Assembly: GCF_012911895.1 (NCBI RefSeq)
Contig: NZ_JAAXCV010000022.1
Span: 186,001-250,000, forward strand
Direction: 5' to 3'
Length of the DNA: 64,000 nucleotides
Origin: Bacillus sp. RO3
Lineage (GTDB): Bacteria > Bacillota > Bacilli > Bacillales > Bacillaceae_B
Shown: one piece after another, positions 1 to 64,000 of the stretch
Position numbering within the stretch: the first letter of the stretch is position 1
Layout of the letters: every line of letters begins with the position of its first letter
The notes under the pieces: generated by a model
The model's input: only the letters and a program-made list of their open reading frames with translations
What the model was told of the DNA's origin: nothing
Databases searched by the model: none
Position numbers and translations under genes: made by a program

Positions 1-159
1 ATGATTCAGTATCCACTTACGATGATCGCACTGTTTCCTTTGAGTTGTTTAGTTGGATACTCCAGAGTGGTTCTAGGGGTACATTATCCTTCAGATGTGA
101 TTGCAGGGGCGTTGCTTGCCTTCTCCACCAATTTGCTGGTTCTTTTGTTTATTTCATAA
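1..159 (+). CDS. PAP2-family phosphatase, C-terminal end (5' truncated by window)
   Basis: This is the last 52 codons of a gene that enters from the left edge. The visible protein holds the third phosphatase signature of the PAP2 superfamily, SRVVLGVHYPSDVIAG, where the His and Asp belong to the catalytic set, followed by a hydrophobic C-terminal membrane segment ending in LLVLLFIS. Family members remove phosphate from membrane lipids such as undecaprenyl pyrophosphate or phosphatidylglycerol phosphate. The substrate cannot be read from this fragment. The ATG at the first base is inside the domain and is probably not the start. The gene ends 35 bp before the glycosyltransferase and may be cotranscribed with it. 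Confidence 0.8.
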   Translation: MIQYPLTMIALFPLSCLVGYSRVVLGVHYPSDVIAGALLAFSTNLLVLLFIS

Positions 160-194
160 ACCATTAGAATTCCCTGTAGAGAGGAGACGTTTAC

Positions 195-1343
195 ATGCGT
201 GTGGCATTGTTTTCAGATACTTACTACCCCCAGGTGAACGGCGTCGCAAGGACGTTAAAAAGGTTGACGAATTATTATGAAGAAAAGGGGATCCAATATA
301 AAGTATTTATACCCGATCTTCAAGAGAAGAAAGGGGATTATCCCAATGTACATTCCTTCACCAGTTTTCCTTTTTTGTTTTATCCAGAATGCAGGACAGC
401 TATTGCAAATCCCAAAATGATTGAAAAACAGGTGCGGGATTTTTCTCCTACCTTGATTCATGTCACCACACCCCTGACAATGGGCCTTTACGGGGTGCGT
501 TGTGCAAAGAAGATGAATATCCCTCTGGTCGCGTCTTATCACACCCACTTTGACCTGTACTTGAACTATTATAAAATGATGTGGGTGGCGCCGTTACTTT
601 GGAAATACATGAAATGGTTCTATTCCCATGCGGATCGGATTTTTGTACCGTCTGCTGAGACGAAACTTCATCTGGAGAATCATGGATTCACCGATTTGTC
701 CATATGGAGCAGAGGGGTGGATTGTAAAACCTATTCGCCGGCTAAGCGCAATCTTCAATTAAGGAAGGAAATCCTTAATGATGAAAAGAAATATATTTTC
801 CTGTATGTAGGAAGACTGGCTCCAGAGAAGGATTTGGATACACTCGAAAAGACGATTAAATACCTCCCTCAAAAACTAAAGGATCAGGTTAAGTGGGTAA
901 TTGTAGGAGATGGTCCCATGAAGAATGACCTGATGGAAAGAACAAAAACGGAAGATGTGGTCTTTACAGGGTACGTAACGGGAAATGAATTATCAGAATT
1001 ATATGCTTCCTCAGACCTGTTTGTATTTCCATCAGCTTCAGAAACGTTCGGCAATGTGGTACTTGAGGCATTTGCATCAGGTTTACCGGCTGTGGTGGCT
1101 GATAAAGGAGGGGTTACAACGATTGTTGACCACGATCAGACTGGAAGAATAGCTGAAGCCCATCGGTATCAATCTTTCATTCATCATATTGAAGAGATAG
1201 TAAAGAAGGATCATCTTAATAATATGAAAAAAAATGTTCTTCAAATGGCCGAAGAACAGTCCTGGGACCGGATTTTTGATCAACTCATATCGGATTTCCG
1301 TGAAGTATGTTTTTACGCCAATCAGAGTCAAATGTCAGGTTGA
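195..1343 (+). CDS. GT4-family glycosyltransferase (mannosyltransferase-like)
   Basis: A 382-residue GT-B fold glycosyltransferase. The N-terminus reads ALFSDTYYPQVNGVARTL, the usual opening of GDP-mannose-dependent alpha-mannosyltransferases and glycolipid glucosyltransferases. YVGRLAPEKDL near residue 204 opens the nucleotide-sugar domain, and ETFGNVVLE is the EX7E motif near residue 280 that binds the donor. There is no signal peptide, so it acts at the inner membrane face. The ribosome binding site AGAGGAG precedes the ATG. The neighbouring PAP2 phosphatase suggests a lipid or cell-envelope glycan substrate, which is inference. The exact sugar and acceptor are not readable. Confidence 0.8.
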   Translation: MRVALFSDTYYPQVNGVARTLKRLTNYYEEKGIQYKVFIPDLQEKKGDYPNVHSFTSFPFLFYPECRTAIANPKMIEKQVRDFSPTLIHVTTPLTMGLYGVRCAKKMNIPLVASYHTHFDLYLNYYKMMWVAPLLWKYMKWFYSHADRIFVPSAETKLHLENHGFTDLSIWSRGVDCKTYSPAKRNLQLRKEILNDEKKYIFLYVGRLAPEKDLDTLEKTIKYLPQKLKDQVKWVIVGDGPMKNDLMERTKTEDVVFTGYVTGNELSELYASSDLFVFPSASETFGNVVLEAFASGLPAVVADKGGVTTIVDHDQTGRIAEAHRYQSFIHHIEEIVKKDHLNNMKKNVLQMAEEQSWDRIFDQLISDFREVCFYANQSQMSG

Positions 1344-1378
1344 AGGTTACCGTTCCCACCTGCCTGAAAGAGGTGTCG

Positions 1379-1403
1379 AGGATCTGTGAAAGATCCTTTT
1401 TTT
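1379..1403 (+). terminator. Rho-independent terminator after the glycosyltransferase
   Basis: The stem AGGATC/GATCCT with loop TGTGAAA is followed by a run of seven T. It lies 35 bp past the stop codon. It ends just before an ATG at 1405, which argues against using that ATG as the start of the next gene. Confidence 0.8.
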
Positions 1404-1467
1404 AATGAGCTATTCTATCCAGAGGGACAAGTTCATAAACTATAGGAAAGGAAAGGAGATGGCAGCA

Positions 1468-1923
1468 ATGGATGATTTCAAGAATGATTTCGGAGACCTG
1501 ACAGATCGGGCAACCGGGCAAATGCTACATAATTTAATAGAAAGAAAACAGAAGTTTGATAAAGCCAAAGTATTGCATCTCTATATCTTGTGGACAACTA
1601 TGCTTGCCAGCTTCTTTTTTCTCTATTATGTAACAAAATTTGTGATCGGACCTTATTCATATTCGTTTGCAGCGATGTTTTCTGTATTTGTATCAAGTTC
1701 TTTTCATGTGTTTATCACGATGATTCTTGCAGGACTGTTCGGTGCTACAAAAATCTTATATGAAAAAAAAGAGAAAAAAGAGAAAGAATATCATGCATTA
1801 AGGTGTGAAATCATCGATAGAAGCAAAGATTTATGGAAAGAAGAAGCGTGGAAAAAAAGGCATCATGTTTACCAAAAAATGAAGAAAGATTGGGATATCA
1901 ATTTGTTTCATGCAAGTAAATGA
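1468..1923 (+). CDS. ypbF: YpbF family membrane protein (DUF2663)
   Basis: A 151-residue membrane protein of unknown function. Two hydrophobic segments (about residues 37-60 and 67-95) are followed by a very charged tail rich in KEKKEKEY and tryptophan. The start at 1468 is chosen because AAAGGAG lies 9 bp upstream; the longer frame from 1405 begins directly against the preceding terminator and has no ribosome binding site. Size, topology and place between a metabolic cluster and ypbG/mecB match B. subtilis YpbF. No catalytic motif is visible. Confidence 0.7.
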   Translation: MDDFKNDFGDLTDRATGQMLHNLIERKQKFDKAKVLHLYILWTTMLASFFFLYYVTKFVIGPYSYSFAAMFSVFVSSSFHVFITMILAGLFGATKILYEKKEKKEKEYHALRCEIIDRSKDLWKEEAWKKRHHVYQKMKKDWDINLFHASK

Positions 1924-2021
1924 ATGGAACAACTGGCTTGTTGAGCGTGAGTTGACATGATGATTGATTCCTTTCAGCTTTAAAGCTCCCAGACATAGAA
2001 AAGAACGAACTGTAAATAAAT

Positions 2022-2060
2022 AACCCATTCTTTTGCTGATTGTCGCAAGAAGGAATGGGT
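2022..2060 (-). terminator. Likely terminator of the cotJ operon
   Basis: An inverted repeat with outer arms ACCCATTC and GAATGGGT lies just beyond the cotJC stop codon. Read on the minus strand it is followed by a TATTTATTT tract. The inner part of the stem has an internal loop and the T-run is broken, so termination strength is uncertain. Confidence 0.5.
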
Positions 2061-2079
2061 CCGGTCTCGTATCCTATTA

Positions 2080-2649
2080 TTAAAAAAACATTTTTTTATC
2101 TCGTTCGTCCTTAAGGATTTCAACTGCTTCCCGGAAGCGCTGGGAGTGAATGATTTCCCTCTCCCTTAAAAAGCGGAGGCCATCGTTCAGGTCTGGATCG
2201 TCACTCATATTGATTATCCATTGATAAGTGGCCCTTGCTTTCTCCTCTGCCGCAATATCTTCATATAAATCAGCGATGGGATCCCCTTTAGCAGCAATAT
2301 AGGATGTGGTAAAAGGAACACCGGCGGCATTTTGATAAAAGATCGCACCGTCATGATTGACATAATGGGGATCAAGACCTTCGTCCTTCATCTGCTGTGG
2401 TGTTGCATCTTTAATCAACTTATATACCATCGTTGCGATCATTTCCAAGTGAGCGAACTCCTCTGTACCTATATCCGTTAACAGTCCAATGACCTTGTCT
2501 GGGATGGTATAACGTTGATTGAGATATCTCAGGGCAGCGGCAAGTTCTCCATCCGCACCACCGTATTGTTCAATCAGGAATTTCGCCAGTTTAGGATTGC
2601 AGCTGCTGACCCTGACGGGATATTGTAGTTTCTTCTCGTAAACCCACAT
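2080..2649 (-). CDS. cotJC: Spore coat protein CotJC, manganese catalase-like
   Basis: A 189-residue ferritin-like protein of the dimanganese catalase family. Metal-ligand type motifs are visible in the helices: TDIGTEEFAHLEMIATMV around residues 61-78 and REREIIHSQRF near residue 165. CotJC is made in the mother cell and is an inner spore coat or forespore-surface protein; catalase activity is inferred from the family. It is the last gene of cotJABC, 22 bp after cotJB, with AAGGAGG about 10 bp before the ATG. Its length agrees with Bacillus CotJC. Confidence 0.93.
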   Translation of the reverse strand: MWVYEKKLQYPVRVSSCNPKLAKFLIEQYGGADGELAAALRYLNQRYTIPDKVIGLLTDIGTEEFAHLEMIATMVYKLIKDATPQQMKDEGLDPHYVNHDGAIFYQNAAGVPFTTSYIAAKGDPIADLYEDIAAEEKARATYQWIINMSDDPDLNDGLRFLREREIIHSQRFREAVEILKDERDKKMFF

Positions 2650-2671
2650 ACATTCTGCACCTCCTTATTGA

Positions 2672-2932
2672 TTATACTTGCCATGGCCAAGGAGCATCCT
2701 TCCAATCCCATGGATAATTTGAATAACTGTACCCAAAATTGGTCAAAGGACCAAATTCCTTTTCGAATTTCTTTTTAATCTGTTTTCTTGTTTTCATGTA
2801 CATATTGTATTGAGAGATTGCATCATAATCTTCAGGATGTGTATCCAGGTAAAGCGTTAGGTCGAGAATCACGAAATCAACGGACTGTAATTCTTCCAAC
2901 ACTTCATAATAATGTGGGGGCACCTGTTTCAT
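2672..2932 (-). CDS. cotJB: Spore coat protein CotJB
   Basis: An 86-residue protein with the CotJB pattern: PPHYYEVLEELQSVDFVILDLTLYLDTHPED at the start, then YNMYMKTRKQIKKKFEKEFGPLTNFGYS and a Trp/Pro-rich end (YPWDWKDAPWPWQV). The first stretch is described in pieces here because CotJB proteins are recognised mainly by these blocks. It is the middle gene of cotJABC, 5 bp from cotJA, with GGGAGAG upstream of the ATG. It is needed with CotJA and CotJC for coat assembly; the biochemical role is unknown. Confidence 0.9.
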   Translation of the reverse strand: MKQVPPHYYEVLEELQSVDFVILDLTLYLDTHPEDYDAISQYNMYMKTRKQIKKKFEKEFGPLTNFGYSYSNYPWDWKDAPWPWQV

Positions 2933-2937
2933 GTCTT

Positions 2938-3162
2938 TTACTCTCCCTTCATCTTTTCATAGGGGCTGTAATAGGGATCGTAAAACACTTTCCATAAAGT
3001 GCCCTTTTGTAATGCTTCTTTTGGTGAGTATTGCTCCAGATTAGGGGGTTGAAATCCTAGGTATAGATTAGGAGGTGTTGAATATACCTTTCGTGTAATG
3101 GGCTTGCAAGGATCAAATGGACTTACATAAGGATAATACGATTTATAATATTCATTCACCAT
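2938..3162 (-). CDS. cotJA: Spore coat protein CotJA
   Basis: A 74-residue Pro/Tyr-rich protein carrying the family block YVSPFDPC, then PPNLYLGFQPPNLEQYSPKE and GTLWKVFYDPYYSPY. The open frame runs further upstream, but the ATG at 3162 has a perfect AGGAGGGA site and gives the length expected for CotJA. First gene of the leftward cotJABC operon. A sigma-E-like promoter lies about 35-60 bp upstream, consistent with mother-cell expression. Confidence 0.9.
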   Translation of the reverse strand: MVNEYYKSYYPYVSPFDPCKPITRKVYSTPPNLYLGFQPPNLEQYSPKEALQKGTLWKVFYDPYYSPYEKMKGE

Positions 3163-3193
3163 AATCCCTCCTTCATAGAAAATCCTTCGTAAC

Positions 3194-3222
3194 AACATAT
3201 GAAGAAGGTAAATGGAACATGT
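3194..3222 (-). promoter_or_regulatory. Putative sigma-E promoter of cotJABC
   Basis: On the minus strand the sequence ACATGTT, 14 bp, CATATGTT resembles the sigma-E consensus (KMATATT, 14 bp, CATACAHT) with a few mismatches. The spacing is exact and it lies 32 bp upstream of the cotJA start. In B. subtilis the cotJ operon is known to use sigma-E; its use here is inference. Confidence 0.5.
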
Positions 3223-3309
3223 TAAATAATTTTCATTCACAAGAATGAAGGAAAATTGACTGGAAATGTCGAATAAATAGACGTAGGATACTAATAAAGA
3301 GGTGGTCAA

Positions 3310-3945
3310 ATGTTTGTTAAAAGTGCCATGATACCAAAGCATAAATGTTATGTGGTAGATGAGAATGATTCAATCGAAAAGACCCTAACAGTATTGGAAC
3401 ATCACAAGATTGATGGAGTGCCTGTACTCTCAGGTGAAGAATTTAAAGGGGTCGCAACCCGCTACAATATCTATCAGAGCTTTTTTCTTTCTGGAATGGA
3501 TAAGGAAGCCTTTCTAAAAGAAAGAAAGGTTCGTGATATTATTGCAGGTACTGACAAATATATAACCGATAAAGAAGTATTCGAAAATGCATTGGTAGAA
3601 TTAAAGGATTCACCGATCCTTCCAGTTGTGGAAGACAATCATAAGTTCCTGGGATTGATTACTCGCTTTGATGTACTCGACCAGTTCCGGAGTGCTTTTG
3701 GTATGGATCAAAAGGGAGTCCGAATCGCATTTTCTTCAGTGGAAACGGAAGGCCGGATTGCACGTCTCGGGGACATCATCCAGCAGTTCTCTGAATCGGT
3801 TATATCCCTTGTTACGTTTGATGAAACCGATAAATTGTTAAGGCGCATCGTCTTAAAAGTTGAAAAGAAGGATAATATCGACAAATTTCTAAATAAGTTG
3901 GAGAAATCAGGATTCCGCATCCTCGATATTCAGGAAGATGAATAA
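3310..3945 (+). CDS. CBS-CBS-ACT domain protein (AcuB-like)
   Basis: A 211-residue cytoplasmic protein. Two CBS motifs are visible: MIPKHKCYVVDEND through HHKIDGVPVLSGEE (about residues 7-50) and a second ending DSPILPVVEDNHKFLGLITR (about residues 80-115). A C-terminal ACT-like region begins near residue 138 with EGRIARLGDIIQQFSES. This CBS-CBS-ACT order is that of AcuB. CBS pairs usually bind adenosine nucleotides and ACT domains bind amino acids, so a sensor role is likely, but ligand and partner are unknown. AGAGGTGG precedes the ATG. Divergent from cotJ. Confidence 0.75.
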   Translation: MFVKSAMIPKHKCYVVDENDSIEKTLTVLEHHKIDGVPVLSGEEFKGVATRYNIYQSFFLSGMDKEAFLKERKVRDIIAGTDKYITDKEVFENALVELKDSPILPVVEDNHKFLGLITRFDVLDQFRSAFGMDQKGVRIAFSSVETEGRIARLGDIIQQFSESVISLVTFDETDKLLRRIVLKVEKKDNIDKFLNKLEKSGFRILDIQEDE

Positions 3946-3968
3946 TTGATTGAAACCCTGTATGAAAT

Positions 3969-4007
3969 AAAATCCCTCTCATAAGATTTATGGGGGGGAT
4001 TTTTTTG
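3969..4007 (+). terminator. Strong terminator hairpin overlapping the next gene's RBS and TTG start
   Basis: A 16-bp stem (5' arm 3969-3984, 3' arm 3988-4003, loop GAT) containing two G-T pairs is followed by T residues up to 4006. The 3' arm contains GGGGGGGA, which is also the only good ribosome binding site for the following membrane protein, whose TTG start uses the last two T of the run. Transcripts arriving from the CBS gene should stop here or hide that site. Confidence 0.75.
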
Positions 4008-4388
4008 ATCAATGTTATTGGTAAACTGATTACTTCGTTTATTTTGGGGTATCTATTCATTAAATGGTTCCCAGGAGAAAAACTGCTGAACAGTCCCGAA
4101 TTCATTGTGGAGTTAGTCTTAAACCCGGTCCCATTCTTTGCTTCAATGATGTCCTTAATGGTAGGGCTGATGGTCCAGGGAAATTTACTGAAATTTGAAT
4201 TCGATGTCATTCTAAAGTTAAGTCGTGGTAAACTACATAAAGGTTTAGTCGTCATCCCTTTTCATATTGTGATCATCTATTTATTAAGCTGTCTCGGGAT
4301 GTGGCAGACAATGATTTTTTCATTTTTATCCTTTTTCTATGGTATCATTTCTATAGATTTTCGCCGACAAGGAGGCCATAATGCTTGA
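4005..4388 (+). CDS. Small integral membrane protein, unrecognised
   Basis: I do not recognise this 127-residue protein. It has about four hydrophobic segments, starting with a Gly/Ile/Leu-rich one (ITSFILGYLFIKWFPGEK) and ending with FSFLSFFYGIISIDF, then a short charged tail RRQGGHNA. The TTG at 4005 is preferred over the ATG at 3990 because only it has a ribosome binding site at a proper distance (GGGGGGA, 5 bp). That site lies inside a terminator stem. The stop codon overlaps the ypbG start by 8 bp, so the two are translationally coupled and probably act together. Confidence 0.6.
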   Translation: MINVIGKLITSFILGYLFIKWFPGEKLLNSPEFIVELVLNPVPFFASMMSLMVGLMVQGNLLKFEFDVILKLSRGKLHKGLVVIPFHIVIIYLLSCLGMWQTMIFSFLSFFYGIISIDFRRQGGHNA

Positions 4389-5145
4389 ATTAGGTGCATT
4401 TATAGTAGCGGGGGGAGTCTTGCTCCTCTCTTTCATGCTGTATGAAGCGCATAGGGACGTTGTAAAGATCCAAAAAGTGAAGCTTCATGATTTTCCTGAT
4501 CATCTGAAAGGTCTTTCGATCTTTTTTATTTCTGATATACATAAGAGGAGAGTTTCCAAAGAACTGATGGAAGAGGTGAAAGGCAAGGCCGACCTGGTCA
4601 TAATTGGAGGGGACCTCCTGGAAAAAGGGGTGCCATTTTCAAGGGTTGAAGAGAATCTTGACAATCTCCTTCAGATAGGAAATGTCTATTTTGTTTGGGG
4701 CAATAATGATTATGAGAGTAACACCGACAGGTTGAGGCAGATTTTTAAGGAGAAGGGAATTATAGAAATCGTAAATGACTGTACGAGGATTGCTGTACAT
4801 AATGGGATGTTCAACCTGATTGGAGTGGATGATGACAGTACGCAAAGAGCATGCTATCCCTCTTCCATAGAAAAAGCTTCCCCAGATGAATTTAATCTTT
4901 TAGTGACTCATGATCCCGGACTTGTGAAGCAGGTACGAAAAGAAGATGGAATTGACCTCGTGTTGAGTGGTCATACACATGGGGGACAAATTCGATTGTT
5001 CGGCTGGGGACTGTATAAAAAAGGAAGACTTGAAAAACTTCCACAGACCACCCTATTAGTAAGTAATGGTTATGGAACAACGGCCCTGCCACTGCGTCTC
5101 GGAGCACCTGCCGAGACTCATCTATTGATAATCGAAAAAGAATGA
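4381..5145 (+). CDS. ypbG: Membrane-anchored metallophosphoesterase YpbG
   Basis: A 254-residue calcineurin-like phosphoesterase. An N-terminal hydrophobic helix (about residues 5-21) anchors it. The metal-binding motifs appear in order: SDIHK (Asp52, His54), GGDLL (Asp78), WGNNDYE (Asn108), VTHDPG and GHTHGGQ. The GNND block is a small variant of the usual GNHD/E. It matches B. subtilis YpbG in domain and position between ypbF and mecB. Substrate unknown; related enzymes hydrolyse phosphodiesters or lipid pyrophosphates. It overlaps the preceding membrane protein by 8 bp. Confidence 0.85.
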   Translation: MLELGAFIVAGGVLLLSFMLYEAHRDVVKIQKVKLHDFPDHLKGLSIFFISDIHKRRVSKELMEEVKGKADLVIIGGDLLEKGVPFSRVEENLDNLLQIGNVYFVWGNNDYESNTDRLRQIFKEKGIIEIVNDCTRIAVHNGMFNLIGVDDDSTQRACYPSSIEKASPDEFNLLVTHDPGLVKQVRKEDGIDLVLSGHTHGGQIRLFGWGLYKKGRLEKLPQTTLLVSNGYGTTALPLRLGAPAETHLLIIEKE

Positions 5146-5156
5146 ATGGACATTCG

Positions 5157-5187
5157 TTACTCATTACCTATACAAAGTTTACACAAA
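5157..5187 (+). promoter_or_regulatory. Putative LitR/CarH-type operator: 11-bp-spaced direct repeats
   Basis: Two octamers fitting nTnnACAn start at 5168 (CTATACAA) and 5179 (TTACACAA), exactly 11 bp apart, and a weaker third (TTACTCAT) starts a further 11 bp upstream at 5157. The last one overlaps the -35 box of the promoter in front of the LitR/CarH-like gene. From memory, CarH of Thermus binds three such 11-bp-spaced repeats over its own promoter. Binding here is inference. Confidence 0.5.
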
Positions 5188-5206
5188 ACAGTTTCTCGAT
5201 TATAAT
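5178..5206 (+). promoter_or_regulatory. Sigma-A promoter of the LitR/CarH-like gene
   Basis: TTTACA (5178-5183) and a perfect TATAAT (5201-5206) are separated by 17 bp, the ideal spacing for sigma-A. The transcript would begin near 5213, 28 bp before the ATG at 5241. The -35 box lies within the direct repeats described as the putative operator. Confidence 0.75.
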
Positions 5207-5240
5207 TTTAGAGAGAAGAGAATTACTTGGGGGACTATTG

Positions 5241-6152
5241 ATGAGCAACCAAAAGAAATCAGAAGGTAAATATAATATAAAAGCTGTGTCCACAATCTTA
5301 GGGATTCAGCCAGGTACTCTAAGGGCTTGGGAGAGAAGATATCAGATCATTGCTCCTGTCCGAAATGAATCTGGTCATCGTCTGTATACAGAACAGCATT
5401 TAAACATATTGAAATGGCTTGTCGAAAAGGTGGATCAGGGATTTACCATCAGTCAAGCAGTCTCGTTATTAGATAAACAAGAGCTTGAAGAAAATGAGAT
5501 TTCAGCCACTGAACAAAAGGACCGCACTCAGACCATTTCAGATGATCTGTTAAAGGCGCTGTTAAGCTTTGATGAAACAAAAGCTCATGAATTGATTAAC
5601 CAGTCATTTGCTGTTTATACGATTGATAAAGTGGTAATCGATATCCTCGGCAGTTTATTGGTAAGAATCGGGGATTTATGGGAGAACGGTAAAATAACAA
5701 CGGCCCACGAGCATTTCGCCACATCGATCCTCAGATCCAGGATTGGCATCATCATGCACTCCTTCCCCCATAATGGGATCTTACCAAAGGTTGTAGCGGT
5801 GTGCGGTCCAGGCGAATGGCATGAATTAGGTTTGTTAATCTTTACATTATATGTGAGAAGAAAAGGATTTGAAGTCATCTATTTAGGCTCAAGTATAAAA
5901 GAAAATGACATAGATGTTGTACTGGACGAAGTGGATCCTAAGTTTTTGTTCTTTTCATGTACCCTTAGGGAGAATGTAGACAACCTTCTGTCACTTGTTG
6001 CTACTTTAAAAGATGAACGGCAAGGTGTTGAAATCGGAATCGGAGGATTTGCAGTTGATCACCTCCCAAGAGAAAAGAAAGAGGAATTCGAGGAACACAT
6101 TGTCGGACAAACTAAATCTGATTGGGAACTTTGGCTGAAAAGTAAATTATAA
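5241..6152 (+). CDS. LitR/CarH-like MerR-family regulator with cobalamin-binding domain
   Basis: A 303-residue regulator. Residues 10-80 are a MerR-type winged helix (YNIKAVSTILGIQPGTLRAW, then the wing NESGHRLYT). Residues 100-180 form the helical cap of B12 sensors and contain the W-x9-EH signature, Trp147 and Glu157-His158. Residues 183-300 are a Rossmann-type B12-binding domain with Glu192-x-His194-x-x-Gly197, the cobalt-coordinating motif. This is the architecture of the AdoCbl-dependent light-responsive repressors LitR and CarH. The start at 5241 follows TTGGGGGA; the longer frame begins inside ypbG. No carotenoid genes lie nearby. Position 148, next to the Trp, is Glu rather than the His used in Thermus CarH for the light-adapted state. 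Confidence 0.8.
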   Translation: MSNQKKSEGKYNIKAVSTILGIQPGTLRAWERRYQIIAPVRNESGHRLYTEQHLNILKWLVEKVDQGFTISQAVSLLDKQELEENEISATEQKDRTQTISDDLLKALLSFDETKAHELINQSFAVYTIDKVVIDILGSLLVRIGDLWENGKITTAHEHFATSILRSRIGIIMHSFPHNGILPKVVAVCGPGEWHELGLLIFTLYVRRKGFEVIYLGSSIKENDIDVVLDEVDPKFLFFSCTLRENVDNLLSLVATLKDERQGVEIGIGGFAVDHLPREKKEEFEEHIVGQTKSDWELWLKSKL

Positions 6153-6223
6153 GCAGATTATGCACTGTTTTCTGCCCCTCACATAGTATGGTCATAAATC
6201 GTCACACTCTGGGGGGTACGAAA

Positions 6224-6808
6224 ATGAAGCTGGAAAGAATTGCTGACAACAAAATAAAATTTTCAATAAGCGTCGAAGAATTAGAGCAAAAAGGCTTATT
6301 CGAACAAGACCAATGGAAGGATTCCTATATGTGGCATGATCTTTTTGAAGACATGCTAGACGAGGTCCAGGGGAAGTTCGGAATTGAAACACAAATGGAA
6401 ATCACAGTGGAAATTGAATCTTTTGATGAACAGGAAATATGCATGATCCTCACATTAGAGTCAGAAGAGGACTTTTCTGATTGGGAAGATGACCATAAAA
6501 TCATGAAGTCCATCAATGACCATGATGTGCTCGTTTATTTTGATGATTTTGAATATATGCTGGACCTCCTTAAACGCATGAGGGAATCGAACAAAGTGAA
6601 TCATTCCCTTATACAGTTAAGCATATATTACTACAATCATAACTATTACTTACTTATTGAAAATCTGGTTGAAAGTGAAGGCAAAATCTTAGAGGCTATT
6701 TGCAGTGAATACGGTGAGCGTACAAAACTCTCCAAGCACGTCCTCATGGAATATGGCCGTGCTATCCTACTAAAGGATTCCATCGATAAGATTTTGTTTT
6801 ATTTTTAA
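6224..6808 (+). CDS. mecB: Adaptor protein MecB (YpbH), MecA paralog
   Basis: A 194-residue acidic protein of the MecA/YpbH family, adaptors that deliver substrates to the ClpC/ClpP protease. The N-terminus MKLERIADNKIKFSIS and the block DLFEDMLDEVQGKFGI are typical, as is the C-terminal ferredoxin-like part with the Tyr-rich YYYNHNYYLLIE that contacts ClpC in MecA. The ATG at 6224 follows TGGGGGG and gives the same length as B. subtilis YpbH. Its position next to ypbG supports mecB rather than mecA. Substrates cannot be read from sequence. Confidence 0.88.
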   Translation: MKLERIADNKIKFSISVEELEQKGLFEQDQWKDSYMWHDLFEDMLDEVQGKFGIETQMEITVEIESFDEQEICMILTLESEEDFSDWEDDHKIMKSINDHDVLVYFDDFEYMLDLLKRMRESNKVNHSLIQLSIYYYNHNYYLLIENLVESEGKILEAICSEYGERTKLSKHVLMEYGRAILLKDSIDKILFYF

Positions 6809-6870
6809 ACCAAATAGGATCTACCTGAACATTACCCCCTTTCAGATATTAAGGAAAATAATTCATATTG

Positions 6871-6904
6871 CACTTCCAAGGTGCTGCCTGGAGGTGTTTT
6901 TTTA
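6871..6904 (+). terminator. Terminator after mecB
   Basis: Stem CACTTCCA/TGGAGGTG (one T-G pair) with a 10-nt loop is followed by eight T. Confidence 0.8.
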
Positions 6905-6927
6905 TTTTCGTCATGTGGCTGAGATTC

Positions 6928-7199
6928 CTACCCAAGCCCTTCCGCTTTTCATTGATCCAGCTCCGAGGCTTAGAGGCTCGAGGTCATAAGTCAAACCTAC
7001 CAAAAAGGCAAAAAACGCCTTTCCGGTAGGTTCGTCTTATGCTTGTCGCCTCTACCCAAGCCCCTCCGCTTTTCATTGATCCAGCTCCAGGGCTTAGAGG
7101 CTCGAGGTCATAAGTCAAACCTACCAAAAAGGCAAAAAGCGCCTTTCCGGAAGGTTCGTCTTATGCTTGTCGCCTCTACCCAAGCCCCTCCGCTTTTCT
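6928..7199. repeat. Tandem structured repeat: truncated tail plus two 124-bp units
   Basis: Units start at 6951 and 7075, exactly 124 bp apart, and differ at only a few positions; a 24-bp tail of a further unit precedes them (6928-6950). Each unit folds into one long hairpin: GGCTT/AAGCC, AGAGGC/GCCTCT, CATAAG/CTTATG, AACCTACC/GGTAGGTT and AAGGC/GCCTT around the loop. A diverged version with the same folding lies at 57066-57270. The repeats fill the mecB-gudB gap after the mecB terminator. The open frames here are by-products. Similar intergenic repeats exist in other Bacillus genomes as I recall, but I cannot name the family. Confidence 0.85.
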
Positions 7200-7247
7200 T
7201 GTATGATAGCGTTTTCAAAAAAATCCTCTATTTTTACTTTTCCTTCT

Positions 7248-7275
7248 TTGCAAGTAGAATTCAAACGTGTATACT
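7248..7275 (+). promoter_or_regulatory. Putative sigma-A promoter of gudB
   Basis: TTGCAA (7248-7253), 16 bp, TATACT (7270-7275), with a TG two bases before the -10 box. It is 60 bp upstream of the gudB start and downstream of the repeats. Confidence 0.5.
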
Positions 7276-7335
7276 ATGTCATGAAAGCGGACTAGATTCC
7301 GTTAAACAGTGAAGTATTTCGGGAGGTTTACATAT

Positions 7336-8613
7336 ATGGTAGCCGATAAGGGGAAAGAAAATCACCAGGCATCTGATCAACATGATGTATTGAAATCGAC
7401 ACAAACGGTTATTCATCTTGCACTTGATAAATTAGGTTATTCACAGGAAGTATTTGAACTATTAAAAGAACCTGTACGCATGTTAACAGTTAAAATACCA
7501 GTCCGTATGGATGATGGAAAAGTAAAAGTTTTCACGGGATACCGTGCACAGCATAATGATGCAGTTGGACCGACAAAAGGTGGGATCCGCTTTCACCCTA
7601 ATGTTACTGAGAAAGAAGTAAAAGCCCTATCTATATGGATGAGTTTGAAATGCGGGATCGTGGATCTTCCATATGGCGGAGGAAAAGGCGGGATCATCTG
7701 TGATCCAAGAGATATGTCATTTAGAGAGCTTGAGCGATTGAGTCGTGGGTATGTCAGGGCAATCAGCCAGATTGTTGGACCTTCTAAAGATATACCTGCA
7801 CCGGATGTTTTTACAAACTCTCAAATCATGGCGTGGATGATGGATGAATACAGCCGGATAGATGAGTATAACTCCCCTGGATTTATTACTGGTAAGCCAT
7901 TGGTTCTAGGCGGTTCCCATGGTCGTGAGACAGCGACTGCAAAAGGCGTGACGATTTGCATCCATGAAGCAGCGAAGAAAAAAGGGATCAAGCTGAAAGG
8001 GGCCAGGGTGGTTGTTCAAGGCTTTGGCAATGCAGGGAGCTTCCTTGCGAAATTCATGCATGATGCGGGAGCAAAGGTGATTGGAATTTCAGATGCCTAT
8101 GGCGGCCTTCATGACGAAGATGGTCTGGATATCGATTACCTGTTGGATCGTCGCGACAGTTTTGGCACGGTGACCAAGTTATTTAACAATACCATCACCA
8201 ATGAAGAACTATTGGAGCTTGATTGCGATATCCTTGTACCTGCAGCCATCGAAAATCAGATTACAGAAAAGAATGCACATAACATCCGGGCGAGCATTGT
8301 GGTGGAAGCTGCAAACGGTCCGACTACACTGGAAGCTACAAAGATTTTGACTGAACGTGGGATTTTATTAGTGCCTGATGTACTGGCATCTTCAGGTGGA
8401 GTGACGGTGTCTTACTTTGAATGGGTACAAAATAATCAAGGGTATTATTGGTCTGAAGAAGAAGTGGAAGAGAAGCTTGAAAAGATTCTCATTAATTCAT
8501 TTAATAATGTATATGAAACTTCCCAGTCCAGAAGAGTTGACATGAGACTTGCGGCATATATGGTAGGCGTAAGGAAAATGGCAGAAGCATGCAGATTCAG
8601 AGGCTGGATTTAA
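7336..8613 (+). CDS. gudB: NAD-dependent glutamate dehydrogenase (GudB/RocG type)
   Basis: A 425-residue catabolic glutamate dehydrogenase that converts glutamate to 2-oxoglutarate and ammonium. Motifs include the substrate region [14 protein letters not shown], the catalytic-Lys block YGGGKGGI, and the nucleotide-binding [12 protein letters not shown] near residue 225. GITGK-like [20 protein letters not shown] is intact. There is no sign of the 9-bp duplication that inactivates gudB in the B. subtilis 168 strain. The start at 7336 follows GGGAGG; the first nine codons of the longer frame lack a site. The position beside ypdA is that of gudB. Confidence 0.92.
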
Positions 8614-8920
8614 TACAGATAAAGGATGAGATGGTTGACCTCTCATCCTTTTTTTAATAGTGAAAAGTTGATTAAAGTTTGAAACAATCAGGGCTTAATA
8701 AATGAGCACGTACCATCTCATAAATAAAGAAATACCTGTATCAGTCCATAATTTCAGATGCTACATGAAATAATAGGAGAATAAGGGAAAAATATTGAGT
8801 GCTTCCTTTTGACCAAAACACAATAGTATTCCATAATAATTAGATAAAGAAAATCTTAACATCTGAAATGCCAAAACGTAAGTCACCATTCAGATAGAGG
8901 AATTGAAGGAGTGTCTGAAT
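8614..8920. other. gudB-ypdA intergenic region
   Basis: This 307-bp gap holds the gudB terminator at its left end and the AAGGAG site of ypdA at its right end. The A+T-rich middle contains two near-matching words, TTTCAGATG near 8750 and its inverse near 8860, but no clear gene, promoter pair or RNA structure that I can support. Confidence 0.5.
8621..8655 (+). terminator. Terminator of gudB
   Basis: An 11-bp perfect stem (AAAGGATGAGA with TCTCATCCTTT) and a 9-nt loop are followed by T residues to 8655. Confidence 0.9.
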
Positions 8921-9886
8921 TTGAAAATGGAAGAATGCATCATTGTTGGTGGGGGACCATGCGGGTTGTCCGCTGCGATCAATTTAAAAGAAAAGGGAAT
9001 CAATCCCTTGATCATTGAAAAAGGGAATATCGTAAATGCCATTTACCATTATCCCACTCACCAAACGTTTTTTTCATCCAGTGAGAAGCTGGAAATTGGG
9101 GATGTCCCATTTGTTATTGAAGAGCATAAGCCTCGACGGAATCAAGCACTTGTCTACTACCGGGAAGTCGCGAAAAGGAAGGAATTAAGGATCAATCGAT
9201 TTGAAACTGTTCAAAAAGTCGAGAAGAAGGCAGACCATTTTACGGTTGTCACTTCGAAAGGAACCTATGAGAGTAAATCTATTGTGATAGCGACAGGTTA
9301 TTATGACAACCCCAATTATTTAGGGATTCCAGGGGAGAAGTCGGAAAAAGTATTCCATTATTTTAAGGAAGCACATCCTTTTTTTGACACAGATGTAGTG
9401 GTCATCGGCGGAAAGAATTCAGCCGTTGATGCAGCCCTTGAATTGAATAAAGCTGGAGCAAGGGTGACCGTGATCTATCGTGGAAGTGAGTATTCAAAAA
9501 GTGTGAAGCCCTGGATCCTGCCGAACTTCGATGCCCTTGTCAGAAACGGCGAAGTAACGATGGAATTTAACTCATATGTACATCAAATCACAGAGGATTC
9601 TGTCCTATATAGTGTGGATGGTGAGAAAAAAGTAATCAAAAATGACTTTGTGTTTGCGATGACTGGATATCACCCTGATCATAGTTTTCTTACGAAAATG
9701 GGGATAGATATAGATCAAGAAACCGGAAGGCCTTTTTATCATCCTGAAACGATGGAAACCAATGTAGATGGTGTATATATTGCCGGGGTCATCGCTGCAG
9801 GAAATAATGCAAATGAAATTTTCATTGAGAATGGACGTTTGCACGGTGGATTGATTGCGGAAGCCATTACATCTAAAGTGAAATAA
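8921..9886 (+). CDS. ypdA: Bacillithiol disulfide reductase YpdA (Bdr)
   Basis: A 321-residue flavoprotein. The FAD-binding motif CIIVGGGPCGLSAA is at residues 5-18 and includes the conserved Cys proposed to take part in catalysis. IVIATGYYDNP is the ATG motif, VVIGGKNSAVDAA near residue 165 binds NADPH, and VYIAGVIAAGNNANE closes the FAD site. The family reduces oxidised bacillithiol with NADPH. The TTG at 8921 is chosen because AAGGAG lies 9 bp upstream; an ATG two codons later is possible. bshA and bshB1, which make bacillithiol, are about 42 kb away in the same window. Confidence 0.9.
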   Translation: MKMEECIIVGGGPCGLSAAINLKEKGINPLIIEKGNIVNAIYHYPTHQTFFSSSEKLEIGDVPFVIEEHKPRRNQALVYYREVAKRKELRINRFETVQKVEKKADHFTVVTSKGTYESKSIVIATGYYDNPNYLGIPGEKSEKVFHYFKEAHPFFDTDVVVIGGKNSAVDAALELNKAGARVTVIYRGSEYSKSVKPWILPNFDALVRNGEVTMEFNSYVHQITEDSVLYSVDGEKKVIKNDFVFAMTGYHPDHSFLTKMGIDIDQETGRPFYHPETMETNVDGVYIAGVIAAGNNANEIFIENGRLHGGLIAEAITSKVK

Positions 9887-9928
9887 CCAAAGAAAGAGGC
9901 TCATCACTAGAGCCTCTTTCTTTGGTTA
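9884..9928. terminator. Long inverted repeat between convergent ypdA and ansA
   Basis: A perfect 19-bp inverted repeat (9884-9902 with 9910-9928, loop ATCACTA) begins in the ypdA stop codon. Its arms are T-rich at the 3' side on each strand, so it can serve as a terminator for both genes, although no pure T-run follows. Confidence 0.7.
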
Positions 9929-9950
9929 TAGATAGGTTAAAGGCTTTCCT

Positions 9951-10928
9951 TTAGTTTTTGAAAATCGATTCAAGTTCCTTCATGTCACTGGTTTGGGAAA
10001 GAGCGACCATCAGCTTGATCCTGGCTTTTTGGCCGTTAAGGCCGTTTGAGAAGATGACCCCTTTTTCTTTCAGTTGTTTACCCCCTCCGGAATAGCCGTA
10101 GATGTCCTGGACAATTCCGTTAAAACATCTTGATACTAATACAACGGGAATATTCGCTCTTAAAAGTTCATTGATTCCCATCACTGTATCGGGTGGAAGA
10201 TTTCCTTGCCCTAATGCTTCAATGACAACCCCGTCGTATTGCAAGTCTTTAATGGCGATCAATAGACCTGAATCCATCCCGGCATATGCCTTGATTAATG
10301 TGACTCTCTTCGAAATATCACAAACCTGATAGTGTTCATTTGACGTTGGCTGATGATGGAAGAGAACCCCTCGTTTCGTTACAATCCCGATTGGTCCATA
10401 CTGAGGACTTTGGAAGGTTGAAACGTTACTTGTATGAGTTTTTGTTACATTTTTAGCCGAATGGATTTCGTCATTCAGGACGACCAGAACGCCTTTGTGT
10501 TTAGATTTTTCTTCTGCTGCAACACGAACGGAAGATATGAGGTTGTACAACCCGTCTGCACCAATTTCATTACTGGATCTCATTGCTCCCGTCACGACAA
10601 GGGAGACAGGAAGAGAGAGGGTAAGATCCAAGAAATAGGCGGTTTCTTCCAACGTATCCGTTCCGTGAGTGATCACGACACCATCAAAGGGATTATCCTT
10701 ATATTTTCTTTCAATGATCTCTTTCAGTTGTTTCATATGCTCCGGTGTAATATGGGGAGAGGGGAGATGGAATGCTTCTACAACTGTCAGGTTTGCTATA
10801 TTTGAGACAATCGACGTTTGTACTGAGAGCGGATTTTCCTTCCCGGGAGTTACCGCCCCTGTTTGCTCGTCTTCCATCATAGAGATGGTGCCTCCAGTAT
10901 GTATGACCAATATATCTTTCTTCATCAT
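9951..10928 (-). CDS. ansA: L-asparaginase
   Basis: A 325-residue asparaginase that hydrolyses asparagine to aspartate and ammonium. Both catalytic threonine motifs are present: HTGGTISM near residue 11 and VVITHGTDTLEETA near residue 85, the latter carrying the Thr-Asp pair; a conserved Lys follows in the region GAMRSSNEIGADG. No signal peptide, so cytoplasmic. GGAGG lies just upstream of two adjacent ATG codons; the second has better spacing. Transcribed leftward, convergent with ypdA and divergent from prsW. Confidence 0.9.
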   Translation of the reverse strand: MMKKDILVIHTGGTISMMEDEQTGAVTPGKENPLSVQTSIVSNIANLTVVEAFHLPSPHITPEHMKQLKEIIERKYKDNPFDGVVITHGTDTLEETAYFLDLTLSLPVSLVVTGAMRSSNEIGADGLYNLISSVRVAAEEKSKHKGVLVVLNDEIHSAKNVTKTHTSNVSTFQSPQYGPIGIVTKRGVLFHHQPTSNEHYQVCDISKRVTLIKAYAGMDSGLLIAIKDLQYDGVVIEALGQGNLPPDTVMGINELLRANIPVVLVSRCFNGIVQDIYGYSGGGKQLKEKGVIFSNGLNGQKARIKLMVALSQTSDMKELESIFKN

Positions 10929-11015
10929 TCATTCCTCCAACCAATTAAATTCCTGTTTCCATTCCTACCTTATCATGATACGATTAAGAAAACCGAAAGA
11001 AAAGAGGACTTTTTT

Positions 11016-11702
11016 ATGCTGGTGATTTTATCAGCGGGTATAGCACCAGGATTAGCATTGCTAAGTTACTTTTATTTACGGGATGAATATGAGGCAGAGC
11101 CTATTACACTAGTGTTCAAGACCTTTATGTACGGCGCACTTATTACGTTTCCTATAATGTTCTTACAGTATGTGTTAGAAGTGGAAGGGGTCATTAATAC
11201 AAATTGGTCGACGGCATTTATTTCTTCCGGACTTTTTGAGGAATTCTTTAAATGGTTCATTTTAATGTTCGCGATCTTTCAACATGTTCATTTCAACGAG
11301 CCTTATGACGGAATCATTTATGGAGCCAGTGTATCACTGGGATTTGCCACAGTTGAAAATATTTTGTATTTGGTTGCCAATGGAGTTGAGCATGCATTTG
11401 GAAGAGCGGTCCTTCCGGTTTCAAGTCACGCATTGTTTGGTGTCATTATGGGATATTATTTAGGGAAAGCCAAATTTTCTTCCAAAGAAGAAAGACAGAA
11501 GTGGCTTTTCATTGCGATTTCTGTACCCATCCTGCTGCATGGGACATATAACTACATCTTTCTATCTGGTAATAATTGGATATACTACATGATTCCATTT
11601 ATGTTTTTCCTATGGTGGAATGCTTTAAAGAAAGTGAAGAGTGCCCATCGTCTAACAGAAAAGAAATATACAGATGTGGATTTAGAGAAAGAAATTGTTT
11701 GA
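11016..11702 (+). CDS. prsW: Site-1 intramembrane protease PrsW
   Basis: A 228-residue polytopic membrane protease. The key motif EEFFK (Glu75-Glu76) and two further conserved histidines, SSHALFG (His138) and LLHGTYNY (His175), place it in the PrsW/CAAX-protease-like group. In B. subtilis PrsW makes the first cut in the anti-sigma factor RsiW in response to antimicrobial peptides and envelope stress, releasing sigma-W. rsiW is not in this window. The ATG at 11016 is preceded by AAGAGG; the longer frame starts inside ansA and lacks support. Neighbourhood beside ypdA and sleB agrees. Confidence 0.9.
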   Translation: MLVILSAGIAPGLALLSYFYLRDEYEAEPITLVFKTFMYGALITFPIMFLQYVLEVEGVINTNWSTAFISSGLFEEFFKWFILMFAIFQHVHFNEPYDGIIYGASVSLGFATVENILYLVANGVEHAFGRAVLPVSSHALFGVIMGYYLGKAKFSSKEERQKWLFIAISVPILLHGTYNYIFLSGNNWIYYMIPFMFFLWWNALKKVKSAHRLTEKKYTDVDLEKEIV

Positions 11703-11705
11703 AGG

Positions 11706-11732
11706 ACGCTTTCTTTTTGAAGCGTTTTTTTT
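11706..11732 (+). terminator. Terminator of prsW
   Basis: Stem ACGCTT/AAGCGT with an 8-nt loop is followed by eight T, directly after the stop codon. Confidence 0.75.
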
Positions 11733-11830
11733 GTTATGGTTTTAGCTAGGCTGGGACATGGTTAAGTCCACTAGATACACAGCAGTTGATTTCCGTAGAG
11801 ACTTCGCTTTCTGCTGGAACAGTACAGATT

Positions 11831-11889
11831 AAAAAATCCGAACGCACTCGACCTTCAATTGGAATTTCGAGTGTCCGTTCGGATTTTTT
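11831..11889. terminator. Bidirectional terminator-like hairpin
   Basis: The arms AAAAAATCCGAACGCACTCG and its near-complement ending CGTTCGGATTTTTT form a stem of about 20 bp with one mismatch; A-run and T-run flank it. It would end the leftward unknown gene at 11920 and any read-through from prsW. The bases before it (11748-11800, beginning GGCTGGGACATGG) look like part of a dispersed intergenic element. Confidence 0.75.
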
Positions 11890-11919
11890 ACTAAACATTC
11901 TTTCCAAGTCTAGTCCGGC

Positions 11920-12267
11920 CTACTTGTAGGCGGCAGCAAGATCAGTTTTGGGTGCCTCTTTCCGCTTCACTTCATCAATTTTATTCACAAACATTTGAAA
12001 CACTTTTCTTTTTTCATCCAACTCTCGTATGTATTCTTTCAATTCATTGTACTTCTCTTCGAAAGGCTTGTGATACATTTCCCTGATATTATCGATGATT
12101 TCCTCATTCACTGTGGATTGTATGACTTGTTTTGTTATCCCGTACTTATACGAATACACTTTTAGTTCCTTCTTTATCTCTTCGTAATCAGTGTTAATCT
12201 GATCCAAGACCTCTGAAATATCATCTTTCCATTCATCTAATGACTTTGCTACATAATCCTCCATCAT
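11920..12267 (-). CDS. Small cytoplasmic coiled-coil protein, unrecognised
   Basis: I do not recognise this protein of 115 residues (114 if the second ATG is used, which has better spacing from GGTGAGG). It is highly charged and almost wholly helical, with heptad-like stretches such as LDQINTDYEEIKKELKV and EEKYNELKEYIRELDEKRK. There is no membrane segment or signal peptide. It is alone on the minus strand between prsW and sleB and ends in its own terminator. Codon use resembles its neighbours. Function unknown. Confidence 0.7.
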   Translation of the reverse strand: MMEDYVAKSLDEWKDDISEVLDQINTDYEEIKKELKVYSYKYGITKQVIQSTVNEEIIDNIREMYHKPFEEKYNELKEYIRELDEKRKVFQMFVNKIDEVKRKEAPKTDLAAAYK

Positions 12268-12595
12268 AACCTCACCTTCCGATTCCGGATCTTATAGAAA
12301 GAATCTTCATTTTATTATACCTTTTGATGGTTACAATGCTTTTGCTGATTCATTACAGTGTTTTATCAATATTTTTGTCCCTATTTTAGGTTTATCCAGC
12401 CATAACGAATGAAGCCATGCGGTCATCAGCGAGTCCGCTCAAAAAGTCACAAGGGGTCTTTCCGTCAAGGTTTCCCGAGTGTTTGTTACCTTGTCAAGCT
12501 CGTACTTCCGACTTTTTATGATTCACTTGTATAAAATGGGAGCCACTACAAAAACTAGGGTTAATGTTAATTAGAGATATGGAGGTTAAAGCATT
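12268..12595. other. Divergent intergenic region upstream of sleB
   Basis: This 328-bp gap separates the leftward coiled-coil gene from sleB. It contains an imperfect inverted repeat, AAAAAGTC (12441) with GACTTTTT (12510) and inner CAAGG (12466) with CCTTG (12489). A weak sigma-G-like pair, GTATA at 12529 with AAAACTA at 12551, lies 40 bp before sleB; sleB is a sigma-G gene in B. subtilis, but the match is poor. GGAGG at 12581 serves sleB. Confidence 0.4.
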
Positions 12596-13459
12596 ATGAA
12601 TAGCCGTTTCAAATTGATTTCAACTTCAGTCGTCATGGTGCTTATGTGCTCTCTTTTTATGATTTCCTCAGAAGGAGAGAAGGCAGACGCTTTTACAAAT
12701 CAGGTGATACAGCATGGGGCGACAGGTGAGGATGTAATTGAGCTGCAATCGAGACTGCAGTATATCGGATACTATAATGGTGATATCGATGGAGTGTTTG
12801 GGTGGGGTACATATTGGGCTCTCAGAAACTTTCAATATGAATTCGGCCTAACCATTGATGGCCTGGCTGGACCTGAAACAAAAGAAAAACTGGTGAAAGC
12901 TTCAAAGTACAATAAGCAATTCGTGAAAAAACAAATCGAAAAGGGAAATGAGTTCAGTCACTATGGCGGAACAGACTTAAGTAAACAGAAAGCTCCTGGT
13001 GATGGGGGAGCCAAAGGGAAAGCCGGTGAGCAAGCCGCTCCAGGGAAGGCTGAATCAAAACCGACCCCATCAAAACCGACAGCAGTGAATACTCCTAACG
13101 GGTTCTCGCAAAATGATATTCAATTGATGGCAAATGCTGTATATGGAGAGGCGCGGGGAGAGCCGTATGAGGGGCAGGTCGCAGTTGCGGCAGTCATTCT
13201 CAATCGAATTGACAGCTCAGCATTTCCCAATACGGCGGCAGGAGTCATTTTTGAGCCGGGTGCCTTTACAGCTGTTGCTGATGGACAAATTTGGTTAACA
13301 CCAAATGAAAAAGCGAGAGAAGCGGTTTTGGATGCCATTAACGGCTGGGATCCCTCTTCTAGTGCACTCTATTACTTTAACCCTGTGACAGCAACAAGTA
13401 AGTGGATATGGTCACGTCCACAAATCAAAAAAATAGGAAAGCACATATTCTGTAGTTAA
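12596..13459 (+). CDS. sleB: Spore cortex-lytic enzyme SleB
   Basis: A 287-residue germination enzyme that breaks cortex peptidoglycan containing muramic-delta-lactam. A signal peptide covers about residues 1-32 (ending ADA). A peptidoglycan-binding domain follows (QHGATGEDVIELQSRLQYIG, about 39-100). A Lys/Pro/Gly/Ala-rich linker spans 131-165, and the catalytic hydrolase_2 domain runs to the end, with Glu185 in AVYGEARGEP as the expected catalytic acid. GGAGG precedes the ATG. It is followed 14 bp later by ypeB, its obligatory partner. Made in the forespore and exported to the inner membrane-cortex interface. Confidence 0.94.
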   Translation: MNSRFKLISTSVVMVLMCSLFMISSEGEKADAFTNQVIQHGATGEDVIELQSRLQYIGYYNGDIDGVFGWGTYWALRNFQYEFGLTIDGLAGPETKEKLVKASKYNKQFVKKQIEKGNEFSHYGGTDLSKQKAPGDGGAKGKAGEQAAPGKAESKPTPSKPTAVNTPNGFSQNDIQLMANAVYGEARGEPYEGQVAVAAVILNRIDSSAFPNTAAGVIFEPGAFTAVADGQIWLTPNEKAREAVLDAINGWDPSSSALYYFNPVTATSKWIWSRPQIKKIGKHIFCS

Positions 13460-13473
13460 AGAGGTGAAGTGAA

Positions 13474-14820
13474 TTGCTACGTGTCATACTAATTACGGTA
13501 CTCGTCCTTGGGGTTGCAGGAACCGCTTTCTGGGGGTATCAAGAGCACCAGGAGAAAAATGCAATCTTAATCAATGCAGAGAACAACTATCAAAGAGCAT
13601 TTCATGAACTAACTTATCAAGTGGACCTGCTTCACGATAAGATTGGATCGACTCTAGCCATGAATTCAAGAAAATCACTGTCCCCAGCCCTTGCAGATGT
13701 ATGGAGGTTAACGTCTCAAGCACATAGCGATGTAGGACAACTTCCATTAACGCTGCTGCCATTCAATAAAACAGAAGAGTTTTTAAGTAATATTGGAGAT
13801 TTCAGCTACCGTGTAGCCGTGAGGGATTTGGATAAGAATCCTTTGACGGATAAAGAATACAAATCACTAGAAAAGCTGTATGAACAAAGTGCTGATATCC
13901 AGAATCAGCTGAGAAAGGTTCAGCATCTCGTAATGGAGAATAACCTTAGGTGGATGGATGTGGAACTTGCCCTGGCAACAGGGAAGGAACAGGCGGATAA
14001 TACCATTATCGATGGTTTCAAAACCGTTGAAAAAAATGTCTCAGGTTATGATGAAGCGAATTTCGGGTCGACGACCTTTGTAAATACGGAGAAGAAGGAC
14101 CAGAATTTCAGAAAAATAAAAGGAAAAGAGATTTCCAAGGATGAGGCCGTTTCTATATTAAGGAAATATTCAGGGATTAGTAAAAGTACAGATGCAAAAG
14201 TGACGAAGAGTGGAAAGGGTTCTGACTATAAATTTTACAGCGTAACGATCGAAGACGGGAAAACCCACGCAAGCATGGATGTTACTCAAAAAGGCGGATA
14301 TCCAATTTGGTATATCAATAACCGGAAAGTCAATGAGCCTAAAATCAGTTTAAATGAAGCAGCAGATAAGGCGACGGCTTTTCTAAAGGATAACGATTTT
14401 GAAAAACTTGAGTTATTTGAAAGTGCCCAATATGACAATATAGGTATTTTCACATATGTTACGTCCTTGAATGGGGTGAGGATTTACCCGGACGCTCTTA
14501 AAATAAAAGTAGCCTTGGATAATGGCCAGATCGTCGGGTTTGCTGCAGAAGAGTATTTGAAGAATACCCATGACAGGGAGATTGGAGAACCTTCTATCAC
14601 CCAGGCAGAAGCTAGAGAAACAGCCAATCCTAATTTAAAAGTAATGGAAGAACGTCAAGCGGTTATCGTAAATGATCTCAATGAAGAAGTGTTATGCTAT
14701 GAGTTCTTGGGTATGTTGGGAAAAGACACCTATAGAATATTTATCAATGCAGACACCGGAGAAGAAGAAAAAGTGGAGAAACTGAAAAATGCAGAACCGA
14801 TCTATGAAGAAGTTGTATAA
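13474..14820 (+). CDS. ypeB: Germination protein YpeB
   Basis: A 448-residue protein with an N-terminal membrane helix (about residues 3-20), a helical domain to about residue 200, and C-terminal PepSY-type repeats (for example KEISKDEAVSILRKYSG and SLNEAADKATAFLKDN). YpeB is required to localise and stabilise SleB in the dormant spore and is cut during germination. The TTG start is preceded by GAGGTG 8 bp upstream. It follows sleB by 14 bp and is closed by a strong terminator, so the pair is one operon. Confidence 0.92.
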   Translation: MLRVILITVLVLGVAGTAFWGYQEHQEKNAILINAENNYQRAFHELTYQVDLLHDKIGSTLAMNSRKSLSPALADVWRLTSQAHSDVGQLPLTLLPFNKTEEFLSNIGDFSYRVAVRDLDKNPLTDKEYKSLEKLYEQSADIQNQLRKVQHLVMENNLRWMDVELALATGKEQADNTIIDGFKTVEKNVSGYDEANFGSTTFVNTEKKDQNFRKIKGKEISKDEAVSILRKYSGISKSTDAKVTKSGKGSDYKFYSVTIEDGKTHASMDVTQKGGYPIWYINNRKVNEPKISLNEAADKATAFLKDNDFEKLELFESAQYDNIGIFTYVTSLNGVRIYPDALKIKVALDNGQIVGFAAEEYLKNTHDREIGEPSITQAEARETANPNLKVMEERQAVIVNDLNEEVLCYEFLGMLGKDTYRIFINADTGEEEKVEKLKNAEPIYEEVV

Positions 14821-14823
14821 TTA

Positions 14824-14864
14824 ACAGGGACGGACCTCACAAATTGAGGTCCGTCCCTGTTTTT
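14824..14864 (+). terminator. Terminator of sleB-ypeB
   Basis: A perfect 15-bp stem (14824-14838 with 14846-14860, loop ACAAATT) is followed by five T. Confidence 0.92.
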
Positions 14865-14969
14865 AAGATGGGTCCCCTTCCATAACAGAGCAATAAAAAG
14901 GTATGGAAAGGGCGGGGATATCATGCCATAATATAGATACATAAAATGGGAAAGTGGGAATTTCGCACT

Positions 14970-15617
14970 ATGATAAAAGCAGGTACCACATTACAGTTGG
15001 AACCGATACATACTGATACATTTGAAAGGTATAAGTGCCGTGTCGTCGAGATGGGCGAAGAGGGCCTCTATATTGATTACCCCATTCATACTAAAACAGA
15101 AAAAGCCGTGTTTTTAATAGATGGAACCCAGCTTAAAGCAAGCTTTATCTTTAATGAGCAGACGGTGTTTACGTTTGAAACAGAAGTCATGGGCCGTAAA
15201 TTATCCAAAATACCAATGATCCATATTCATTACCCAGGTGAAGAAGGACTGGAGAAGATTCAAAGAAGACAATTTGTCCGTGTGGAGGCTAATGCCGATA
15301 TTTCCTTGAAAATGAATGAGGATTATCACCCGACGATCACTGAAGATATCAGTGCAGGGGGCTGTGCGATTGTGGTGAAAGATGGGATGGAGCTTACAAG
15401 TGGCTCTGTCCTTCCGGCTATCATCGTCCTTCCCATGCAAACGGGTGAGCACCAGTACTTAGATATCAAGGGTAAAGTGATTCGTGTGTGGGAAAAAGGG
15501 AGTAAAAAAGTTGCAAGCCTTGAGTTCGTTCATTTATCTGAAAATCAGAGGCAGCTTATTTTACGCTATTGTTTCGATAGGCAGCTTAACTTAAGAAAAA
15601 AAGGGTTGATTGAATAA
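14970..15617 (+). CDS. ypfA: PilZ-domain c-di-GMP receptor YpfA (DgrA/MotI type)
   Basis: A 215-residue protein: an N-terminal YcgR-like beta domain (about 1-90) and a C-terminal PilZ domain with the two c-di-GMP-binding motifs, RRQFVR (Arg100, Arg104) and DISAGG (Asp126, Ser128, Gly131). In B. subtilis YpfA binds c-di-GMP and slows motility through the flagellar motor. The start at 14970 (MIKAGTTLQLEP) fits the domain edge and has GGGAA about 8 bp upstream; an in-frame ATG eight codons earlier lacks a site. Overlaps ypfB by 8 bp. Confidence 0.87.
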   Translation: MIKAGTTLQLEPIHTDTFERYKCRVVEMGEEGLYIDYPIHTKTEKAVFLIDGTQLKASFIFNEQTVFTFETEVMGRKLSKIPMIHIHYPGEEGLEKIQRRQFVRVEANADISLKMNEDYHPTITEDISAGGCAIVVKDGMELTSGSVLPAIIVLPMQTGEHQYLDIKGKVIRVWEKGSKKVASLEFVHLSENQRQLILRYCFDRQLNLRKKGLIE

Positions 15618-15858
15618 AATTCCAATTATTACACATACTTTTTCTATGATTAGGAAAAGGGTGAGGGCAATCAAAACCGTAGAACGCATTTTAATTAAGT
15701 TAGCTATTATACATTTCATTTTACTCATTGCGATACAATTTGTATTTCATGAATTAAACATCCTTCCTGAAATTCATAAAATTGTTTTTTATGAAGGTGT
15801 CGAAAAAATCGAATATAGTGAAATAGTTGAAACCTTATCAGGTAAAGCAGGTGAATAG
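15610..15858 (+). CDS. ypfB: YpfB family small membrane protein (DUF5359)
   Basis: An 82-residue protein with one membrane helix (IKLAIIHFILLIAIQFVF) and a basic N-terminus. It matches YpfB by position between ypfA and cmk and by topology. The TTG at 15610 has AAAGGG 4 bp upstream; a start further in, at ATG 15646 or GTG 15661, would give a protein nearer the B. subtilis length, so the N-terminus is uncertain. Function unknown; overlap with ypfA implies coupling. Confidence 0.6.
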   Translation: MNKIPIITHTFSMIRKRVRAIKTVERILIKLAIIHFILLIAIQFVFHELNILPEIHKIVFYEGVEKIEYSEIVETLSGKAGE

Positions 15859-16026
15859 TTGCCTGCTCTTTTTAGATTACATATGACTCCCTTAGACCGT
15901 ACTGTACTCAACCATCCTGTTTAACACGATGCCGGGAAAGAGTTTAAATAAAGAATCTTCAATCCCCAGGCGAATGTATGTTAAAATGGGTAAGAAAATT
16001 ATTAGGAATTTAAGTAGGTGGATTTG

Positions 16027-16695
16027 TTGAAAAAATTAAGAATTGCAATCGATGGTCCTGCAGCTGCGGGAAAAAGCACCGTGGCGAAAATAGTCGCAGG
16101 AAAATTGACTTATCTTTATATTGATACAGGGGCGATGTATCGTTCTTTAACATATAAAGCACTGAAGATGAAGGTGGACCTTCATGATGAGAAAGAGTTA
16201 CAAGGTGTATTGGCAGATACAATCATAGAGCTGGAGCCGTCGGATCAAGGTCAACTTGTATTCCTTGACGGTGAAAACGTGACCGAGGAAATCCGTCAGG
16301 ACTCTGTTACTAATTCGGTATCCCATGTGGCCGTCCATTCTCTAGTCAGGGAAGAAATGGTGAAAAGACAGCAGCAGTTAGCGAAGCAGGGTGCCGTCGT
16401 GATGGATGGAAGAGATATCGGGACTCATGTGATACCCGATGCGGAAATAAAAGTATTCTTATTGGCCAGCGTCGAAGAAAGAGCTCAAAGAAGACATGAA
16501 GAAAATGTATCTAAAGGATATCCCTCTGATCTTGAAAGGCTGAAAGAAGAAATTGCCCGCCGGGATAAGATTGATTCAGAAAGAGAGGTCGCTCCCCTCA
16601 GAAAAGCGGACGACGCCATTGAAATAGACACTACCTCCCTGTCGATTTCAGAAGTAGTGGATCAAATCATGTTATTAGTAGAAAGGAACGGTTAG
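16027..16695 (+). CDS. cmk: Cytidylate kinase
   Basis: A 222-residue CMP/dCMP kinase. The P-loop [11 protein letters not shown] is at residues 7-17, DTGAMYR follows, and [12 protein letters not shown] and the lid region [14 protein letters not shown] are conserved. It returns CMP from RNA and lipid turnover to the CDP pool. AGGTGG lies 5 bp before the TTG at 16027; a GTG three codons earlier would overlap that site. First of a cmk-plsC-ypfD-fni run in the same direction. Confidence 0.93.
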
Positions 16696-16696
16696 T

Positions 16697-17278
16697 GTGA
16701 ACTTGTATTCCTTTGCTAAAGGCCTAGTTAATTCGATTCTCTCCCCCCTCTATCGCATTGAGGTGAAGGGTTTGGAGCACTTTCCGAAAGACGGTGGGGT
16801 TTTACTATGTGCCAATCACATCGATAACCTGGACCCTCCCGTCGTAGGGATATCGGCTCCAAGACCCGTTTCGTTTATGGCGAAAGAAGAACTGTTCAGT
16901 GTGCCGGTATTGGGTAAACTTTTGCCAGGACTGCGAGCGTTTCCCGTTAAGAGGGGTATGAGTGACCGGGAAGCTCTCAGAAGAGGTTTACAGGTTCTTA
17001 AACAGGGAGATGTTTTAGGACTGTTTCCAGAGGGTACTAGAAGTAAAACAGGGAAGTTAGGCAAGGGACTGGCAGGAGCAGGCTTTTTTGCCCTCCGTTC
17101 CGATGCAGCGGTTGTCCCGTGTGCGATCATCGGTCCATATAAGCCTTTCAGGAAATTAAGGGTCGTATTCGGACCACCGATCCCCATGGAAACGATCCGG
17201 GAACAAAAATTAAATGCAGAGAAAACAACTGAAATAATCATGCAGCATATAGAGAAACTGTTAGGTGAGCATGAATAA
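16697..17278 (+). CDS. plsC: 1-acyl-sn-glycerol-3-phosphate acyltransferase
   Basis: A 193-residue acyltransferase that adds the second fatty acid to lysophosphatidic acid. The catalytic HX4D motif is NHIDNLDPP (His39, Asp44), and FPEGTRSKTGKL is the glycerol-phosphate-binding motif near residue 112. The first segment SFAKGLVNSILSPLYRI is interfacial. GTG start, one base after the cmk stop, with AAAGGAACGG upstream, so tightly coupled. B. subtilis 168 has its plsC elsewhere, so this insertion between cmk and ypfD marks a different Bacillaceae lineage. Confidence 0.9.
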   Translation: MNLYSFAKGLVNSILSPLYRIEVKGLEHFPKDGGVLLCANHIDNLDPPVVGISAPRPVSFMAKEELFSVPVLGKLLPGLRAFPVKRGMSDREALRRGLQVLKQGDVLGLFPEGTRSKTGKLGKGLAGAGFFALRSDAAVVPCAIIGPYKPFRKLRVVFGPPIPMETIREQKLNAEKTTEIIMQHIEKLLGEHE

Positions 17279-17402
17279 TATAAGGTTTCTTGCTTGACAA
17301 ATAGGCGTATTTATTAGAAGTTAGTAGAAAGAATATTTTAAAATTGTGAAGTATTTCAATAATCAAAAATCTTTGCAGTCATGGATTAAGGAGGAGTACA
17401 TA

Positions 17403-18533
17403 ATGGAAGACATGAATGGAATTGAAGTGAAGAATCTTGAAATTGGTGAAAAAGTGAATGGAACAGTCACTAAGGTTGAAGAGAAGCAGGTCTTAGTTGA
17501 CGTTCAAGATAGCAAGGTGGATGGCATCATTCCAATTAGTGAACTCTCAAGCCTTCATATCGAAAAAGCTTCGGATGTAGTCAGTGAAGGGGATGTACTG
17601 GAGTTAATCGTGACAAAAGTCGAAGAAGAGCTGCTGGTTCTTTCGAAACGAAAAGTGGATGCTGAGAAAGCTTGGGAAGAAATGAAGGTTCGTTTTGAAA
17701 ACGGTGACGTCTTTGAAGCGGAAGTCAAAGATGTGGTGAAGGGCGGACTCGTTGTCGACCTTGGAGTCAGAGGCTTTGTACCAGCTTCATTGGTAGAGGA
17801 TTATTATGTAGAGGATTTCTCAGACTATAAAGATAAATCCCTGACATTCAAAATCGTTGAACTGGATCAGGAGAAAAATCGTTTGATCCTTTCTCACCGT
17901 GCTGTGGTCGAGGCCGATAAGCAACAGCAGAAAAAGCAGCTGCTCACTGATATTGAATCCGGAGCTGTGCTTGAAGGAACAGTTCAGCGCATAACGGATT
18001 TCGGAGCATTCGTGGATATCGGCGGAGTGGACGGATTGGTCCATATTTCTCAGCTTTCACACGAACATGTCGAAAAGCCTTCTGACGTAGTGGCTGAGGG
18101 ACAAAAAGTGCAGGTCAAAGTTCTAAGTGTCGACCGTGACAATGAACGAATTTCTTTATCCATTAAAGAAACACTGCCTGGACCTTGGAGTGATATCTCC
18201 GGGAAAGCTCCTAAAGGCAGCGTTCTTGACGGTGTTGTTAAACGCTTGGTATCCTACGGGGCATTTGTCGAGGTATTACCTGGTGTAGAGGGTCTTGTGC
18301 ACATCTCCCAGATCTCCCATAAGCACATTGGTACTCCCCATGAGGTTCTTCAGGAGAACCAGAAGGTACAAGTGAAAGTACTAGACGTTAATGAAAGCGA
18401 GCAGCGTTTATCACTAAGTATCAAAGCTCTCGAGGAGAAAGAGGAAGAAGTAACGGATTACGAAATGCCTGAAGAGAATACCGGTTTCCAATTAGGTGAA
18501 ATGATTGGTGACAAACTAAAAGATCTGAAGTAA
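17403..18533 (+). CDS. ypfD: Ribosomal protein S1 homolog YpfD
   Basis: A 376-residue protein made of four S1 RNA-binding repeats, each readable by its core: [56 protein letters not shown] and [19 protein letters not shown], the last two followed by GLVHISQ. The tail is acidic. Gram-positive S1 homologs are shorter than the six-repeat E. coli protein and are not firmly ribosome-bound. The ATG at 17403 has AAGGAGGAG; the longer frame to 17346 is unsupported. B. subtilis YpfD is of similar length. Confidence 0.9.
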
Positions 18534-18545
18534 TGGTGATGAATT

Positions 18546-19604
18546 GTGACAAGAGCTAAGAGAAAGCAGGACCATATTAATTATGCTTTATCAACTGGTC
18601 AACAGAGAAAGACAGGTTTTGATCAAGTTGCTTTTGTCCACCAAAGCTTACCTGATATAGCAGTGGATGAAGTTCATCTGCAGACTCAAATTGGCGAACT
18701 TTCATGGGGTTCGCCAATTTTTATTAATGCTATGACAGGTGGCGGTGGAGAAAAAACTTCGAAGATCAATGAAGAATTAACGATTCTTGCAAGGGAAACA
18801 GGTCTTGCCATTGCGGTAGGTTCTCAGATGTCAGCCCTGAAAGATCCCTCTGAAAGGACGACGTATGAAATTGTTCGAAAGCTCAATCCAAACGGGATTG
18901 TTTTGGGGAATTTAGGCAGTGAGGCAACTGTTCAACAGGCAAAAGATGCCGTAGAAATGATTCATGCAGATGCCTTGCAAATCCATTTAAATGTCATTCA
19001 GGAATTGACCATGCCAGAAGGAGACCGGGATTTTAGAGGTGCAATGGATAGGATACATACGATTGCTGAGAATCTGAACGTACCCGTCATTGTTAAAGAA
19101 ACCGGGTTTGGCATAAGCAGCGAGACTGCACAGACCTTGTCAAGATCCAATATTTGTGCCATAGATGTAGGTGGATTCGGTGGCACCAACTTCTCAAAAA
19201 TCGAAAATCATCGCAGGAAACGAATGCTCAACTTCTTCGATGATTGGGGAGTGCCCACCGCCATATCGATCGTTGAGAGCCATGTATCATCAAAGAAACC
19301 CATACTGGCTTCAGGTGGCATCCAGAATAGCCTGGACATCGTCAAGTCTCTGGGGTTAGGTGCATCTGCTGTAGGAATGGCTGGGGTCATACTTAAGCAG
19401 CTTTTGGAAGCGGGTCTCGAGAATACAATTGAAGAAGTGAACAATATCCATTCGGATATCCAGTTCTTAATGAGTGCGCTTGGCTGCAGACAGATTAGGG
19501 ATTTGCATCAGGTACCCCTTGTACTATCGGGTAATGTCTATCATTGGCTTAACGTGAGGGGTTTAAATCCGGAGGGGTTTAGCACTCGAACCCTTACTAA
19601 GTAA
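18546..19604 (+). CDS. fni: Type 2 isopentenyl-diphosphate delta-isomerase
   Basis: A 352-residue FMN- and NADPH-dependent enzyme that interconverts isopentenyl and dimethylallyl diphosphate. Family motifs include an N-terminal RKQDHINYAL, FINAMTGGG near residue 60, QIHLNVIQELTMPEGDRDF, VIVKETGFG and the phosphate-binding VGGFGGTNFSKIE and ILASGGIQNSLD. It supplies precursors to the prenyl chain synthase HepS/HepT further along this window. GTG start 12 bp after ypfD with GGTGATG upstream, so probably cotranscribed. Confidence 0.93.
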   Translation: MTRAKRKQDHINYALSTGQQRKTGFDQVAFVHQSLPDIAVDEVHLQTQIGELSWGSPIFINAMTGGGGEKTSKINEELTILARETGLAIAVGSQMSALKDPSERTTYEIVRKLNPNGIVLGNLGSEATVQQAKDAVEMIHADALQIHLNVIQELTMPEGDRDFRGAMDRIHTIAENLNVPVIVKETGFGISSETAQTLSRSNICAIDVGGFGGTNFSKIENHRRKRMLNFFDDWGVPTAISIVESHVSSKKPILASGGIQNSLDIVKSLGLGASAVGMAGVILKQLLEAGLENTIEEVNNIHSDIQFLMSALGCRQIRDLHQVPLVLSGNVYHWLNVRGLNPEGFSTRTLTK

Positions 19605-19605
19605 G

Positions 19606-19644
19606 AAGAACGAATTCTCTTTTAAGAGGATTCGTTCTTTTTTT
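19606..19644. terminator. Terminator between fni and ypzI
   Basis: A 14-bp stem (AAGAACGAATTCTC with GAGGATTCGTTCTT, one T-G pair) is followed by seven T on the plus strand. It ends fni and can also stop leftward transcripts of ypzI. Confidence 0.88.
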
Positions 19645-19666
19645 CGTGCACTGGCATCTCATCTGC

Positions 19667-19789
19667 CTATTTTTTTGCTTTTTCCCGTCCTTCAAGGCCG
19701 GTAGCTCCGTTGTAATGCAGTCCCTGATCACGGTCAGATTCTACTCTTTTACTTTGTTTCAATTTCTTTTCCTGACGATCTTTACCCAC
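19667..19789 (-). CDS. ypzI: YpzI family small protein
   Basis: A 40-residue, very hydrophilic protein reading MGKDRQEKKLKQSKRVESD, then RDQGLHYNGATGLEGREKAKK. This fits the small YpzI family, which I recall from the same place, near yphA, in Bacillus. GTG start with GGGAGGTG about 8 bp upstream. It lies on the minus strand, convergent with fni and divergent from yphA. The frame is open further upstream but only this start has a site. Function unknown. Confidence 0.75.
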   Translation of the reverse strand: MGKDRQEKKLKQSKRVESDRDQGLHYNGATGLEGREKAKK

Positions 19790-19896
19790 TGTAAAACACC
19801 TCCCTTTCTTATTTTTTCTTTGAAAAGTTGATTCATACATGAATGAGATACATAAACATTTTCCATAATGTAGATAATAGGAAGGAGTGGGTGAAT

Positions 19897-20505
19897 GTGG
19901 ATGGGATTTTATATTTATGGCTGCTATGGGCAATTTGGATTTATACGACATTTATGATGAATAAAGAACACCCTAAACGTTTGCCCTATTCCTTTATGTG
20001 TCTGGTCTTATTGATCGCGTATCCTTATGGTGTACAAATCGGACAGATGGAGGTCGCGTTACCGGTTATTATAGTTGGTCTCATTTGTATCCATTATTTT
20101 AGGTATCTTAGTCTTAGAGCGAAATTATATATGCTTCTAGCCATCTTATCTACAGGGATGTTGTATGCAGGGATTGGGTTGGTGGCGATTTATGATCCGG
20201 TCATTATGTTTATAGATCGGAACCTTATCATTGCCTTTTCCATTGTATTACTGATTTATATCTTCTACAGTTCTTCTTCATATCTCCTTCGGATCACTTC
20301 AATAACCGGAAGCAGTATAGTGGGGGAAATCTTTATGGGCATCCCGTTGAACAATGTGGGATTATCGTATCCTATCGGTGGTCCCCAATCTCTTGATGTA
20401 CTGGCTATTTCCATAGGAGTCCTAATGATCATAAAGTGGTTGGGGGAGATAAACCTGTTATTCAACAAGGCACAAATAAGCAAGGGGGAAATGAAAAATT
20501 TATGA
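19897..20505 (+). CDS. yphA: YphA family membrane protein
   Basis: A 202-residue integral membrane protein with about seven hydrophobic helices, beginning ILYLWLLWAIWIYTTFMM and ending SIGVLMIIKWLGEINLLF. Position directly before seaA and der, and size, match B. subtilis YphA. The GTG at 19897 is chosen because AAGGAG lies 9 bp upstream; a GTG two codons earlier is too close. The TGA overlaps the seaA ATG (ATGA), so the two are coupled. Function unknown, presumably linked to SeaA and YpzH. Confidence 0.75.
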   Translation: MDGILYLWLLWAIWIYTTFMMNKEHPKRLPYSFMCLVLLIAYPYGVQIGQMEVALPVIIVGLICIHYFRYLSLRAKLYMLLAILSTGMLYAGIGLVAIYDPVIMFIDRNLIIAFSIVLLIYIFYSSSSYLLRITSITGSSIVGEIFMGIPLNNVGLSYPIGGPQSLDVLAISIGVLMIIKWLGEINLLFNKAQISKGEMKNL

Positions 20506-21398
20506 ATGAGTATGTATATCCAGTCATCTTTGGAGTAGTGGTGGGAACATTAACGAGAATTTACATGCTGCGTACAGATTATCGTCAATATCCCACTTAT
20601 TTACACGGGAAAATTATACATATCGCACTTGGATTTATTGCCGCCGGCTTGGGGACCATTGCGATCCCTGCTTTGCTTGAAGAGAACTTTACGGCGATCA
20701 CCTTCTTGACGGTTGCCGCTTCCCAATTTCGAGACGTGCGAAATATGGAAAGAAACACCTTGACGGAGCTGGACGCTTATGAGCTTGTCCCAAGAGGTGC
20801 CACATATATTGAGGGGATTGCCATCGCTTTTGAAAGTCGGAATTACCTGGTCATTTTCACTTCACTTTTAGCGACGTTAGCGTTTATCGTTTTTAATTTT
20901 TATGTGGCCCTTTTGATCGGCCTGGTATGTATGGTCGTATCTCATAAATTGATGGCAGGCGGAAGGTTGAAGGATATAGTAAACATTGAATATGTGAAGC
21001 CGCATTTTGATGGTGCAGGACTTTATGTTGATGATATTTACATTATGAATATCGGACTGAAAATTAGACAAGAAGAAATTTTGAAATACGGAATGGGTTT
21101 CGTCCTATCACCTAAATCATTCGATGCAAGATCTACGATAGCCAATCTTGGTCAAAGGCAGGCGATCCTTCATGACATGTCTACTTCTTTAGGGATATTT
21201 AAGGATTCAGGGACCCCTGCTTTGACTCCACTGGCAAAGAGGGATCTGGATGATGGAAGAGTGGGTGTATTTCTCCTTCCCCAACGAAAGGATATAGAGA
21301 AGGCGATTGTCATTCTTGGGCAGGTGCCCACCTTGGAAAACGCCATAAGGATGCCGTCTGAATCAAAAGCGAATCAGGAGGGGAGCCGGTTAGAATGA
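20502..21398 (+). CDS. seaA: YIEGIA family protein SeaA (YphB)
   Basis: A 298-residue protein. The N-terminal part has about four membrane helices and holds the name-giving block TYIEGIAIAFESRNY near residue 105; residues 160-298 are soluble and carry GMGFVLSPKSFDARSTIANLG. It matches SeaA/YphB, a sporulation-expressed membrane protein of unknown chemistry. AAGGGGGAA precedes the ATG. It overlaps yphA and ypzH by four bases each, making a three-gene coupled unit. Confidence 0.85.
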   Translation: MNEYVYPVIFGVVVGTLTRIYMLRTDYRQYPTYLHGKIIHIALGFIAAGLGTIAIPALLEENFTAITFLTVAASQFRDVRNMERNTLTELDAYELVPRGATYIEGIAIAFESRNYLVIFTSLLATLAFIVFNFYVALLIGLVCMVVSHKLMAGGRLKDIVNIEYVKPHFDGAGLYVDDIYIMNIGLKIRQEEILKYGMGFVLSPKSFDARSTIANLGQRQAILHDMSTSLGIFKDSGTPALTPLAKRDLDDGRVGVFLLPQRKDIEKAIVILGQVPTLENAIRMPSESKANQEGSRLE

Positions 21399-21586
21399 GT
21401 ACATCCATACAGAAGTTTATTCTTGCAACGGTGACGACATCACCTGAAAAAGTACCGAGCGGAACAAGTGTCTTCTATTGTAAAACAGATGAAGAATTGC
21501 AGAAAATCTGTGCGAACTTAGAGGCGATCCTGGATGGCATTGCTCATGAACTGGATGAAGGACTATTTATCATTGTAAAACACTGA
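21395..21586 (+). CDS. ypzH: Small partner protein of SeaA (YpzH, capping complex subunit for YIEGIA)
   Basis: A 63-residue soluble protein with SPEKVPSGTSVFYCKTDEEL and a helical second half IDGIAHELDEG-like (ILDGIAHELDEGLFIIVKH). Such small proteins are annotated as the capping subunit of the YIEGIA protein, and it directly follows seaA with an ATGA overlap. GAGGGGAG lies upstream. Expected to bind SeaA; this is from gene pairing rather than from a visible interaction motif. Confidence 0.75.
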   Translation: MSTSIQKFILATVTTSPEKVPSGTSVFYCKTDEELQKICANLEAILDGIAHELDEGLFIIVKH

Positions 21587-21629
21587 TTGCTAGTTTCCTC
21601 TTTTATTGATAAAATAGTTAAGTTAGGGG

Positions 21630-21672
21630 GGACTGTCCCATAAGGAACCATACCTTAAGGGACGGTCCTTCT
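21630..21672 (+). terminator. Terminator of yphA-seaA-ypzH
   Basis: GGACTGTCCC (21630) pairs with GGGACGGTCC (21659) with one T-G pair, and the inner TAAGG/CCTTA continues the stem around loop AACCATA. A short T-rich tail (TTCTT) follows. Confidence 0.7.
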
Positions 21673-21764
21673 TATGCATCATTTAAACTGTGATGATTGA
21701 AAAGGCTTAATAAGAGGAAATGTAAGAATGGGACAACTTTTTTCTTACAGAAAGGGTGAATAAC

Positions 21765-23075
21765 GTGACAAAACCGGTAGTAGCAATCGTAGGGCGTCCA
21801 AACGTTGGGAAGTCCACGATCTTTAATAGAATTGTTGGAGAGAGAATATCGATTGTTGAAGATGTTCCTGGTGTAACAAGAGACCGTATATATAGTTCTG
21901 CTGAATGGCTGACACATGAGTTTAATATCATTGATACTGGTGGTATTGAATTGGGGAACGAACCATTCCTGGATCAAATCAGACAGCAGGCGGAAATCGC
22001 CATCGATGAAGCAGATGTGATCGTTTTCTTAACGAACGGCAGGGAGGGTGTGACCGCCGCCGATGAAATCGTTGCTAAAATTCTTTATCGTTCAAAAAAA
22101 CCTGTCGTATTAGGTATTAATAAGATTGATAATCCAGAAATGAGAGAAATGATTTATGATTTTTATTCTTTAGGATTTGGAGAGCCCTATCCAATTTCCG
22201 GTTCACATGGACTTGGGCTGGGTGATCTTCTTGATGAAGTTGTCAAAAACTTCAAACATGAAGATGAGGAAGAATATGCAGAAGATGTAATCAAATTTTC
22301 TTTAATCGGACGACCGAACGTCGGAAAATCCTCCTTGGTCAACGCTTTATTAGGTGAAGACCGAGTTATAGTGAGTAACGTAGCTGGGACGACAAGAGAT
22401 GCGATCGATTCTTCCTACACGTATGATGGACAGGACTATGTCATCATTGATACGGCAGGGATGAGGAAAAAAGGAAAAGTTTACGAAACCACTGAAAAAT
22501 ACAGTGTGCTAAGAGCCTTAAGAGCCATTGAACGTTCCGACGTCGTCTTATCTGTCATCGATGGAGAAGAAGGAATCATCGAACAGGATAAAAAAATTGC
22601 CGGATATGCTCATGATGCAGGCCGGGCTGTCGTCATCGTTGTGAACAAATGGGATGCGGTTGATAAAGATGATAAAACCATGGACAAATGGGAGAAGAAC
22701 ATCCGTGAACATTTTCAATTCCTTGATTACGCTCCGATTGTTTTCCTATCTGCGAAAACAAAGAAGCGTATTCATACTTTACTCCCAATCATTAATACGG
22801 CAAGTGAAAATCACGCTATGCGAGTACAGTCAAGCGTGTTGAATGAAGTGGTGATGGATGCTGTAGCAATGAATCCAACCCCTACCGATAATGGAAAACG
22901 ACTCAGAATCTACTACGCGACACAAGTGGCGGTCAAACCACCAACTTTTGTTGTATTTGTGAATGATCCAGAATTAATGCATTTCTCATATGAACGTTTC
23001 TTGGAAAATAGAATACGTGATGCATTTGGATTTGAAGGAACTCCTATTCGTATTATTGCTCGAGCTAGAAAATAA
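21765..23075 (+). CDS. der: Ribosome-assembly GTPase Der (EngA)
   Basis: A 436-residue essential GTPase for 50S subunit assembly. It has two G domains in tandem: GRPNVGKST (10-18), DTGG and NKID, then GRPNVGKSS (about 183), DTAGM and NKWD, followed by a KH-like C-terminal domain ending [12 protein letters not shown]. The GTG at 21765 sits 5 bp after AGGGTGA and gives exactly the B. subtilis length; a GTG three codons earlier overlaps that site. gpsA follows 16 bp later. Confidence 0.96.
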
Positions 23076-23091
23076 TAAGGTGGGTGTAAAA

Positions 23092-24138
23092 ATGGAAAAT
23101 TCAAAGAACATAACGGTTGTAGGGGCAGGAAGCTGGGGGACGGCTCTTGCTATGGTCCTGGCTGATAATGGTCTTGAAGTCAGATTATGGGGGCATAAAA
23201 AAGAACAAATCGATGAAATCAATACCAGGCATACAAACGAAAAATATTTGAAAGAGATCGAACTTCCAACATCCATCCGTGGGTATCATGATCTAAAAGA
23301 ATCATTAGCTGGCGTTGATACAATCATCCTCGCAGTCCCTACGAAAGCGATCAGGGGAGTATTGGGTCAAATTCAAGAGGTTCAAAGCGCGCCGTTAACC
23401 GTTGTTCATGTGAGTAAAGGAATTGAACCTGATTCACTCTTGAGAATCTCAGAGATAATCGAAGATGAAATGGATCCTGCTAACTTACATACAGTGGTAG
23501 TATTGTCCGGACCGAGTCACGCAGAAGAAGTGAGTCTAAGACACCCGACCACTGTGACGGTTTCATCTAAAAATATGGAGGCTGCAGAAGAGGTTCAGGA
23601 TTTATTTATGAATATGAACTTTCGAGTCTACACCAATCCTGATATGCTGGGTGTTGAAATCGGGGGTGCCTTAAAGAATATCATCGCTCTTGCTGCGGGT
23701 ATTACAGACGGGCTGGGATATGGGGATAATGCCAAAGCGGCACTTATCACGAGAGGTCTTGCGGAAATTGCCCGTCTGGGAACAAAAATGGGGGCGAACC
23801 CATTAACGTTTTCCGGGTTGACGGGTATCGGTGATCTTATCGTTACATGCACCAGCGTTCACTCAAGAAACTGGAGAGCAGGTAATATGCTTGGGAAAGG
23901 TCGAAATCTGGATGAAGTCCTTGATAACATGGGGATGGTCGTGGAAGGGGTTCGTACGACGAAGGCGGCTTATCAGCTAGCTGAGAAATATGATGTAAAG
24001 ATGCCGATTACAGAAGCCCTTTACAATGTCCTTTTCAATAAAGTGGAAGCGAAACAAGCGGTTGACCACTTGATGGGCCGCGGAAAAACAAATGAAATGG
24101 AAGACCTGGTGAATATTCTTGGAGAACGATTGACCTGA
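23092..24138 (+). CDS. gpsA: Glycerol-3-phosphate dehydrogenase [NAD(P)+]
   Basis: A 348-residue enzyme that reduces dihydroxyacetone phosphate to sn-glycerol-3-phosphate for phospholipid synthesis. The dinucleotide motif [12 protein letters not shown] is at residues 9-20, [10 protein letters not shown] and the catalytic-Lys block [14 protein letters not shown] (near residue 190) are intact, as is [22 protein letters not shown] precedes the ATG; the longer frame starts inside der. With plsC in the same region, it supplies the lipid backbone. Confidence 0.95.
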
Positions 24139-24571
24139 TCAAACGAATGATATGTAAATCTTCTACATTTCTCTTAAACAAATGTTATAGAAGATGAATT
24201 TATCATCAAATAATAGGCATTCGAGGATGCGAACGCTGTTCCTTCTGCATACACTGTCATGAATATATACAGCTTTGCCTATGGATGGGTAGGTCTCCCT
24301 TATCTGGAGCTCCTCTGGTATTTTGACGTCTAAGATGTTGGAATGCTTGAGAAGCTCTTTTTTTGACGAATGAAAATCCAATCATTTCTAGTTTTTCGAG
24401 TGAAAGCACAATCTGCGTGAGATGCTCCTACAGGACCGCATATTTTTCTCCCTGGAGGAAAGAGTCTCATCCTCCATTCAGGTATGTAACAGATTCATGA
24501 ACAACCATACTTTTTCATTCATTCATAAAAATCTTATGATATAATACATTCGATAACAGGAGGGATGTACT
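24139..24571. other. gpsA-yphE intergenic region
   Basis: A 433-bp gap. A 72-codon frame on the minus strand (24163-24381) has no ribosome binding site and no recognisable motif, so I do not call it a gene. A -10-like TATAAT at 24540 (with a preceding TG) and AGGAGGGAT at 24559 belong to yphE; no convincing -35 box is seen. No strong terminator follows gpsA. Confidence 0.45.
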
Positions 24572-24769
24572 TTGGATTCGATGATGAAGATGTGGATTTC
24601 GTTTGCATCAATGGGATTCATGTTTTTTGCCATATTAACGATTTATTTTAGCCGGTATAAGCTCAAGCAAAAATTCTTGCGATTTATTACAGCATTTATA
24701 GCTTATATCATGATGATTACTGGTGGACTTATGATGATCTATATTGTATTCAGCGGACCCACTAATTAG
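24572..24769 (+). CDS. yphE: YphE family small membrane protein (DUF2768)
   Basis: A 65-residue protein with two membrane helices, MMKMWISFASMGFMFFAILT and FIAYIMMITGGLMMIYIVF, joined by a short basic loop (SRYKLKQKF). This matches the DUF2768/YphE family in the same place, between gpsA and yphF. TTG start with AGGAGGGAT upstream. In B. subtilis the yphE-yphF-spoIVA area is active in sporulation, but the function of YphE is not known. Confidence 0.8.
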   Translation: MDSMMKMWISFASMGFMFFAILTIYFSRYKLKQKFLRFITAFIAYIMMITGGLMMIYIVFSGPTN

Positions 24770-24799
24770 GTGCCGCCCGATTGAAAGGACGTTTTTAGA

Positions 24800-25510
24800 T
24801 TGAAGCGCATAAGAATAACGGCATTTATTCTAATAGTAACTATGAGTATACTTTCCGGATGTATGTATCCTGAAGAAGAGCTTAGTCAAAATCAGATTCC
24901 TTATGAGACCCAGATAAAGGCCGTTCAGGATGCAGTAGAAACCTATCAAGATAGCAATGGAGGTTTGCTTCCGATCAAGACAAGGGATCAGGATACTCAT
25001 ATTTACCAAAAATATCCAATAGATTTCAGGAAGTTGTCACCGGCATATTTACCTGAAATCCCTGGGAACGCGTTTGAAAACGGAGGGATTTTTCAATATG
25101 TCTTGGTGGACGTTGAAGAGGATCCGAAGGTGAAAATTTTCGACCTTCGATTGGCAGAACAAATAAGAGGTTTAAAAATCAGGATCCAAGCCCAGGATTA
25201 TCCTCCTTTTAAAGAAGAAATTTCAAACAATGTCTACACATTGAATTATAAAGAACTGGGTTACGATGGTGAAGTGTACGTCAATAGTCCTTATTCTTCT
25301 AAAAACCTCCCCCTTGTCATTAATGGGGACGGGGATATATTTGTCGATTACTCAATGGACTTATTTGAACAACTTCAATCTGGAGATAAAGAATATCATT
25401 CAGATGAAGATATCCGTCATATATTGGTGGAAGATAGCTTTTTCGTACCTGCATACTCCCTACCTTATACTGTCGATGAAAATAACGAACCTGTCTTTAT
25501 GACAAAATAG
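24800..25510 (+). CDS. yphF: YphF family lipoprotein
   Basis: A 236-residue exported lipoprotein. The signal sequence KRIRITAFILIVTMSILSGC ends in the lipobox LSGC with the lipidated Cys at about residue 21. The mature part has a PepSY/pilin-like opening (IKAVQDAVETYQDSNGGLLP) and no enzyme motif. TTG start with AAAGGACG upstream, 30 bp after yphE. Position before spoIVA matches B. subtilis YphF. It acts outside the membrane, probably in the sporulating cell; the function is unknown. Confidence 0.8.
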   Translation: MKRIRITAFILIVTMSILSGCMYPEEELSQNQIPYETQIKAVQDAVETYQDSNGGLLPIKTRDQDTHIYQKYPIDFRKLSPAYLPEIPGNAFENGGIFQYVLVDVEEDPKVKIFDLRLAEQIRGLKIRIQAQDYPPFKEEISNNVYTLNYKELGYDGEVYVNSPYSSKNLPLVINGDGDIFVDYSMDLFEQLQSGDKEYHSDEDIRHILVEDSFFVPAYSLPYTVDENNEPVFMTK

Positions 25511-25638
25511 GCATAACCCTTTCCTTGCAAAATATATTGTAAGGGAAGGGTTATTATTTTTATGTCATCCTTTATAGGGTTATTTCATCAAAACAAATGA
25601 TCATAAATGCTAAGACATAATAAATTTTATACTTTTAA

Positions 25639-25699
25639 TCATAAGGGGGGAAAAAAAGCATATTAATAGTCATAAGTCATTGGGACAACATCATAAATA
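25639..25699 (+). promoter_or_regulatory. Putative tandem sigma-E promoters of spoIVA
   Basis: The same -35-like word TCATAAG occurs twice, at 25639 and 25670. It is followed after 13 bp by CATATTAA (25659) and after 15 bp by CATAAATA (25692), both resembling the sigma-E -10 element CATACAHT. From memory B. subtilis spoIVA also has two sigma-E promoters. Matches are partial, so this is inference. Confidence 0.45.
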
Positions 25700-25763
25700 T
25701 AGAATGTGAGACACAGAATACACGGATGAAACATCCCTGGAATATAAGATGGGAGGGAATCTC

Positions 25764-27242
25764 TTGGAAAGAGTCGATCTATTTAAAGACATTGCCGAAA
25801 GAACAGGCGGAGATATCTATTTAGGTGTGGTAGGAGCAGTTAGAACAGGAAAATCAACATTCATCAAGAAATTCATGGAACTTGTCGTCCTTCCTAATAT
25901 CGCAAGTGAGTCAGAAAGGGCAAGAGCACAGGATGAGCTGCCTCAGAGTGCAGCAGGCAGGACCATCATGACGACTGAACCGAAATTCGTACCAAATCAA
26001 GCCATTTCCGTTCACGTGGATGAGGGGCTGGAAGTGAATGTGAGATTGGTAGATTGTGTAGGATATACAGTCCCGGGTGCAAAAGGATATGAAGATGAAA
26101 ATGGGCCTAGGATGATCAATACACCATGGTATGAAGAGCCTATTCCGTTCCACGAAGCGGCCGAAATCGGGACCCGGAAAGTCATCCAGGAGCATTCCAC
26201 GATTGGGGTGGTTGTAACAACCGACGGCTCCATTGGGGAGATTGGAAGAGGGGACTATATTGAGGCAGAAGAAAGGGTCATCGAGGAACTGAAAGAAGTA
26301 GGTAAACCTTTTATCATGGTCATTAACTCAGCAAGACCTCATGCACCTGAGACAGAAGACTTGAGGGTGAAGCTTCAAGATAAGTATGACATTCCTGTGT
26401 TGGCCATGAGTGTAGAGAGCATGAGGGATTCAGATGTTCTCAATGTACTTAGAGAAGCTCTGTTTGAATTCCCTGTACTTGAAGTCAATGTCAATCTTCC
26501 AAGCTGGGTGATGGTATTAAAAGAAGAGCATTGGCTGAGACAAAACTATCAAGAAGCCGTGAAGGAAACGGTCAAAGATATTAAACGACTCCGGGACGTA
26601 GATCGTGTCGTCCATTTCTTCAGCGAGTTTGATCATATTGAACGTGCAGGTCTGGCCGGTATCGATATGGGTCAAGGTATTGCAGAAATCGACCTGTTTG
26701 CACCGGATGAACTATATGATGAAGTCCTGAAGGAAATCGTCGGGGTGGAAATCAGGGGGAAAGATCATCTCCTGGAATTAATGCAGGATTTCGCCCATGC
26801 GAAAGCGGAGTATGATCAAATCTCCGATGCTTTAAGGATGGTGAAGCAGACCGGATATGGCATTGCAGCCCCATCATTGAATGACATGAGCCTGGATGAA
26901 CCGGAAATCATCAGACAAGGGTCGAGATTCGGAGTCAGCTTAAAAGCTGTAGCTCCTTCCATACACATGATCAAGGTGGATGTACAGTCTAAGTTCGAAC
27001 CGATAATCGGTACGGAAAAACAGAGTGAAGAGCTGGTTCGATATTTAATGCAGGATTTCGAGGATGATCCGCTATCGATCTGGAACTCCGACATTTTCGG
27101 CAGAAGCTTAAGCTCCATCGTGAGAGAGGGAATACAAGCCAAGTTATCTTTAATGCCTGAAAATGCAAGATACAAACTGAAAGATACGTTAGAACGAATT
27201 ATCAATGAAGGATCGGGTGGATTGATCGCCATCATATTATAA
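25764..27242 (+). CDS. spoIVA: Spore morphogenetic ATPase SpoIVA
   Basis: A 492-residue protein that polymerises on the outer forespore membrane and forms the basement layer of the coat, using ATP. The Walker A motif GAVRTGKST is at about residues 23-31; DCVGYTVPGAKGYEDENGP is the switch-like block; the C-terminal end INEGSGGLIAIIL is the conserved membrane-contact tail. The TTG at 25764 follows GGGAGGGA and gives exactly the B. subtilis length, so the ATG five codons earlier is not used. Very highly conserved. Confidence 0.97.
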   Translation: MERVDLFKDIAERTGGDIYLGVVGAVRTGKSTFIKKFMELVVLPNIASESERARAQDELPQSAAGRTIMTTEPKFVPNQAISVHVDEGLEVNVRLVDCVGYTVPGAKGYEDENGPRMINTPWYEEPIPFHEAAEIGTRKVIQEHSTIGVVVTTDGSIGEIGRGDYIEAEERVIEELKEVGKPFIMVINSARPHAPETEDLRVKLQDKYDIPVLAMSVESMRDSDVLNVLREALFEFPVLEVNVNLPSWVMVLKEEHWLRQNYQEAVKETVKDIKRLRDVDRVVHFFSEFDHIERAGLAGIDMGQGIAEIDLFAPDELYDEVLKEIVGVEIRGKDHLLELMQDFAHAKAEYDQISDALRMVKQTGYGIAAPSLNDMSLDEPEIIRQGSRFGVSLKAVAPSIHMIKVDVQSKFEPIIGTEKQSEELVRYLMQDFEDDPLSIWNSDIFGRSLSSIVREGIQAKLSLMPENARYKLKDTLERIINEGSGGLIAIIL

Positions 27243-27250
27243 ACATTTTT

Positions 27251-27276
27251 GACCTTCCTAGGAAGGTCTTTTTTTT
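27251..27276 (+). terminator. Terminator of spoIVA
   Basis: The perfect palindrome GACCTTCCTAGGAAGGTC is followed by eight T. Confidence 0.85.
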
Positions 27277-27838
27277 GTGTGACTCCTTGATAGTTCCTAT
27301 TTTCACCTTTTTTCTATCAGAATTTTACATGGGGATACAAAGTATATAGGAATAGATTTACGGACGGAACGGGGAATTCCAGTGTAGTAGAAAGAGGCTG
27401 TAAGGTCTTGGTATATAAAGATTCAAGGGGTAAGGGTATAGATTGAAGACTGAACATCTAGGGTGAAATTTCTCTGTGCATGTTTAGGGGATAACAAGGT
27501 TGGGAAGAAGAAAGAGTAGCTGAAAAGGTATGAGTATAAGTTGCACGCTATAAAAAGAAATGATAGGTTGATTAGACAGCAGGAATATACGGTGTGGCGG
27601 GATTCTATTACATTTTTGTTTCAAAAAGAAAAGATTCCCATTATTTCTTGATTTATTCTTGCTAAGGGCAATCTATTGTGATAATCTTTTAACAGAATTG
27701 TTGTTGAATATTGATTCATCAACGTTTTCAAGCGATTTTTTCTACTCTTTATGTATAGAATTCGCTAAAGTTGTTTACTAATGATATTAAAGTAAATGAA
27801 TCATGACTGAGACATTTCCTTGGGAGGAGGTGAATGGC
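27277..27838. other. Long region upstream of hbs
   Basis: This 562-bp gap has no supported gene. Its first 300 bp are purine-rich on the plus strand and have stops in all frames. The last 200 bp are A+T-rich, with several partial promoter elements (for example GATAAT near 27680 and TATAGA near 27755) and an imperfect inverted repeat GTTGA/TCAAC at 27702-27722. hbs of B. subtilis has more than one promoter; I cannot place them here with confidence. Confidence 0.4.
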
Positions 27839-28111
27839 ATGAACAAGACAGAACTAATCAATGCTGTTGCAGAAGCTGCTGAGCTATCTAAGAAGGACGC
27901 TACTAAAGCGGTTGACGCTGTTTTCGATACAATTCAAGATTCACTTGCAAACGGTGATAAAGTACAATTAATCGGATTCGGTAACTTCGAAGTACGTGAG
28001 CGCGCAGCCCGTAAAGGTCGCAACCCACAAACAGGTGAAGAGATCGAAATCTCAGCTAGCAAAGTACCTGCTTTCAAACCAGGTAAAGCGCTTAAAGAAG
28101 CTGTAAAATAA
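27839..28111 (+). CDS. hbs: DNA-binding protein HU (HBsu)
   Basis: A 90-residue nucleoid protein. The sequence opens [20 protein letters not shown], carries [20 protein letters not shown], the DNA-bending arm with its conserved Pro, and ends [19 protein letters not shown] is essential in Bacillus and organises the chromosome. GGGAGGAGGTG precedes the ATG at 27839; the frame extends 12 codons upstream without support. It stands alone between spoIVA and folE, closed by its own terminator. Confidence 0.97.
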
Positions 28112-28133
28112 TTACATACTTTGAGCGTTACGG

Positions 28134-28161
28134 AAGGGTCGCATTTATGCGGCCCTTTTTG
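28134..28161 (+). terminator. Terminator of hbs
   Basis: Stem AAGGGTCGCA/TGCGGCCCTT (one T-G pair) around TTTA is followed by T residues. Confidence 0.88.
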
Positions 28162-28380
28162 TATTTTCCCTCCTGTCGGATGTAATGGCTCAGTCCTTGA
28201 TTTAAAGTTTATAAGATAGTATGGGTTATTTTTTTGGTAATATGTAAGAAAGTTTCTACTTAACGGAGATTATCAACATTATTATAAAACTTCTAAAGCA
28301 CTAGTCTTTGATGACTTTATGGCCTTGTGCTAATATTAACAATGTTACTATTTCTTTAGTTATCTTAGGAGGAAAATATT

Positions 28381-28947
28381 ATGGCACAAGTCAATCATGG
28401 CCAAATAGAAGAAGCAGTTCGATTAATATTAGAAGCTATTGGAGAGAATCCTAATAGAGAAGGTTTATTAGATACGCCTAAACGAGTGGCGAAGATGTAC
28501 GCAGAAGTATTCTCGGGACTCGATCATGACCCGAAAGAATACTTTGAAACCATATTCAGTGAAGATCATGAAGAATTGGTACTTGTGAAGGATATTCCTT
28601 TCTATTCCATGTGCGAGCATCACCTTGTTCCTTTTTACGGGAAAGCACACGTCGCCTATATCCCGAGGGATGGTCGAGTGGCTGGTTTAAGTAAGCTTGC
28701 AAGAGCGGTAGAATCTGTTGCGAAGCGCCCTCAGTTGCAGGAAAGAATCACCTCGACGGTAGCAGACACGATCATGGAGACACTTGAACCGTATGGTGCA
28801 ATGGTCGTTGTAGAGGCAGAGCATATGTGCATGACCATGAGAGGTGTGAAGAAGCCTGGTTCAAGTACTGTGACAACGGCTGTGAGGGGCTCTTTCAAAG
28901 AAGACGCTCAGGCGAGAAGCGAAGTTCTTTCTTTTATCAAGAATTAG
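28381..28947 (+). CDS. folE: GTP cyclohydrolase I
   Basis: A 188-residue enzyme that opens the guanine ring of GTP to make 7,8-dihydroneopterin triphosphate for folate. The zinc and active-site blocks are present: [20 protein letters not shown] (Cys and His ligands), [19 protein letters not shown] and [14 protein letters not shown] with the second zinc Cys. AGGAGGAAAA precedes the ATG. It is followed 9 bp later by mtrB, the same pairing as mtrA-mtrB in B. subtilis. Confidence 0.96.
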
Positions 28948-28956
28948 GAGTGGCTA

Positions 28957-29181
28957 ATGATGAACTCAAACGATTATATTGTCATTAAAGCAATTGAAGA
29001 CGGTGTGAATGTGATCGGTCTTACCAGAGGGACAGATACCCGATTTCATCATTCAGAGAAGCTTGACAAGGGAGAGGTGATGATCGCACAGTTCACTGAT
29101 CATACGTCTGCGATCAAAGTAAGAGGGAAAGCAACGATCGTCACTAGCTACGGTGAAGTGGAAAGTGATAATAAGAAATAA
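28957..29181 (+). CDS. mtrB: trp RNA-binding attenuation protein TRAP
   Basis: A 74-residue subunit of the 11-mer ring that binds tryptophan and then wraps RNA with repeated GAG/UAG triplets, stopping trp gene expression. The core is nearly identical to B. subtilis [44 protein letters not shown], including the Lys and Arg residues that contact RNA and the Thr/Gly/His tryptophan pocket. Coupled behind folE with GGAG upstream. Its classical target, the trp operon, is absent from the usual site in this window. Confidence 0.96.
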
Positions 29182-29213
29182 TTCTCTAGCCGGTAAGGGT
29201 AGGGGGATCGGGT

Positions 29214-29256
29214 GGGACGGACCTAGAAGAGTGAAGCTTCTTGGTCGTCCCCTTTG
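29214..29256 (+). terminator. Probable terminator of folE-mtrB
   Basis: GGGACG(G)ACC..AGAAG pairs with CTTCTTGGTCGTCCC with one bulged G and one mismatch; a weak T tract (CTTTGTT) follows. Confidence 0.6.
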
Positions 29257-29372
29257 TTATAGTCAGCCATATATAGGGGAAGACTCGTTCCCTATTGTGG
29301 GGATTTTTATGGTATAATATCTAATGCTGAAATTTTTAGACTGATACATAGTAGAAATGGGGATTAAAGGGT

Positions 29373-30206
29373 ATGAAATTCATTGATTGTAACCATCAAG
29401 CGAATATCATTCATCAATACATAGAAGAGCAGTTGCATCACTCTTACCTTAAGGAGTACATCGATCAACCGTATATCGATCGTGACCGGATTTATTTTCT
29501 GCTCATGCCTTTCATTAGTGAAGGGCGGACCGTGAATGAAGAAGTGATTCAGTGGATTTCGACTGCCATGTTATTGCAGATAGCCCTAGATACCCATGAA
29601 AAGGTTACAACCTCTGATCGCGATTCCTTGAAGGAAAGGCAGCTGACGGTACTTGCAGGAGTATACTTCAGCAGCCTGTATTATAAGATTCTCGCACAGT
29701 CAAATGATGTAGACCTGATAGCATATTTAGCGAAAGCGATTAAAGAAATAAACGAAAGCAAGATCTCTATATATAAAGAGGAGCACGAAAACTTCGAAGA
29801 TCTGATACATCGCGTGAAGATAAGGGAATCAGCGATCGTTTCCAATTTTTTTCATTTCTTTAAGGACGATAAATGGATTGGGATTGTTGAAGATGCCCTC
29901 CTTTACAAGAAGCTTGTTCAGGAGAAGATCAGCCTGAAGCATTCAGAGATAACGAGTTTTATCAAGGCTCTATCCACTTTAACGATACATTCCGATGAGG
30001 ATAGCCCGGCGCTACTTTCAAAAAAAGACGAGACCAGTCATCTGCTTTCAAAAATAGATGGAATTATTGAAGTGACGAGGAAGTCGATTCAAAGTCAGTT
30101 AGAGAACATCGAACCTGTCACCCCCTATTTTAAAAAGCTGATTGTTGAGCTGTTGCCTTTTACAGAGCCAGAACCAATGACGAAACTATACGCGGAAGAA
30201 GGGTAA
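29373..30206 (+). CDS. hepS: Heptaprenyl diphosphate synthase component I
   Basis: A 277-residue helical protein, the small regulatory subunit (HepS/HepA) of the enzyme that makes the C35 side chain of menaquinone-7. It has no DDxxD catalytic motif, as expected for component I. The match is by its place before menG and hepT, by length, and by blocks such as [20 protein letters not shown] and [16 protein letters not shown] that are typical of the family. A purine-rich AAAGGG lies just upstream of the ATG. It works with HepT encoded 0.7 kb downstream. Confidence 0.88.
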
Positions 30207-30211
30207 ACGAC

Positions 30212-30913
30212 ATGCAGGAGTCAAAAGAACAAAAGGTCCATGGGGTTTTTGAAAAGATTTATTCCAATTATGATAAAATGAACTCGGTAATCAGTTTCCA
30301 ACAGCATAAAAAGTGGAGAAAAGAGACCATGAAACATATGGATGTGAAGCCTGGTTCTAATGCTCTTGATGTTTGTTGCGGTACGGGGGATTGGACACTG
30401 GCCCTGGGTGAAAAAGTTGGTGAATCAGGTAGAGTAGTAGGTCTTGATTTCAGTCAAAACATGCTCTCTATCGGTGAAGAAAAGGTAAAGCAGTCCCACT
30501 TGAATAACATCGAACTGATCCATGGAAATGCCATGCAGCTACCGTTTGATGATAACACCTTTGACTATGTCACCATAGGCTTCGGTTTGCGTAATGTCCC
30601 TGACTATCTCCACGTATTAAAGGAAATGAACCGAGTGGTGAAGCCTGGGGGCATGGCGGTTTGCCTTGAAACTTCCCAGCCGACCATGTTGGGATTTAAA
30701 CAGCTTTATTACGCATACTTTAGATTCGTGATGCCCTTGTTCGGAAAGGTTTTTGCCAAGAGCTTCAATGAATATTCATGGCTTCAGGAATCTGCAAGGG
30801 ATTTTCCGGGAATGAAGGAGCTTGCAAGGATGTTTGAAGAAGCCGGCTTTAAGGATATTCACATAAAGCCTTTCAGCGGCGGGGTTGCCGCTATGCATTC
30901 CGGCAGAAAGTAA
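30212..30913 (+). CDS. menG: Demethylmenaquinone methyltransferase (MenG/MenH/UbiE)
   Basis: A 233-residue SAM-dependent methyltransferase that makes the last step of menaquinone synthesis. Motif I is [14 protein letters not shown] near residue 50; [23 protein letters not shown] is the UbiE signature region, and the end [10 protein letters not shown] is conserved. It begins 5 bp after hepS and is followed by hepT, giving the classic hepS-menG-hepT operon. In B. subtilis literature it is called menH or menG. GAAGAAGGG lies upstream. Confidence 0.95.
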
Positions 30914-30940
30914 GAAATTCGTAAATTAGGTGGAAAAACT

Positions 30941-31903
30941 ATGAAGCTAAACAGGATGTATTCGTTTCTGAAAACGGATATAGATGAAATTGAAAAGGAA
31001 CTGGAAGTAGCGATTGAGTCGGAATCCCAACTTTTAAAAGAGGCATCCCTTCACCTTCTCCAGGCTGGCGGGAAGAGAATCCGTCCGGTCTTTGTCCTGC
31101 TGTCTGCAAAGTTTGGACAATATGATATTAACACCGTGAAAAATGTGGCAGTCGCCCTGGAACTGATGCACATGGCTTCCCTGGTGCATGATGATGTCAT
31201 CGATGATGCCGAGCTTAGAAGGGGGAAACCCACTATTAAAGCACAGTGGGATAATCGCATTGCCATGTACACTGGAGATTATATTTTTGCGAGAGCCCTT
31301 GAGTATATGACCCATATAAAAGTCCCTGAAGCACATCAAATTTTGTCGCATACTCTAGTGGAGTTGTGTAAGGGAGAAATTGCCCAAATTGAAGATAAGT
31401 ATAGATTTGATCAGAATTTGCGGAATTATCTCCTGAGAATAAAAAGGAAAACCGCTTTACTGATCGCAGTAAGCTGCCAGCTGGGGGCCATTTCATCCGG
31501 TGCGCCTAAAGAAATTCACCGACGTCTGTACCGCTTTGGTTATAATGTGGGAATGAGCTTTCAAATCACCGATGATATATTAGATCTAACTGCGAGTGAG
31601 GAAGATCTGGGGAAACCAGCAGGAAGTGATTTATGGCAGGGGAACATCACCCTTCCGATTTTATATGCCATGGAGGATCCGGCTTTAAAGTCGAAAATAG
31701 AACAAGTCACTGAGTATACAACACCTGATGAAATGAAAGAAGTCATTTCGTCCATCCTGGCAACCGACGCGATTGAACGGTCCCATAAGCTTAGTAGAAT
31801 GTACTTGGATAGAGCACTGAAAGATCTGGAACACCTTCCTTATAACAGGGTGAAGAAAACCCTTAAAAATATCGCGAACTTTATAGGCAAGAGAAAATAT
31901 TAA
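30941..31903 (+). CDS. hepT: Heptaprenyl diphosphate synthase component II
   Basis: A 320-residue trans-prenyltransferase, the catalytic subunit. Both Asp-rich motifs are intact: LVHDDVIDDAELRRGKP (first, about residues 84-90) and ITDDILD (second, near residue 210), which bind Mg and the allylic and homoallylic diphosphates. GGKRIRP near residue 44 is also conserved. It extends farnesyl diphosphate to heptaprenyl diphosphate with HepS. AGGTGG lies 9 bp before the ATG, and it is 27 bp after menG. Confidence 0.95.
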   Translation: MKLNRMYSFLKTDIDEIEKELEVAIESESQLLKEASLHLLQAGGKRIRPVFVLLSAKFGQYDINTVKNVAVALELMHMASLVHDDVIDDAELRRGKPTIKAQWDNRIAMYTGDYIFARALEYMTHIKVPEAHQILSHTLVELCKGEIAQIEDKYRFDQNLRNYLLRIKRKTALLIAVSCQLGAISSGAPKEIHRRLYRFGYNVGMSFQITDDILDLTASEEDLGKPAGSDLWQGNITLPILYAMEDPALKSKIEQVTEYTTPDEMKEVISSILATDAIERSHKLSRMYLDRALKDLEHLPYNRVKKTLKNIANFIGKRKY

Positions 31904-31923
31904 GAAAATTTAAAATGGAAACG

Positions 31924-31952
31924 TTGCCAAAACCCCCAATCAGTGTTACTAT
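31924..31952 (+). promoter_or_regulatory. Putative sigma-A promoter of ndk
   Basis: TTGCCA (31924-31929), 17 bp, TACTAT (31947-31952). It lies 54 bp before the ndk start in the gap after hepT. Confidence 0.5.
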
Positions 31953-32005
31953 TTTCGTGGGATGTCCCTGGGACTTCCATACATACATATTTAGGAGTGG
32001 GGAAG

Positions 32006-32452
32006 ATGGAAAAGACATTTTTAATGGTAAAGCCTGACGGCGTACAAAGAGGGTTAATCGGTGATATCGTATCACGATTTGAAAGAAAAGGTTTTCAATT
32101 AGTCGGTGCGAAGCTTATGAGCATTTCAAATGAACTTGCTGAAGAACACTATGGTGAGCATAAGGAAAGACCATTCTTTGGTGAACTTGTTGACTTTATC
32201 ACTTCCGGGCCTGTATTTGCAATGGTTTGGCAAGGTGAGAACGTTATCACGACAGCTCGTGGGATGATGGGTGCTACAAATCCTAAAGATGCTGCTCTTG
32301 GAACAATCCGCGGAGATTATGGTCTTACAGTCGGTAAGAATATCATCCACGGATCTGACTCTGCTGAAAGCGCTGTAAGAGAGATCGGCTTATTTTTCAA
32401 AGAGGAAGAACTGGTTGAATATTCTAAGTTAATGAACGAGTGGGTATACTGA
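32006..32452 (+). CDS. ndk: Nucleoside diphosphate kinase
   Basis: A 148-residue enzyme that balances nucleoside triphosphate pools by moving phosphate through an active-site His. The block [12 protein letters not shown] contains that His (near residue 115). The N-terminus [19 protein letters not shown] is typical. AGGAGTGGGG precedes the ATG at 32006; the longer frame to 31943 runs through the promoter. Standard place between hepT and cheR. Confidence 0.97.
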
Positions 32453-32476
32453 TTCTGCCTTTCGTTTCTTATTAAG

Positions 32477-32508
32477 GAGCAAGTCGTTTAAGGGCGGCTT
32501 GCTCTTTT
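32477..32508 (+). terminator. Terminator of ndk
   Basis: Stem GAGCAAGTCG/CGGCTTGCTC (one T-G pair) with an 8-nt loop is followed by TTTTCT. Confidence 0.78.
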
Positions 32509-32560
32509 CTGTGGAATGAAATTTAACTTTTCTTTTAATTGTTCGATATACATAATATAG

Positions 32561-33373
<813 letters not shown>

Positions 33374-33585
33374 ACATGGCGGTGTCGATCTGCATATATT
33401 GGGTGACTGTTTATTTCCTAAGTTGGATGAAGGAGTACAGACCTTACAATATGACAGATTCACATCGCTTTTTCATTTGCAGAAATAAGATTATTAGAAA
33501 ATTTTAAACGTAAGGACTAGGAAAGAATATAAACTCTATGTTATATTGGTACATAATTCTTTAACGAGTTGAAGGGGGAAAGTAA

Positions 33586-34758
33586 ATGAGATACTTAACA
33601 TCAGGAGAATCACATGGACCACAGTTAACAACCATCATTGAAGGGCTTCCGGCAGGAATGCCGTTAGAGGCAGAAGACATAAACGAGAATCTTGCTAGAA
33701 GGCAAAAAGGCCATGGCCGTGGACGGAGAATGCAAATCGAAAAGGACCGCGCGTCGATTGTTGGAGGGGTAAGACACGGTCATACTCTAGGCTCTCCATT
33801 AGGGCTTGTTGTGGAGAATAAGGACTGGACACACTGGACGAAGGTAATGGGAATTGAACCTCTTGAGGATGGCGGTGAAGATGAGGTCAAGAGAAAGATT
33901 TCAAGACCGAGACCTGGTCACGCCGATCTTGTAGGCGGAATGAAATATGGACACAGGGACCTGAGGAACGTACTTGAGAGATCATCTGCAAGAGAAACCA
34001 CTGTAAGGGTTGCCGCAGGTGCCGTAGCAAAGAAGCTTTTAAAGTTATTGGGTATTGAAGTCGTTGGGCATGTTCTGGAAATAGGTGGAGTTAAAGCTGA
34101 GAAGCTGCAATATGATTCTATTGAGGAGCTTAGAGATATTACTGAGGAATCTCCTGTAAGGTGCCTGGATCAAGATGCTGCACAAAAAATGATGAACTTG
34201 ATCGATGAAGCCAAGCAAAATGGGGATTCTATCGGCGGCGTAGTGGAAGTGATTGTAGAAGGGATGCCGTCAGGGATTGGAAGTTATGTCCATTATGACC
34301 GTAAGCTCGATGCGAAGATTGCCATGGCGGTCATGAGTATCAATGCATTCAAAGGCGTCGAATTCGGTTTAGGTTTCGAAATGGCGAGAAAACCTGGAAG
34401 TGAGGTCCATGATGAAATTGCATGGAGTGAAGAGAAGGGGTACTACCGGAAAACCAATCGTCTAGGAGGGTTTGAAGGGGGCATGACAACTGGCATGCCG
34501 ATTCGTGTCAAAGGTGTCATGAAGCCGATCCCTACCCTGTATAAACCGCTGCAGAGTGTGGATATCGAAACGAAGGAACCTTTCAAAGCCAGCATCGAGA
34601 GATCGGATAGCTGTGCGGTGCCTGCTGCAAGCGTGGTAGCAGAAGCTGTCGTCGCCTGGGAGCTTGCCTCTGCCATCGTGGAACAATTCAATAGTGATCA
34701 ATTTAAGAAGCTTCAAGAAGACATCGACAGACAACGTCAAGAGTCAAAGGAGTACTGA
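33586..34758 (+). CDS. aroF: Chorismate synthase
   Basis: A 390-residue FMN-dependent enzyme that makes chorismate from 5-enolpyruvylshikimate-3-phosphate. The three family signatures are visible: GESHGPQL near residue 7, [28 protein letters not shown] (read in part, about 110-137), and [15 protein letters not shown] near the end. Named aroF in B. subtilis (aroC elsewhere). GAAGGGGGAA precedes the ATG. First gene of the aroF-aroB-aroH-hisC-tyrA-aroE series. Confidence 0.97.
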
Positions 34759-34762
34759 TGAA

Positions 34763-35845
34763 ATGAAACAGGTAACCATTCAAACCGCTTCAAAAACATA
34801 TGAAGTGAAAATTGGAGTGGGGATGACGGATAACATTGTTTCGTTTATAAAGGAGTCTTATCCCAGGGTATCCAAGGTATGGATCATTGCTGATGGGGAC
34901 GTATACAAGCTTCACGGAGAAAAGCTCACGGTTGATTTAAGTCAATCCTTTGAAGTCATCACATTTAAGGCACCTAAAGGGGAAAGAGCAAAGAGCTTCA
35001 CGGTCTATGAAGAAGCCATTACACACGGACTTCAAAACCATGTGGACCGCCAGTCCCTTGTGATTGCTTTCGGGGGAGGTGCCATTGGGGATCTTGCCGG
35101 TTTCATCGCATCCACCTATATGAGAGGGATCCCTTTCATCAGTGTGCCGACTACGATCCTTGCTCATGACAGTGCAGTCGGAGGGAAAGTGGCTATCAAT
35201 CATCCACTGGGAAAGAACATGGTAGGGCAATTTTATCAGCCTGATGGGGTGTTCTTCGATTTAGACTATTTTGTCACGTTGCCTAAGACAGAGGTCCTTT
35301 CGGGATTTGCTGAAGTGATCAAGCACGCCTTCTTATCCAATCGGGGCTTCCTGAACGAATTGAGAGATTCTTTTCATTCCCCTGAAAAGCTGGATAAGAC
35401 GTTCTTGACGGACTGCCTGATAAAAGGGATCCAGGTGAAAGGGAACATTGTATCAAAGGATGAGAGGGAGTCCAATATCCGTGCCTTTCTAAACTTTGGT
35501 CATACGTATGGACACGCTATTGAAAGTGCCAGCGGATACGGGAATCGAACTCACGGTGAATCGGTGATGATTGGTATGATCTTTGCATTGTATTTAAGTG
35601 AAGCGTATTCTCCATTTTCATTCGATTTACAGGAGTTTACAGAATGGGTCACGTCACTTGGCTACAATTTGAAAGTTCCATCTCACCTCACTTTTGAGAT
35701 GCTCTATGAGGGAATGCAGCATGATAAAAAGTCACAAAATGGAAATCCGGTTTTTGTGTTATTGAAGGAAATAGGGGATCCTTATTTGGTCAATGTATCA
35801 ATAGAGGATTTAAGACGTGCGGACGAGTATATCCGTCAGTTATAA
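34763..35845 (+). CDS. aroB: 3-dehydroquinate synthase
   Basis: A 360-residue NAD- and Zn-dependent enzyme, second step of the shikimate route. The glycine-rich region FGGGAIGDLAGFIASTYMRG (near residue 100) and zinc ligands in GFAEVIKHAF, NFGHTYGHAIE and THGESVMIGM are present. The ATG at 34763 overlaps no gene but lies 4 bp after the aroF stop; AAAGGAG is upstream. A longer open frame reaches back into aroF and is not used. Confidence 0.96.
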   Translation: MKQVTIQTASKTYEVKIGVGMTDNIVSFIKESYPRVSKVWIIADGDVYKLHGEKLTVDLSQSFEVITFKAPKGERAKSFTVYEEAITHGLQNHVDRQSLVIAFGGGAIGDLAGFIASTYMRGIPFISVPTTILAHDSAVGGKVAINHPLGKNMVGQFYQPDGVFFDLDYFVTLPKTEVLSGFAEVIKHAFLSNRGFLNELRDSFHSPEKLDKTFLTDCLIKGIQVKGNIVSKDERESNIRAFLNFGHTYGHAIESASGYGNRTHGESVMIGMIFALYLSEAYSPFSFDLQEFTEWVTSLGYNLKVPSHLTFEMLYEGMQHDKKSQNGNPVFVLLKEIGDPYLVNVSIEDLRRADEYIRQL

Positions 35846-35915
35846 ATTTAGACCTTAATGGAAATCGATTGAAAAAAAGTAGAGAAGAATGACAGGGGAA
35901 AAGGAGAGTGGAAGA

Positions 35916-36281
35916 ATGATCAGGGGAATTCGAGGCGCCACTACAACAGATAGTGATAATGAAAAGGAAGTTCTCCTTTCGACTGAAAGTCTCTTAAAAG
36001 AAATGATTTTACATAATGGGATTGTCCCAGATGACGTGGCATCTGTATTTATTTCCGCAACAAGTGACATCACCAGCGTATTTCCCGCTAAAGCATTAAG
36101 GAATCTGACGGACTGGAAACATGTTCCTGTCATGTGTATGCAGGAGCTTGATGTCCCGCATGGCTTGCCTTTCTGCATAAGGGTGATGATACACTATAAT
36201 ACTTCAACACCTCAAAAGGATATCCAACATATCTATATGAAAAATGCGGTCAGTTTACGCCCTGACTTAAAAAATAGTTAG
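35916..36281 (+). CDS. aroH: Chorismate mutase, AroH type
   Basis: A 121-residue monofunctional chorismate mutase of the trimeric AroH fold, converting chorismate to prephenate. MIRGIRGATTT holds the N-terminal active-site Arg, MCMQELDV the Glu, and CIRVMIHYNT the Arg that contacts substrate; YMKNAVSLRPDL is the family end. AAGGAGAG precedes the ATG at 35916. The next gene, hisC, starts only 34 bp after its stop, whereas in B. subtilis six trp genes lie in this gap. Confidence 0.95.
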   Translation: MIRGIRGATTTDSDNEKEVLLSTESLLKEMILHNGIVPDDVASVFISATSDITSVFPAKALRNLTDWKHVPVMCMQELDVPHGLPFCIRVMIHYNTSTPQKDIQHIYMKNAVSLRPDLKNS

Positions 36282-36315
36282 CCTCTTTTTAATGAAACCT
36301 GAAAGGAAGTTAAAT

Positions 36316-37419
36316 ATGAAGTGGAAATCTCAAATTCAAAATCTTAAAGCATACCAGCCTGGTAAGACGATGGAGGATGTGAAAGAATTATATAATCTTG
36401 AGAAGGTCGTCAAGCTTGCATCAAATGAAAATCCATTTGGCTGTTCAAAGAACGTTGAAACGTTTCTCAAAACCAACGCCTATTCACATGCGATTTACCC
36501 GGACGGCTATGCGAAACAATTGCGTATGAAGGTGGCCGGACAGCTTTCTGTGTCCCCTGGTCAGCTATTGTTCGGAAATGGTTCAGATGAAGTGATTCAA
36601 ATCATTTCACGGGCAATGCTTGATGGTGACAAGAGCACAGTCATGGCTGTGCCTACGTTTCCACAATATAAGCACAATGCCATTGTTGAAGGTGCGGAAA
36701 TAAGGGAAGTCCCCCTTGATTCAGCAGGTAGACATCAGTTATCTAAGATGCTTGAAGAAGTGGATGAAACCACCTCTGTCGTTTGGCTGTGTTCCCCTAA
36801 TAACCCGACAGGTGAATATATTCGGAGAGAAGAGCTGGTTTCTTTCCTTGATGAAGTTCCTTCCCACGTATTGGTCGTATTGGATGAAGCCTATTATGAA
36901 TATGTAGTCGCCGAAGATTACTATGATTCACTGGAATTATTAAAAACGTATCCTCAATTACTTGTTACCCGGACATTCTCAAAGGCATACGGACTAGCTG
37001 GATTCAGGGTAGGATTCGGAGTTGCTAATGAAGAGGTGATCGGAAAGTTGGAACCGATCCGTGAACCATTTAATAATAATGCCTTAGGGCAAGGCGCTGC
37101 AGCTGCAGCCATTGAAGATCAGACATTTATCATGGAATGCAGAGAGCATAACCGGAAGGGCCTGGAACAATATTATCAGTTTTGCGAAGAACAAGGTCTG
37201 AATTATATTCCTTCACAAGCAAACTTCGTGTTAATCGACTTCGGTGTAAGCGGTGATGAAGTATTTCAATACTTAATGAGTAAGGGATACATTGTCCGGT
37301 CCGGAGAGGCACTGGGGTATCCACACTCCGTCAGGGTAACCGTCGGCTCCCGAGAACAAAACGAAGAAGTAATTGAAAAAATGAAGGAATTTTTACTCAC
37401 TCAAAACAGGGTGGGATAA
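36316..37419 (+). CDS. hisC: Histidinol-phosphate / aromatic aminotransferase
   Basis: A 367-residue PLP enzyme of fold type I that serves both histidine synthesis (imidazole acetol-phosphate) and phenylalanine/tyrosine synthesis. KLASNENPFG opens the family, SPNNPTGEYI and LDEAYYEY bind the cofactor, and TRTFSKAYGLAGFRVGFG contains the Schiff-base Lys (near residue 223). AAAGGAAG precedes the ATG at 36316; an ATG eight codons upstream lacks a site. Placement between aroH and tyrA supports the dual role. Confidence 0.95.
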   Translation: MKWKSQIQNLKAYQPGKTMEDVKELYNLEKVVKLASNENPFGCSKNVETFLKTNAYSHAIYPDGYAKQLRMKVAGQLSVSPGQLLFGNGSDEVIQIISRAMLDGDKSTVMAVPTFPQYKHNAIVEGAEIREVPLDSAGRHQLSKMLEEVDETTSVVWLCSPNNPTGEYIRREELVSFLDEVPSHVLVVLDEAYYEYVVAEDYYDSLELLKTYPQLLVTRTFSKAYGLAGFRVGFGVANEEVIGKLEPIREPFNNNALGQGAAAAAIEDQTFIMECREHNRKGLEQYYQFCEEQGLNYIPSQANFVLIDFGVSGDEVFQYLMSKGYIVRSGEALGYPHSVRVTVGSREQNEEVIEKMKEFLLTQNRVG

Positions 37420-37429
37420 GCAACGGATG

Positions 37430-37470
37430 GTCGGGAGGGCTTCGCTTGGCGGGCCTTTTCCGACTTTTTT
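37430..37470 (+). terminator. Possible terminator or attenuator between hisC and tyrA
   Basis: GTCGG pairs with CCGAC and an inner G/T-rich segment (GAGGGC against GGCCTTTT) can extend the stem with wobble pairs; six T follow. It would reduce expression of tyrA and aroE relative to hisC if functional. The inner pairing is imperfect. Confidence 0.45.
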
Positions 37471-37493
37471 CAAATCATATGAGGGAGGCCGTT

Positions 37494-38597
37494 ATGGAAG
37501 GAACAGTATTGGTCATTGGCATGGGATTAATCGGAGGGTCAATAGCACTCTGTATAAAAAATGAACATCCCGATGCCAGGATCGTAGGACACGATGTGAA
37601 TCAGAAAGAAGTAAGGCTCGGAATGTCACTTGGGATTATAGATGAAATGTCTCTTTCTTTACAGGAATCGGCTGAACAAGCGGATCTTATTATAATATCC
37701 ACTCCGGTATTTCAAACAGAGAAGATCATTGAGCAATTTCAATCCTTTACTTTAAAAGAATCCGTGATCATTACCGACACGGGGAGTACGAAAGAACAAA
37801 TTATGAAGTGTTCTGAAAGGCTGACTGAAAAAGGGATCCAATTTATAGGAGGGCATCCCATGGCGGGTTCCCATAAAAGCGGAGTCGCTGCCGCAAAAAA
37901 AATCTTGTTTGAAAATGCCTTTTATATGCTGACTCCCGGTCATGGAACAACGGACAAAAATGTGGAGGAGCTTCAAGAGTGGCTGAAGGGAACCCACGCT
38001 AAATTCCTGGTAGTAGATCCAAGGGAGCATGATGAGTTAACTGGTACGATAAGTCACTTTCCTCATATTGTGGCAGCTTCCCTTGTTCATCAAGCGAAAG
38101 CATCCTCTGTACAGCACCCTTACTTGAGAAGACTTGCTGCCGGAGGGTTCCGTGATATCACAAGGATTGCCTCCTCAAACCCCACCATGTGGAAGGATAT
38201 AACGCTTCAGAACAGAGAGGTGTTGTTGTCAATCCTCGATCAATGGAAATCAGAGATGGATGAAGTGATGAATATTATTGAAGAGAACGATTCAAAAAGG
38301 ATCCTTGATTATTTCAGTGAAGCGAAAATCTTTCGGGATGATTTACCTATTCTGGAAAAGGGTGCTATCCCTTCGTTTTATGATTTATTTGTAGATGTTC
38401 CTGATTACCCAGGGGTCATTTCAGAAGTGACAGCTTATCTTGCAGGGGAAAACATAAGCTTAACGAATATTAGGATCATGGAAACGCGAGAAGATATTTA
38501 CGGAGTATTAGTCATCAGCTTTCAAACCCAGAGGGATAGAGAAAGGGCATTAAACTGTTTGAAGGAAAATACAGACTATGAATTATTCTTAGGATAA
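37494..38597 (+). CDS. tyrA: Prephenate dehydrogenase with ACT domain
   Basis: A 367-residue enzyme that oxidises prephenate to 4-hydroxyphenylpyruvate for tyrosine. The NAD-binding motif [12 protein letters not shown] is at residues 7-18; [12 protein letters not shown] and TPGHGT carry active-site residues. A C-terminal ACT domain (about 295-367, [20 protein letters not shown]) is the likely tyrosine feedback site. GGGAGG precedes the ATG at 37494; the longer frame crosses the hairpin described above. Confidence 0.95.
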
Positions 38598-38608
38598 GGG
38601 TGATAAGG

Positions 38609-39901
38609 ATGGAAGAAAAAAAGAGATTAGTAAATCCCAACAGAGGGTTGATCGGGGAAATTCAGGTTCCCGGGGATAAATCCATCTCTCATCGGGCTGT
38701 TATGTTCGGCTCTGTTGCTGAAGGTGAAACCGTTATACATAACTTTCTCATGGGGGAAGATTGCTTAAGCACAATCGATTGCTTCCGAAAGTTAGGCGTC
38801 GATATACAGGTTGATGATGGAGAAGTGAGAGTAAAAGGGAAAGGATGGGATCACTTAACAGAACCTGATCGTATTCTGGATGTGGGAAACTCTGGTACGA
38901 CGACCCGGCTGATAATGGGGATACTGGCAGGGAGACCATTTCATTCTGTCCTCATAGGGGATGATTCCATCGCGAAACGCCCGATGAAGAGAGTCACCAC
39001 ACCCTTAAAGGAGTTCGGGACGGTTATAGACGGCCGTTCAGAGGGGAATTTCACCCCTTTATCGATTCGTGGAGGGAATCTCAAGGGCATACGTTATACA
39101 TTACCCGTAGCCAGTGCTCAAGTGAAATCGGCCCTTCTATTAGCAGGGCTTCAGGCTGAAGGTACAACGGAAATTCAAGAACCCGAGAAGACGAGAAACC
39201 ATACGGAAAATATGATCATTGAATTCGGGGGACACATTGAACGGCAAGGAGATACAATCAAAGTAAAGGGCGGTCAGGTATTGAGGGGCACGGAGATCTA
39301 TGTGCCAGGGGACATTTCGTCTGCAGCATTCTTTATGGTGGCAGCTGCAATCATTCCTGACAGCAGAGTGCTGTTGAAAAATGTCGGTCTTAATGAAACC
39401 CGGGTGGGAATTATAAAAGTCATGAAGCAGATGGGGGCATCCATTGAGATTACAGAGAAGTCCAATACGGGAGAACCGTTGGGAGATATACTGGTGAGTT
39501 CTTCGGATCTCACAGGGATAGAAATCGGTGGGGACCTGATTCCGACATTAATCGATGAAATTCCTGTCATCGCATTGCTTGCTTCCCAGGCGAAGGGAAA
39601 GACGGTCATTAAGGATGCAGAAGAGTTAAAAGTAAAGGAGACTAATCGGATCGACGCCATTGTTCAGGAGCTTGGAAAGCTTGGTGCCGACATCCTGGGT
39701 ACTGAGGACGGGATGATCATTGAAGGGAAGACCCCCTTGCATGGTGGAAATGTTCATTCATGGGGTGATCACCGGATTGGTATGACACTTGCGGTAGCTT
39801 CTTTAATAACTGATTCTGACGTCTATCTTGAAGGGGCAGATGCAGTGAATATTTCGTATCCTGCTTTCTTCGAGCATATTAACCATTTGTTAAAGGTATA
39901 A
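38609..39901 (+). CDS. aroE: 3-phosphoshikimate 1-carboxyvinyltransferase (EPSP synthase)
   Basis: A 430-residue enzyme that joins phosphoenolpyruvate to shikimate-3-phosphate. [16 protein letters not shown] binds shikimate-3-phosphate, [18 protein letters not shown] is the PEP-loop signature, and [14 protein letters not shown] and [19 protein letters not shown] follow. The latter two motifs are those of the class II, glyphosate-tolerant type of EPSP synthase as known from Bacillus and Agrobacterium. In B. subtilis the gene is called aroE (aroA elsewhere). AAGGGTG lies 6 bp before the ATG. Last gene of the aromatic series. Confidence 0.95.
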
Positions 39902-39920
39902 TGTGAGTTAACTCATTCAG

Positions 39921-39962
39921 GGAGGTGTTTGGACTGGATTTCAGTCTTAACACCTCCTGTTT
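39921..39962 (+). terminator. Terminator of the aromatic operon
   Basis: GGAGGTGTT pairs with AACACCTCC, with an inner GGACT/AGTC stem; a TGTTTT tail follows. Confidence 0.78.
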
Positions 39963-40030
39963 TATGTGAATGTAAAGCATGATTTCATCCATTCTTTCAT
40001 AGCTTGTCTATAAAGGAAGGTGAAGACGCT

Positions 40031-40930
40031 TTGAGTACGTATATCATTGAAGATGCGAATTGGGTTAAAGATTCCAAAACCACTCAAACTTCTATTCTTG
40101 TTGTAGACGATAAAATATCGGCCATTAGGGACAGCTTTGCGTATTACCGCTACATGAGAATGGATGTTTCATCTTTCATGATGACTCCTGGACATGTCAT
40201 GTGTGATTTAGAGCTGCCGAAAGGGTCTGAGTTTCTCTCAACCAAGAATTATTATTTGGATGAATTCATCCAAAAAGGATGTACCACTGTACTGACCGCA
40301 TTCAATTTGTCATTCGAATGTGAGTTTCTGACTGAATTAAAAGCCCGCAAAACCTCCCTGCTAAACAGTCCCCTTGACTATGCCATAGGGTTGAATACAT
40401 CTGCAAAACGTATTACCCCCGGACTCATCCAGTTATGTAAGAGACACAAAGTTCCTATCATCTGGATCGACATCAATGAACTTGAGTCATTCAAGAAAAT
40501 CCCCTGGGGCTGGATAAAAGGCTTGTTATATGATTACCCTATTACTTTTGTCCCTTTTTTTTCGACGAGTATAGACAAAAAACTAAAAATGAAGCATCTT
40601 AAAATATGGCAAAATACGATGAAAAAAGAGAAAATTCCACATCTTTCAAGTGAAATTCCACAAAAAAAACCGCTGAGTTTAGATATCCTGAAGAAAATTG
40701 GAATATATCCCCTTAGAGGAAATTTTTTGGTGGGTGGAGAAATAAGTTATAACCTCTATATGAAAACGGAACGGGAGGAAGGGACTGAGCCCCAAGCGTT
40801 TCAAACTGACCATCATATGCTAAAATGTACTATGAACAGAGGTAAGTATCATTACTTAAATGATAAAGGCTATTTCTATCCCGGGACCGGGGAAGAACTT
40901 GTCATTCACACACCCGGGTACTTTATTTAA
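40031..40930 (+). CDS. Amidohydrolase-like protein lacking the metal-binding motif
   Basis: I do not recognise a named family for this 299-residue protein. Its first 90 residues look like the small composite domain and strand 1 of amidohydrolases: ILVVDDKISAI, then a TPGH block at residues 52-55 and GCTTVL at 83-88, the spacing seen in N-acetylglucosamine-6-phosphate deacetylases and dihydroorotases. Where those enzymes have the HxH metal ligands, this protein reads HVMCDLEL. A later VPIIWIDINELESFKK segment also fits the barrel. It is thus probably a non-catalytic relative. TTG start after GGAAGGTGAAG. Stands between aroE and ypiA. Confidence 0.6.
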   Translation: MSTYIIEDANWVKDSKTTQTSILVVDDKISAIRDSFAYYRYMRMDVSSFMMTPGHVMCDLELPKGSEFLSTKNYYLDEFIQKGCTTVLTAFNLSFECEFLTELKARKTSLLNSPLDYAIGLNTSAKRITPGLIQLCKRHKVPIIWIDINELESFKKIPWGWIKGLLYDYPITFVPFFSTSIDKKLKMKHLKIWQNTMKKEKIPHLSSEIPQKKPLSLDILKKIGIYPLRGNFLVGGEISYNLYMKTEREEGTEPQAFQTDHHMLKCTMNRGKYHYLNDKGYFYPGTGEELVIHTPGYFI

Positions 40931-40964
40931 ATCAATATAAGCTTTTTATAGAAAGGGATTGACC

Positions 40965-42224
40965 ATGTCTTACGCAGAAAAAATGTTAACTTCTTTGGAA
41001 GAAGGAAAGTTGGAAGAGGCCAAGAAGCAATATAATCAAGTTATGAAGTTTGGGAGTCATGAAGAAAAATTCAGCCTGGCTGAAGAATTACATCATTTGG
41101 GCTTCCTCGAGGAAGCTAAAGAGCTGTATGAAAATCTTCTTGAGTATTATCCAGGAGAGGGAGAGCTTCTTATAGAACTGGCTGAAGTCCTGGTGGAAAT
41201 GGACAATGAAGAAGTAGCAATCGAAAATCTGTCAGAATTGGATGAGAATGACCCGATCTATCCGAGGGCACTGCTTTTGTTGGCAGACCTTTATCAAATG
41301 CAAGGATTATTCGAAGTGAGTGAGCAAAAACTTCTGCAAGCCAAAAAGCTTCTTCCCGATGAGCCTGTGATCGAATTCGGCTTGGGGGAATTATATTCAG
41401 AAACTGGCAGGTTCCTCGAGGCCATAAGGCATTATGAAGCTCTCATACAGAAGGGAACCACCTCACTTGGTGGCACGAATGTCCATCAGAGGTTGGCAGA
41501 AGCCTATAGTGTAGGCGGTGCCTTTGAAGGAGCGTTGAATCATTATGAAAAGGCCATTGAAGAGCATCTTGAAATCAATACTCTTTTCGGATATGCCTTT
41601 ACTGCATATCAGGCTGGGTTCTACGAAAAAGCCATTGAAAAGTTTGAATCTGTTAAGGAGCTTGATCCTGAATACCACTCGGTGTATTTATTGTTAGCAA
41701 AGTCGTATGAACGGGAGGAAAAGCTCCAAGAGAGTCTGGAGGCCGTCCAAGAGGGAGTCAAGCAAGATGAATTCAACAAGGAGCTCAATTTATTCGGGGG
41801 TAAAATCTCACTGAAACTTGGATTAGAAAAAGAGGCAGAGGCTTTTTTAAGGGAAGCCTTAGCTTTAGACCCTGGGTATTTAGAGGCAGCCTTGGTCATC
41901 AATAAACTGTTCTTTACCCAGGATCGTTTTGAGGATGTCCTTGAAATTGCCCAAATGCTGACGGTTGAAGGGGAGGAAGATCCCCAGATCAATTGGGATC
42001 TTGCGAAAGCCTATGAGGGGCTTGAACAATATAATCATGCATTAAACCAATACCGTATTGCATATACTTACTTTAAGAATCACCAAGAGTTTTTACTAGA
42101 GTACGGACAATTTTTAGTAGAGGAAGGACTCAGGGGTGAAGCAGTAGAAGTATATAAACACCTGATTGAAATGGATCCTTCAAATGACGAATGGCAGGAC
42201 TTGGTCGAAAGATTACAAGACTGA
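40965..42224 (+). CDS. ypiA: TPR-repeat protein YpiA
   Basis: A 419-residue protein made almost wholly of tetratricopeptide repeats, for example FLEEAKELYENLLEYYPGEG, ALNHYEKAIEEHLEINTLFG and ALNQYRIAYTYFKNH. It is strongly acidic and has no signal or membrane segment. TPR proteins act as scaffolds; the partner is not known. Placement after the aromatic operon and before ypiB matches B. subtilis YpiA. AAAGGG lies 8 bp before the ATG at 40965; the TTG two codons upstream is too close. Confidence 0.88.
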   Translation: MSYAEKMLTSLEEGKLEEAKKQYNQVMKFGSHEEKFSLAEELHHLGFLEEAKELYENLLEYYPGEGELLIELAEVLVEMDNEEVAIENLSELDENDPIYPRALLLLADLYQMQGLFEVSEQKLLQAKKLLPDEPVIEFGLGELYSETGRFLEAIRHYEALIQKGTTSLGGTNVHQRLAEAYSVGGAFEGALNHYEKAIEEHLEINTLFGYAFTAYQAGFYEKAIEKFESVKELDPEYHSVYLLLAKSYEREEKLQESLEAVQEGVKQDEFNKELNLFGGKISLKLGLEKEAEAFLREALALDPGYLEAALVINKLFFTQDRFEDVLEIAQMLTVEGEEDPQINWDLAKAYEGLEQYNHALNQYRIAYTYFKNHQEFLLEYGQFLVEEGLRGEAVEVYKHLIEMDPSNDEWQDLVERLQD

Positions 42225-42322
42225 TCGGCACCTTTGGATTTGACTTGAGTTGTGAGCGTATTTTAAATGTCTAAAAGGAAGCAAATCTTAATTAAAAAGG
42301 ATTCTGCAGAGGAGGGAAAACC

Positions 42323-42862
42323 ATGACCACCCCTGTTTCTGTCAACGAGAAGAAAGAATTTATCCGCTGGTTTTTAAACCGATATCAATTAAAAAGAAGA
42401 GAATGCGTATGGATACTTAATTACCTGATGAGCCATGATCAATTGATGAAAAAGGTTCACTTTGTAGAAGAGTCCCAGTACTGTCCAAGAGGCCTTGTAA
42501 TGTCCACACATTGTGTGGAGGATGTGCCATTCCGGTTCTATAAAGAGAATATCATGACAACTGATGCTGAAAAGTCATTTCACGACATCCGATTGAATAA
42601 GGATGAAGATATTTATATTCAGTTGAACTTCAGCAAGGCAAATTCAAGTTATCAATTTGCGGCAGTTCTCGAGGAGAATCCGTTCATGCCAAAGTATCTA
42701 TTGATTAATGAAAAAGACAGACTCGTCGCAGAGCAGTTCCTTAAAGATAGTTTGCAAACCTTTCAGCGCGACCGTCTCCTTAAGGCAATCGACGAGGCCC
42801 TTGATACGGGGGATGAAAAAACCTTCAAAAAGTTGACGAAGGAATTGAATAGCCTGAGCTAA
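42323..42862 (+). CDS. ypiB: YpiB family protein (UPF0302, IDEAL domain)
   Basis: A 179-residue cytoplasmic protein. The UPF0302 block [20 protein letters not shown] with [20 protein letters not shown] covers the first third; the C-terminal [18 protein letters not shown] is an IDEAL motif, named for that short helix. YpiB lies between ypiA and ypiF in Bacillus. Its role is poorly known; my recollection is that it has been tied to quality control in respiration or competence, but nothing in this sequence proves it. GGAGGG lies upstream. Ends in a strong terminator. Confidence 0.85.
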
Positions 42863-42867
42863 AAAAG

Positions 42868-42908
42868 CGAATGAAGAGGTCGACTCCATCTCTTCATTCG
42901 TTTTTTTT
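42868..42908 (+). terminator. Terminator of ypiB
   Basis: An 11-bp perfect stem (CGAATGAAGAG with CTCTTCATTCG) and an 11-nt loop are followed by eight T. Confidence 0.9.
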
Positions 42909-43035
42909 GTTGTATATTCATAAGATTAAAGGTTCCGGAGCATACTATTTCAAAAAGTGAAATCGCTTTTAAACGAGTATCATAAAGTGATATGATGGGG
43001 AGTGAAAACAGAAAGAAGAAACGAGGGTAATTTGA

Positions 43036-43500
43036 ATGAAATGGAACGTAAAAGATATCGGAGTCTTTGAAACTGAAAAGGAATACATAGATACTGCGGT
43101 CATCCCGATTATTCCTGTTGATTTCCATAAGAATATGAAAGCATCTGCGGCACAATCTGAATTTATCACACTGCTCACTTTTCATCTAGAAAGGCAATTC
43201 AAGGGCCGGATGATCATGACACCTCCTTTCACATACGTTATGGCTTCACCAAGAGAGGAAGAAGCTGCAAGATTAAACAGGTGGGCGGGAGAATTAAGTG
43301 ACAGCGGGGTGAAACATACCTTCTTTCTCACATCGGACAGCGAGTGGAAAAGGGCAGAGGAAGAGTTGCATGACCGCTTGATTTGGGTGCCTTCCATTCC
43401 CCTTGAACATTTGGATGAGCAATACAAGCATTCCATCATGGAAGATCAGGTGAAGCAGCTTCTAAATGTGATTGTACAAAAATGGCAAAAAAATTCATAA
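43036..43500 (+). CDS. ypiF: YpiF family protein (DUF2487)
   Basis: A 154-residue protein of the DUF2487/YpiF family: MKWNVKDIGVFETEKEYIDT at the start, then IPIIPVDFHKNMKASAAQSE. No membrane segment or catalytic motif. It is found directly before qcrABC in Bacillus, which suggests a link to the cytochrome complex that is not proven. The qcr promoter lies between this gene and qcrA. GAGGGTAAT precedes the ATG. Confidence 0.85.
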   Translation: MKWNVKDIGVFETEKEYIDTAVIPIIPVDFHKNMKASAAQSEFITLLTFHLERQFKGRMIMTPPFTYVMASPREEEAARLNRWAGELSDSGVKHTFFLTSDSEWKRAEEELHDRLIWVPSIPLEHLDEQYKHSIMEDQVKQLLNVIVQKWQKNS

Positions 43501-43539
43501 AAACTTCACATTGTATCCATCATTTACAATAGAGAGTTA

Positions 43540-43568
43540 TTGACCTTATATAGAGTTTAATATATCAT
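43540..43568 (+). promoter_or_regulatory. Putative sigma-A promoter of qcrABC
   Basis: TTGACC (43540-43545), 17 bp, TATCAT (43563-43568), 73 bp upstream of the qcrA start. Confidence 0.6.
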
Positions 43569-43640
43569 AGTTATGTCCTAGTTTTATATTTGTGCGAAAA
43601 ATGTCCGATGGACTTACCTTACGATAGAGGGGGGAAAAGG

Positions 43641-44150
43641 ATGAGCAAACATCGTGTATCTAGACGTCAATTCCTTAACTATACACTTACGGGTGTAGGC
43701 GGTTTCATGGCGGCAGGAATGTTAATGCCGATGGTTCGATTTGCGGTGGATCCAGTATTAAAATCATCAGCTGCTGGAGATTTCAAAGCAACAAAGCAAA
43801 AAGTGTCAGAATTAACAAATGAACCAGTACGTGTCGATTTCTCTTATGAACAAAAAGATGCGTGGTACACATCAGAAGTAACACAAACTGCATGGGTTTA
43901 TAAGAACAAAGAGGGGAATATTGTTGCTCTTTCACCAGTATGTAAACATCTTGGATGTACAGTCAACTGGGCGGGAGACAAAAGTAACCCTAACATGTTC
44001 TATTGCCCTTGTCATGGTGGTCTGTATGAGAAAAACGGAAACAATGTTCCCGGTACACCACCGACAGCACCGTTGGATGTATATCCGACAAAAGAAAAAG
44101 ACGGTATTTTATACCTTGGACAACCTGAACCAAATAAATATGTTAAGTAA
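43641..44150 (+). CDS. qcrA: Menaquinol:cytochrome c reductase, Rieske iron-sulfur subunit
   Basis: A 169-residue membrane-anchored Rieske protein. The N-terminus has a twin-arginine-like signal, VSRRQFLNYTLTGVGGFMAAG, with the hydrophobic anchor at about residues 14-34. The 2Fe-2S ligands are in CKHLGC and CPCHGG. It passes electrons from menaquinol to the cytochrome c part. In B. subtilis QcrA is a Tat substrate. GAGGGGGGAAAAGG precedes the ATG at 43641; the longer frame is not used. First gene of qcrABC. Confidence 0.96.
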   Translation: MSKHRVSRRQFLNYTLTGVGGFMAAGMLMPMVRFAVDPVLKSSAAGDFKATKQKVSELTNEPVRVDFSYEQKDAWYTSEVTQTAWVYKNKEGNIVALSPVCKHLGCTVNWAGDKSNPNMFYCPCHGGLYEKNGNNVPGTPPTAPLDVYPTKEKDGILYLGQPEPNKYVK

Positions 44151-44163
44151 GGGGGCGTAATCT

Positions 44164-44838
44164 GTGCTGAACAAAATCTATGATTGGGTTGACGAGCGTT
44201 TGGACATTACGCCTTTGTGGCGCGATATCGCGGATCACGAAGTACCTGAACATGTAAACCCGGCGCATCATTTTTCAGCGTTTGTTTACTGCTTTGGTGG
44301 ATTGACATTCTTCGTTACCGTAATTCAGATTTTATCTGGAATGTTCCTGACAATGTACTATGTTCCGGATATTAAAAACGCTTGGGAATCTGTGTATTAT
44401 CTGCAAAATGAAGTTGCATTTGGACAAATTGTCCGCGGAATGCATCACTGGGGAGCTAGTTTGGTTATCGTAATGATGTTTTTACATACACTACGTGTCT
44501 TCTTCCAAGGTGCATACAAAAAACCTCGTGAATTGAACTGGGTTGTTGGAGTTCTTATTTTCTTCGTCATGTTGGGACTTGGTTTCACTGGTTACCTATT
44601 ACCGTGGGATATGAAAGCGCTATTTGCTACGAAGGTTGGTATTGAAATTGCAGCTGCTACACCATTTATCGGTGAGCAAGTGAAGATCTTACTGGCAGGG
44701 GATTCAACGATCATCGGTGCACAAACACTGACAAGATTCTTCGCCATCCATGTATTCTTCCTGCCTGCAGCATTGCTTGGATTGATGGGGGCACACTTCC
44801 TGATGATCCGTAAGCAGGGTATTTCAGGACCACTATAA
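44164..44838 (+). CDS. qcrB: Cytochrome b6 subunit of the menaquinol:cytochrome c reductase
   Basis: A 224-residue b6-type cytochrome with four membrane helices carrying paired heme-ligating His residues (HHWGASLVIVMMFLHTLRVFF and FAIHVFFLPAALLGLMGAH). The short, split type (b6 plus subunit IV) is that of Firmicutes and chloroplasts. Part of the membrane complex that oxidises the menaquinol made by the hepS-menG-hepT products. GTG start 13 bp after qcrA with AAGGGGGCG upstream. Confidence 0.96.
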   Translation: MLNKIYDWVDERLDITPLWRDIADHEVPEHVNPAHHFSAFVYCFGGLTFFVTVIQILSGMFLTMYYVPDIKNAWESVYYLQNEVAFGQIVRGMHHWGASLVIVMMFLHTLRVFFQGAYKKPRELNWVVGVLIFFVMLGLGFTGYLLPWDMKALFATKVGIEIAAATPFIGEQVKILLAGDSTIIGAQTLTRFFAIHVFFLPAALLGLMGAHFLMIRKQGISGPL

Positions 44839-44882
44839 GATACGAACTTAAATTTATAAACCTTTAGAAGGAGGGGGACGCT

Positions 44883-45653
44883 ATGCATCGAGGAAAAGGG
44901 ATGAAGTTTGTCGGGGACTCGCGTGTACCTGCAGACAGAAAGCCGAATATTCCTAAAGATTATTCGGAGTTCCCTGGAAAAACAGAAGCTTTCTGGCCAA
45001 ACTTCTTACTAAAAGAATGGTTAGTTGGAGCTGTTTTCCTAATCGGTTATCTATGTTTAACGGTTGCACATCCATCACCGTTAGAACGTGTTGCCGATCC
45101 AACAGATACTGGATATATTCCATTACCTGACTGGTATTTCTTATTCTTATACCAATTACTTAAGTACACATATGCATCAGGACCATATAATGTTATTGGA
45201 GCGTTCGTTATTCCTGGTATCGCATTTGGAGCACTTTTACTTGCACCATTTATCGACAGAGGACCTGAACGCCGTCCGACGAAACGTCCGTTTGCCGTAG
45301 GATTCATGTTACTGGCACTTGCAGCGACTTACTTCCTGACGTGGGAATCCGTTGTGACTCATGACTGGGAAGCAGCGAAAGAACAAGGTAAGATTCAGGC
45401 TGAAGTGGATATTGACAAAGAGTCTGAAGGTTATAAGATCTATGCAGACCAGAAAAATGGTTGTATCAACTGTCATGGTGAAAACCTACAAGGTGGGGCA
45501 GGACCTTCTTTAGTTGCTACGGGTCTTTCACCTGAAGAAGTGGCTGACATTGCTAAAAACGGTCTACCACCAGGCATGCCTGCAGGGTTATTTAAAGGAA
45601 CAGATGAAGAGCTGGATAAACTGGCTGAATTTATCTCTGGTTTAAAAGAATAA
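44883..45653 (+). CDS. qcrC: Subunit IV fused to cytochrome c of the menaquinol:cytochrome c reductase
   Basis: A 256-residue fusion. Residues 1-165 are the subunit IV part with three membrane helices and the quinol-site block PLPDWYFLFLYQLLKY. The C-terminal outside domain is a c-type cytochrome with heme motif CINCHG near residue 193 and an axial Met in PPGMPAGLF. This fused form is characteristic of Bacillus QcrC. AGGAGGGGG precedes the ATG; a terminator follows. Confidence 0.96.
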   Translation: MHRGKGMKFVGDSRVPADRKPNIPKDYSEFPGKTEAFWPNFLLKEWLVGAVFLIGYLCLTVAHPSPLERVADPTDTGYIPLPDWYFLFLYQLLKYTYASGPYNVIGAFVIPGIAFGALLLAPFIDRGPERRPTKRPFAVGFMLLALAATYFLTWESVVTHDWEAAKEQGKIQAEVDIDKESEGYKIYADQKNGCINCHGENLQGGAGPSLVATGLSPEEVADIAKNGLPPGMPAGLFKGTDEELDKLAEFISGLKE

Positions 45654-45662
45654 GGGTGAAAA

Positions 45663-45691
45663 AGGGCCGGCATTTGTTGGCTCTTTTTTTT
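45663..45691 (+). terminator. Terminator of qcrABC
   Basis: Stem AGGGCCGGC/GTTGGCTCT with three T-G pairs around ATTT is followed by eight T. Confidence 0.82.
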
Positions 45692-45717
45692 CTACTTTGA
45701 GTGAAAGGTTGATACAT

Positions 45718-46314
45718 ATGGTCTGGATACTGTCCATCCTGAAGAATAAATTGTTTCTTTGGTTACTTCTCATAGTGAATATTATCGGAACATTGTACGG
45801 CTATTATTGGTATATTCCCCAACTGCGAAATACTCCCTCACAATTTTTGATTTTCGTTCCCGATAGTCCGACAGCCAGCCTGTTTTTTTGTTTCGTTCTC
45901 ATAGCATACCTACTGAATCGTAGCTGGCCCCTCGTTGAAGCGCTAGCCATTATCACCCTGTTTAAATATGGGGTTTGGGCGGTGGTTATGAATCTCTTGA
46001 CATTATGGGTTTCAGGAGATTTACCGTGGGAAGGATATATGCTTATGGCATCACATGGGGCAATGGCGATACAGGGAATCCTGTATTCTTCCTTCTATCG
46101 AGTGAGAATGTGGCATATTGTGGTCGGGGGAATCTGGACGATCCATAATGATATCATTGATTATGTCTACATGCAGTTTCCTGTATACTCAAGGCTGGCC
46201 TTGTACATTCAACATATCGGGTATTTTACATTCTGGTTAAGCATTACATCCATTATATTGGCTTATTATTTTACACAGAAAACAAAGCGTTTAGATATCC
46301 ACCCCCTCACATAA
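45718..46314 (+). CDS. ypjA: YpjA family membrane protein (DUF1405)
   Basis: A 198-residue integral membrane protein with about six helices, starting FLWLLLIVNIIGTLYGYYWYIP and containing the family block MLMASHGAMAIQGILY. The DUF1405/YpjA family is found directly after qcrC in Bacillus. The ATG at 45718 has AAAGG upstream; a TTG seven codons earlier lies on the qcr terminator. Function unknown. Confidence 0.85.
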   Translation: MVWILSILKNKLFLWLLLIVNIIGTLYGYYWYIPQLRNTPSQFLIFVPDSPTASLFFCFVLIAYLLNRSWPLVEALAIITLFKYGVWAVVMNLLTLWVSGDLPWEGYMLMASHGAMAIQGILYSSFYRVRMWHIVVGGIWTIHNDIIDYVYMQFPVYSRLALYIQHIGYFTFWLSITSIILAYYFTQKTKRLDIHPLT

Positions 46315-46381
46315 CTGTTTTTTTGGTCTACTCTTGTCCATCCTTTCATAAACTCTATTAGTAGTTTTAGGGGGGACAAGT

Positions 46382-47173
46382 ATGAAATTATTACAGTTAG
46401 CCGTTACCATTTTCGTTTTTCTAGTCTTCATTCCTGAACCATTATATGCAGTTGAATCGCCGTCTCCGATCAATGATCTCGATGAAATTGCAGACCAGTC
46501 GCTGCAAATGACAAAGGCTGGAAGATATGAAGAGGCAAAGCAGCTTTTGCATTATTTTTCAGATGAGTTCCAGTCTTTAAATGGTCATCAGTCCTTTTCT
46601 ATGGATGAGCTTAGAATCCTCACCATCTCACATAATCTTGCAGTCGAGAGTATTAATCAAGCTTCTGCTGATATGGACCAAAAGGTGAACGCTGTCACTA
46701 AGTTCCGCCTTGTCATGGATGCTCTAAGCAGCAAACATCAACCACTTTGGGTTGAAATGGAAGACCCGATCATGGAAGCCTTTAAAGGATTGAAATCAGC
46801 TGCAGAGAATCGTGATGCCGGTCAATACCACACTACGTTGAATTTGTTTTTATCGAAGTATAATATTATACAGCCGAGCATCAAATTAGACATTCCTGTA
46901 GAGCAGGTTCAATCATTGGATGCGCGTATCTCATATTTGGACCATTATCGTCAAGATGTACTGGAAGGAGCAGAAACCATGAATGAGCTCACGTCTTTGG
47001 AAACGGACCTGGAGGAGCTGTTTGAGAATAATCAAGAGGATGAAGCGGATCCTTCTCTATGGTGGGTGATCATTTCGACGGGGAGTATTATCGTTTCCAC
47101 ATTATCTTACGTAGGTTGGAGAAAATATAAGGGACAGGCTGAAGCAAAGAGGTCAGAACGGCAAAAAAATTGA
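46382..47173 (+). CDS. ypjB: Sporulation protein YpjB
   Basis: A 263-residue exported protein. A signal peptide (residues 1-20, ending LYAVE) is followed by a helical extracytoplasmic domain rich in Glu and Gln, and a C-terminal membrane helix SLWWVIISTGSIIVSTLSYVGW with a basic tail, so it is a bitopic protein. It matches the SpoYpjB family in position after ypjA. Its deletion has been linked to a sporulation defect in B. subtilis, as I recall; the biochemical role is unknown. GGGGGGACAAGT lies upstream. Confidence 0.85.
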   Translation: MKLLQLAVTIFVFLVFIPEPLYAVESPSPINDLDEIADQSLQMTKAGRYEEAKQLLHYFSDEFQSLNGHQSFSMDELRILTISHNLAVESINQASADMDQKVNAVTKFRLVMDALSSKHQPLWVEMEDPIMEAFKGLKSAAENRDAGQYHTTLNLFLSKYNIIQPSIKLDIPVEQVQSLDARISYLDHYRQDVLEGAETMNELTSLETDLEELFENNQEDEADPSLWWVIISTGSIIVSTLSYVGWRKYKGQAEAKRSERQKN

Positions 47174-47232
47174 CATAACCTTTGTATCGCTATAAAATTT
47201 AGATAATTAATCATCTGGAGGTTATCACGATA

Positions 47233-47913
47233 ATGGCAGGATTTTTACTTTACTTCTTACTCATCGCTCTTATTCCAATCGGAGCTCAAATGCGTGTGAA
47301 AAGGACGTTTAAAAAATATTCAAAGGTAGCCACTACTTCCGGTATGACGGGTAGGGAAATGGCAAGAAGGATTCTGGACGAAAATGGTTTGCACGATGTA
47401 AAAGTCGTAGAAGGCAGAGGGTTTCTGAGTGACCATTACAATCCAATCACTAAAACGGTTGCTTTGTCACCAGATAACTACCACGGTCATTCTGTAGCCG
47501 GGGCAGCTGTTGCAGCCCATGAAGTGGGACATGCGATTCAGGATGCAGAAAGCTATGCATTTCTACGATTCCGTCATGCCCTTGTACCGGTAGCGAACAT
47601 TGGCTCTAACATGTCCTGGATCTTCCTGTTGATCGGGATTTTCACACAAATGACAGGAATGTTCCTTCTTGGAATCATTCTGATGGCAGCAGGGGTAGTG
47701 TTCCAGTTAATCACTCTTCCTGTAGAATTCAATGCCTCTTCAAGGGCCATGAATCAAATTGTTTCACTTGGTCTTATCCGTAACGAGGAGGAAAGACATG
47801 CACGTAAAGTGTTGAATGCAGCCGCCATGACATATGTAGCTGCAGCAGCGGTGGCTGTCATTGAATTGATAAGACTCGTATTGATCTTCACAGGGATGAA
47901 TGGTGAAGATTAA
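47233..47913 (+). CDS. Membrane zinc metallopeptidase (YugP family)
   Basis: A 226-residue membrane protein of the neutral zinc metallopeptidase family. The zinc motif HEVGH (His96, Glu97, His100) is followed by EFNASSRAM near residue 175, which supplies the third ligand. Hydrophobic helices lie at 3-18, about 115-155 and at the C-terminus. B. subtilis has its YugP at another locus, so its location between ypjB and ypjC is lineage-specific. TGGAGG lies 9 bp before the ATG. Substrate unknown. Confidence 0.85.
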   Translation: MAGFLLYFLLIALIPIGAQMRVKRTFKKYSKVATTSGMTGREMARRILDENGLHDVKVVEGRGFLSDHYNPITKTVALSPDNYHGHSVAGAAVAAHEVGHAIQDAESYAFLRFRHALVPVANIGSNMSWIFLLIGIFTQMTGMFLLGIILMAAGVVFQLITLPVEFNASSRAMNQIVSLGLIRNEEERHARKVLNAAAMTYVAAAAVAVIELIRLVLIFTGMNGED

Positions 47914-47924
47914 CCCAATGAAAG

Positions 47925-47963
47925 AAGAAGCTGCGCTCGATGTTGGAGTGCAGCTTCTTTTTT
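47925..47963. terminator. Terminator between convergent zinc peptidase and ypjC
   Basis: A 14-bp stem (AAGAAGCTGCGCTC with GAGTGCAGCTTCTT, one G-T pair) is followed by T residues on the plus strand and also by a T-rich tail on the minus strand. Confidence 0.85.
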
Positions 47964-48020
47964 ATGTGTGTAAGCAACACCCCCCCATAGGTGTGGTCTA
48001 TAGAGGGAGAGTTCACACTT

Positions 48021-48890
48021 TTAATCATGCAGTGGGTTTTTATCAGCATCTAAAGTAAATCCTTCACCGAGGACGTCGTGAACCACCGTTACAGAAACGA
48101 AAGCGTGTGGGTCAACGCTTGTGATAATGTTTTTAAGGCGGACAATCTCATTTTTACCAACAACGCAGTATAGCACTTCCCGTTCCTGTTTGGTAAAGGA
48201 GCCGTGCCCCCTTAAAACAGTAACACCGCGATCCATTTGTTCATTAATGACACTAGCTATTTGTTCGTGATTGTCAGAAATGATCATCGCTCCTCTGGCA
48301 GAATATGCCCCTTCCTGCATAAAGTCAATGACTCTTGCAGCGACAAATACAGCTACGAGTGTGTACATGGCTTCCCTGTACTCCAAGTAAGTGATGAGTG
48401 ATACCCCGATGACGACGGCGTCAAACATAAACATCGTTTTTCCCATGCTCCATCCGATATATTTATGGACAAGTCGTGCGATGATATCAACGCCTCCAGT
48501 GGTACCGCCATATCTAAAGATGATGCCAAGTCCAACTCCAATAAAGACTCCTGCAAATAAGGCAGCCAGGAAAAGATCGCCTTCCAGGTTTATTGTCATT
48601 TGGTACCTTTGGAAAATCCATAGAAATACCGAAAGACTAACGGTTCCGAGTACAGTATAATAAAAAGCTTTCTTCCCGAGAAGCTTCCATCCTAAGAAAA
48701 ATAGGGGTATATTTAAGGCTAGGTTGGAGTAAGACGGATCGATGTCAAATAAAAAATAAAGGATAAGTGTGATTCCGGTAAATCCGCCTTCTGCCAGCTT
48801 ATTCTGTATATTGAAATGAACAAGTCCAAATGCAAAAATAGCTGACCCCAATAGGATGAATAGTATATTTTTAAAACGTAATCCCAACAA
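48021..48890 (-). CDS. ypjC: YpjC, YitT family membrane protein (DUF2179)
   Basis: A 289-residue protein of the YitT family: about five membrane helices (residues 8-180), with the conserved GGTTGGVDIIARLV segment, then a cytoplasmic DUF2179 domain at about 215-280 that resembles a small ACT-like fold (TVLRGHGSFTKQEREVLYCVV). TTG start after GGAGGGA on the minus strand. YitT proteins are thought to be transport-like, with unknown substrate. It is leftward, opposite to its neighbours, as in B. subtilis. Confidence 0.88.
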   Translation of the reverse strand: MLGLRFKNILFILLGSAIFAFGLVHFNIQNKLAEGGFTGITLILYFLFDIDPSYSNLALNIPLFFLGWKLLGKKAFYYTVLGTVSLSVFLWIFQRYQMTINLEGDLFLAALFAGVFIGVGLGIIFRYGGTTGGVDIIARLVHKYIGWSMGKTMFMFDAVVIGVSLITYLEYREAMYTLVAVFVAARVIDFMQEGAYSARGAMIISDNHEQIASVINEQMDRGVTVLRGHGSFTKQEREVLYCVVGKNEIVRLKNIITSVDPHAFVSVTVVHDVLGEGFTLDADKNPLHD

Positions 48891-49051
48891 GTGTCATTCC
48901 CTCCTTCTATTCGTATTATCTGGTTGACAGAGACATTATATAAGAAGAAAATCGAACTGGCAACGAAGAGTTGATGATTCAAACGTAATATTTGTCAAAC
49001 GGGAAGGATTTAGCTAACATGATAGGAGATAATGAAGGAGTGAGGCTTCTT

Positions 49052-49405
49052 ATGAAAGATCATAAGACGATGGATCAAGTACAAAAAGAAGTGGATCAAT
49101 ACATAAGCCAATTTAAGGAAGGATATTTCAGTCCGTTGGCAATGGTGGCGAGGCTTACAGAGGAACTTGGTGAACTGGCCAGGGAAGTGAATCATTACTA
49201 TGGGGAAAAGCCAAAGAAAGATTCAGAGGTTGAAAAAACGATCGAAGAAGAGCTGGGAGACTTATTATTCGTTGTCATCTGCCTGGCAAATTCATTGGAC
49301 ATCAGCCTGGAAGAGGCTCACAATCGTGTAATGCACAAGTTTAATACGAGAGATAAAGATCGCTGGACAAGAATCGAAGGTGGGGATGAAGATGGAACAA
49401 ATTAA
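49052..49405 (+). CDS. ypjD: MazG-type nucleotide pyrophosphohydrolase YpjD
   Basis: A 117-residue enzyme of the MazG/dUTPase-like all-alpha NTP pyrophosphatase family. The metal-binding glutamates are in [15 protein letters not shown] (EExxE pattern) and [16 protein letters not shown] (ExxD). The family hydrolyses nucleoside triphosphates to clean the pool; the preferred substrate is unknown. The ATG at 49052 follows AAGGAGTGAGG and gives near the B. subtilis length; the longer frame is unsupported. It overlaps dapB by 14 bp, starting the operon down to birA. Confidence 0.9.
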
Positions 49406-50162
49406 CGTAACCATTGCTGGACCAAGAGGACGAATGGGGAAAGAGGCCGTTCAGTTGGTTAAGAATACTGAACATTTCAACCTTATTAGTGTGATTGATT
49501 ACAAAGAGGAGATCAATATTGACGTACCCGTATATGCTGAAATCGAAACATGCTTCCAACATCAGACACCGCATGTATTGATTGACTTAACAACTCCCGA
49601 TGTCGGCTATCATCATACGAAAACAGCTCTGGAGTACGGTGTCAGACCGGTCGTGGGGACGACTGGGTTTTCTGCAGACGAACTAGCTGAATTAAAGACC
49701 TTGGCAGAATCAAAGGGATTGGGATGTATCATTGCTCCCAATTTCGCCATTGGTGCGGTACTAATGATGAAATTCTCACAGATGGCAGCGAAATATTTTC
49801 AGGATGTCGAAATCATTGAACTACATCACGATCAGAAATTGGATGCGCCTTCAGGGACTGCTGTAAAAACAGCCGAAATGATCAAGGAAGTGAGGGAGTC
49901 GAAGCTCCAGGGGCACCCTGATGAAAAAGAAACCCATTCGGGAGCAAGGGGCGCAAACGTAGATGGTATGCATATCCATAGCGTGCGTCTGCCTGGCTTG
50001 GTTGCCCATCAACAGGTGATGCTAGGAGCAGAAGGTCAGACCTTGACGATCCGTCATGACTCATTTAACCGGCAAAGTTTCATGTCGGGGGTAAAGGTCT
50101 CCGTTGAAACTGTCATGAAGCTGGATACTTTGGTTTACGGACTGGAAAATATTTTAGACTAA
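49392..50162 (+). CDS. dapB: 4-hydroxy-tetrahydrodipicolinate reductase
   Basis: A 256-residue enzyme of the lysine and diaminopimelate pathway, which also leads to dipicolinate of spores. [11 protein letters not shown] at residues 8-18 binds NAD(P)H; GTTGF and [15 protein letters not shown] contain the catalytic His pair and the Lys. AGGTGGGG lies 6 bp before the ATG at 49392; an ATG two codons earlier is also possible. Overlaps ypjD and is followed 12 bp later by mgsA. Confidence 0.95.
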
Positions 50163-50174
50163 AGGGTGGATATA

Positions 50175-50582
50175 ATGAATATTGCGTTAATAGCTCATGA
50201 TAAGAAAAAAGATGATCTTATTCGTTTTGTATTGGCCTATAAGCCAATAATTGAAAAACATGCTCTTTTCGCTACTGGAACAACAGGAAAGAGAATGATA
50301 GAAGAAACGGGTTTATCCGTCCACCGTTTTCAGTCCGGACCACTGGGAGGAGACCAGGAAATAGGTTCTTATATTGCCAATAACAATATGGATCTCGTCC
50401 TGTTTTTTAGAGACCCGTTAACAGCTCAGCCTCATGAACCCGATGTATCCGCATTGATCAGGCTCTGTGATGTGTATAATGTTCCGCTGGCCACCAATAT
50501 GGGGACTGCAGAAGTGCTGGTGAAAGGATTGGGCCGGGGAGATATAGAGTGGCGGAGTGTGTTAAAGGAAAAGGAGGGGTAA
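50175..50582 (+). CDS. mgsA: Methylglyoxal synthase
   Basis: A 135-residue enzyme that splits phosphate from dihydroxyacetone phosphate to give methylglyoxal, an overflow route when phosphate is low. ATGTTGKRM binds the phosphate, [18 protein letters not shown] contains the catalytic Asp and His. ATG at 50175 after AAAGGGTGG. Methylglyoxal is toxic and is detoxified with bacillithiol, whose synthesis genes follow directly (bshB1 begins 1 bp after the stop), which gives the operon logic. Confidence 0.95.
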
Positions 50583-50583
50583 A

Positions 50584-51285
50584 GTGGAACAGCAAATAGA
50601 CATCCTTGCATTCGGAGCTCATGCTGATGACGTTGAAATCGGTATGGGGGGCACCCTTGCAAAATATGCAGCAGAAGGAAAGAAGATCGTAATCTGTGAT
50701 CTGACAGAAGCCGAGCTTTCTTCAAATGGAACCGTTTCATTGCGTAAGGAGGAATCCAGGAAAGCTGCAGACATCTTAGGTGCCTTTAAGAGAGAAACCC
50801 TGGATATACCTGATAGAGGGATTTACATAACAGAAGAAAACATTCAAAAAGTGGTCGAAATGATTCGAACATACAAACCAAGAGTGATATTTGCTCCTTA
50901 TGAACAAGACCGTCATCCTGATCATGGAAATGCTTCCAGGTTAGTCAAGGAAGCTTTTTTCTCAGCCGGTATCAGGAAATACCATTCCTCGATCCTTCCA
51001 CATAAAGCAGATCATCTGTATTTCTATATGATTAATGGTTTTCACAAGCCTCAATTTGTCGTAGATATAGAGGAATTTATGGATACGAAGATTCAGAGTT
51101 TAGAGGAGTATTCCAGCCAGTTTACACAAGGGACGGAAGGAGTGCGTACTCCTTTAACGGATGGATACATCGAAGCGGTTGAAGCAAGGGAGCGGATGAT
51201 GGGGAAAGAAGCCGGGTTACGGTATGCGGAAGGTTTCTTCTCCTACAGGACTCTTATATTGCATCACGATTTGTTAGGAGAGTAA
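50584..51285 (+). CDS. bshB1: N-acetyl-alpha-D-glucosaminyl L-malate deacetylase
   Basis: A 233-residue zinc deacetylase of the PIG-L/LmbE family, second step of bacillithiol synthesis: removes the acetyl group from GlcNAc-malate. The metal motif [12 protein letters not shown] (His, Asp-Asp) is at residues 12-23, and RHPDHGNAS carries the third His. GTG start, coupled to mgsA, with AAAGGAGGGG upstream. bshA follows 4 bp later. Confidence 0.95.
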
Positions 51286-51289
51286 TGGG

Positions 51290-52414
51290 ATGAAAATGAA
51301 AATAGGTATTACCTGCTACCCCACTGTCGGGGGCTCCGGTGTAGTGGCAACGGAACTGGGAAAATTATTAGCAGAGAAAGGCCATGAGATTCACTTTATT
51401 ACGTCAAGTATTCCATTTCGATTAAATAAGATGTATCACAATATCTATTTTCATCAAGTGGAAGTGAGTCAATATTCTGTGTTTCAATACCCCCCGTATG
51501 ATTTAGCACTGGCAAATAAAATGGCAGAGATCATCGAACGTGAAGATCTTGACATTCTCCATGTGCATTATGCGATTCCACATGCAGTCTGTGCCATTTT
51601 GGGTAAACAAATGTCCGGTAAAGACGTAAAGATTGTTACCACCCTTCACGGTACGGATATTACCGTCCTTGGATATGACCCTTCTTTAACGAAAGCGATC
51701 CGTTTCGGGATTGAAAAGTCTGACGTGGTGACTGCTGTTTCTTCTGCATTAGTGAAGCAGACCAATGATTTGATACAGCCGGATAAGGAAATTCAAACGG
51801 TGTATAACTTTATCGATGAAAGAGTATATAGGGCGGTAGATTCCAACCACTTAAGAAATGAATATGGGATACTTGATAATGAAAAGGTCTTGATTCACGT
51901 TTCCAACTTTCGGGGTGTGAAAAGAGTACCAGATGTGGTCTCTGCATTCAATCTTATCCAAAATGAGCTTCCGTCTAAACTTCTCCTTGTTGGGGACGGA
52001 CCAGAAATGACGCTGATATGCAAACAGGTAAGGGAGCTAGGATTAGAAGATAAAGTCTTGTTCCTTGGAAAACAGGATAATCTTGAAGAACTTTATTCAA
52101 TCAGTGATATTAAGCTTCTCCTTTCAGAAAAAGAGAGCTTTGGATTAGTTGCCCTTGAGGCGATGGCTTGCGGTGTACCGAGTATTGGAACAAATGTAGG
52201 CGGTATTCCTGAAGTGATCAAGAACGGTTATAACGGGTTTATTTGTGAAATCGGCAATGTTGCTCAAGTTGCAGAAAAGTCACTTGAGTTACTTAAAGAT
52301 AAAAACCTTCATAAGGAACTCTCAGAACATGCCTTACAAACCGCCCGTACAACGTTTCATTCCAGTAAAATCGTCGAGCAGTATGAACGTATCTACAAAG
52401 ATCTTCTATTATGA
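51290..52414 (+). CDS. bshA: N-acetyl-alpha-D-glucosaminyl L-malate synthase
   Basis: A 374-residue GT4 glycosyltransferase and the first step of bacillithiol synthesis: joins N-acetylglucosamine from UDP-GlcNAc to L-malate. [15 protein letters not shown] opens the N-terminal domain, [13 protein letters not shown] is family-specific, and [24 protein letters not shown] is the EX7E-containing nucleotide site. The two adjacent starts (51290 and 51296) are both possible; GGAGAG lies upstream. With BshB1 here and YpdA near 9 kb, most of the pathway is in this window; bshC is not. Confidence 0.95.
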
Positions 52415-52454
52415 AGCAGGGGGATACATAAACCGCAGTAAAGCAGGTGTAAAA

Positions 52455-53651
52455 ATGTTACCGACAATTTTCCAGCAAGGGATTCCCGTATTGAAGAAAA
52501 TTGAAAGGGCTGGTTACGAGGCCTATTTCGTCGGGGGCTCTGTCAGGGATCTATTCCTGAACAGGCCAATCAATGATGTGGACATTGCCACTTCCGCCAA
52601 TCCTGAAGAATTGAAGGAAATATTCCCGAAGACCATAGATCTGGGCATTGAACACGGCACCATCCTTGTCTTTCATGGAGGAAATGAATATGAAATCACT
52701 ACGTTCAGAACTGAATCGGCCTATGCTGACTTCAGAAGGCCTGATAAGGTAGAATTCGTTCGATCATTAGAAGCAGATCTTGAACGCCGTGACTTTACCA
52801 TGAATAGCATGGCTATGGATGGGGACGGAAAGGTATTTGATCCTTTTAAAGGCAGGGTGGACATACATAATAAGGTGATCAGGACAGTAGGATCACCAGA
52901 ATTAAGATTTTCTGAGGACGCTCTCCGCATGATGAGGGCAGTCCGCTTTGTCAGTCAATTGGGTTTTGAGATCGAGCAGGATACACTACATGCATTAAAG
53001 GACCACGCTCCGTTACTAGAACATATTGCTGTGGAAAGAAAGACGATGGAATTCGAGAAAATCTTAGCAGCTGAATGGAAGCGGGAGGCACTCCTTCTTC
53101 TTGTGGATACAGGATTATATCGTGACCTACCTCACTTGGCTGTAGTCAAGGAAGGACTGGAGGAGGCAGCAAGCCTTCCTCATCTAGAAACATTGAATAA
53201 GGACCAAATGTGGTTAGTTCTTTTAACCTTTGTCGGGAGCACTGATGCCCAAGCATTCCTGAAAAGCTGGAGAATTCCCGGGAAGATGGTCAGGGAACGA
53301 TCAAAGGAGCTTGAAATCCTATCATTGAGAAGGAAGACCGGCTGGTCCAAGTCTTTGCTCTATCGAGCGGGTCTGGAAGCAGCCATAAATGTTGAAAGGG
53401 TATATGAATGCTTGGAATCAAAAACGTCTTCTGGTGTAGAAGTTGTGAAACAAGACTACCGATCATTAGCCATAACATCAAGAAAACAGCTTGATGTAAC
53501 AGGAACAGACTTGATGATTTGGGCTGACCAAAAAGGCGGTCCCTGGATAAAAGAGTGTTTAAATGAAATTGAAGCTGCGGTGATAGATGGCAGAGTCAAA
53601 AACGAAAAAGAAGCGATAAGGAGGTGGCTTAAATCATGCAATCAACTATAA
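52455..53651 (+). CDS. cca: CCA tRNA nucleotidyltransferase
   Basis: A 398-residue class II enzyme that adds and repairs the CCA end of tRNAs. VGGSVRDLFLNRPINDVDIA contains the DxD catalytic aspartates (near residue 39); RRDFTMNSMAMD and EDALRMMRAVRFVSQLGF are the nucleotide-selecting motifs. The ATG at 52455 follows AGCAGGTG and fits the family start; the open frame reaches 70 codons back into bshA in another frame. It overlaps birA by 16 bp. Confidence 0.95.
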   Translation: MLPTIFQQGIPVLKKIERAGYEAYFVGGSVRDLFLNRPINDVDIATSANPEELKEIFPKTIDLGIEHGTILVFHGGNEYEITTFRTESAYADFRRPDKVEFVRSLEADLERRDFTMNSMAMDGDGKVFDPFKGRVDIHNKVIRTVGSPELRFSEDALRMMRAVRFVSQLGFEIEQDTLHALKDHAPLLEHIAVERKTMEFEKILAAEWKREALLLLVDTGLYRDLPHLAVVKEGLEEAASLPHLETLNKDQMWLVLLTFVGSTDAQAFLKSWRIPGKMVRERSKELEILSLRRKTGWSKSLLYRAGLEAAINVERVYECLESKTSSGVEVVKQDYRSLAITSRKQLDVTGTDLMIWADQKGGPWIKECLNEIEAAVIDGRVKNEKEAIRRWLKSCNQL

Positions 53652-54619
53652 AAAAGAAACTGCTTCACGCCTTGTCGGAATCCGATCAGGAATTTTTATC
53701 GGGACAAGCACTTGCGGATATAGCAGGTTGTTCGAGGACGGCTATTTGGAAGCATATTGAAGAACTTCGTAAAGAAGGCTTTGTATTGGAAGCGGTCAGG
53801 AAAAAGGGCTATCGAATCATCGCCACCCCTGATAGCGTGACTGAAAGTAAGATTCGTTTGGGGTTGCAAACAAAAACGTTGGGACGGGTCATCCGCTATG
53901 AAGAGTCCGTTGAGAGTACCCAGCGCATTGCCCATGTCCTTGCAGGGGAAGGAGCACCAGAAGGAACGCTGGTCATTGCAGACGAACAAACAGCCGGAAG
54001 AGGAAGGTTGATGAGAGAGTGGCATTCATCAAAAGGGACAGGGATTTGGATGAGTCTGATTCTAAAACCCCTTCTGCCACCGCAAAAGGCTCCACAGTTC
54101 ACCCTCATTACGGCTGTTGCCGTCGTTCAGGCTATTGAGGAAACCACTGATCTGCATCCTGAGATCAAGTGGCCAAATGATATACTCATTGATGGAAAGA
54201 AAGTGACGGGAATATTAACTGAACTTCAAGCAGAGTCGGATAAAATCAATTCCATTATTATCGGCATTGGAATGAATGTGAATCATACGAAAGAACATTT
54301 TCCTGATGAACTTCAGTCCATTGCAACCTCACTGTCCATTGAACAAGGGAATCTTCTGTCCAGATCAGATATCGTTCAAAAGGTGCTGGAACGAATCGAG
54401 TCCCTTTATAGTATTTATATGAACGAAGGTTTCACTCCAATCAAGCTGCTGTGGGAAAGCTATGCCATCAGTATCGGAAAGAATATCCGTGCACGAACCA
54501 TCAACGGAACAATTGAGGGGAGAGCACTGGGCATAACGGAAGAAGGCGTTCTAAAGATTGAAGATTCAACCGGAATGGTTCATCAAATCTACTCAGCGGA
54601 TATTGAAGTGAATAATTAA
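53636..54619 (+). CDS. birA: Biotin-protein ligase / biotin operon repressor BirA
   Basis: A 327-residue bifunctional protein. Residues 1-60 are a winged helix (SGQALADIAGCSRTAIWKHI) that binds the bio operator. The ligase domain has GRGRLMREWHSSKGTGIWMS (the GRGR biotin/ATP loop) and KWPNDILIDGKKVTGIL. The C-terminal SH3-like part ends in YSADIEVNN. It attaches biotin to acetyl-CoA and pyruvate carboxylases. AGGAGGTGGC precedes the ATG inside cca; its own terminator follows. Confidence 0.95.
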   Translation: MQSTIKKKLLHALSESDQEFLSGQALADIAGCSRTAIWKHIEELRKEGFVLEAVRKKGYRIIATPDSVTESKIRLGLQTKTLGRVIRYEESVESTQRIAHVLAGEGAPEGTLVIADEQTAGRGRLMREWHSSKGTGIWMSLILKPLLPPQKAPQFTLITAVAVVQAIEETTDLHPEIKWPNDILIDGKKVTGILTELQAESDKINSIIIGIGMNVNHTKEHFPDELQSIATSLSIEQGNLLSRSDIVQKVLERIESLYSIYMNEGFTPIKLLWESYAISIGKNIRARTINGTIEGRALGITEEGVLKIEDSTGMVHQIYSADIEVNN

Positions 54620-54624
54620 GTGAA

Positions 54625-54666
54625 AACGGGTAGGATGACAAAGGAGTACATCCAACCCGTTTTTTT
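54625..54666 (+). terminator. Terminator of ypjD-to-birA operon
   Basis: AACGGGT and ACCCGTT, then GGATG and CATCC, form a stem with one A-A mismatch; seven T follow. A TATAAT lies 5 bp beyond, in front of the pan genes. Confidence 0.85.
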
Positions 54667-54667
54667 A

Positions 54668-54676
54668 TGGTATAAT
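54668..54676 (+). promoter_or_regulatory. Putative extended -10 promoter element for the pan operon
   Basis: TGGTATAAT (54668-54676) is an extended -10 (TGnTATAAT). No good -35 box is seen because the upstream bases are the birA terminator. Transcripts would carry a leader of about 215 nt before panB. Confidence 0.5.
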
Positions 54677-54802
54677 CTCATTGGGCAGTATCCTCGGAAC
54701 TGCACCTTTATTGTACGAACAGCCTAAATACTACAATTTCTGCCTTGATCCATTGCGGACTGGGACAGAGGGTCGAAAACAATGATACGAATCACTTAGG
54801 AT

Positions 54803-54832
54803 CCTTCTGTCGTTTATTCAGGAGGTTTTTTT
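54803..54832 (+). terminator. Terminator hairpin in the panB leader
   Basis: CCTTCTG pairs with CAGGAGG (one T-G pair) across a 9-nt loop, followed by seven T, and 64 bp before the panB start. If the TATAAT at 54671 is the promoter, this hairpin lies within the panB leader and could act as an attenuator. Confidence 0.6.
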
Positions 54833-54896
54833 ATATTCGTCATGAAAGTGCTTTCATTGAGTTTCGTCACCTCTGACTGAAAAGAAGGAGGACATT

Positions 54897-55736
54897 ATGA
54901 AACAAACAAAAGATTTTCTTAAGATGAAGAAGGAAAAACAAAAGATTTCCATGCTTACTGCGTACGATTTTCCAAGTGCGAGGATTGCGGAGGAAGCGGG
55001 TATCGATGTCATTTTGGTAGGTGACAGCCTTGGTATGGTCGTGTTGGGGTATGACTCCACCGTGCCAGTAACAGTGGAGGATATGATTCATCATACAAAA
55101 GCTGTACAAAGAGGGGCAAATAACACCTTTATCGTGACAGATATGCCGTTTATGTCCTACCACCTTTCCAGGGAAGAGACCCTTACTACAGCGGCCAGGA
55201 TCCTTCAACAGGGAGGCGCCCATGCCGTTAAGGTAGAAGGGGGAGACCATGTGATCGATCATATCCACTCCCTTACTTCTGCAGGTGTACCCGTAATGGC
55301 ACATTTAGGATTGACTCCTCAATCCGTCGGTGTCCTTGGAGGATATAAAGTACAGGGGAAAACAGCCGACACTGCCAAGAAATTGATTGCCGATGCCTTG
55401 AAATGTGAAGAGGCCGGAGCTTTTGCTCTTGTATTGGAGTGCGTGCCGAAGCAAATTGCCAAGGAAATCTCGGAGGTTTTAACAATACCCACTATCGGTA
55501 TAGGGGCAGGGAATGAAACTGATGGACAAGTATTAGTCTTTCATGATCTGGTCACTTATGGAGTGGATCGCGTGCCTAAGTTTGTTAAGCAATACAGCAA
55601 CGTGTCAGAAACCATTCATAATAGTATAAAGTCATATATAGATGAAGTAAGAAGAGAGAGCTTTCCAACGGATGACCACTCTTTTCACATGAGGGACGAA
55701 GAATTGGATGCACTGTATGGTGGAATCAAGAAATGA
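54897..55736 (+). CDS. panB: 3-methyl-2-oxobutanoate hydroxymethyltransferase
   Basis: A 279-residue enzyme that makes ketopantoate, first step toward pantothenate. The motifs [38 protein letters not shown] and [11 protein letters not shown] are characteristic; the metal-binding Asp in VGDS and a catalytic Glu in ALVLECVP are kept. AAGGAGGACATT precedes the ATG. It overlaps panC by four bases (ATGA), the first coupling in panB-panC-panD. Confidence 0.96.
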
Positions 55737-56602
55737 AAGTGATAACGCATATACATGAATTGCAGCAATCGATACAAGGAGTCAAGAAGTCAGGATCCTC
55801 TATCGGGTTTGTGCCTACCATGGGATATCTTCATGAAGGGCACTTGAACCTGGTGGACGAAGCTCGGAAACATAACGATACCGTTGTGATGAGTATCTTC
55901 GTGAACCCCTTGCAGTTCGGTCCCAATGAAGACTTCGACAGGTATCCCCGTGACGTGGAAAGAGATACAGAATTGGCAAAACAAGCCGGGGTGGATATAC
56001 TTTTTATACCCGGGGCAGAGGAAATGTATAAAAGGAAGCTGTCTGTAGCGCTGCAAGTGTACGATCGTGTTGACGTACTGTGCGGGAGAAAACGGGAGGG
56101 GCATTTTGACGGAGTAGTAACCGTATTGACTAAATTGTTTCACCTGACCCAGCCCGACAGAGCCTATTTCGGATTGAAGGATGCCCAGCAGGTGGCTGTT
56201 GTAGAAGGGTTGGTCAGCGACTATTTCTTCCCTGTAGAGATCGTGAGGGTCCCGACAGTCAGGGAAGAAGATGGACTGGCGAAGAGCTCGAGAAATGTGC
56301 ATCTATCCGAAAATGAAAGAAAGGAAGCTCCTGCACTTTATGCAAGTCTTGTAGAAGCGAAAAGACGCATAGAAGAAGGGGAACGTAACCCAGAATCCAT
56401 TATCGGAATGATTTCAACATACATCAACGAGAACACCTCAGGAACGATCGATTATGTGGAAGTGTATTCTTTTCCTGAGTTAACGGAACTACCGAGGTTC
56501 CAAGGGGAGGTCATCATTGCAGTGGCAGTCCAATTTCAGCATGCCAGATTAATTGATAATATTATCATCAGAGTGGAATCAGAGGAGGATTTACATGTTT
56601 AG
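55733..56602 (+). CDS. panC: Pantoate--beta-alanine ligase
   Basis: A 289-residue ATP-dependent ligase joining pantoate and beta-alanine. [15 protein letters not shown] contains the HIGH-like motif at about residues 27-40, [16 protein letters not shown] follows, and GLAKSSRN is the KMSKS-like loop. The start overlaps the panB stop; the end overlaps panD by 8 bp. The beta-alanine comes from PanD, encoded next. Confidence 0.96.
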
Positions 56603-56978
56603 AACGATGATGAGTGGTAAGATTCATAGAGCGACAGTAACAGAAGCGAACTTAAATTATGTTGGAAGTATAACCATCGATCAAGAGATTCTAGATGCAG
56701 TCGGTATGATGGCAAACGAAAAGGTTCAGATTGTAAATAACAACAATGGGGCGCGTCTTGAGACCTACATCATCCCGGGTGAAAGAGGAAGCGGTGTCAT
56801 CTGCTTGAACGGGGCTGCAGCAAGGCTGGTGCAGGAGGGGGATATCGTCATCATCATATCCTATAAGTTGATTGCTGAAGAAATGGTTCATGACCATATC
56901 CCGAAAGTAGCCATCATGGGTGAAAATAATCGTGTCGTTGAAATGATCGGTACTGAACCAGAAGCGACAATTCTATAA
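56595..56978 (+). CDS. panD: Aspartate 1-decarboxylase
   Basis: A 127-residue proenzyme that makes beta-alanine. It cuts itself at Gly24-Ser25, visible in YVGSITID, to form the pyruvoyl cofactor. [13 protein letters not shown] and [13 protein letters not shown] are conserved. GAGGAGGATT precedes the ATG at 56595, inside the end of panC. A strong terminator follows and closes the pan operon. Confidence 0.96.
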
Positions 56979-56981
56979 GAC

Positions 56982-57022
56982 AAGAAAGACTTCTAATAGT
57001 TCATTAGGAGTCTTTCTTTTTT
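56982..57022 (+). terminator. Terminator of panBCD
   Basis: A 16-bp stem (56982-56997 with 57003-57018, one T-G pair) is followed by T residues. Confidence 0.9.
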
Positions 57023-57065
57023 ATATAATTTGTTTGTATGACAGTTCTCAAAAATGAAAGCAAAA

Positions 57066-57270
57066 GAGGCAAAGAGCGCCTTCTCGGTCCATTGATCTTA
57101 TGCATGTCGGGTCTGATCAAGCCGCCTTCGCTTTTGGTGTCATCCAGCTGCGGCGGCTAGACCCTCGAGGTCATAAGCTAAATGGTCCAAGAAGGCAAAG
57201 AGCGCCTTCTCGGTCCATTGATCTTATGCATGTCGGGTCTGATCAAGCCGCCTTCGCTTTTGGTGTCATC
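57066..57270. repeat. Second locus of the structured repeat: 5'-truncated unit plus one full unit
   Basis: A unit of 126 bp is present once in full (about 57142-57270) after a truncated copy (57066-57141); the shared part is practically identical between copies. It aligns with the 124-bp repeat at 6928-7199 over ATCCAGCT, CTCGAGGTCATAAG, AGCGCCTT, CTTATGC and TCGCTTTT. Stems are kept by paired changes: AGACCC/GGGTCT instead of AGAGGC/GCCTCT, and ATGGTCC/GGTCCAT instead of AACCTACC/GGTAGGTT. It fills the panD-dinG gap. Confidence 0.85.
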
Positions 57271-57343
57271 CATTTTGAATTATGGTACACTTATTTAGAA
57301 ATCATAAGTAACATGAAGGATTTATATAAAGGCAGTGAAAAAA

Positions 57344-60145
57344 ATGTATCCATTCAAACTGGTTGTTATCGATCTTGAAACAACAGGAAATTCTCCCAAA
57401 AAGGGAGAGAAAATCATCCAAATATCAGCGGTTATTATAGAGAACGGAAGTATCATTGATCAATTCACATCTTTTGTTTGCCCCGGAAAACCTATTCCTG
57501 CATTTATTGAGGAATTAACGGGCATCAATGATGAAATGGTCAAGGATGCCCCAGCGTTTCATGAAATTGCACCCAAAATACTTGAGTTGCTGGATCACGG
57601 CGTTTTTGTGGCTCACAACGTTCAATTCGATCTTTCATTCCTTCAAGGAGAATTGGAAGAAGCAGGATATAACCCATTCACGGGTCCTGCTTTCGATACA
57701 GTAGAATTAGCTAAAATTGCTTTACCTTCTGCAGATAGTTTTAAGCTGACTGAACTATCCAATTCATTGAAATTAAGTCATGTAAGGCCCCATCAGGCAG
57801 ATAGTGATGCATATGTGACAGCCGAACTTCTTCTCTATTTTATGGAGGAATTGTCAAAACTGCCGTTAGTCACACTGGAAAATCTGTACAGTCTTTCCAA
57901 TTATTTGAAAAGTGATCTCTCATTATTGTTTGATCGTATCGTGAGCCATAAACAAAAGCATGTGGAGGACTTATCACCACTATTAGAGGTGCATCGGGGG
58001 CTTGCGATCCGCAAGAAAGCTGCACCAAAGAATGCTGCTTCAGCTATGGAAGATCTCCATTATGAGGAACCCGATATTGAAAAACATCTTGAAAAATATG
58101 TTCCTTTCTATGAGAAGAGAGAGCAGCAGATGGAAATGATGGAAGAGATTCAGGCGGCATTTCATGAATCCCGGCATGTGGCCATAGAAGCAGGAACAGG
58201 AGTTGGAAAATCTCTGGGATACTTGTGGCCGGCGGCCATGTTTGCCAAGGCTTCCCATGAAAAGGTGGTCGTTAGTACATATACGATTCAACTACAGGAG
58301 CAATTGCTTCATAAAGAAATTAAATTATTGGAAAAAATAAGCCCTGTTCCATTTAGCACTGTGCTGTTAAAAGGTAAGAATCATTACATAAACCTGTTTA
58401 AATTTGAGCAGTCCCTTCGTGAAGATGAGTCACAATATGATGTCGTTCTAACCAAAATGCAGATACTGGTCTGGCTTACGCGAACGGAATCAGGTGACAT
58501 GGATGAACTTAATCTGACATCCGGAGGTCAATTGTTCTGGAACCGATTAAAGCACGATGGCTGGCACTTGCCTCATTCAAAGGATCCATGGATCGGGAAG
58601 GATTTCTATCTGTTTGCCAGAAAGAGAGCACAAGAGGCGGATATCATCATTACTAATCACTCCATGCTCCTGACTGATATGGTGAACGAAACCAATATGC
58701 TTCCTTCATACGACTATTTAATCATTGACGAGGCGCATCATCTGGAGAAATCAGCTAGACAGCACCTTGGTGTTGTGATGGATTATATTTCGATTAAATT
58801 CGCTTCGTCCCAATTAGGGACTTTGGACCAAAAGCAGTTATTTTATCGCCTCGATCACATTATTTCCAGTCATTCGGTTGATGTCAAAACTCACTCATTT
58901 GAATTGGATTCACGTATTAAGCAATTCTATATTGATCTTGAGGAAGCCATCGGGGTAATGACAAGTGTTTTCTATAAAAAAGCAAAAAAGAGAACCGGTG
59001 TCCAAAAAATCCAGCTGAGAATTACGGATGAAATGAAGAAGAGCAGCTATTTCCAACCTGTGATCATGTCCATGGAACGGGTGGTATCAGGGATGAAATA
59101 TGTAGAAAGAGAATTTGAGGAGATCCTCCAATTAATCAAGGATAAGAAGATCAAGCTTCATGATAAGGAAAAAGCCTTGATTGAAGAATTCTACAGCTTT
59201 CTGGTGGATTGGACAGAATTGAGGAAGGATATTCAGAAAGTTTTCTTATCTGATTTGAATAACCATGTGATATGGCTGGATGGTGATACACGATCTTTGC
59301 CAAACAGTCTTTCTATCCAGGCTCAACCTGTTACTGTTGACCGAAATCTTCAAGATGAGATTTTTGCCAAGAAGAAAAGCGTTGTCCTAACTTCAGCCAC
59401 CCTTACTGTAAGCGGTTCTTTTCATTATTTCTTAAACGAGATAGGACTTGGGGACGGGGGGATCAAGCAATTACAACTTTCTTCTCCATTTGATTACGAT
59501 GAAGTTTCAAGATTATTCGTGCCCACAGACGTTCCTGAAATCCAGCATGTTCAGAGCGAAGAGTACATTGAATCGATAAGTTCCCATTTGATTGGAGTGG
59601 CACAGGCGACGAAAGGTCGAATGCTCATATTATTCACTTCTTACGATATGCTGCGGAAGACGTATGAACTGATGAAAGAAAGTGGTTTATTGGAGGAATA
59701 TGTCTTAATGGCACAAGGAATCACATCAGGGAGCCGAACAAGACTGACAAAGAATTTCCAGCGGTTTGATAAGGCCATTTTATTCGGGACAAGCAGTTTT
59801 TGGGAAGGTGTAGACATACCCGGAGAAGATCTCTCATGTCTTGCTATGGTCAGACTTCCCTTCTCACCACCCGATGAGCCTGTCAATCAGGCAAAATCGG
59901 ATATCCTGAAGGCTCAGGGGAGAAATCCATTCTCTTCCCATTCTCTTCCAGAAGCGATAATCAGGTTCAAGCAGGGCGTTGGGAGGCTGATCAGGAGAAG
60001 CAGTGACAGAGGAATTGTCATCGTATATGACCGGAGGGTTGTGACAACAAGATACGGTAAGGCTTTCCTGCAGTCCATCCCTTCAATGAAAGTAAAAGAA
60101 GGTGACCTGTCCGATTTGGTTTCATGGATTGAGGATTGGCTCTAA
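57344..60145 (+). CDS. dinG: DinG-family helicase with N-terminal 3'-5' exonuclease domain
   Basis: A 933-residue protein. Residues 1-170 are a DEDDh exonuclease (VVIDLETTGNSP, AHNVQFDLSFL and a final HQADSDAYVT). A superfamily 2 helicase follows: Walker A EAGTGVGKSLGYLWPAA near residue 285, LIIDEAHHLEKSA for the DEAH box, and LFGTSSFWEGVDIPGEDL and FKQGVGRLIRR at the end. The four Cys of iron-sulfur DinG are not visible, as is usual for the Firmicutes form. The ATG at 57344 (11 bp after AAAGG) is preferred to the GTG three codons earlier. Likely roles are repair or nucleic-acid turnover. Confidence 0.93.
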   Translation: MYPFKLVVIDLETTGNSPKKGEKIIQISAVIIENGSIIDQFTSFVCPGKPIPAFIEELTGINDEMVKDAPAFHEIAPKILELLDHGVFVAHNVQFDLSFLQGELEEAGYNPFTGPAFDTVELAKIALPSADSFKLTELSNSLKLSHVRPHQADSDAYVTAELLLYFMEELSKLPLVTLENLYSLSNYLKSDLSLLFDRIVSHKQKHVEDLSPLLEVHRGLAIRKKAAPKNAASAMEDLHYEEPDIEKHLEKYVPFYEKREQQMEMMEEIQAAFHESRHVAIEAGTGVGKSLGYLWPAAMFAKASHEKVVVSTYTIQLQEQLLHKEIKLLEKISPVPFSTVLLKGKNHYINLFKFEQSLREDESQYDVVLTKMQILVWLTRTESGDMDELNLTSGGQLFWNRLKHDGWHLPHSKDPWIGKDFYLFARKRAQEADIIITNHSMLLTDMVNETNMLPSYDYLIIDEAHHLEKSARQHLGVVMDYISIKFASSQLGTLDQKQLFYRLDHIISSHSVDVKTHSFELDSRIKQFYIDLEEAIGVMTSVFYKKAKKRTGVQKIQLRITDEMKKSSYFQPVIMSMERVVSGMKYVEREFEEILQLIKDKKIKLHDKEKALIEEFYSFLVDWTELRKDIQKVFLSDLNNHVIWLDGDTRSLPNSLSIQAQPVTVDRNLQDEIFAKKKSVVLTSATLTVSGSFHYFLNEIGLGDGGIKQLQLSSPFDYDEVSRLFVPTDVPEIQHVQSEEYIESISSHLIGVAQATKGRMLILFTSYDMLRKTYELMKESGLLEEYVLMAQGITSGSRTRLTKNFQRFDKAILFGTSSFWEGVDIPGEDLSCLAMVRLPFSPPDEPVNQAKSDILKAQGRNPFSSHSLPEAIIRFKQGVGRLIRRSSDRGIVIVYDRRVVTTRYGKAFLQSIPSMKVKEGDLSDLVSWIEDWL

Positions 60146-60218
60146 AGATGAAACTTCAGTGATAAATTTTTCTCTTTAACGCAACCTAAAGAGTAGATTT
60201 GAAACTGGGGGACTGAAC

Positions 60219-61064
60219 ATGAGAGTGAGTTTCACTGTACTGATATCTTTTTTCTTAGTCATTTCGAATACGCATGGGATGAGGGTGCCCCAGGTGGACT
60301 TAAATGTGGCACATGAGGAATATGCGATTAGTTTTCTTCCGGTTCTTAAAGGGGAGATAGCTGTTCTTCATTTGGCTGGCGGAGATAACTATCTAATTAA
60401 TACCGGGCCTGAGGCGATGAGAAATCAGCTGTATTATTATTTGAATCAGCTCCAGATTAACGATATCAAGGGAATGATCATCACGGAAAAAAATGAAGTT
60501 CATAGTGAGATGATAGCGGAACTCTGGAAAAAGTATTCCATTGAGCAAATAATCGTTGGTCAGTCGCTGGAGAATGCAATACCTGACAATGATGCGTACA
60601 ACATTTATACCCTCCGTGACAATCAGTCGTACTCATTGTCAAAAGAATTAGCATTAAACGTCATACATGAAGGAAGTGGGGATGGTGAAGGGCTGGACTT
60701 TTCCATAACGTTTTTTCATCACCGTTTTTTATGGTTGAGCTCACAATCCGCTCATTCTGAAGAGGTATTAATGACCAAACCTTTAAAGAACGTGAACATT
60801 GTAAAAATTCCGTTGCACTCGAAAGCGGAAAATATATCGCACAGACTGCTGAAACATATCGACCCGCAAACGGCTTTACTGTACCGATCCAAGGAAAGGC
60901 TCCTCAATGGTGAAATGCTTGAAGCCATCAACGAGGCTTGGATTGATCTTTATTTGACGGGACAACACGGTCTGATTTCCATAAAACTTAATAAAAGAAA
61001 CTACGAAGTGTTGACGTTTGATCAAGAAGATGGTGTATTCAATGAAAAGGAAACGGCACGTTGA
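60219..61064 (+). CDS. Secreted metallo-beta-lactamase-fold-like protein without metal ligands
   Basis: I do not recognise a named family for this 281-residue protein. A signal peptide is likely at residues 1-20 (SFTVLISFFLVISNTHG). The next part resembles the ComEC-type metallo-beta-lactamase domain: AVLHLAGGDNYLINTG (48-63) and NDIKGMIITEKNEVHSE (81-97). At the place of the metal motif THxHxDH it reads TEKNEVH, so only the last His remains. It is therefore probably not a hydrolase. ATG after CTGGGGGAC. It lies between dinG and ypmA. Confidence 0.6.
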   Translation: MRVSFTVLISFFLVISNTHGMRVPQVDLNVAHEEYAISFLPVLKGEIAVLHLAGGDNYLINTGPEAMRNQLYYYLNQLQINDIKGMIITEKNEVHSEMIAELWKKYSIEQIIVGQSLENAIPDNDAYNIYTLRDNQSYSLSKELALNVIHEGSGDGEGLDFSITFFHHRFLWLSSQSAHSEEVLMTKPLKNVNIVKIPLHSKAENISHRLLKHIDPQTALLYRSKERLLNGEMLEAINEAWIDLYLTGQHGLISIKLNKRNYEVLTFDQEDGVFNEKETAR

Positions 61065-61078
61065 ACCACAATAAAACA

Positions 61079-61100
61079 AGGCTGACAAATGCGTCAGCCT
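61079..61100. terminator. Hairpin after the MBL-like gene
   Basis: The perfect 8-bp stem AGGCTGAC/GTCAGCCT with a 6-nt loop lies 15 bp past the stop. There is no T-run on the plus strand, but a TTGTTTTATT tract follows on the minus strand, so it may work poorly in the gene's own direction. Confidence 0.45.
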
Positions 61101-61264
61101 GAGTGTGTGGATTAGAATATAGTTTTTATGATAAGCTCTACCATATTAGGCACCAATGTTGTTATAATGTGTGTAGAGTTCTTACGTATAGTATGCCGTT
61201 CATCCCGCATCACTATAAGAAGAAAAAAATGTTTTTAGTCAAGTTAGGTAAAAGGAGGAGCACA

Positions 61265-61435
61265 ATGGAAAGCCGAATTGAAATTCTTTCCACCGTCCGA
61301 ATTGAATATACGGATAACCTGTATAAAGTGGTTGATACACTGAATAGAACGTTAAAAAAAGATGATTATATGTTTGGTTTAGCCTTAGATCCGGAAGATC
61401 AAAACCAGGCAGTATTAACAATTTATCGTACATAA
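61265..61435 (+). CDS. ypmA: YpmA family small protein (DUF4264)
   Basis: A 56-residue soluble protein: MESRIEILSTVRIEYTDNLY, KVVDTLNRTLKKDDYMFGLA, LDPEDQNQAVLTIYRT. It is nearly identical to B. subtilis YpmA in length and pattern and lies in the same place before ypmB and aspB. AAAAGGAGGAG precedes the ATG at 61265; the longer frame from 61103 is not used. Function unknown. ypmB follows 12 bp later. Confidence 0.9.
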   Translation: MESRIEILSTVRIEYTDNLYKVVDTLNRTLKKDDYMFGLALDPEDQNQAVLTIYRT

Positions 61436-61447
61436 AGAGTGATAGTA

Positions 61448-61924
61448 ATGAAAAAATGGATAACAATTATCTCACTATTGACCATCGTCCTTGGGATAAC
61501 TGCTTCAGTCATACTTTACCAAGTTTCCAGGAACCCATTGGATATACAGGCAGAGAATGCTGAAAGCAGAATAAAGGAAGAAACGACTATCGTTGAGATA
61601 GAAAAAACCAGTTTCTACAATGGATCGGATTCATACGTCGTTGTGACGGGAAAGAATGATCAAAACGAGAAGGTGATAGCCTGGGTACCGAAAAAAAATG
61701 GGAAAATCATCGAAGAAAAATGGGCAGATGGTATTTCAAAAGATCAGGCAATCAATAAACTAAATGATGAAAAGCAACCGAAAAAATTATTATCGGTCCG
61801 TTTAGGATATGAATCCGTCGGACCTGTTTGGGAAATGACCTATTTAGATCAACAAGACAATTTGAATTATTTCTATCTGCTGTTTTCTACTGGAGAATGG
61901 TGGAGGAAAATTGAAAATTTATGA
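61448..61924 (+). CDS. ypmB: YpmB family membrane-anchored protein (DUF5590, PepSY-like)
   Basis: A 158-residue protein with an N-terminal membrane anchor (ITIISLLTIVLGITASVILY, residues 5-24) and an outside domain of two PepSY-like repeats (KTSFYNGSDSYVVVTG and SKDQAINKLNDEKQPKK). The DUF5590/YpmB family is known only by position before aspB. ATG at 61448 with AAAGAGTG upstream. Its stop is 17 bp before aspB, so ypmA-ypmB-aspB are probably one operon. Confidence 0.88.
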   Translation: MKKWITIISLLTIVLGITASVILYQVSRNPLDIQAENAESRIKEETTIVEIEKTSFYNGSDSYVVVTGKNDQNEKVIAWVPKKNGKIIEEKWADGISKDQAINKLNDEKQPKKLLSVRLGYESVGPVWEMTYLDQQDNLNYFYLLFSTGEWWRKIENL

Positions 61925-61941
61925 TCAGGGGGAATGCGCCA

Positions 61942-63132
61942 ATGAAATTTACGTTAGCGGACAGAGTAAGTGCTTTAACACCATCGACGACTTTAGCCAT
62001 CACGGCAAAAGCTAAGGAAATGAAGTCACAAGGGATTGATGTGATCGGATTGGGTGCCGGAGAACCGGATTTCAATACACCTGACCACATTATCAAAGCC
62101 GCGTATGAATCTATGACGGAAGGACACACAAAGTATACTCCTTCAGGCGGAATGGCTAAGTTAAAAGAGGCCATCATCCAAAAGTTCGAAATGGACCAGG
62201 AGATTTCGTACAAACCTGCTGAAATTATCGTAACAAGCGGAGCGAAACATGCTCTCTATACATTGTTTCAGGTACTCTTAAACAATGGGGATGAGGTCAT
62301 CATCCCGACTCCATACTGGGTGAGCTATCCGGAACAAGTAAAGCTTGCAGGAGGAACTCCCGTTATTGTAGAAGGTAAAGAGAGAAATGAGTATAAAATA
62401 ACACCTGAGCAGCTAAAAGAGGCGATCACTTCAAAAACGAAAGCGGTCATTCTCAACACACCTAGTAATCCAACAGGCATGCTGTATTCCCGGGAAGAAT
62501 TACAAGCAATCGGTGAGGTTTGTCTGGAGAAGAACATCCTGATCGTCTCAGATGAAATTTATGAAAAGCTTGTATATGACGGGAACACACATACCTCAAT
62601 TGCCGAATTATCCCAAGAATTTAAAGAACAAACGATTGTGATTAATGGAGTGTCTAAATCACATTCCATGACGGGATGGAGAATCGGATATGCGGCAGGT
62701 AACGAGACGATCATCAAAGCGATGACGAATCTTGCCAGTCATTCCACCTCGAACCCGACGACGACATCACAATTTGGAACCGTTGCTGCCTATTTAGGTG
62801 ACCAGCAGCCGGTGGAAGATATGAGGCAGTCATTTGAAGAGCGTCTAAATATTGTCTTTGATAAACTGAACAACATCCCTGGATTCCATTGCTTGAAGCC
62901 ACAGGGTGCGTTTTACCTATTCCCGAACGTGTCGGAAGCGGCTGAAAACACGGGCTACAACAATGTTGACGAGTTTACGAAGGCCCTGCTTGAAGAGGCG
63001 AAGGTTGCGGTTATTCCCGGTTCAGGTTTTGGTGCTGAAGATAATATACGGTTATCTTACGCCACCAGCCTTGATTCGTTGGAGAAGGCAATCGGGCGCA
63101 TGCATGATTTCGTTGTGAGCAAAAGCAAATAA
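61942..63132 (+). CDS. aspB: Aspartate aminotransferase
   Basis: A 396-residue PLP enzyme of the I-gamma subgroup that makes aspartate from oxaloacetate and glutamate. GLGAGEPDFNTPDHI opens the family, TPSNPTGMLYSREEL, VSDEIYEKLVYDG and the Schiff-base Lys block NGVSKSHSMTGWRIGY (near residue 240) are intact. AGGGGG lies 9 bp before the ATG at 61942. asnS follows, and the two together give aspartate and charged asparagine tRNA. A strong terminator lies between. Confidence 0.95.
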   Translation: MKFTLADRVSALTPSTTLAITAKAKEMKSQGIDVIGLGAGEPDFNTPDHIIKAAYESMTEGHTKYTPSGGMAKLKEAIIQKFEMDQEISYKPAEIIVTSGAKHALYTLFQVLLNNGDEVIIPTPYWVSYPEQVKLAGGTPVIVEGKERNEYKITPEQLKEAITSKTKAVILNTPSNPTGMLYSREELQAIGEVCLEKNILIVSDEIYEKLVYDGNTHTSIAELSQEFKEQTIVINGVSKSHSMTGWRIGYAAGNETIIKAMTNLASHSTSNPTTTSQFGTVAAYLGDQQPVEDMRQSFEERLNIVFDKLNNIPGFHCLKPQGAFYLFPNVSEAAENTGYNNVDEFTKALLEEAKVAVIPGSGFGAEDNIRLSYATSLDSLEKAIGRMHDFVVSKSK

Positions 63133-63142
63133 TACATGGTTT

Positions 63143-63172
63143 GCAGACCGGCTAGCAAACGGTCTGCTTTTT
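63143..63172 (+). terminator. Terminator of aspB
   Basis: Perfect stem GCAGACCG/CGGTCTGC with a 9-nt loop is followed by five T. Confidence 0.88.
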
Positions 63173-63203
63173 CCTTAAAATCATCCTGTTTCGTTCCAAT
63201 CTG

Positions 63204-63232
63204 TTGCGGCAGGATAATGGTAAATGTATAAT
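63204..63232 (+). promoter_or_regulatory. Putative sigma-A promoter of asnS
   Basis: TTGCGG (63204-63209), 17 bp, TATAAT (63227-63232), 47 bp upstream of the asnS start. No T-box leader fits in so short a space. Confidence 0.65.
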
Positions 63233-63278
63233 AAATAACGATACATAAGCGTCTTAGTTTTTTTGGAGGGAAAAAATC

Positions 63279-64000
63279 GTGAAAACTACTATATCTCAAG
63301 TAAATAAGTTTGTCGGTGAAGAAGTAACCATCGGTGCCTGGCTTGCCAACAAACGTTCAAGTGGAAAAATTGCCTTTCTTCAGCTTCGTGATGGAACAGG
63401 ATTCATTCAAGGTGTTGTCGTGAAAAGTGAAGTGGAAGAAGAAATTTTTCTAAAAGCAAAATCATTGACACAAGAATCCTCTCTATATGTTACAGGAACG
63501 GTATCAGAAGACTCCCGTTCTCCTTTCGGATATGAATTGCAAGTGAAAAACGTAGAAGTGATTCACGAAGCAGTTGATTATCCCATCACCCCAAAGGAGC
63601 ATGGAACAGAGTTTCTAATGGATCATCGTCATCTTTGGCTTCGTTCCCGTAAACAGCATGCAGTGATGAAAGTCCGTAACGAAATCATTCGCGCAACATA
63701 TGAATTCTTCAACAAAGAAGGATTTGTAAAAGTAGATCCTCCGATTCTGACGGGAAGTGCTCCGGAAGGGACGACAGAATTATTTGCCACTAAGTATTTT
63801 GAAGAAGATGCATATCTTTCTCAAAGTGGACAGTTGTATATGGAAGCAGCTGCCATGGCGTTAGGAAAAGTATTCTCTTTTGGACCTACCTTCAGAGCGG
63901 AAAAGTCGAAAACACGCCGTCATTTAATTGAGTTCTGGATGATCGAACCTGAAATGGCATTCTACGATTTCAAAGATAATCTGGAAGTTCAGGAACAATA
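63279..64000 (+). CDS. asnS: Asparaginyl-tRNA synthetase, N-terminal part (runs off the window)
   Basis: The first 240 codons of asnS. An OB-fold anticodon-binding domain (residues 1-105, [20 protein letters not shown] and [15 protein letters not shown]) is followed by the class II catalytic core with motif 1 near residue 130 ([22 protein letters not shown]) and motif 2 ([20 protein letters not shown]). GTG start with TTGGAGGG upstream. It charges tRNA-Asn. The 3' end is outside the window. Confidence 0.96.

Follow-up and report, generated by a model that had tools for sequence, protein, structure and literature searches.

The four 11-bp repeats that lie before a carH/litR-like gene in the DNA analysed here (the window, 64,000 nucleotides of Bacillus sp. 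RO3) very probably constitute the operator at which a repressor of the class I LitR/CarH type, with coenzyme B12 bound, silences its own sigma-A promoter, with release in light and with co-regulation of a carotenoid (crt) operon and an mgsR-like gene. What we read from the sequence in support of this is the gene family, the cofactor motifs, the repeats, their spacing, their overlap with the promoter, their conservation, the sites shared with other genes, and the adenosyltransferase genes of the genome.

In the proposed scheme, AdoCbl-bound CarH would tetramerise on the repeats in the dark, its DNA-binding domains lying along one face of the DNA at about one per helical turn, and with the last repeat placed over the -35 box RNA polymerase would be excluded. 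Light, from UV to green, would break the Co-C bond and loosen the oligomer, and carH would then be expressed together with the carotenoid operon and the mgsR-like gene of the Spx family. For AdoCbl binding, the tetramer, dark binding, light release and the direction of regulation, the scheme follows studied homologues: the passages on Thermus and B. megaterium CarH in two papers describe an AdoCbl tetramer that sits on the repeats in the dark and excludes the polymerase, and light that cleaves the Co-C bond (PMC8156234; PMC9758184).

The repeat array and the promoter of carH

Four octamers, read directly from the window, stand in 11-bp phase on the forward strand at 5146, 5157, 5168 and 5179. 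The first unit (ATGGACAT, 5146..5153) is a full match to nTnnACAn and directly abuts the TGA stop codon (5143-5145) of the upstream gene; the second (TTACTCAT, 5157..5164) is a pseudorepeat; the third (CTATACAA, 5168..5175) and the fourth (TTACACAA, 5179..5186) are full units again, and the fourth overlaps the TTTACA of the -35 box (5178..5183), from which a 17-bp spacer leads to the -10 box TATAAT (5201..5206). The array, in the order full unit, pseudorepeat, full unit, full unit, therefore spans the distance from the upstream stop codon to the -35 box. The initial annotation had pointed to two nTnnACAn octamers (5168 and 5179) and a weaker third (5157) at 11-bp steps reaching the -35 box, and all of this is present in the window; its count of three, however, missed the perfect, in-phase octamer at 5146, and the promoter that it called perfect, with boxes and spacer correctly given, matches the consensus in 11 of 12 letters.

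The carH chain holds 15 of the 16 defining letters. When the 200 bp before carH were subjected to dinucleotide shuffling (n = 3000), the maximum was 13/16, attained six times, and none of the shuffles reached 14. Within the 64-kb window, no chain of at least 14/16 other than that of carH occurs at 11-bp spacing, and none occurs at spacings of 7-10 and 12-16. Published passages on CarH operators give the unit as nnnnTnnACAn, with three or four repeats over the -35 or -10 boxes (PMC9304148; PMC8156234). A CarH operator, taken as at least three tandem 11-bp nnnnTnnACAn units over the -35 or -10 box with pseudorepeats allowed, is found before carH. The CarH-type layout proposed at the outset has thus held up, in that the protein family, the motif, the spacing, the -35 overlap and the conservation agree with one another and the unit and operators in those published passages are alike (PMC9304148, PMC8156234). 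The repeats are probably the operator of carH's own product, which would switch carH off in the dark.

The CarH-like protein and its predicted cofactor

The gene itself (5241..6152, forward strand), identified by Pfam, a solved-structure search and motifs, encodes 303 aa and starts at the ATG at 5241, which is preceded by a GGGGG stretch. Its product carries MerR_1, B12-binding_2 and B12-binding, all above the Pfam cut-offs, corresponding to an N-terminal MerR helix-turn-helix, a four-helix B12 domain and a Rossmann B12 domain, and the solved-structure search returned a near full-length match to Thermus CarH with E of about 1e-25. The Wx9EH motif is intact (WENGKITTAHEH), and the B12 motif, sought as D/ExHx2G/P-x41-SxT/V-x22-27-GG, is found as ExHx2G-x41-SxT-x26-GG, that is, EWHELG followed by a stretch of 41 residues and then one of 26 residues to GG. 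According to the relevant passages of one paper, photoreceptor CarH makes its adenosyl contact through Wx9EH, and CarH that depends on AdoCbl may be separated from CarA by having this motif intact next to the B12 motif (PMC9304148).

The NCBIfam CarH equivalog TransRegCarH (NF052513) is the top model for the protein, yet at 134.9 bits it stays far below its cut-off of 400. We regard the product as a putative class I LitR/CarH protein by its domains and cofactor motifs, and do not claim membership of the narrow NCBIfam set. Additionally, the same genome has three adenosyltransferase-family genes above cut-off, two of them strong, so the cell can probably convert cobalamin to AdoCbl. By analogy with CarH proteins already studied, the CarH-like protein would bind AdoCbl, bind DNA and be released by light.

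It is quite improbable that the site is real and bound but serves a regulator that answers the B12 level or redox rather than light, or one that activates. The photochemistry of the protein is carried over by analogy, and MerR-family proteins often activate, both of which count for such a reading; the intact Wx9EH, the adenosyl contact in photoreceptor CarH, argues against it, as do the overlap of the operator with the -35 box, the linkage with carotenoid genes described below, which suits light, and the spacer of the carH promoter, which at 17 bp is shorter than the 19-20 bp of promoters activated in the classical MerR manner.

Genomic neighbourhood

Upstream of carH lies a gene for a calcineurin-type phosphoesterase (4381..5145, forward strand) and downstream, after about 75 bp, one for a MecA-family adaptor (6224..6808, forward strand), both assigned by Pfam. 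The original placement of carH between ypbG and mecB is borne out as far as these two families go, the name ypbG itself being an earlier label, and the original remark that no carotenoid genes lie nearby holds for positions 1-13000 of the window, where the open reading frames were listed. Among 73 loci (L004-L033, L219-L261), a ypbG-like gene on the carH strand stands within the flank in 70 and a mecB-like gene in 67, so carH commonly occupies this location, which is no carotenoid cluster. An identical CarH protein (100%) occurs in Rossellomorea sp. AcN35-11 (L237). The gap between carH and mecB (6153-6223 in the window) is near-constant in the genus, at 72-78 bp in 27 of 27 loci (L004-L030), and a search of 4900-7400 gave no terminator-like site; mecB may therefore be co-transcribed with carH.

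Conservation of the operator across species

Among the 35 genus genomes searched, carH is present in 33; the two without it, G002 and G018, are without crtN and the mgsR-like gene alike. Loss of the repeats in relatives that keep the gene had been set beforehand as a test that could refute the operator, and the outcome is divided: the operator chain stands before 28 of the 33 carH genes, scoring 15/16 in 23 and 14/16 in 5, and is missing before the other five (G008, G009, G011, G028 and G033; CarH proteins 66-68% identical), where the scores are 9-11. In place of the repeats, these five species (L033-L037) have before carH a TTTACA..TGTAAA dyad that begins at the same kind of -35 box.

With each of the 28 operator-bearing promoters anchored on its own best chain, the T and ACA of unit 1 are invariant in 28/28, and unit 2 reads T-n-n-T/C-C-A in 28/28 and is a full unit in none, while the last A of TnnACA in unit 4 is altered in 5 of the 28. 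The major-letter frequency averages 0.984 for the defining letters versus 0.856 for the other operator letters. In other families of the order, 7 of 13 carH promoters score at least 13. The 80 carH loci collected divide into 43 (L219-L261) that entered the test, in part from genomes of the G set, and 37 (L262-L298), chiefly from Chloroflexota and proteobacteria, that did not; 17 of the 43 score at least 13, and all four units are perfect at carH of Priestia aryabhattai (L236).

Predicted targets: the carotenoid operon and the mgsR-like gene

The wider targets of the regulator, initially described as unknown, can now be predicted, since the crt operon and an Spx/MgsR-family gene bear the same repeats in the same genome. 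On contig C20 an antisense triple at C20:81450 stands 25 bp before a CrtI-family desaturase gene (crtN), over TATAAT, and the operon (L112) continues with a second desaturase and a squalene/phytoene synthase. The exact antisense triple recurs at 24 of the 31 crtN promoters in the genus, and at the other seven two exact units are joined by a third with a single mismatch. Beyond the genus, 9 of 10 crtN promoters have two or three exact units side by side; the tenth, in G047, is without repeats, and G047 is the only genome in the set with this crtN type but no carH.

The second triple, at C21:11843, lies 53 bp before the Spx/MgsR-family gene, whose upstream neighbour is a divergent gene resembling a helix-turn-helix regulator (L154). 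The name mgsR comes from the Spx/MgsR family model run on the G030 orthologue, to which the gene of the present genome is 74% identical, and in four congeners from the location between YqgX- and ComGA-like genes, judged by eye. Exact triples precede 33 of the 34 mgsR-like genes in the genus, the exception being G016, where the site is degenerate, the carH operator is kept and no desaturase was detected. In other families all of the mgsR-like promoters (7/7) carry the exact triple, one of them on the antisense strand. Across 26 genomes of other families, of which 13 have a close carH (at least 51% identity; G057 with 33% and G060 with 27% scored as absent), an mgsR-like gene of at least 50% identity occurs in 7 of the 13 with carH versus 0 of the 13 without it, a co-presence with a two-sided Fisher p of 0.005, not corrected for kinship. 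B. subtilis has mgsR but is not known to have carH, so the tie between the two is not absolute.

The five species with the dyad before carH have exact triples at their mgsR-like promoters (5/5), and the four of them that have crtN all show two exact units and a near-match third there, which suggests that the self-control of carH can be lost while control of the predicted targets persists. Furthermore, four genomes combine carH and an exact-triple mgsR-like operator with no detected desaturase, absence meaning none at E <= 1e-60 with one query and carotenoid-free status being defined by the desaturase: G013 and G009 belong to the genus, G037 and G043 to two other families. G009 is 84% complete and is among the five that have the dyad in place of the repeats at carH. 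G051 and G056 have carH but neither an mgsR-like gene (50% identity) nor a desaturase, and no credible operator stands before their carH (scores of 8 and 10). Of these findings, the persistence of the mgsR-like site without a detected desaturase is the one that the name CarH would least lead one to expect.

Sites elsewhere in the genome and the background of the motif search

In the genome as a whole we found four exact unit triples, and none with the reversed pattern as a control; carH is not among the four because its second unit is a pseudorepeat. Two of them are the crtN and mgsR-like promoters, and the other two (on C26 and C9) contain WalR pairs, TGTWAH-N5-TGTWAH, and were rejected as CarH targets. 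One-mismatch triples number 45 versus 33 in the control, and with so slight an excess the motif search alone cannot define the regulon. Over the 36 genomes examined genus-wide, exact triples amount to 120 and the reversed pattern gives 15; for four-unit chains allowing one mismatch or none, the figures are 137 and 8. Because Pho-, WalR- and other-type sites contribute to these totals, only sites tied to a gene were counted. Most simulated promoters of about 200 bp contain single exact units; three sets of 2000 yielded 15, 40 and 69 with two exact units in a row, and none of the 6000 had three in a row.

Crt, photolyase and B12 genes had been named at the start as candidates for the same repeats, and the genome-wide search upheld the first of these. 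The single member of the photolyase family in the genome was rejected with a best chain of 11/16 in the first 1600 bases of its locus, and the adenosyltransferase (B12) loci with best chains of 11-12/16. TTTACA/TTAACA repeats at 11-bp steps before a pstS-like gene, named by eye (L076, G000:C21:37416-37454), were likewise rejected as probable Pho boxes, and repeats of this Pho type can mislead searches for CarH motifs. Family C sites, which precede a DUF4397 gene, form four-unit chains but hold the dyad TGTACAAG..CTTGTACA and probably belong to another regulator; the dyad or a variant, conserved and also a four-unit 11-bp chain, is seen at L114:3311-3349 (DUF4397) and at L121:1708-1757 (sortase-like, by eye).

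The repeats before carH are very unlikely to be boxes of an OmpR-family response regulator, PhoP or WalR, even though these too bind direct hexamer repeats at 11-bp steps in Bacillus, the unit pattern also matches the repeats before the pstS-like gene, and WalR pairs underlie two further matches in the genome. The hexamers and the regulators differ: the PhoP box is made of TTnACA / TT(A/T/C)ACA-type repeats at 11-bp steps, and the carH hexamers, compared with it by eye, begin with TG, TA, TA and TA and never with the Pho-type TT. By the WalR consensus as given in the passages of one paper, TGTWAH-N5-TGTWAH (PMC4168254), no WalR pair lies in the carH promoter (5101-5240, both strands), the crtN promoter or the mgsR-like promoter. 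The crtN promoter of G047, a single case, is without repeats in a genome without carH. That the repeats arose by chance in AT-rich promoter DNA is a reading helped by a unit of just four fixed letters, of which single exact copies come easily; yet with no shuffle of 3000 at 14/16, with motif letters conserved above their neighbours and with the genus-wide excess of four-unit matches, Pho-type and other sites included, the probability of this is close to negligible.

Canonical spx and a stand-alone B12 protein

Upstream of canonical spx in the same genome lies a one-mismatch triple in inverse orientation, with two adjacent exact units on the antisense strand (L113, G000:C20:33301). In the spx promoters of 14 congeners (L368-L381), two adjacent exact antisense units were observed at about the same place in 11; the pair is elsewhere in L375, no pair is present in L379 and L380, and a third unit occurs in none. 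Canonical spx is a possible further target of CarH, and having two units only it was not counted.

We also observed a 216-aa protein (L050:4204-4854, G000:C27; L003:1486-2136) that has both B12 domains, the Wx9EH motif (WEKNQITVADEH) and EHHSLG, and is without a DNA-binding domain; its gene adjoins a 165-aa gene and a carbonic-anhydrase-like gene (by eye). Comparable matches, in frames of 184-260 aa, occur in 33 of 35 genus genomes, being absent from G002 and G018. No CarH-type chain was found in the 300 bp before the gene, the best scoring 10/16. The protein may serve as a stand-alone B12 light sensor.

Comparison with known systems

For B. megaterium, work from 2018 (JBC) reportedly showed that CarH represses its own gene and that an Spx-family gene is preceded by an operator of six repeats. 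By our own reading, the mgsR-like promoter of P. aryabhattai (L359) has six units; four of these are full and two partial, and they form one block of two and another of four. The CarH of this species (L236), from another genus, is 57% identical to the CarH described here. Compared with the six-repeat operator, the mgsR-like operator of the present genome has three exact units and a weak fourth; a further difference from B. megaterium is that all 28 operator-bearing congeners have a pseudorepeat as the second unit of the carH operator. The likeness to Bacillus (Priestia) megaterium CarH/LitR is nevertheless close, for this too is described, in passages of one paper, as a class I B12 photoreceptor with four 11-bp units, or three and a pseudorepeat, over the -35 or the -10 box (PMC9304148). 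Thermus thermophilus CarH shares the domain order, Wx9EH, the B12 motifs, the unit motif, the spacing and the -35 overlap, but its operator has three repeats, as against four here.

Four-repeat CarH operators are already known, and the present one is a further example, with a wider predicted regulon than first supposed. Among the literature matches listed, none joins MgsR, light and CarH, or CarH/CarHBm and Spx, in a search whose scope did not extend to the key B. megaterium and Thermus papers.

Implications

The conservation of the repeats shows which letters of the operator are protected by evolution. Together with the sites at the other two promoters, it offers a testable three-promoter light regulon in Rossellomorea, comprising carH, the carotenoid operon and the mgsR-like gene. 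The CarH-Spx link, reportedly seen in B. megaterium, is widened to 33 of the 34 mgsR-like genes in the genus and to all seven in other families. We put forward, tentatively and with less than even confidence, that the non-self target most stubbornly kept by CarH in the Bacillales may be an Spx/MgsR-family stress regulator and not the carotenoid genes, and that the photoreceptor's main role may be to feed light information into the thiol/general-stress programme, a role retained after loss of the pigments. The species that have the mgsR-like site and no detected desaturase would provide a clean route to the roles of B12-based light sensing beyond colour.
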